Positions 1 to 14,099 of a stretch of DNA of 14,099 nucleotides are shown piece by piece (positions within the stretch are counted from its first letter, which is position 1; each line of letters opens with the position of its first letter). Location: positions 1-14,099 of the forward strand of contig MU658077.1 of NCBI GenBank assembly GCA_026770575.1, in the 5' to 3' direction. Origin of the DNA: Pelagophyceae sp. CCMP2097 (lineage: Eukaryota > Sar > Pelagophyceae). Both the position numbers and the translations under genes were made by a program. Under the pieces are notes generated by a model. The model was given only the letters and a program-made list of their open reading frames with translations. It was not told where the DNA came from and searched no databases.

Positions 1-52
1 TTCTTGAAGACCCGACCTTTTTTTTGAGTGGTTGGGCTCGGTCGCGGGGCCT

Positions 53-394
53 ATGCGCTGCGCGGACCTCTTGGGCGCTTTGGTGCGCGCGGACGCGCTG
101 CCGCCGTCGCTGCCGCGCGGGTGCGCCGACCGCCGCGGAAGGTCTGCGCTGTCGTCCGCCGCCGTCGGCGGCTCGGCGCCGGCGGTGCTCGAGGCGCTGC
201 GCTGCGCGGGCTACGCCGCCGACGGCGCCAACCGCGACGGCCTGACTCCCTTGTCGTACGCAGCGCAGCACGGCCGCGCGGCGGCGGCGCGGTGGCTCCT
301 GGACCACGGGGCGGACGCGGCGCGGGCCGACGTCTTCGGCGTCGCGTCCGTGCACAATATATTTTACTGGACAATAAATGGCGTCGGGACGTAA
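53..394 (+). CDS. Ankyrin-repeat protein, partial
   Basis: The reading frame is open from about base 8. The first ATG is at 53, in good coding sequence with GC-rich third positions. It encodes at least two ankyrin-type helix-loop-helix units. One begins near the motif DRRGRSALSSAA. The next reads DGLTPLSYAAQHGRAAAARW followed by LLDHGADAARAD, which is close to the ankyrin consensus. A third unit starts (DVFG) but the similarity stops at about base 345. The sequence then turns AT-rich and meets a stop at 392-394. Ankyrin repeats are protein-protein interaction modules and give no specific function. An AG preceded by a run of T at 18-28 could be a splice acceptor, so 53 may not be the true start and earlier exons may lie outside the window. 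The last 15 or so codons are probably not real coding sequence; either an intron begins there or the gene is broken. The ankyrin assignment is sound; the gene limits are not. Confidence 0.55.
   Translation: MRCADLLGALVRADALPPSLPRGCADRRGRSALSSAAVGGSAPAVLEALRCAGYAADGANRDGLTPLSYAAQHGRAAAARWLLDHGADAARADVFGVASVHNIFYWTINGVGT
355..368 (+). promoter_or_regulatory. AT-rich TATA-like patch
   Basis: A short AT-rich run (acaatatatttta) stands out in GC-rich DNA about 15 bp before the ATG at 378. It could be a TATA-like element for the small ORF or simply the edge of an intron. It is too close to the ATG for a long leader. Weak support. Confidence 0.2.
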
Positions 395-626
395 GACAAC
401 TCCGGGTCCTACTTTCGCAACCGGCGCGCCGCTCTCCATCGAGCAGGCGCGCTCGGCTGCCGCGAAGAACCCCGAAATCGCTTCGAATTCCATGCAGCTC
501 AAGTACCAGTCCTTGATCGAGCAGTCCGTCAACTGTCTCGGCAACCTTCCGACGCAGCCGCGCGCCCCTCCGGGGCCACCGAGGACCGACGAGGGACCGC
601 GCGACGACGTCGGGCGCCAGCCTTGA
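378..626 (+). CDS. Hypothetical small protein (82 aa), possibly the first exon of a longer gene
   Basis: I do not recognise this protein. Residues 1-57 look like genuine coding sequence: codons mostly end in G or C, and the composition is balanced, with a helical-looking stretch (PLSIEQARSAAAKNPEIA, then MQLKYQSLIEQSVNCLG). The last 25 residues are Pro/Arg/Asp-rich and may be read-through into an intron or 3' UTR. A strong donor-like GTGAGC lies at about 641 but after the in-frame stop, so I could not build a spliced continuation. No signal peptide or membrane segment is seen. The antisense frame is also open but has an arginine-rich, unprotein-like composition. The ORF overlaps the end of the ankyrin frame by 17 bp, so both cannot be right to their ends. 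Confidence 0.35.
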   Translation: MASGRKTTPGPTFATGAPLSIEQARSAAAKNPEIASNSMQLKYQSLIEQSVNCLGNLPTQPRAPPGPPRTDEGPRDDVGRQP

Positions 627-1104
627 GTTGCACGGTCTGTGAGCGGCCAAAAAACATTCTAAAATCATGAGGGGTCGAATCGCACAACTTGTCGGGTCTT
701 CGCGAGGCGTCCGCCGGCCGGCCCTTCGAATCGATATCTTAATTCGACCCAATTCTTCGCCTCGGAGTCTGCGCCCGGCGTGCTGCGTTCGATTGAATCG
801 ATTCTGCTTGAGCTTCGTCGGCGTTGTCCGCGGACGCGTCGCTGGGCGAGGACTTGAAAGTCGTGCCAAGGACGTGCCAAGGACGTCCCATGGACGTCCC
901 ATGGACACATGTGCATGTGACGCAAGCTTGCTGCGGACGCCATGGGGGTTCTCGGGGCGTTCGCGGAAGAGCCTCGTCCGAGTCGGGGGCGGGGGCGACC
1001 GGGCTCGAGCACGAAAGAGACACGGGGCTCGAGGACCCAGCCGAGGAGGGGCCGCGAGGTGGACGTGCGGGCTGCGGAGAGGGTCGACGGCACGCGCTCC
1101 GTAA
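627..1104. other. Gene-poor stretch with no supported coding sequence
   Basis: Several frames are open by chance because of the high GC content, but none gives a recognisable or balanced protein. The stretch holds the 11-bp tandem repeat at 863-906. A perfect donor-like GTAAGT at 1101 may mark the end of an exon belonging to the plus-strand gene that finishes at 1456, with the AG at 1153 as a possible acceptor (53 bp). Confidence 0.5.
863..906. repeat. 11-bp tandem repeat, four units
   Basis: Four head-to-tail 11-mers: gtgccaaggac twice, then gtcccatggac twice. The two versions differ at two positions. The array sits in sequence without a supported gene. The last unit runs into a small acatgtgcatgt dyad. 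Confidence 0.85.
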
Positions 1105-1153
1105 GTAGGAAGCGCCCCGGGCCCGCGTTCAAAGGAGCGCCCGCGGCTCGCAG

Positions 1154-1456
1154 CTTCCTTGAAAGGCTCGCGCCTCGCGACGGAGGCGGACGCGATACAG
1201 AAGAGTTTCGATGCTTATGTGCCACCGTCTGTCGTGGTGCGAAGAATTAGCCTCCGGGCCCTGGGCTGCCTCGGTGGGCGACCGGGTATGTCGTCTCGAT
1301 GCTGTTCAGGCGCGGCGCATCACGAGCCGCCTGCGACGCGCGCGCGTCCACGACCGCGTGTTCGACGCGGGGCGCACCCGCGTAGCGGCCGACGGCCTCG
1401 TGCGCGTAGTGGCCGCCGCCGCCGGAGCGCGACGCGACCTGCGCGCGTCGTTTTAG
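1154..1456 (+). CDS. Hypothetical protein, 3' part of a spliced gene
   Basis: I do not recognise this product. Two pieces in different frames join cleanly through a canonical 73-bp intron (1237-1309, donor GTGCGA, acceptor TTCAG). The exon ending at 1236 reads ATEADAIQKSFDAYVPPSVV. The last exon (1310-1456) starts ARRITSRLRRARVHDRVF and ends with TAG at 1454-1456. The joined frame is uninterrupted and its codons end mostly in G or C. A GTAAGT donor at 1101 and an AG at 1153 suggest one more intron upstream, with the earlier exon not resolved. The product is basic and alanine-rich with no obvious membrane segment. Its stop overlaps that of the minus-strand gene, a tail-to-tail contact. The alternative is that both pieces are GC-driven chance frames. 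Confidence 0.35.
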
Positions 1457-1872
1457 GGCGGGGTCCGCCGTGCGATCAAGGGGCTCACGGCGATTGCGTT
1501 GCGGAGGGAGAAGAGGGCCGTCTCGTTGAGCGAGGCGAACTTTGCCACGACTTCCATGGCTTTGTCGCCCTTGGACTCTTCCAGGGTAAAGTGGTGCAGA
1601 AACCCGTAGCCCTTGTAGTCCTTCGACTTGATGGGCGTGCACCTGTGCTTGCCGCCGAGGACGACGCGCAGCTTGACGAGGGCCTCGATCTCCTTCAAGG
1701 CGCGGTTCAAATCCGTGCCCGCTCTGTGGACGTCCGCGTTGCAGTACTGGGCCCAATCCGATGCGGCGCGGAAGCAGAGCAGCTCGCGGTGGTTCTTCAG
1801 GATGGCCACCGACTGCTTCCAGTCCTTTGTGTACATGGTGCGGGCCGAGATTCGAGCGAGGACGTCGACCAT
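1453..1872 (-). CDS. Hypothetical conserved-looking protein, C-terminal part (139 aa or longer)
   Basis: This is a clear coding exon with balanced composition and strong third-position G/C, but I cannot name a family. It has an aromatic and basic start (YTKDWKQSVAILKNHREL), a helix-like LNRALKEIEALVKLRVVL, and a region KDYKGYGFLHHFTLEESKG that could be a beta strand pair, followed by helices near FASLNETALFSLRNAI. The ATG at 1872 has a good context, but the frame stays open to 1938, just behind a TAG acceptor (minus-strand 1940-1939). A donor GTCAGT at 1986 would add an upstream exon through a 48-bp intron, keeping phase 0. No initiating ATG was found for that longer version. The stop TAA at 1455-1453 overlaps the plus-strand stop TAG by two bases. 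The MNGDF frame starting at 2146 does not splice in phase to this exon. Confidence 0.6.
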   Translation of the reverse strand: MVDVLARISARTMYTKDWKQSVAILKNHRELLCFRAASDWAQYCNADVHRAGTDLNRALKEIEALVKLRVVLGGKHRCTPIKSKDYKGYGFLHHFTLEESKGDKAMEVVAKFASLNETALFSLRNAIAVSPLIARRTPP

Positions 1873-2151
1873 GACTACGTCGTCCGAAGACGAAGAAACA
1901 GCGTCCGGCGGCGCCACGCGGAACGCGTCCGCGCCCGTCTAAGCGGCGCAACGTCAACGCGGGACGACCAGCCGCTCGCAACTGACCTCGCCGTCGTCTG
2001 GGAGGGCCGCTCTTCCAAAAGGACCCCTCCTCCAAAAGGACGCTGCTTCGTACAGCGGCGGACCGCGGCGCGGCGCGCGGTGCGGCGTAGACCGGGGCAG
2101 CGGCGCCCGACGGCGGCTGCCGCTGCGACGCGAAATCACCGTTCATGCCTA

Positions 2152-2187
2152 TTTCCTGACGCGTCAATCTTTCCTGACGCGTCAGTC
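2152..2187. repeat. 18-bp tandem duplication carrying two TGACGCGTCA palindromes
   Basis: Two adjacent 18-bp units (2152-2169 and 2170-2187) differ at one base. Each contains the perfect palindrome TGACGCGTCA (2157-2166 and 2175-2184). The second copy lies inside the 12-bp palindrome CTGACGCGTCAG. The palindromes resemble two bZIP half-sites (TGACG/CGTCA) with a 2-bp overlap shift relative to the CRE site TGACGTCA; that reading is inference. On the minus strand the TGA of the second copy is the stop codon of the Met/Gln-rich gene, and the copies lie upstream of the next minus-strand gene. Confidence 0.8.
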
Positions 2188-3356
2188 GTCTGCAAAGAAG
2201 GGGCCATCAAAAGAGACCTCACCACGCTGCAAGAGGAGCTCGCGCTGCATGTCCTCCGGGAGCTGCGACCACACCGCCGGGTCGACGCCTATTTGCCGCG
2301 TACGAGGCGAAGGGCCTTCAAGCCGCGCGCACCGTCAGGCACAGGCCAGTCGTTCTTCGTCGCCGCTGGTTGTTGCGGCATCGGCTGCGATGCGGGCGGC
2401 GTCGCCGGTTGCGGGTCGAAGCTGAGGCCGTCGAAGCCCCACGAATCCAAGCGCGGGCCGAGCGCGGGCGGTGGGGGCGCCGTGCCGTGCATCCCGTTAA
2501 ACGACTGCGGCGCAGGCGGCGCCGCGTACTGCGGCGCAGGCGCGTACTGTGGCGCGGGCGCGTACTGCGGCGCTGGAGCCGCGTACTGAGACGCCGGAGC
2601 CGCGTACTGCGGCGCCGGAGCCGCGTAGGCGGGCGCGGGCGTGTAGGCGGGCGCGGGCGCGGGCATGTAGGCCGGCGCGGCCATTGGGTTGTAGCCCGCG
2701 GGCGCGGCCGCCGCGGGGTTGTAGCTTTGCGCGGCCGGCGCGGGGGTGTAGGCCGTTGGCTGCGGCGGCTGCGGCGGCGGCGGCGGTTGCGGCTGCTGCG
2801 GCGGCGCATACTGCTGCGGCTGCTGCGGCTGCTGCGGCTGCGGTGGTTGCGGCTGCTGCTGCATGTACTGCTGCATGCCGCCGGGCATCCCGCCGGGCAT
2901 GCCACCGGGCATGCCCATGTGCTGCTGGCCCATACCGCCCGCCATGCCCTGCATGCCCGGCTGGCCCTGCATGCCCATCATCTGATTGCCGCCCATCTGA
3001 CCGGGCATGGGTTGGCGCATCTGCTGCATGCCCATCTGCTGCTGCATCGGCTGCATCTGGCCCGGCATCTGGCCCGGCATTTGGCCTTGGTTCTGCATGC
3101 CCATTTGCGGCTGCATCATGAACATTGGCTGCGGCGAGGTGCCAGGCCGCTGGCCAAACTGCTGGAACTGCATCATCTGGCCGCCCTGCTGTTGCGGGCC
3201 CGGGGCGGGGAGGTCGCCGAGGCCGGAAATGGCCGAGCTCCGGTGGCCTGGAGTCGTCGGCGGAGCCAGCATCTGGTACCCTTGCTGCGGCTGCGCATTG
3301 CCTGGCGGCTGGCCCGCGCCGAACGGCGGCCCCATCGAGAAAGGCCCGCCCTGCAT
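2182..3356 (-). CDS. Met/Gln/Pro-rich low-complexity protein with C-terminal ubiquitin-binding motif (UBM)
   Basis: Exons, in order of translation: 3356-2333 and 2288-2182, with a 44-bp intron (donor GTGCGC, acceptor AATAG). The joined length is 377 codons including TGA. Without splicing the frame stops at 2289, inside the intron. Residues 1 to about 330 are disordered and repetitive: GQMPGQM-type Met/Gln/Gly repeats, then poly-Gln/Pro, then PAPxYAAPAPQY-type Ala/Pro/Tyr repeats, which is a prion-like composition. The splice creates VDPAVWSQLPEDMQRELL (residues 343-360), which fits the UBM of Rev1 and Pol iota polymerases, including its invariant Leu-Pro (351-352). That motif binds ubiquitin. 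The protein may be a scaffold or coactivator acting on ubiquitinated partners; the specific role is unknown. The start at 3356 is the first ATG with a good context, though the frame is open to 3431, so an upstream exon cannot be excluded. It is head to head with the transcarboxylase gene. Confidence 0.75.
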
Positions 3357-3576
3357 GGCTGGCGCAGGCTGGCTCGAATCACGCCGTCCTTTTTTGATTG
3401 GCCGACGCCATGGGGTTCTGGGCTCCAGCACCGCCCGTAGAAGCCTAACGGGCAGCTATCCAGAGCCCGACTCCGAAGCGTGCATCTTCGGCGCACGCGC
3501 TCGAGCGTGCAGGGCCGCTCCGCCGAGATCCGCTCCCGTCGCGCCGACCTCGCAAGGCCCGCTTCGTCAGTGAAGG
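3357..3576. promoter_or_regulatory. Shared 220-bp head-to-head promoter region
   Basis: This is the space between the divergent start codons of the Met/Gln-rich protein (-) and the transcarboxylase (+). It must hold both promoters and both 5' UTRs unless upstream exons exist. I see no clear TATA box. A CCAAT-type element (attgg on the plus strand, near 3398) is present. No other convincing element. Confidence 0.45.
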
Positions 3577-6500
3577 ATGAATACGCCACTCTTTGAAGAG
3601 GTATGAACCCGAGGCCCCTTTTCGGTTCCTGCGGGCCTCGGGACCGGGCCACAACGAGGCCTCTCCGACGCTGGGGAGACGGCGGGCATGGGTGTCCGGC
3701 TCGTACCGACGCTGCCCGCGTCGTAGGTCTGTTCGAAGAACTTTTTGGACTTTTCGTTCGGCGGGCGTTCGTATGGGGACCAGCTCGTCGACGCCGTCCG
3801 CAAGACCAAGCAGCACTGCGCCGTCCGCGTCGACCTTCGCCAAGTTCGCAAGGGCGGCGAATCGGTCGATGTCGTCTGGGTCCAACACGACTTTGCTTTC
3901 CTCGGCGGCTCGCTCGGCTGCGCCGAAGGCGAAAAGGTCGCGCGAGCCTTTGAGCACGGCACGCAGCACGGCCTGCCCGTAATCGTCGCCTGCCGCACGG
4001 GCGGCGCGCGCATGCAGGAGGGCACTCTCTCCCTGATGCAAATGGCCAAGGTCTCCGTCGCGGTCGACGCGCACCGCCGAGCCAAACTGCCGTTCATCTC
4101 GCTCCTCGAGGACCCGACGTACGGTGGAGTCTCCGCGTCCTACGCCATGCAGGGCGACGTCAAGATCGCCGCGCCGCAGGTGCGTTCTTAAAGGACGCTC
4201 TGTCGTCGGACGCTAGTCTGACCGAACCCCTCTTGCTCGACGTTTTCGACCTGTAGGCGCGCATCGGGTTCGCGGGCCCGGGCGTGATTTTGAACACCAT
4301 GTTCGAGATGAACCAGGAGAAGTTTGACGCTGCTTGTCCGGCGGAATTCCAGAGCGCCGAGTACTGCTTGAAAAACGGCGCAGTCGACCTCGTCCTCGCC
4401 GACGGGTCGCCGGAGTGCCTCCAGGGCACCATCTACGACGTCGTCTCCGCGCTCTTAGCGAAGCCCGTCGAGGTGCCAAGGGAGGTGGCGCCCGCGGCGA
4501 CGGCCGCCGAAAAAGCGCAGCTCCCAGACTACACGGCGGCGCGAGGCATGCGCCGGCCGCAGTACGCCGACGTGCGCGCCGCTTTATTTTCCGACTTTGT
4601 CGAGCTCAGCGGCGACGGGCGGGCCGGCAAGGATTCGTGCATCCAAGGAGGAGTGGCCAAGTACGTACCAGCGTCGAACGAGTGGGAGAGGCCTCCGACC
4701 AGGGCCGAGAGAGCTGGGACCGATAGAGCTGGCGCCTCTCCGAGGTCCGAAAGACGGATGCCTCGATCCTCTCTGGGCCCTCTGTCTTCCGAGCAGGAGC
4801 CTCCCTTTTCGATGAGCGTGAACCTTCCCTCTTTCGACTTCGCCATTTCAGGTTCCGCGGCGTCGTCTCGTGCGTCGTCATCGGCTGCCTCAAGGGCCAC
4901 ACGCCGGGCGCCATGCAGGACGCGAACTATGGGATGCCGTCGCCGGCGGGCTACCGCACGGCGCTGCGCCTGTTCCAGCTCGCCGAACGCTTCGGCCTAC
5001 CAGTCGTGCGTACCCTTTCCGAGTCGAGAGGCCAGGGCCCGAGGCCGGCCAGGGAGGGTCGTCTCCTTTGAGAGGGAGCATCCTCCTCCGCCGGAGGAGG
5101 CCTTTCGACTGACGAGCGTGCTTTCGGACCGTGTCTTTTGCAGGTCACGTTCGTGGACACGTGCGGCGCGTGGCCGTCGTTCCCTGCGGAGGACGCGGGC
5201 CAGAGTGAGGCGATTGCGACGAATTTGACGGCCATGGCGGGGCTCCGCACGGCCATCGTCACCGTCGTCCTCGGTAACTGCCCGCGTCGCACGCACGGTT
5301 CTGACAAACAGACGACGTCGGAGACTCGGACGGACGGGGTCAAAGGAGTGAGCGGCAGGGGAGGCGCTCATCGTGGCCGCCGTTTATGAATAGCGTGCCT
5401 CCAGTTTGCCTTCAGGCGGCCTTTTTAGGCGAGGGCGGGTCCGGCGGCGCGCTGGGCCTGGCCATGGGCAATGCCGTGGGCATGCTGTCGCAGGCGTACT
5501 ACGGCGTCATCTCGCCAGAAGGGGCCGCTTCGATTCTGGGGAGATACAAGGACGACGCGCACAAAGCCGCCCAATTCCCCAAAGACTGCCACGAGCTCGC
5601 GACGGCGCAGTCGATTTATGCGTACCAGCTGCAAAAGCTCGGCGTCGTGGATGAAGTCATTTACGAAGACGCAAATGAAACGTGCGACGCGTTCGCCGTC
5701 ACTGCGGCAAGGATCGCCGAATACGTCTCCACGCAGCTCGCAACGTTCGCGGCCATGGCGCCCGACGAACTCGTATCCCAGCGCTACGGTTAGCGGCCCC
5801 TCTTTTCGAGAGCGGAGGGCCCTGTCTGCAGTCGTACATACCCGCGTCGGTCACAACCGCATCGCAGGCAAATATCGCGCTTTGGGCCAGTTCCTGGAGC
5901 TTTCCGTCTCGGAGCGGAATGCGGCCGTCTTGGCGGCCGAGGCGGCGTCGACGAACCGCGAGGCGCGGCCTCCGAAAGTCGATGTCAAGCCTTGCAAGCT
6001 CGTGCGTCATTTAGCGCACCAAGTCCTCCACGGGGAACGCGCCAGGTTCATGGGCCACGCGTTCGCCGGCGCGCCCATCTCTACGCCCGCGGTGCCGGCG
6101 GATCTGTTGAGGGCTCCCGTGCAGGTGGAGAACGCAAAGTCGGTGTTGGACGCAAGAGGCCCGGAAGCCATGTGCGCCTGGGTGAGAGCTCAGCCGCAAG
6201 TCCTGATCACGGACACAACGATGCGCGACGCGCACCAGTCTTTACTGGCGACGCGCGCGCGGACCATTGACTTGGTGAAAGGCGCGCGCTTGGCAGCGAA
6301 TTTGCTCCCAACAGCTTTCTCCTTTGAATGCTGGGGCGGCGCGACGTTCGACGTGGCGTACCGCTTCCTGAACGAGGACCCCTGGGATCGCCTCCGCGCC
6401 ATCCGCGCGGCGGCCCCGAACGTGTGCACACAAATGCTCATTCGCGGCGCCAACGCCGTGGGGTACACTTCCTACCCCGACAACGTCGTCGAAGACTTCG

Positions 6501-8080
6501 TGCGTTTATCGGCGGCCAACGGCATGGACGTCTTCCGCATCTTCGACTGTTTCAACGACGTGGAGAACATGAAAGTCTGCATCGACGCCGTGCGGGCGTG
6601 CAACAAGGTCGCCGAAGTGTGCGTCTGCTACACTTCCGACATGGTCCACTCAAAAATCTACGACTGCGACTACTACCAGTCCGTCGCGAAGAAGTGCGCC
6701 GAGGCCGGGGCGCACATGATCGGGATCAAAGACATGGCCGGTTTGCTCAAGCCGGCGGCCTGCGCGCCCTTAGTAGCCGCCATCCGCGCCGTATGCGATT
6801 TACCGATCCACTTCCACACGCACTGCACATCTTCGGCTTCTTTGGCTGTTGCGATGGAGATGACGCGGTGTGGGTGCGATATCGTGGATTTCGCAATCGC
6901 TTCAATGGCCGATCTCACTTCGCAGCCGTCCCTTAACGCCTTTTGCGCGGCCATGGACGGCATGCCAAGGTCGCCGGGCATCGACTACATGGCTCTGGAG
7001 CCTTTGGACATTTATTGGATGAAGGTGCGAGAGATGTACAAGCCCTTTGAGACGGGCATGCTCGCCGGCAGCGCTCGAGTCTTCGACCACGAAATTCCTG
7101 GAGGCCAATACGCGAACCTCTTCGTCCAGTGCGGCAGCATGGGCCTCGGAGGCAGGTGGGCGGAAGTCTTGGACATGTACCGGGACGTGAACCGGCTGTT
7201 TGGAGATATTGTGAAAGTAACGCCTTCTAGCAAGTGCGTCGGCGACTTGGCGCTCTTCCTCATCAATAAGAACATGCGCTGCGGAGATGTCTTGAAAGGA
7301 GGAGCGGTGGACTACCCGGACTCGGTCCTGGAGTTGATGGAAGGCCGCCTCGGTTTCCCGCACCGCGGCTTCCCGATCGAGGTGGTCAAGTCCATTTTGG
7401 GCGTCAAGCCGCAGCTGACGCAGCGCCCTTCGGCGGCGCTGCCGCCGGCGGACGCGGAGCAGACTGGTGCAGACCTTTCGGCGAAATGGGGCAAACACTT
7501 TGACGACGAGCGCATCTCGTCCGCGCTGCTGTACCCAAAGGTGTTTGACGATTTCATGAAATTCTGTGAAACCAAGACGGCAATCTCCGTCTACCTGCCG
7601 ACGCCAGTCTTCTTCTACGCCTTTGAGGTCGGCCAGACTGCGATTATAGAGGGCCTGCCTGCGCCGCTGGCCGAAATCGAGTGCGGCGTCCGTTGCGAGG
7701 CGCCGACCGTCGACGTCACCATCACTTTGAAGAGAGTCGGGCCCGTCAAGGCGGGCCGAATGCGCACCGTCGTGTTCGACGTCGACGGCCGCGAGGAGCA
7801 CGTGGAAGTGGCGCAGCCGACGGCGGACGGCGAATTTGCAGGGCTGATGGCCGATTCTTCAAACGAGGCGCACGTGGCGTCGCCCATGCCCGGCGCCGTG
7901 GAAAAGGTCCTATTCAAGGAGGGCGAATCCGTCCTTGCCGGCGACGAGCTTGTGGTGATCACGGCGATGAAAATGCAGGTCAAGGTGAAAGCGCCGTTCG
8001 CGGGCAAGGTGGCAAAGCTCCTCGTCAAAGAGGGAGACAAGGTCGTCGAAGCCGCGCTCCTCGCAGTCCTATCCAAGTGA
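3577..8080 (+). CDS. Single-chain biotin transcarboxylase: AccD-AccA carboxyltransferase fused to pyruvate carboxylase CT and biotin carrier domains
   Basis: Seven exons: 3577-3600, 3727-4179, 4257-4660, 4852-5005, 5144-5273, 5429-5788 and 5868-8080. All six introns are GT-AG, and the joined CDS is exactly 1246 codons including TGA. Domain order: AccD-like carboxyltransferase (about 10-228; GGARMQE at 100-106, GGVSAS at 141-146), AccA-like half (about 258-505; EGGSGGAL from 390), pyruvate carboxylase (PC) linker (about 510-619), PC carboxyltransferase barrel (about 620-900), PC tail region, and biotin domain (1174-1245) with AMKM, biotinyl Lys1210 lying 35 residues from the C terminus. Barrel residues known from PC are present: Asp624, Gln632, Arg701, carbamyl-type Lys796, His825/His827 and Thr859. 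No biotin carboxylase domain exists. Predicted reaction: oxaloacetate + acetyl-CoA to pyruvate + malonyl-CoA, or the reverse, on biotin without ATP, as in the three-subunit Propionibacterium transcarboxylase. AccA/AccD similarity favours acetyl-CoA, but propionyl-CoA is possible. A separate biotin carboxylase partner is the main alternative. The start rests on an 8-codon first exon (MNTPLFEE) spliced in phase; there is no obvious transit peptide and no AccD zinc ribbon. Confidence 0.92.
3727..4469 (+). other. Domain: AccD-like (beta) carboxyltransferase half
   Basis: Spliced residues 9 to about 230, interrupted by the 77-bp intron 4180-4256. The order of motifs follows bacterial AccD: a basic YGDQL segment, [54 protein letters not shown], and [16 protein letters not shown]. 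It starts at the equivalent of roughly AccD residue 100, so the N-terminal zinc-ribbon cysteines are missing. The crotonase-fold oxyanion glycines are intact. Confidence 0.9.
4548..5788 (+). other. Domain: AccA-like (alpha) carboxyltransferase half
   Basis: Spliced residues about 257-508, across introns 4661-4851, 5006-5143 and 5274-5428. Motifs follow bacterial Acc[21 protein letters not shown], then [30 protein letters not shown] (AccA usually has TPGAYP here), [21 protein letters not shown], and [14 protein letters not shown]. The N-terminal helical extension of AccA is absent. Fusion of the two halves restores an intact carboxyltransferase module on one chain. Confidence 0.9.
5868..6199 (+). 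other. Domain: pyruvate-carboxylase-type linker between the ACC module and the CT barrel
   Basis: Residues about 510-619. The segment [16 protein letters not shown], and later [17 protein letters not shown] just before the barrel, match the position and pattern of the region that joins biotin carboxylase to the CT barrel in pyruvate carboxylase (human PC has a KLLHYLGHVMVNG-type segment, and REGPEGFARAVRNHP before the barrel). This indicates that a pyruvate carboxylase gene donated everything downstream of its biotin carboxylase domain. Confidence 0.7.
6200..7450 (+). other. Domain: pyruvate carboxylase carboxyltransferase barrel and tail
   Basis: The barrel opens with [17 protein letters not shown] and keeps [78 protein letters not shown] and [10 protein letters not shown], closely following eukaryotic pyruvate carboxylase. 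Asp624, His825 and His827 would bind the metal with carbamylated Lys796, and Thr859 is the proton-shuttle threonine. After His827 a Cys replaces the usual PC Asp (HTHD becomes HTHC). The tail includes [16 protein letters not shown] and [12 protein letters not shown]. Confidence 0.92.
7862..8080 (+). other. Domain: biotin carboxyl carrier (biotinyl) domain
   Basis: Residues 1174-1245. It has the half-motif pattern of lipoyl/biotinyl domains: [20 protein letters not shown], then [20 protein letters not shown]. The biotinylated lysine is Lys1210 in AMKM, 35 residues from the C terminus as is usual for biotin carriers. It ends in VLSK followed by TGA. Confidence 0.95.
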
Positions 8081-8307
8081 CCTCGCAAGTGACCGCGCCC
8101 GCGCCGCCACCGACCCCCGACGTGCCACCTGCACCAACACTCCCTCCGCGGCCCGGGGTCCCCCGCCTAATAATGAACCTTCTTCTCGACTGAGCGGTCC
8201 GCTTCCGCGCGCGACGGACGGGCGCCGTGGGCAGATCGGTGCACCGCGCGATTTGCAGCGAGCCAACCGCCCGACTCATGACCGGGACTGGACATCCTGT
8301 GATTCCT

Positions 8308-8322
8308 ATTACATTACATTAC
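8308..8322. repeat. ATTAC x3 microsatellite
   Basis: Three tandem ATTAC units directly abut the 40-bp duplication. Confidence 0.8.
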
Positions 8323-8323
8323 A

Positions 8324-8403
8324 TGAAGTTCCGAGTCGGAACAACGAGGAGAGCATCTCCAACTGAAGTTCCGAGTCGGAACAACGAGGAGAGCATCTCC
8401 AAC
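8324..8403. repeat. 40-bp perfect tandem duplication
   Basis: Bases 8324-8363 and 8364-8403 are identical. Each copy contains the dyad GTTCCGA-g-TCGGAAC, so the array carries two palindromes 40 bp apart. The copies being identical suggests a recent duplication. Neither copy lies in a supported gene. Confidence 0.9.
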
Positions 8404-8567
8404 TGGCGTTTGTTCCGTCCTTTTATAGATCAGCCGCTGCGCCTCCGTCGCATGGCACTTGGCCCGTCCTTGTTCCGCGCCCGCCGCGGGGGCGAGCCTC
8501 TTCTGGAAGATCCTTTTAGATCCTGTCCAGAACCTTCTGGAAAGACCTTCTCGGACGTCCACTGAAA

Positions 8568-8608
8568 CGCTTGAAGTAACGTCTAGGAATCCTAGCCCAC
8601 TTCAAGCG
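8568..8608. repeat. Nested inverted repeat (possible hairpin)
   Basis: Outer arms CGCTTGAAGT (8568-8577) and ACTTCAAGCG (8599-8608) are perfectly complementary over 10 bp. Inside them lies a second dyad, CTAGGA-a-TCCTAG (8583-8595). As RNA this could fold into a bipartite stem; as DNA it could be a protein-binding site or a remnant of a small element. Confidence 0.7.
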
Positions 8609-8654
8609 AATAATAGAGTATTGATGAGCTATGCCGCCGGGAAGCCACTGCCTT

Positions 8655-8668
8655 TGGATCAGGATCCA
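8655..8668. repeat. TGGATC-ag-GATCCA dyad
   Basis: Perfect 6-bp arms with a 2-bp spacer, in the same intergenic region as the other palindromes. Confidence 0.6.
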
Positions 8669-8809
8669 TCAGAAAGATCCCGCGCACGTCATAAACATTC
8701 TGAAACGACTTCGAGTTGATTGAACACGCATCAACGTGCCTTCTTCACAGACGGATCAATGACGTCGACTAGCGACGACTGTATCGACGTCTCGTGGCAA
8801 GTGCTACCT

Positions 8810-8834
8810 CGTGGCACTTCTTGCGTGGCACTTC
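8810..8834. repeat. CGTGGCACTTC direct repeat
   Basis: Two exact 11-bp copies (8810-8820 and 8824-8834), with a related CGTGGCAAGTGCT at 8793. They end about 45 bp before the EF-hand start codon and may be promoter or leader elements. Function unknown. Confidence 0.6.
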
Positions 8835-8879
8835 CTCGTCGGCGCATCGCACAGTTCGGCCCTCGCGAGCCCCGCCAGT

Positions 8880-9728
8880 ATGGGGTGCGGCCAGATCTCC
8901 CCCGCGCCGAAGCGCCACCGCGCGGTCCAAGGCGCAGCAAGCGAAGACGCGCTCGACTCGAGGATTAAAAATTTCGATCAGGATCGCTCTTACCAACTCG
9001 ACCGAACCGAGCTGCGCCAACTGCTAAACGCCGTCGAGCCAGCATCTCCGGCGACGGACCACGCTCTAGATTTCCTAATGGGTTTCCACCCACGCCTTGT
9101 CAACGAGGGCATCCGCTTCACCGTATGCAAGTACGTCGAGTATTGCAAGCGCAGTTCGTTCTTGGACGAGGTCTTCGACACGTTCGACGTGGACAAGTCC
9201 GGCACGCTGGAGACTGAAGATGTTCACCGCTTCTTAAAGGCTTTAGCAGACGGCACTAGCGTTTGCCAGGGCGCCGAAGAATACGCCAAGGAGGAGCACC
9301 GCGTCCTCAAGCTCCGCGCGCTGGCATGCGCTTTAAGATGCGGCGCCGTCTCGCGCAGCGGCGCCGGCGGGGAATTGCAAGTCGACCGCGTCGGCTTCAA
9401 AAAGATCCTCATCTCGGCCATGCCGCGCCAATCCTTCGAGGTGCATTGCGAAGACCGCAGAGACGCCTTTGCGCGCATCGCAGTCTGGCTCGGCCTCGCC
9501 GACGACGACGAATCGCCGCGCGGCGCCGACAGCTTCGACGAGAGCGTGAGGCCATCGGCGGCCGTCAAGGCCGACGATGGCGCCGGCCGCGCGGCGTCCT
9601 ACACGGCGGAATACGACGACCCGATCGGCCGCGTCAGCGACGACGGCGCGAGCGACGTTCGAGGGCGCGTTCTCCTAGCGCGGCGGCGAGGCGCGGCGCA
9701 CGTATCCTCCAGCTGCGCGCTCTCATGA
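8880..9728 (+). CDS. EF-hand calcium-binding protein
   Basis: An unspliced 282-residue ORF from the first in-frame ATG. Two canonical EF-hand loops are visible: D33-Q-D35-R-S37-Y-Q39-L-D41-R-T-E44, and D103-V-D105-K-S107-G-T109-L-E111-T-E-D114. The second has Asp in place of the usual Glu at the last ligand position. Each is flanked by helix-like sequence (RTELRQLL; FLDEVFDTF and EDVHRFLKAL). A further helical region includes VDRVGFKKILIS. The tail from about residue 200 is acidic and then basic, and looks disordered. The N terminus is MGCGQIS; Gly2-Cys3 recalls dual acylation (myristate and palmitate), but residue 6 is Ile rather than Ser/Thr, so the myristoylation signal is imperfect. No kinase or other catalytic domain is present, which suggests a calcium sensor or regulatory subunit. 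The final 30 residues could be read-through if an intron was missed. Confidence 0.82.
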   Translation: MGCGQISPAPKRHRAVQGAASEDALDSRIKNFDQDRSYQLDRTELRQLLNAVEPASPATDHALDFLMGFHPRLVNEGIRFTVCKYVEYCKRSSFLDEVFDTFDVDKSGTLETEDVHRFLKALADGTSVCQGAEEYAKEEHRVLKLRALACALRCGAVSRSGAGGELQVDRVGFKKILISAMPRQSFEVHCEDRRDAFARIAVWLGLADDDESPRGADSFDESVRPSAAVKADDGAGRAASYTAEYDDPIGRVSDDGASDVRGRVLLARRRGAAHVSSSCALS

Positions 9729-9961
9729 CCAGGCGTGGTGAGGACGGCACGCCGCCGCCCGCATCCTCCAGGCGGACATTCATCGTCCTGCCATTGTTTA
9801 AGAGTGTTGCTTTCCAAAACCGGCGCTCGGACCGGTCCCTTGTACGAGGCATGCCTTTGGACGGCCAAGCCCGGGGTCTGCAGCTCAACTGATGAGTCCG
9901 TGGCTTAGGGTTCGTCGCGTATCTCCCGGAGCGATGGGCACGTCAGGGCGGCGCCGCCGCG
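9729..9961. other. Convergent 3' intergenic space
   Basis: This lies between the stop of the EF-hand gene (+) and the stop of SWC4 (-). It must contain both 3' UTRs and polyadenylation sites. I see no coding sequence or clear terminator motif. Confidence 0.5.
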
Positions 9962-11501
9962 TCACTTGCGCGCGCGCTTCTGGCCCGCAGGCGGCGCGGG
10001 CGCGCCCGGCGCGGCGATTGCGGCGGCCTGCATGGACGCGGCGTCGGCGGCGCCCGGCGGCGGCGGCGCCTTGCGTTTTTGCTGCTGCAGTTGTTGTTGC
10101 TGCCCCTGCGGCTGCGGCGGCGGTGCCTTCTTGGCCTCGCTAGTGGGCGCCTTTGCGTCCGTCTTTTTGTCGGCGGCTCGCTGTTGCTCGTGCCTGCGCA
10201 GCTGCCGCAGCTCCGCCTCCTTCTTGCAGGCTAGCTTCTGCAGCGAGAGGAGCGTGACGACGTCGCGCCTTAGAGTATCGTACGCGTCCGCGACGAGCTT
10301 GGTCGGCGTCGGCTTCTCCGGGACACCGAGCTCGCCAAGAACTAAAGCCAGCTTGGCGAGCATGCCTCTAGAAAGGCCCGCCGCCGCGCCGTCGGGCACG
10401 CGGAGGCGGTGCGACTGCAAAAAAGGCACGCCCGGCTGCGGCCGCCGCGGCAGCGGCTGCGGCGGCGGCGGCAGGCCCGCGGCGAGCGCGGCCACGCCGC
10501 CGGGCGCAGAGTCGGCGCGCTCGCCCTTGGCCGACTTCTTCAAACGCCTGGACTCGAGCTCGACGGCCTTGAGCTCGTCTCTCAGAGCGCGCTCCTCGGC
10601 CTCTTCCGCTCGGGAACGGCAAAAGCTCACGTGCAGCTGCCTCCGCCGCTTCTCCTCGTAGGCCACGTCGTAGTCGCGCGACCGGAGCGAGATGCCCACG
10701 CGCGCGTCGGCGTCGCCGCGCACCAACGGCGATCCGCGCAGAGGCGCGGCCTCGGCCTCTTCCTCGCCATCACCGCGCGCGTCCCGGAGAGCGTGCGCCA
10801 CCGCGTAATACCTCGCCTGCAGCTGCTCCAACGGCCGCGGCGGCAGCGGCGCGTACCGGTCCGCGATGACCGGCCACCGCAGCTCGAACCTAGGAGAGAA
10901 CCGTCGGGTCTCGCAGATTGTGCCCGGACGCGGCATATCGACTGGTGGCAGAGCTGGAGCAGGTGGTCCGTGTCGGCGCGCGTCCAGCCGGCGTCTCTGA
11001 GGCATCGGTCGTACTCGTGCGGCGTGTACGTGACTCGCTGCAAGCCGACGTTGAAGCGCGCGTACGGGTAGTCAGCGTACTCGACGTCCGCTTTTTGCCT
11101 ACAGTGAGAGGTTCCTAGAGAGTCCTTCTGGAGGCCGATCCCCCGATGCAAGCGCGTACCAGTGGTAGAGCTGCAGGTCGTCGCTCCCTAGAATCGCGCC
11201 GTTTCCGCGGTTGGGAAAAGGCGGGTCGGGTCACGCACTGGCAGACGACGAAAACGGGGCCCAGATCCATTTCTTGGCAGACTTCTTCGCCGCCAACTTG
11301 TCCTTCTTCAGCCGCCGCGCGGGCATCATGCCCACGTCGTTGGTCGGCAGGACGCCCTATCGGAGAGTGCATACTCGAATGCATCCCATATAAGAAACCG
11401 TCGCCGAGGCGGGCGCGCATTTCTCCGGAGCGCGCGCGCCGTCCCGGTCGTACACACGGGCCCGCGGGCGCACGCACCTCCTCGGTCACGACCTCGCCCA
11501 T
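9962..11501 (-). CDS. SWC4: SWC4/DMAP1 homologue, SWR1 and NuA4 chromatin complex subunit
   Basis: Exons in order: 11501-11478, 11356-11239, 11187-11160, 11098-10943 and 10889-9962. Introns are 121, 51, 61 and 53 bp, all GT-AG, and the sum is exactly 418 codons including the stop. The splices rebuild family motifs: KKWIWAPFSSSAR (human DMAP1 has KWMPFTNPAR), LYHW joined to the next exon, and DYPYARFN. The SANT-like domain follows (about 78-135: VTYTPHEYDRCLRDAGWTRA, HLLQLCHQFELRWPVIADRY, LQARYYAV). The C-terminal DMAP region (about 262-342) has LGELGVPEKPTPT and a predicted coiled coil through LACKKEAELRQLRRHE. It ends in a Gln/Pro/Ala-rich tail with a basic QKRARK. Swc4/DMAP1 binds DNA and is shared by the H2A.Z-depositing SWR1 and acetyltransferase NuA4 complexes in the nucleus. 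The 53-bp intron has a weak donor (GTCGAT) but is needed for frame. The first exon (MGEVVTEE) is the least certain part. Head to head with the deacylase gene. Confidence 0.9.
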
Positions 11502-11626
11502 GACGCCGTCCGCGCGCGCCCGGGCCCGCCAGAGTTTTTTCCTTAAATTTTTTCTTTTTTCGGCGATCGGTGTGTTTTTCTGTTGAGAGCCTCACAGTTG
11601 AACTTGGAGTATATTTGACTGGGCAT

Positions 11627-11641
11627 CCAAGCCAAGCCAAG
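11627..11641. repeat. CCAAG x3 tandem repeat
   Basis: Three tandem CCAAG units in the bidirectional promoter region, with the complementary CTTGG nearby at about 11603 and 11653. Confidence 0.7.
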
Positions 11642-11673
11642 ACTCTTCGGGACTTGGTGTGCAGCTGCAGCTT

Positions 11674-11706
11674 ACTTGAAGCTAACTTGAAGCTTAGGAA
11701 TTCCTA
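11674..11706. repeat. ACTTGAAGCT direct repeat followed by 12-bp palindrome
   Basis: ACTTGAAGCT occurs at 11674-11683 and 11685-11694, an 11-bp period. It is followed at once by the perfect palindrome TAGGAATTCCTA (11695-11706). The same pair of motifs (CTTGAAG, then TAGGAAT/CCTA) appears in the hairpin at 8568-8608. About 110 bp before the deacylase start. Confidence 0.7.
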
Positions 11707-11815
11707 TGCAGCTTTTTTGATGAACTTGGTCAGCCGTCTTTAGCGATGATCGGGTTTCAGCGAAAGCCCGAGCCGCGCCGTGCCCGGGGCTCCACCGGGC
11801 GCCTCGCCGTCGGGC

Positions 11816-12479
11816 ATGCGCCTCGTGCTGCAGCGCGTGCACGACGCGTCGGTGCGCGTCGGCGACGCCGAAGTCTCGAGGATCGGGAGGGGCTTGGTAG
11901 CTCTGGTGGGCCTCGGTCCCGATGACACCGAGGCCGATCTGATATGGTGCGTCGACCGGATCGCCACGACCGCACTCTGGCCGGAGCACGTCGGCGCAAC
12001 AGAAGAGGGCAAAGCCTGGTGCGTCCGAGAAATTTGAACGACGGGGGACTAGCGTCAAACGCCCGACGGCGCCGCTGACCCGAATGCGCCTTTGGACCTT
12101 TAGGCATAATTCGGTGGCGTCGGCGGGCCTAGACGTGCTCTGCGTCTCTCAGTTTACGTTGTTCGCCACGTTGAAGCGGAAAAAGGGCGGCCTGACGTTT
12201 CACAACGCCATGGCCCCTACGCCGGCTCGGGTCGTCTACGCCGATTTCCTGGCAAAGGTCCGCGCCGCGCTCCCACAATGCGCGGTGCGCGACGGCGAGT
12301 TCGGCGCTAGAATGAACGTGAATCTGACAAACGACGGGCCGGTGACGCTGACTTTGGACTCGAGGAGTGGCAACGGCCTCGTCCCAATCAACGGCCCCAC
12401 CCTCGCGCCCACCGCCGGCGCCGCGCACGCGCCGCCGCCGAGGCCGACGCGCGCGCTCGCCGCGAGCACCAACAGATAA
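11816..12479 (+). CDS. DTD1: D-aminoacyl-tRNA deacylase (DTD)
   Basis: Exons 11816-12018 and 12104-12479, with an 85-bp intron (donor GTGCGT, acceptor TTTAG). The joined length is 193 codons including TAA. The enzyme hydrolyses D-amino acids (and glycine mischarged on tRNA-Ala) from tRNA, a chirality proofreading step after aminoacylation. The start MRLVLQRVHDASVRVG, the core VLCVSQFTLFATLK (SQFTL at 83-87) and the Gly-cisPro motif NDGPVTL (144-149) are hallmark DTD features. The splice rebuilds a Trp in AWHNSV, aligning with the HWSKSV of human DTD1. The ATG at 11816 matches the family start; the open frame extends upstream but has only a GTG. Residues 155-192 form a Pro/Ala-rich extension beyond the usual bacterial end (about 145 residues), likely disordered. 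Cytosolic unless a targeting signal was missed. Confidence 0.93.
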
Positions 12480-13059
12480 GGACCGCCACGTCTAATAGAA
12501 CCAACGCACGACTCTGCGGGCTACACCCGAGCGTATTCGGATGCGCGGGCCGCGGAGATGGCGCGGCGGCACGCGCGCGCGGCGGCGGGGAACGTGTTTG
12601 CGGCGGCCGTCGTCGCGCTGTCGGACACCCGCGGCGGCCGCACTCGCGCGCGGGCCTCGGCGCTGCGGCGCTGCACGTCGGTGTGCCGTCCGAGGTGGCG
12701 CTGCGCGAGGCGAGCGACTCAGCGCCCGACGGCGCGGTTGCGCTCTTCGTCACAGGCGCGAGAGCTTCCGCCAAGACGCGACGCGCTCGACGCCATCCAA
12801 GACTGGCGCGCCGACGTGCCCGCGGCTCCGTCTCGGGGCGCGGCCGACGTGGGCCCGTCGCCCTATTGCCCGCGCATGCCCGCCCCCGAGTCGTCGTCCG
12901 CGCCAAATCCAAGGCAGTGCCCTGGACGGCACACCGATCCGCGCGCCGCCATCGCCCTGACTCTGCCCGGCGCCGAGGTGCCGTGGATCATAGAACAAGG
13001 GTTACTCGGCTCGCGGAGCGCGCCGTCTCGCGGCCTCTGGCCGCTTTCCGCGCACGTCG
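12480..13059. other. Unresolved GC-rich region; possible broken or mis-framed plus-strand gene
   Basis: All frames are nearly stop-free because of base composition, so open length means little. Two plus-strand segments look protein-like but are in different frames. One is the frame running through SDARAAEMARRH and NVFAAAVVALSDTR (about 12530-12640). The other reads LHVGVPSEVALREASDS and APDGAVALFVTG (about 12672-12755). No GT-AG intron fits between them, so either one base is missing or added, or the signal is chance. After a plausible acceptor (ttcgtcacag, ending near 12756) the first frame resumes with DALDAIQDWRADVP. The longest ORF (12558-13154) overlaps the SRP14 terminal exon. I recognise no family. 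Confidence 0.25.
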
Positions 13060-13556
13060 CTAGAGCTTCGTCGCCGAGGCGGCCCGCGTCGGCGACGCCG
13101 GGGCGTCGGCCTTCGGCTTTTTGCTGCGCCTGCGGTCGCGCGTGGACCGTATAACGTCCCGATAGTCGAATCGTCACGCACTCTTTCCTTTTCAGCTTGT
13201 CCATGTTGCCCTTGTAGCAGAGGCCCAGGCCCGAACTGAACTTGAGGAGCTGGCTGACGTCGACGAGCGTAGAGAGCTTTTTGTTCTGGGTCCGCGCGCG
13301 CACGAGGCACCGCTGTCGAACAACGTCCGCCGCGCCGTCGACTTTGTAAGTCTCCGTCACTACGCGGCGAGCATCGAGCCGGTCATACGCCCCCGGCCGC
13401 CGCAGAATGCGCTTTAGCGGACGGCGCGCGCAGGGGCCGGACGACGGAAGACGACTCACTGCGTTTGAAGGTAATCGAGAGCGAATCATGGTCGCGTGTC
13501 GCGACGAAGAGCTTCGTCAGCGCGGCCAGGAACTGGTCCTGCGCCAGCAGCACCAT
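13060..13556 (-). CDS. SRP14: Signal recognition particle 14 kDa subunit
   Basis: Exons in order: 13556-13460, 13359-13182 and 13129-13060. Introns are 100 bp (GTGAGT donor) and 52 bp (GTGCGT donor), and the joined length is exactly 115 codons including TAG. The start MVLLAQDQFLAALTKLF matches the human SRP14 start MVLLESEQFLTELTRLF nearly position by position. SLSITFKR aligns with the next strand, QRCLVRARTQNKKLSTLV with the KCLLRA...KKKISTVV region, and GNMDKLKRKERSKKPK with the ANMDGLKKRDKK tail. The protein ends in a short Ala/Ser/Pro-rich basic tail. SRP14 pairs with SRP9 on the Alu domain of SRP RNA and causes elongation arrest while the ribosome is brought to the ER. At 114 residues it is shorter than human (136); the loop between strands 1 and 2 is trimmed. 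The exon 1-2 junction has the least certain alignment. Confidence 0.93.
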
Positions 13557-14099
13557 ATGACCGGCGCGCGTGGACTCGGAGGGTGCCTCGGGGGTGCCAC
13601 GGCTGTTGGAGAGATAGGTTTTCGGAATTCAAGATGGTGCGCGTGAACACACGTTTTCTAGTTTCGTCGAGCTCCGGCCACGGCTGTTTCGAGCGGTAAT
13701 CAGCAGATGAAAGGATTCGCGGCGGCGACGCTGTACCTTGTATAGCGTCACTGCTGCACCGAGGCGACATGGCCCTCAGAGGTCCGCTGTCGTTTCACCA
13801 AGCGCCGGACCGAGGCAGATCCAGTGCAAACGGACCAATCACAAGCCGTACTGCTGTCATCGGCGGCACGGAAAAAAAGCCATTGTGTGGGATCTGGCGC
13901 GCCGGCCCGCCTGATGGTTTTAGCAGCCTCGTTGGAGTGCTTAATTGAAGAAGAAGCAGATCAGTGAGGCAAAAGTTCTGGTGGATAATGATAAGGCCGC
14001 AAGAAATTAATTCCTTGTTTAGCGTCCTATTATTGGTCGATTTGGGGAAATCCCAGGGCCCGTGTAAAGTCGAGTCGCCAGAATAATCTGTAAAAGTCC
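13557..14099. other. Upstream region of SRP14; no gene seen
   Basis: No coding sequence or RNA gene is supported. GC content falls toward the window end. A CCAAT-type element (ccaat at about 13835), a TATA-like tgtata at about 13739, and an AT-rich near-palindrome caagaaattaattccttg (14000-14017, one mismatched pair) are present. The first 200 bp presumably contain the SRP14 promoter and 5' UTR. Confidence 0.45.

Follow-up and report, generated by a model that had tools for sequence, protein, structure and literature searches.

A predicted single-chain transcarboxylase of the Giardia type, without biotin carboxylase, in a photosynthetic pelagophyte alga

In the textbook route, malonyl-CoA is made by ATP-driven carboxylation. 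The methylmalonyl-CoA carboxytransferase of Propionibacterium has no biotin carboxylase (BC) and is built from two carboxyltransferases (CTs) and a carrier, the 12S, 5S and 1.3S subunits. A locus of the alga Pelagophyceae sp. CCMP2097 (contig MU658077.1; here "the window", the whole 14,099-nucleotide stretch analysed) raises the question of whether such logic can reside in a single eukaryotic chain and, if so, what that protein would do in a photosynthetic cell.

The original prediction placed seven in-phase exons and a 1245-residue product at this locus, and recomputing the splicing reproduces that model: seven exons on the forward strand (window 3577-8080) join in one continuous frame to 1245 residues and a stop codon, and all six introns are GT..AG (Table 1). 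Five of the six contain an in-frame stop; the other, intron 3 (191 nt), would cause a frameshift if left in. When the DNA is read unspliced, an in-frame TGA (3571-3573) lies directly 5' of the exon 1 start codon, and matches to AccD chains in the PDB start at query residue 8-9, around the end of that exon. Exon 7 begins within the AccA part, at residue 509, and its frame stays open through to the stop. Both fusion points lie within single exons.

Table 1. Exons, domains and candidate biotin site of the predicted fusion gene, in window positions.
Feature	Position	Strand	Content
Exon 1	3577..3600	+	Residues 1-8, MNTPLFEE; start codon; weakest of the exons
Exon 2	3727..4179	+	AccD-like CT; GGARMQE = residues 100-106
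Exon 3	4257..4660	+	AccD-like end and AccA-like start in one open frame; first fusion junction
Exon 4	4852..5005	+	AccA-like
Exon 5	5144..5273	+	AccA-like; FVDTCGA = residues 348-354
Exon 6	5429..5788	+	AccA-like; EGGSGGA = residues 390-396
Exon 7	5868..8080	+	AccA tail (KYRALGQ, 510-516), linker, PC-type CT, biotinyl domain; second fusion junction
Pyruvate carboxylase (PC)-type CT	6191..7648	+	Residues 617-1102
Biotinyl (carrier) domain	7871..8071	+	Residues 1177-1243
Candidate biotin lysine K1210, in AMKM	7970-7972	+	Codon position read from sequence

Pfam and PDB sequence comparisons both recover the domains first read from the DNA, which follow one another along the 1245 residues as AccD-like, AccA-like, PC-type CT and a biotinyl domain with its AMKM motif. 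Pfam returns Carboxyl_trans (residues 57-465, E = 9e-22), ACCA (252-515, E = 1.6e-77), HMGL-like (744-885, E = 4e-9, a partial match), PYC_OADA (913-1102, E = 9e-54) and Biotin_lipoyl (1177-1243, E = 2.6e-16). Among the best 60 of 103 matches to PDB sequences, residues 596-1240 align with pyruvate carboxylase (6e-168), residues 211-515 with AccA (4e-49) and residues 9-235 with AccD (5e-36). These last E-values exclude chance likeness and, as judged by sequence matching, the folds of the fusion protein are already settled. The claim that BC is missing also held: Pfam finds no BC family in the chain (E <= 0.001), and a BC query taken from a bacterial PC gives no tblastn match in the window even with an E cut-off of 10. 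A BC exon missed upstream is ruled out by this empty tblastn search together with Biotin_carb_C matches that lie on other contigs only. The window has no Rfam match. The chain is without the ATP-grasp BC that defines PC and without the BC component that acetyl-CoA carboxylase (ACC) requires; the AccD/AccA part of the latter is present.

Which known enzymes does this chain resemble? The CT, linker and biotinyl parts of PC align in one piece with residues 596-1240, and the two differ in that PC has BC where the algal fusion has AccD-AccA. The multifunctional ACC AccADCB (PDB 9kkm, 1517 residues) likewise holds the ACC CT parts in one chain, but its name indicates the BC and carrier parts of ACC as well, and its best stretch covers fusion residues 329-431 only. 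The Giardia fusion protein is not known to contain BC, which fits its description in the Giardia literature. A passage of PMC8700996 that cites Jordan et al. (2003), a paper whose title speaks of a 'Giardia intestinalis transcarboxylase' and which is also cited in PMC12141560, describes a 1338-residue protein, GL50803_113021, in which ACC, PC and a biotin carrier domain are joined (PMC8700996, PMC9547401). Compared by description rather than by sequence, the algal protein, of similar length at 1245 residues, is alike in having an ACC part, a PC part and a biotin carrier in one chain. In the oxymonad Monocercomonoides, a malonyl-CoA:pyruvate transcarboxylase has been annotated and is said to have no targeting signal and is argued to be cytosolic; the likeness is again one of name and description, the annotated name being the activity that we propose for the algal fusion. 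The original prediction knew of no described enzyme of this kind, a view overtaken by these two protist proteins, which, going by their descriptions, are already on record. Our literature search found such fusions in print for anaerobic protists only. Entamoeba has a similar fusion; the search did not find one of this kind from that organism.

We think it likely that the product of the algal gene is a biotin-dependent transcarboxylase in one chain, of the Giardia type, which would shuttle carboxyl groups between oxaloacetate and malonyl-CoA without ATP. The ATP-free reading originally proposed is thereby retained, as one drawn from domain content and the lack of BC. AccDA would occupy the position where PC bears its BC, ahead of the PC-type CT and the biotinyl arm. 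At the PC-type site, biotin on K1210 would accept the carboxyl group of oxaloacetate, releasing pyruvate, and at the AccDA site it would pass this group on to acetyl-CoA, forming malonyl-CoA; in reverse, pyruvate and malonyl-CoA would give oxaloacetate and acetyl-CoA. Neither ATP nor bicarbonate would be required for this exchange. We infer K1210 biotinylation, carboxyl-exchange activity, the direction of the reaction and acetyl-CoA as the CoA substrate from the sequence, and as no leader is evident by eye, the protein is presumably cytosolic.

The choice of acetyl-CoA follows from the CoA-side CT, which scores 170 bits with AccA and 127 with AccD, compared to 41 with the Propionibacterium 12S subunit. 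The CoA substrate could instead be a different one, such as the propionyl-CoA/methylmalonyl-CoA pair used in Propionibacterium: the enzyme there likewise combines two CTs with a carrier, and acyl-CoA carboxylase domain sets occur in the genome (C12 and C75, with propionyl- and methylcrotonyl-type not distinguished). However, the CoA-side CT is far nearer to AccA/AccD than to PccB or 12S types, and we regard this alternative as unlikely. The keto-acid-side CT reaches up to 564 bits with PC, compared to 246 with 5S. The comparison with Propionibacterium made in the original prediction stands for the logic; by these bit scores it fails for kinship. The 5S and 1.3S subunits match the algal C-terminal half at 6e-72 and 9e-12, while 12S matches the fusion weakly (4e-10), and the bacterial enzyme consists of separate subunits with a PccB-like 12S, whereas the algal fusion is one chain with a CoA side of the AccD/AccA type. 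In sequence, the fusion reads like a PC with its BC swapped for AccDA.

The PC-type CT is 49-53% identical to six bacterial PCs over 433-435 columns and, over 364 columns, 47% identical to the PC of the host itself. These identities do not support an origin of the PC half in the host's own enzyme, although such an origin may still hold, as rates may differ. The AccDA half shows CT kinship with bacterial AccD/AccA, including the fused AccDA of Actinomycetota and Lachnospiraceae, but it has no AccD zinc finger and is joined to a PC half. Its identities to the bacterial proteins are 31-45% among the matches listed and 36-41% in another set, the highest being 46% over 408 columns. First scans with the AccDA half as sole query found no relatives; with a three-row alignment, at least 591 stretches were matched, 590 of these being relatives. 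A PC-type CT near AccDA was found in none of the best 80 of at least 590 relatives (tblastn E <= 0.001), or 0 of 81 with the viral match L119 added, in neighbourhoods rather than whole genomes (flanks of up to 6 kb, with several contigs shorter). L119 is unrelated: it is a truncated bacterial-type accD, apparently next to phage genes (the phage reading is by eye). In two fused bacterial AccDA cases that we inspected, the BC and carrier genes of ACC lie near AccDA. Plasmid records also give matches: 111 of them with the AccDA half, and 222 and 153 with the PC half. In an AccDA tree of 49 rows, comprising 46 of the 81 loci (selected for a single match over more than 380 query residues), two plasmid proteins and the window, the fusion sits on a long branch (3.28 changes per column) with no firm placement.

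The host genome holds the domain sets of one PC, two ACCs and one acyl-CoA carboxylase, and Biotin_carb_C matches it four times. These four matches, and the descent of both CT halves from BC-dependent carboxylases, would suit a two-headed carboxylase that relies on the BC of a separate protein and spends ATP on producing malonyl-CoA and oxaloacetate. Yet every one of the four has a Biotin_lipoyl match of its own nearby on the same contig, so no stand-alone BC for the fusion is seen; none is seen elsewhere in the genome, in a search that a BC split over small exons could escape. A borrowed BC thus seems quite unlikely. Among the ACCA and PYC_OADA matches of the assembly there is no second fused copy. 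A biotin protein ligase gave no match in the genome, in a search blind to introns; the host's other biotin enzymes must need one.

Recognisable motifs are retained in both CT types and in the carrier, in line with the earlier statement that catalytic residues are kept, which needs amending at two places. The AccD zinc finger is absent, and the two best AccD chains in the PDB align only from chain residue 75-77. At the metal site, the PC motif HTHDT-G has become HTHCTSS, with HTHC in place of the HTHD of PC: the residue after HxH is Asp in all seven PCs compared, including the host's own, and Cys in the fusion, and the G three places further along is Ser in the fusion alone among 11 sequences. 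The position after HxH is occupied by Tyr or Ala in three BC-free proteins of the oxaloacetate decarboxylase type, and Asp is therefore not kept in BC-free enzymes; for two of the 10 rows compared (Paracoccus, Fusobacterium), which carry no annotation, the name comes from similarity alone. As a second reading, the Cys/Ser pair could mark a weakened site. The lack of Asp after HxH, in common with these three proteins, would also suit a soluble oxaloacetate (or malonyl-CoA) decarboxylase, in which carboxybiotin gives off CO2 and one of the CT halves is vestigial. We consider this very improbable, as the motifs retained in both halves argue that both are under selection. The Na+-pumping oxaloacetate decarboxylase has a membrane beta subunit and a 5S/PC-type alpha subunit and is without the CoA-side CT that the algal fusion has.

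An artefact of assembly or gene model, be it two adjacent genes or bacterial contamination, is scarcely credible: the contig spans only 14,099 bases and the exon model is a prediction, but both junctions are intra-exonic, six introns lie within the coding sequence, and contamination is ruled out by eukaryotic genes on the contig and by a 42-46-base element on it that recurs at no fewer than 40 further places in the genome.

Returning to the proposed ATP-free transcarboxylase, what is new is its setting. Giardia is an anaerobic parasite, whereas the alga has 60 light-harvesting-family matches besides its PC and ACC domain sets; a fusion of the Giardia kind thus occurs in a photosynthetic cell that also owns the normal enzymes, an unexpected host. 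With two ACC domain sets present, the fusion enzyme is not a replacement for a missing ACC. We tentatively suggest, as one possibility that we would not yet favour, that in this alga C4 acids and the malonyl-CoA pool are linked by a valve that works in both directions without ATP and consists of a single cytosolic protein, and that the fusion is older, or has spread laterally among eukaryotes, rather than being a relic of ACC-less anaerobic parasites. If so, a surplus of C4 acids would let oxaloacetate supply fatty-acid elongation or polyketide synthesis, and in a shortage malonyl-CoA would replenish oxaloacetate. The fusion in an ACC-owning alga raises the questions of what purpose it serves and whether it was inherited from an ancestor or gained by lateral transfer. 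If active, it would give a light-harvesting cell an ATP-independent link between the metabolism of C4 acids and that of lipid precursors.

The gene for a putative transcarboxylase is real and looks intact. The window, 14,099 bases, makes up all of contig C610 in an assembly of 66.18 Mb in 638 contigs. On it we recovered the same seven exons as the original prediction (3577-8080, plus strand), and their joined product has 1245 residues. All six introns have GT..AG borders; five contain an in-frame stop, and retention of intron 3 would shift the frame. Both fusion points on which the claim of a single polypeptide hinges are independent of splicing: the open frame of exon 3 spans the first, where the AccD-like part ends and the AccA-like part follows, and exon 7, which begins at residue 509, within the AccA domain and immediately before KYRALGQ, holds the pyruvate carboxylase (PC)-type carboxyltransferase (CT) and the biotinyl domain in one open frame that ends with the stop at 8080.

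Pfam recognises Carboxyl_trans, ACCA, PYC_OADA and Biotin_lipoyl in the chain, together with a weak, incomplete HMGL-like match, and no biotin carboxylase (BC) family. A search of PDB sequences splits the chain cleanly into AccD (residues 9-235), AccA (211-515) and pyruvate carboxylase (596-1240), the last in a single alignment. As mitochondrial PC chains in the same database align starting at query residue 549-550, the stretch ahead of the CT is also PC-like. With its AccD- and AccA-like half (AccDA) joined to a PC-like remainder, the protein reads, on these alignments, as a pyruvate carboxylase in which AccDA stands in BC's place. The chain has no AccD zinc finger: the best two AccD chains in PDB match from their own residue 75-77, and the Cys-rich start of the bacterial proteins finds no counterpart in the alignment.

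Family sequence motifs, including AMKM, are found in the chain, and we presume their catalytic roles from family knowledge. There is one departure, at the metal site, where HTHDT-G is altered to HTHCTSS. In a small sample of eleven sequences including our chain, two of them named by similarity only, the residue after HxH is Asp in seven of seven PCs (the genome's own among them), Tyr or Ala in all three oxaloacetate decarboxylase-type proteins and Cys in our chain, while the motif-final G, kept in the ten others, is Ser in ours. The Cys fits a CT released from BC; the Cys/Ser pair could also mark a weakened site.

Two CTs and a carrier with no BC would give, as balanced chemistry, carboxyl exchange between two substrates. 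Because the second CT is of AccDA type, the CoA-side pair would be malonyl-CoA/acetyl-CoA, exchanging carboxyl with oxaloacetate/pyruvate on the other side. With this function predicted from family knowledge, the product is a putative single-chain malonyl-CoA/oxaloacetate transcarboxylase.

The genome was surveyed by domain matches exon by exon, with no gene models built. One contig (C14) carries a pyruvate carboxylase, with Biotin_carb_C, PYC_OADA and Biotin_lipoyl within ~3 kb; two others (C63 and C393) carry acetyl-CoA carboxylase (ACC)-type loci, each with BC, biotinyl and CT matches; and acyl-CoA carboxylase subunits match on C12 and C75. PYC_OADA occurs at two genomic places, C14 and the transcarboxylase gene, and four of the five ACCA matches lie on the transcarboxylase exons, the fifth, a weak one, in the CT gene of C75. 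Biotin protein ligase had no match in the genome in a search blind to introns. Light-harvesting family matches cover sixty stretches (stretches, not genes), and the host is therefore photosynthetic. A photosynthetic host keeps ATP-driven enzymes in addition to the putative transcarboxylase.

The CCGGGACTGGACATCCTGTGATTCCTATTACATTACATTACATGAA element recurs at at least 40 further places (152 candidates, 40 scored). This recurrence, together with the DMAP1-like and deacylase neighbours, places the contig in the nuclear genome; DMAP1 is a chromatin-complex protein in other eukaryotes. The MGC at the N-terminus of the EF-hand protein resembles an N-myristoylation start.

Features flanking the putative transcarboxylase gene on the contig
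Feature	Coordinates	Strand	Remarks
Ankyrin-repeat fragment	8-391	+	At contig edge
388-residue open frame	2292-3455	-	Very high content of Gln, Pro, Met and Gly; without Pfam matches (E up to 0.01)
Dispersed short repeat CCGGGACTGGACATCCTGTGATTCCTATTACATTACATTACATGAA	8282-8327		42-46 bases; recurs on many contigs
Two tandem copies of 40-base unit GAAGTTCCGAGTCGGAACAACGAGGAGAGCATCTCCAACT	8325-8404		Adjoins CCGGGACTGGACATCCTGTGATTCCTATTACATTACATTACATGAA element; read in sequence
282-residue EF-hand protein	8880-9725	+	N-terminus MGC
DMAP1-like protein	9965-11071	-	SANT_DAMP1_like above cut-off, DMAP1 model just below
D-aminoacyl-tRNA (D-Tyr-tRNA) deacylase	11816-12476	+	Split into two parts, covering 1-60 and 63-144 of the profile

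Bacterial AccD/AccA matches to AccDA reach 31-46% identity. Among the 80 best AccDA loci listed from a species-level genome collection, none had a PC-type CT in the fetched flanks, and a 49-row tree puts our sequence on a very long branch with no firm place. Together, these comparisons give no sign of recent import from the sampled lineages.

The original prediction held that no such enzyme had been described, which is wrong. PMC8700996 reports a Giardia protein of 1338 residues in which ACC and PC are fused and a biotin carrier domain is present; the source it gives, Jordan et al. 2003, has transcarboxylase in its title. The same gene is entered as an ACC/PC fusion in PMC9547401. In Monocercomonoides, a malonyl-CoA:pyruvate transcarboxylase is named in PMC8767320, where such candidates are said to lack a targeting signal and to have been argued to be cytosolic. 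Among the titles and abstract openings listed in searches of open-access literature, none describes an algal enzyme of this kind. We group our protein with the Giardia transcarboxylase by architecture. It joins a known but little-studied kind; what is new is a photosynthetic host in which ATP-driven enzymes are kept.
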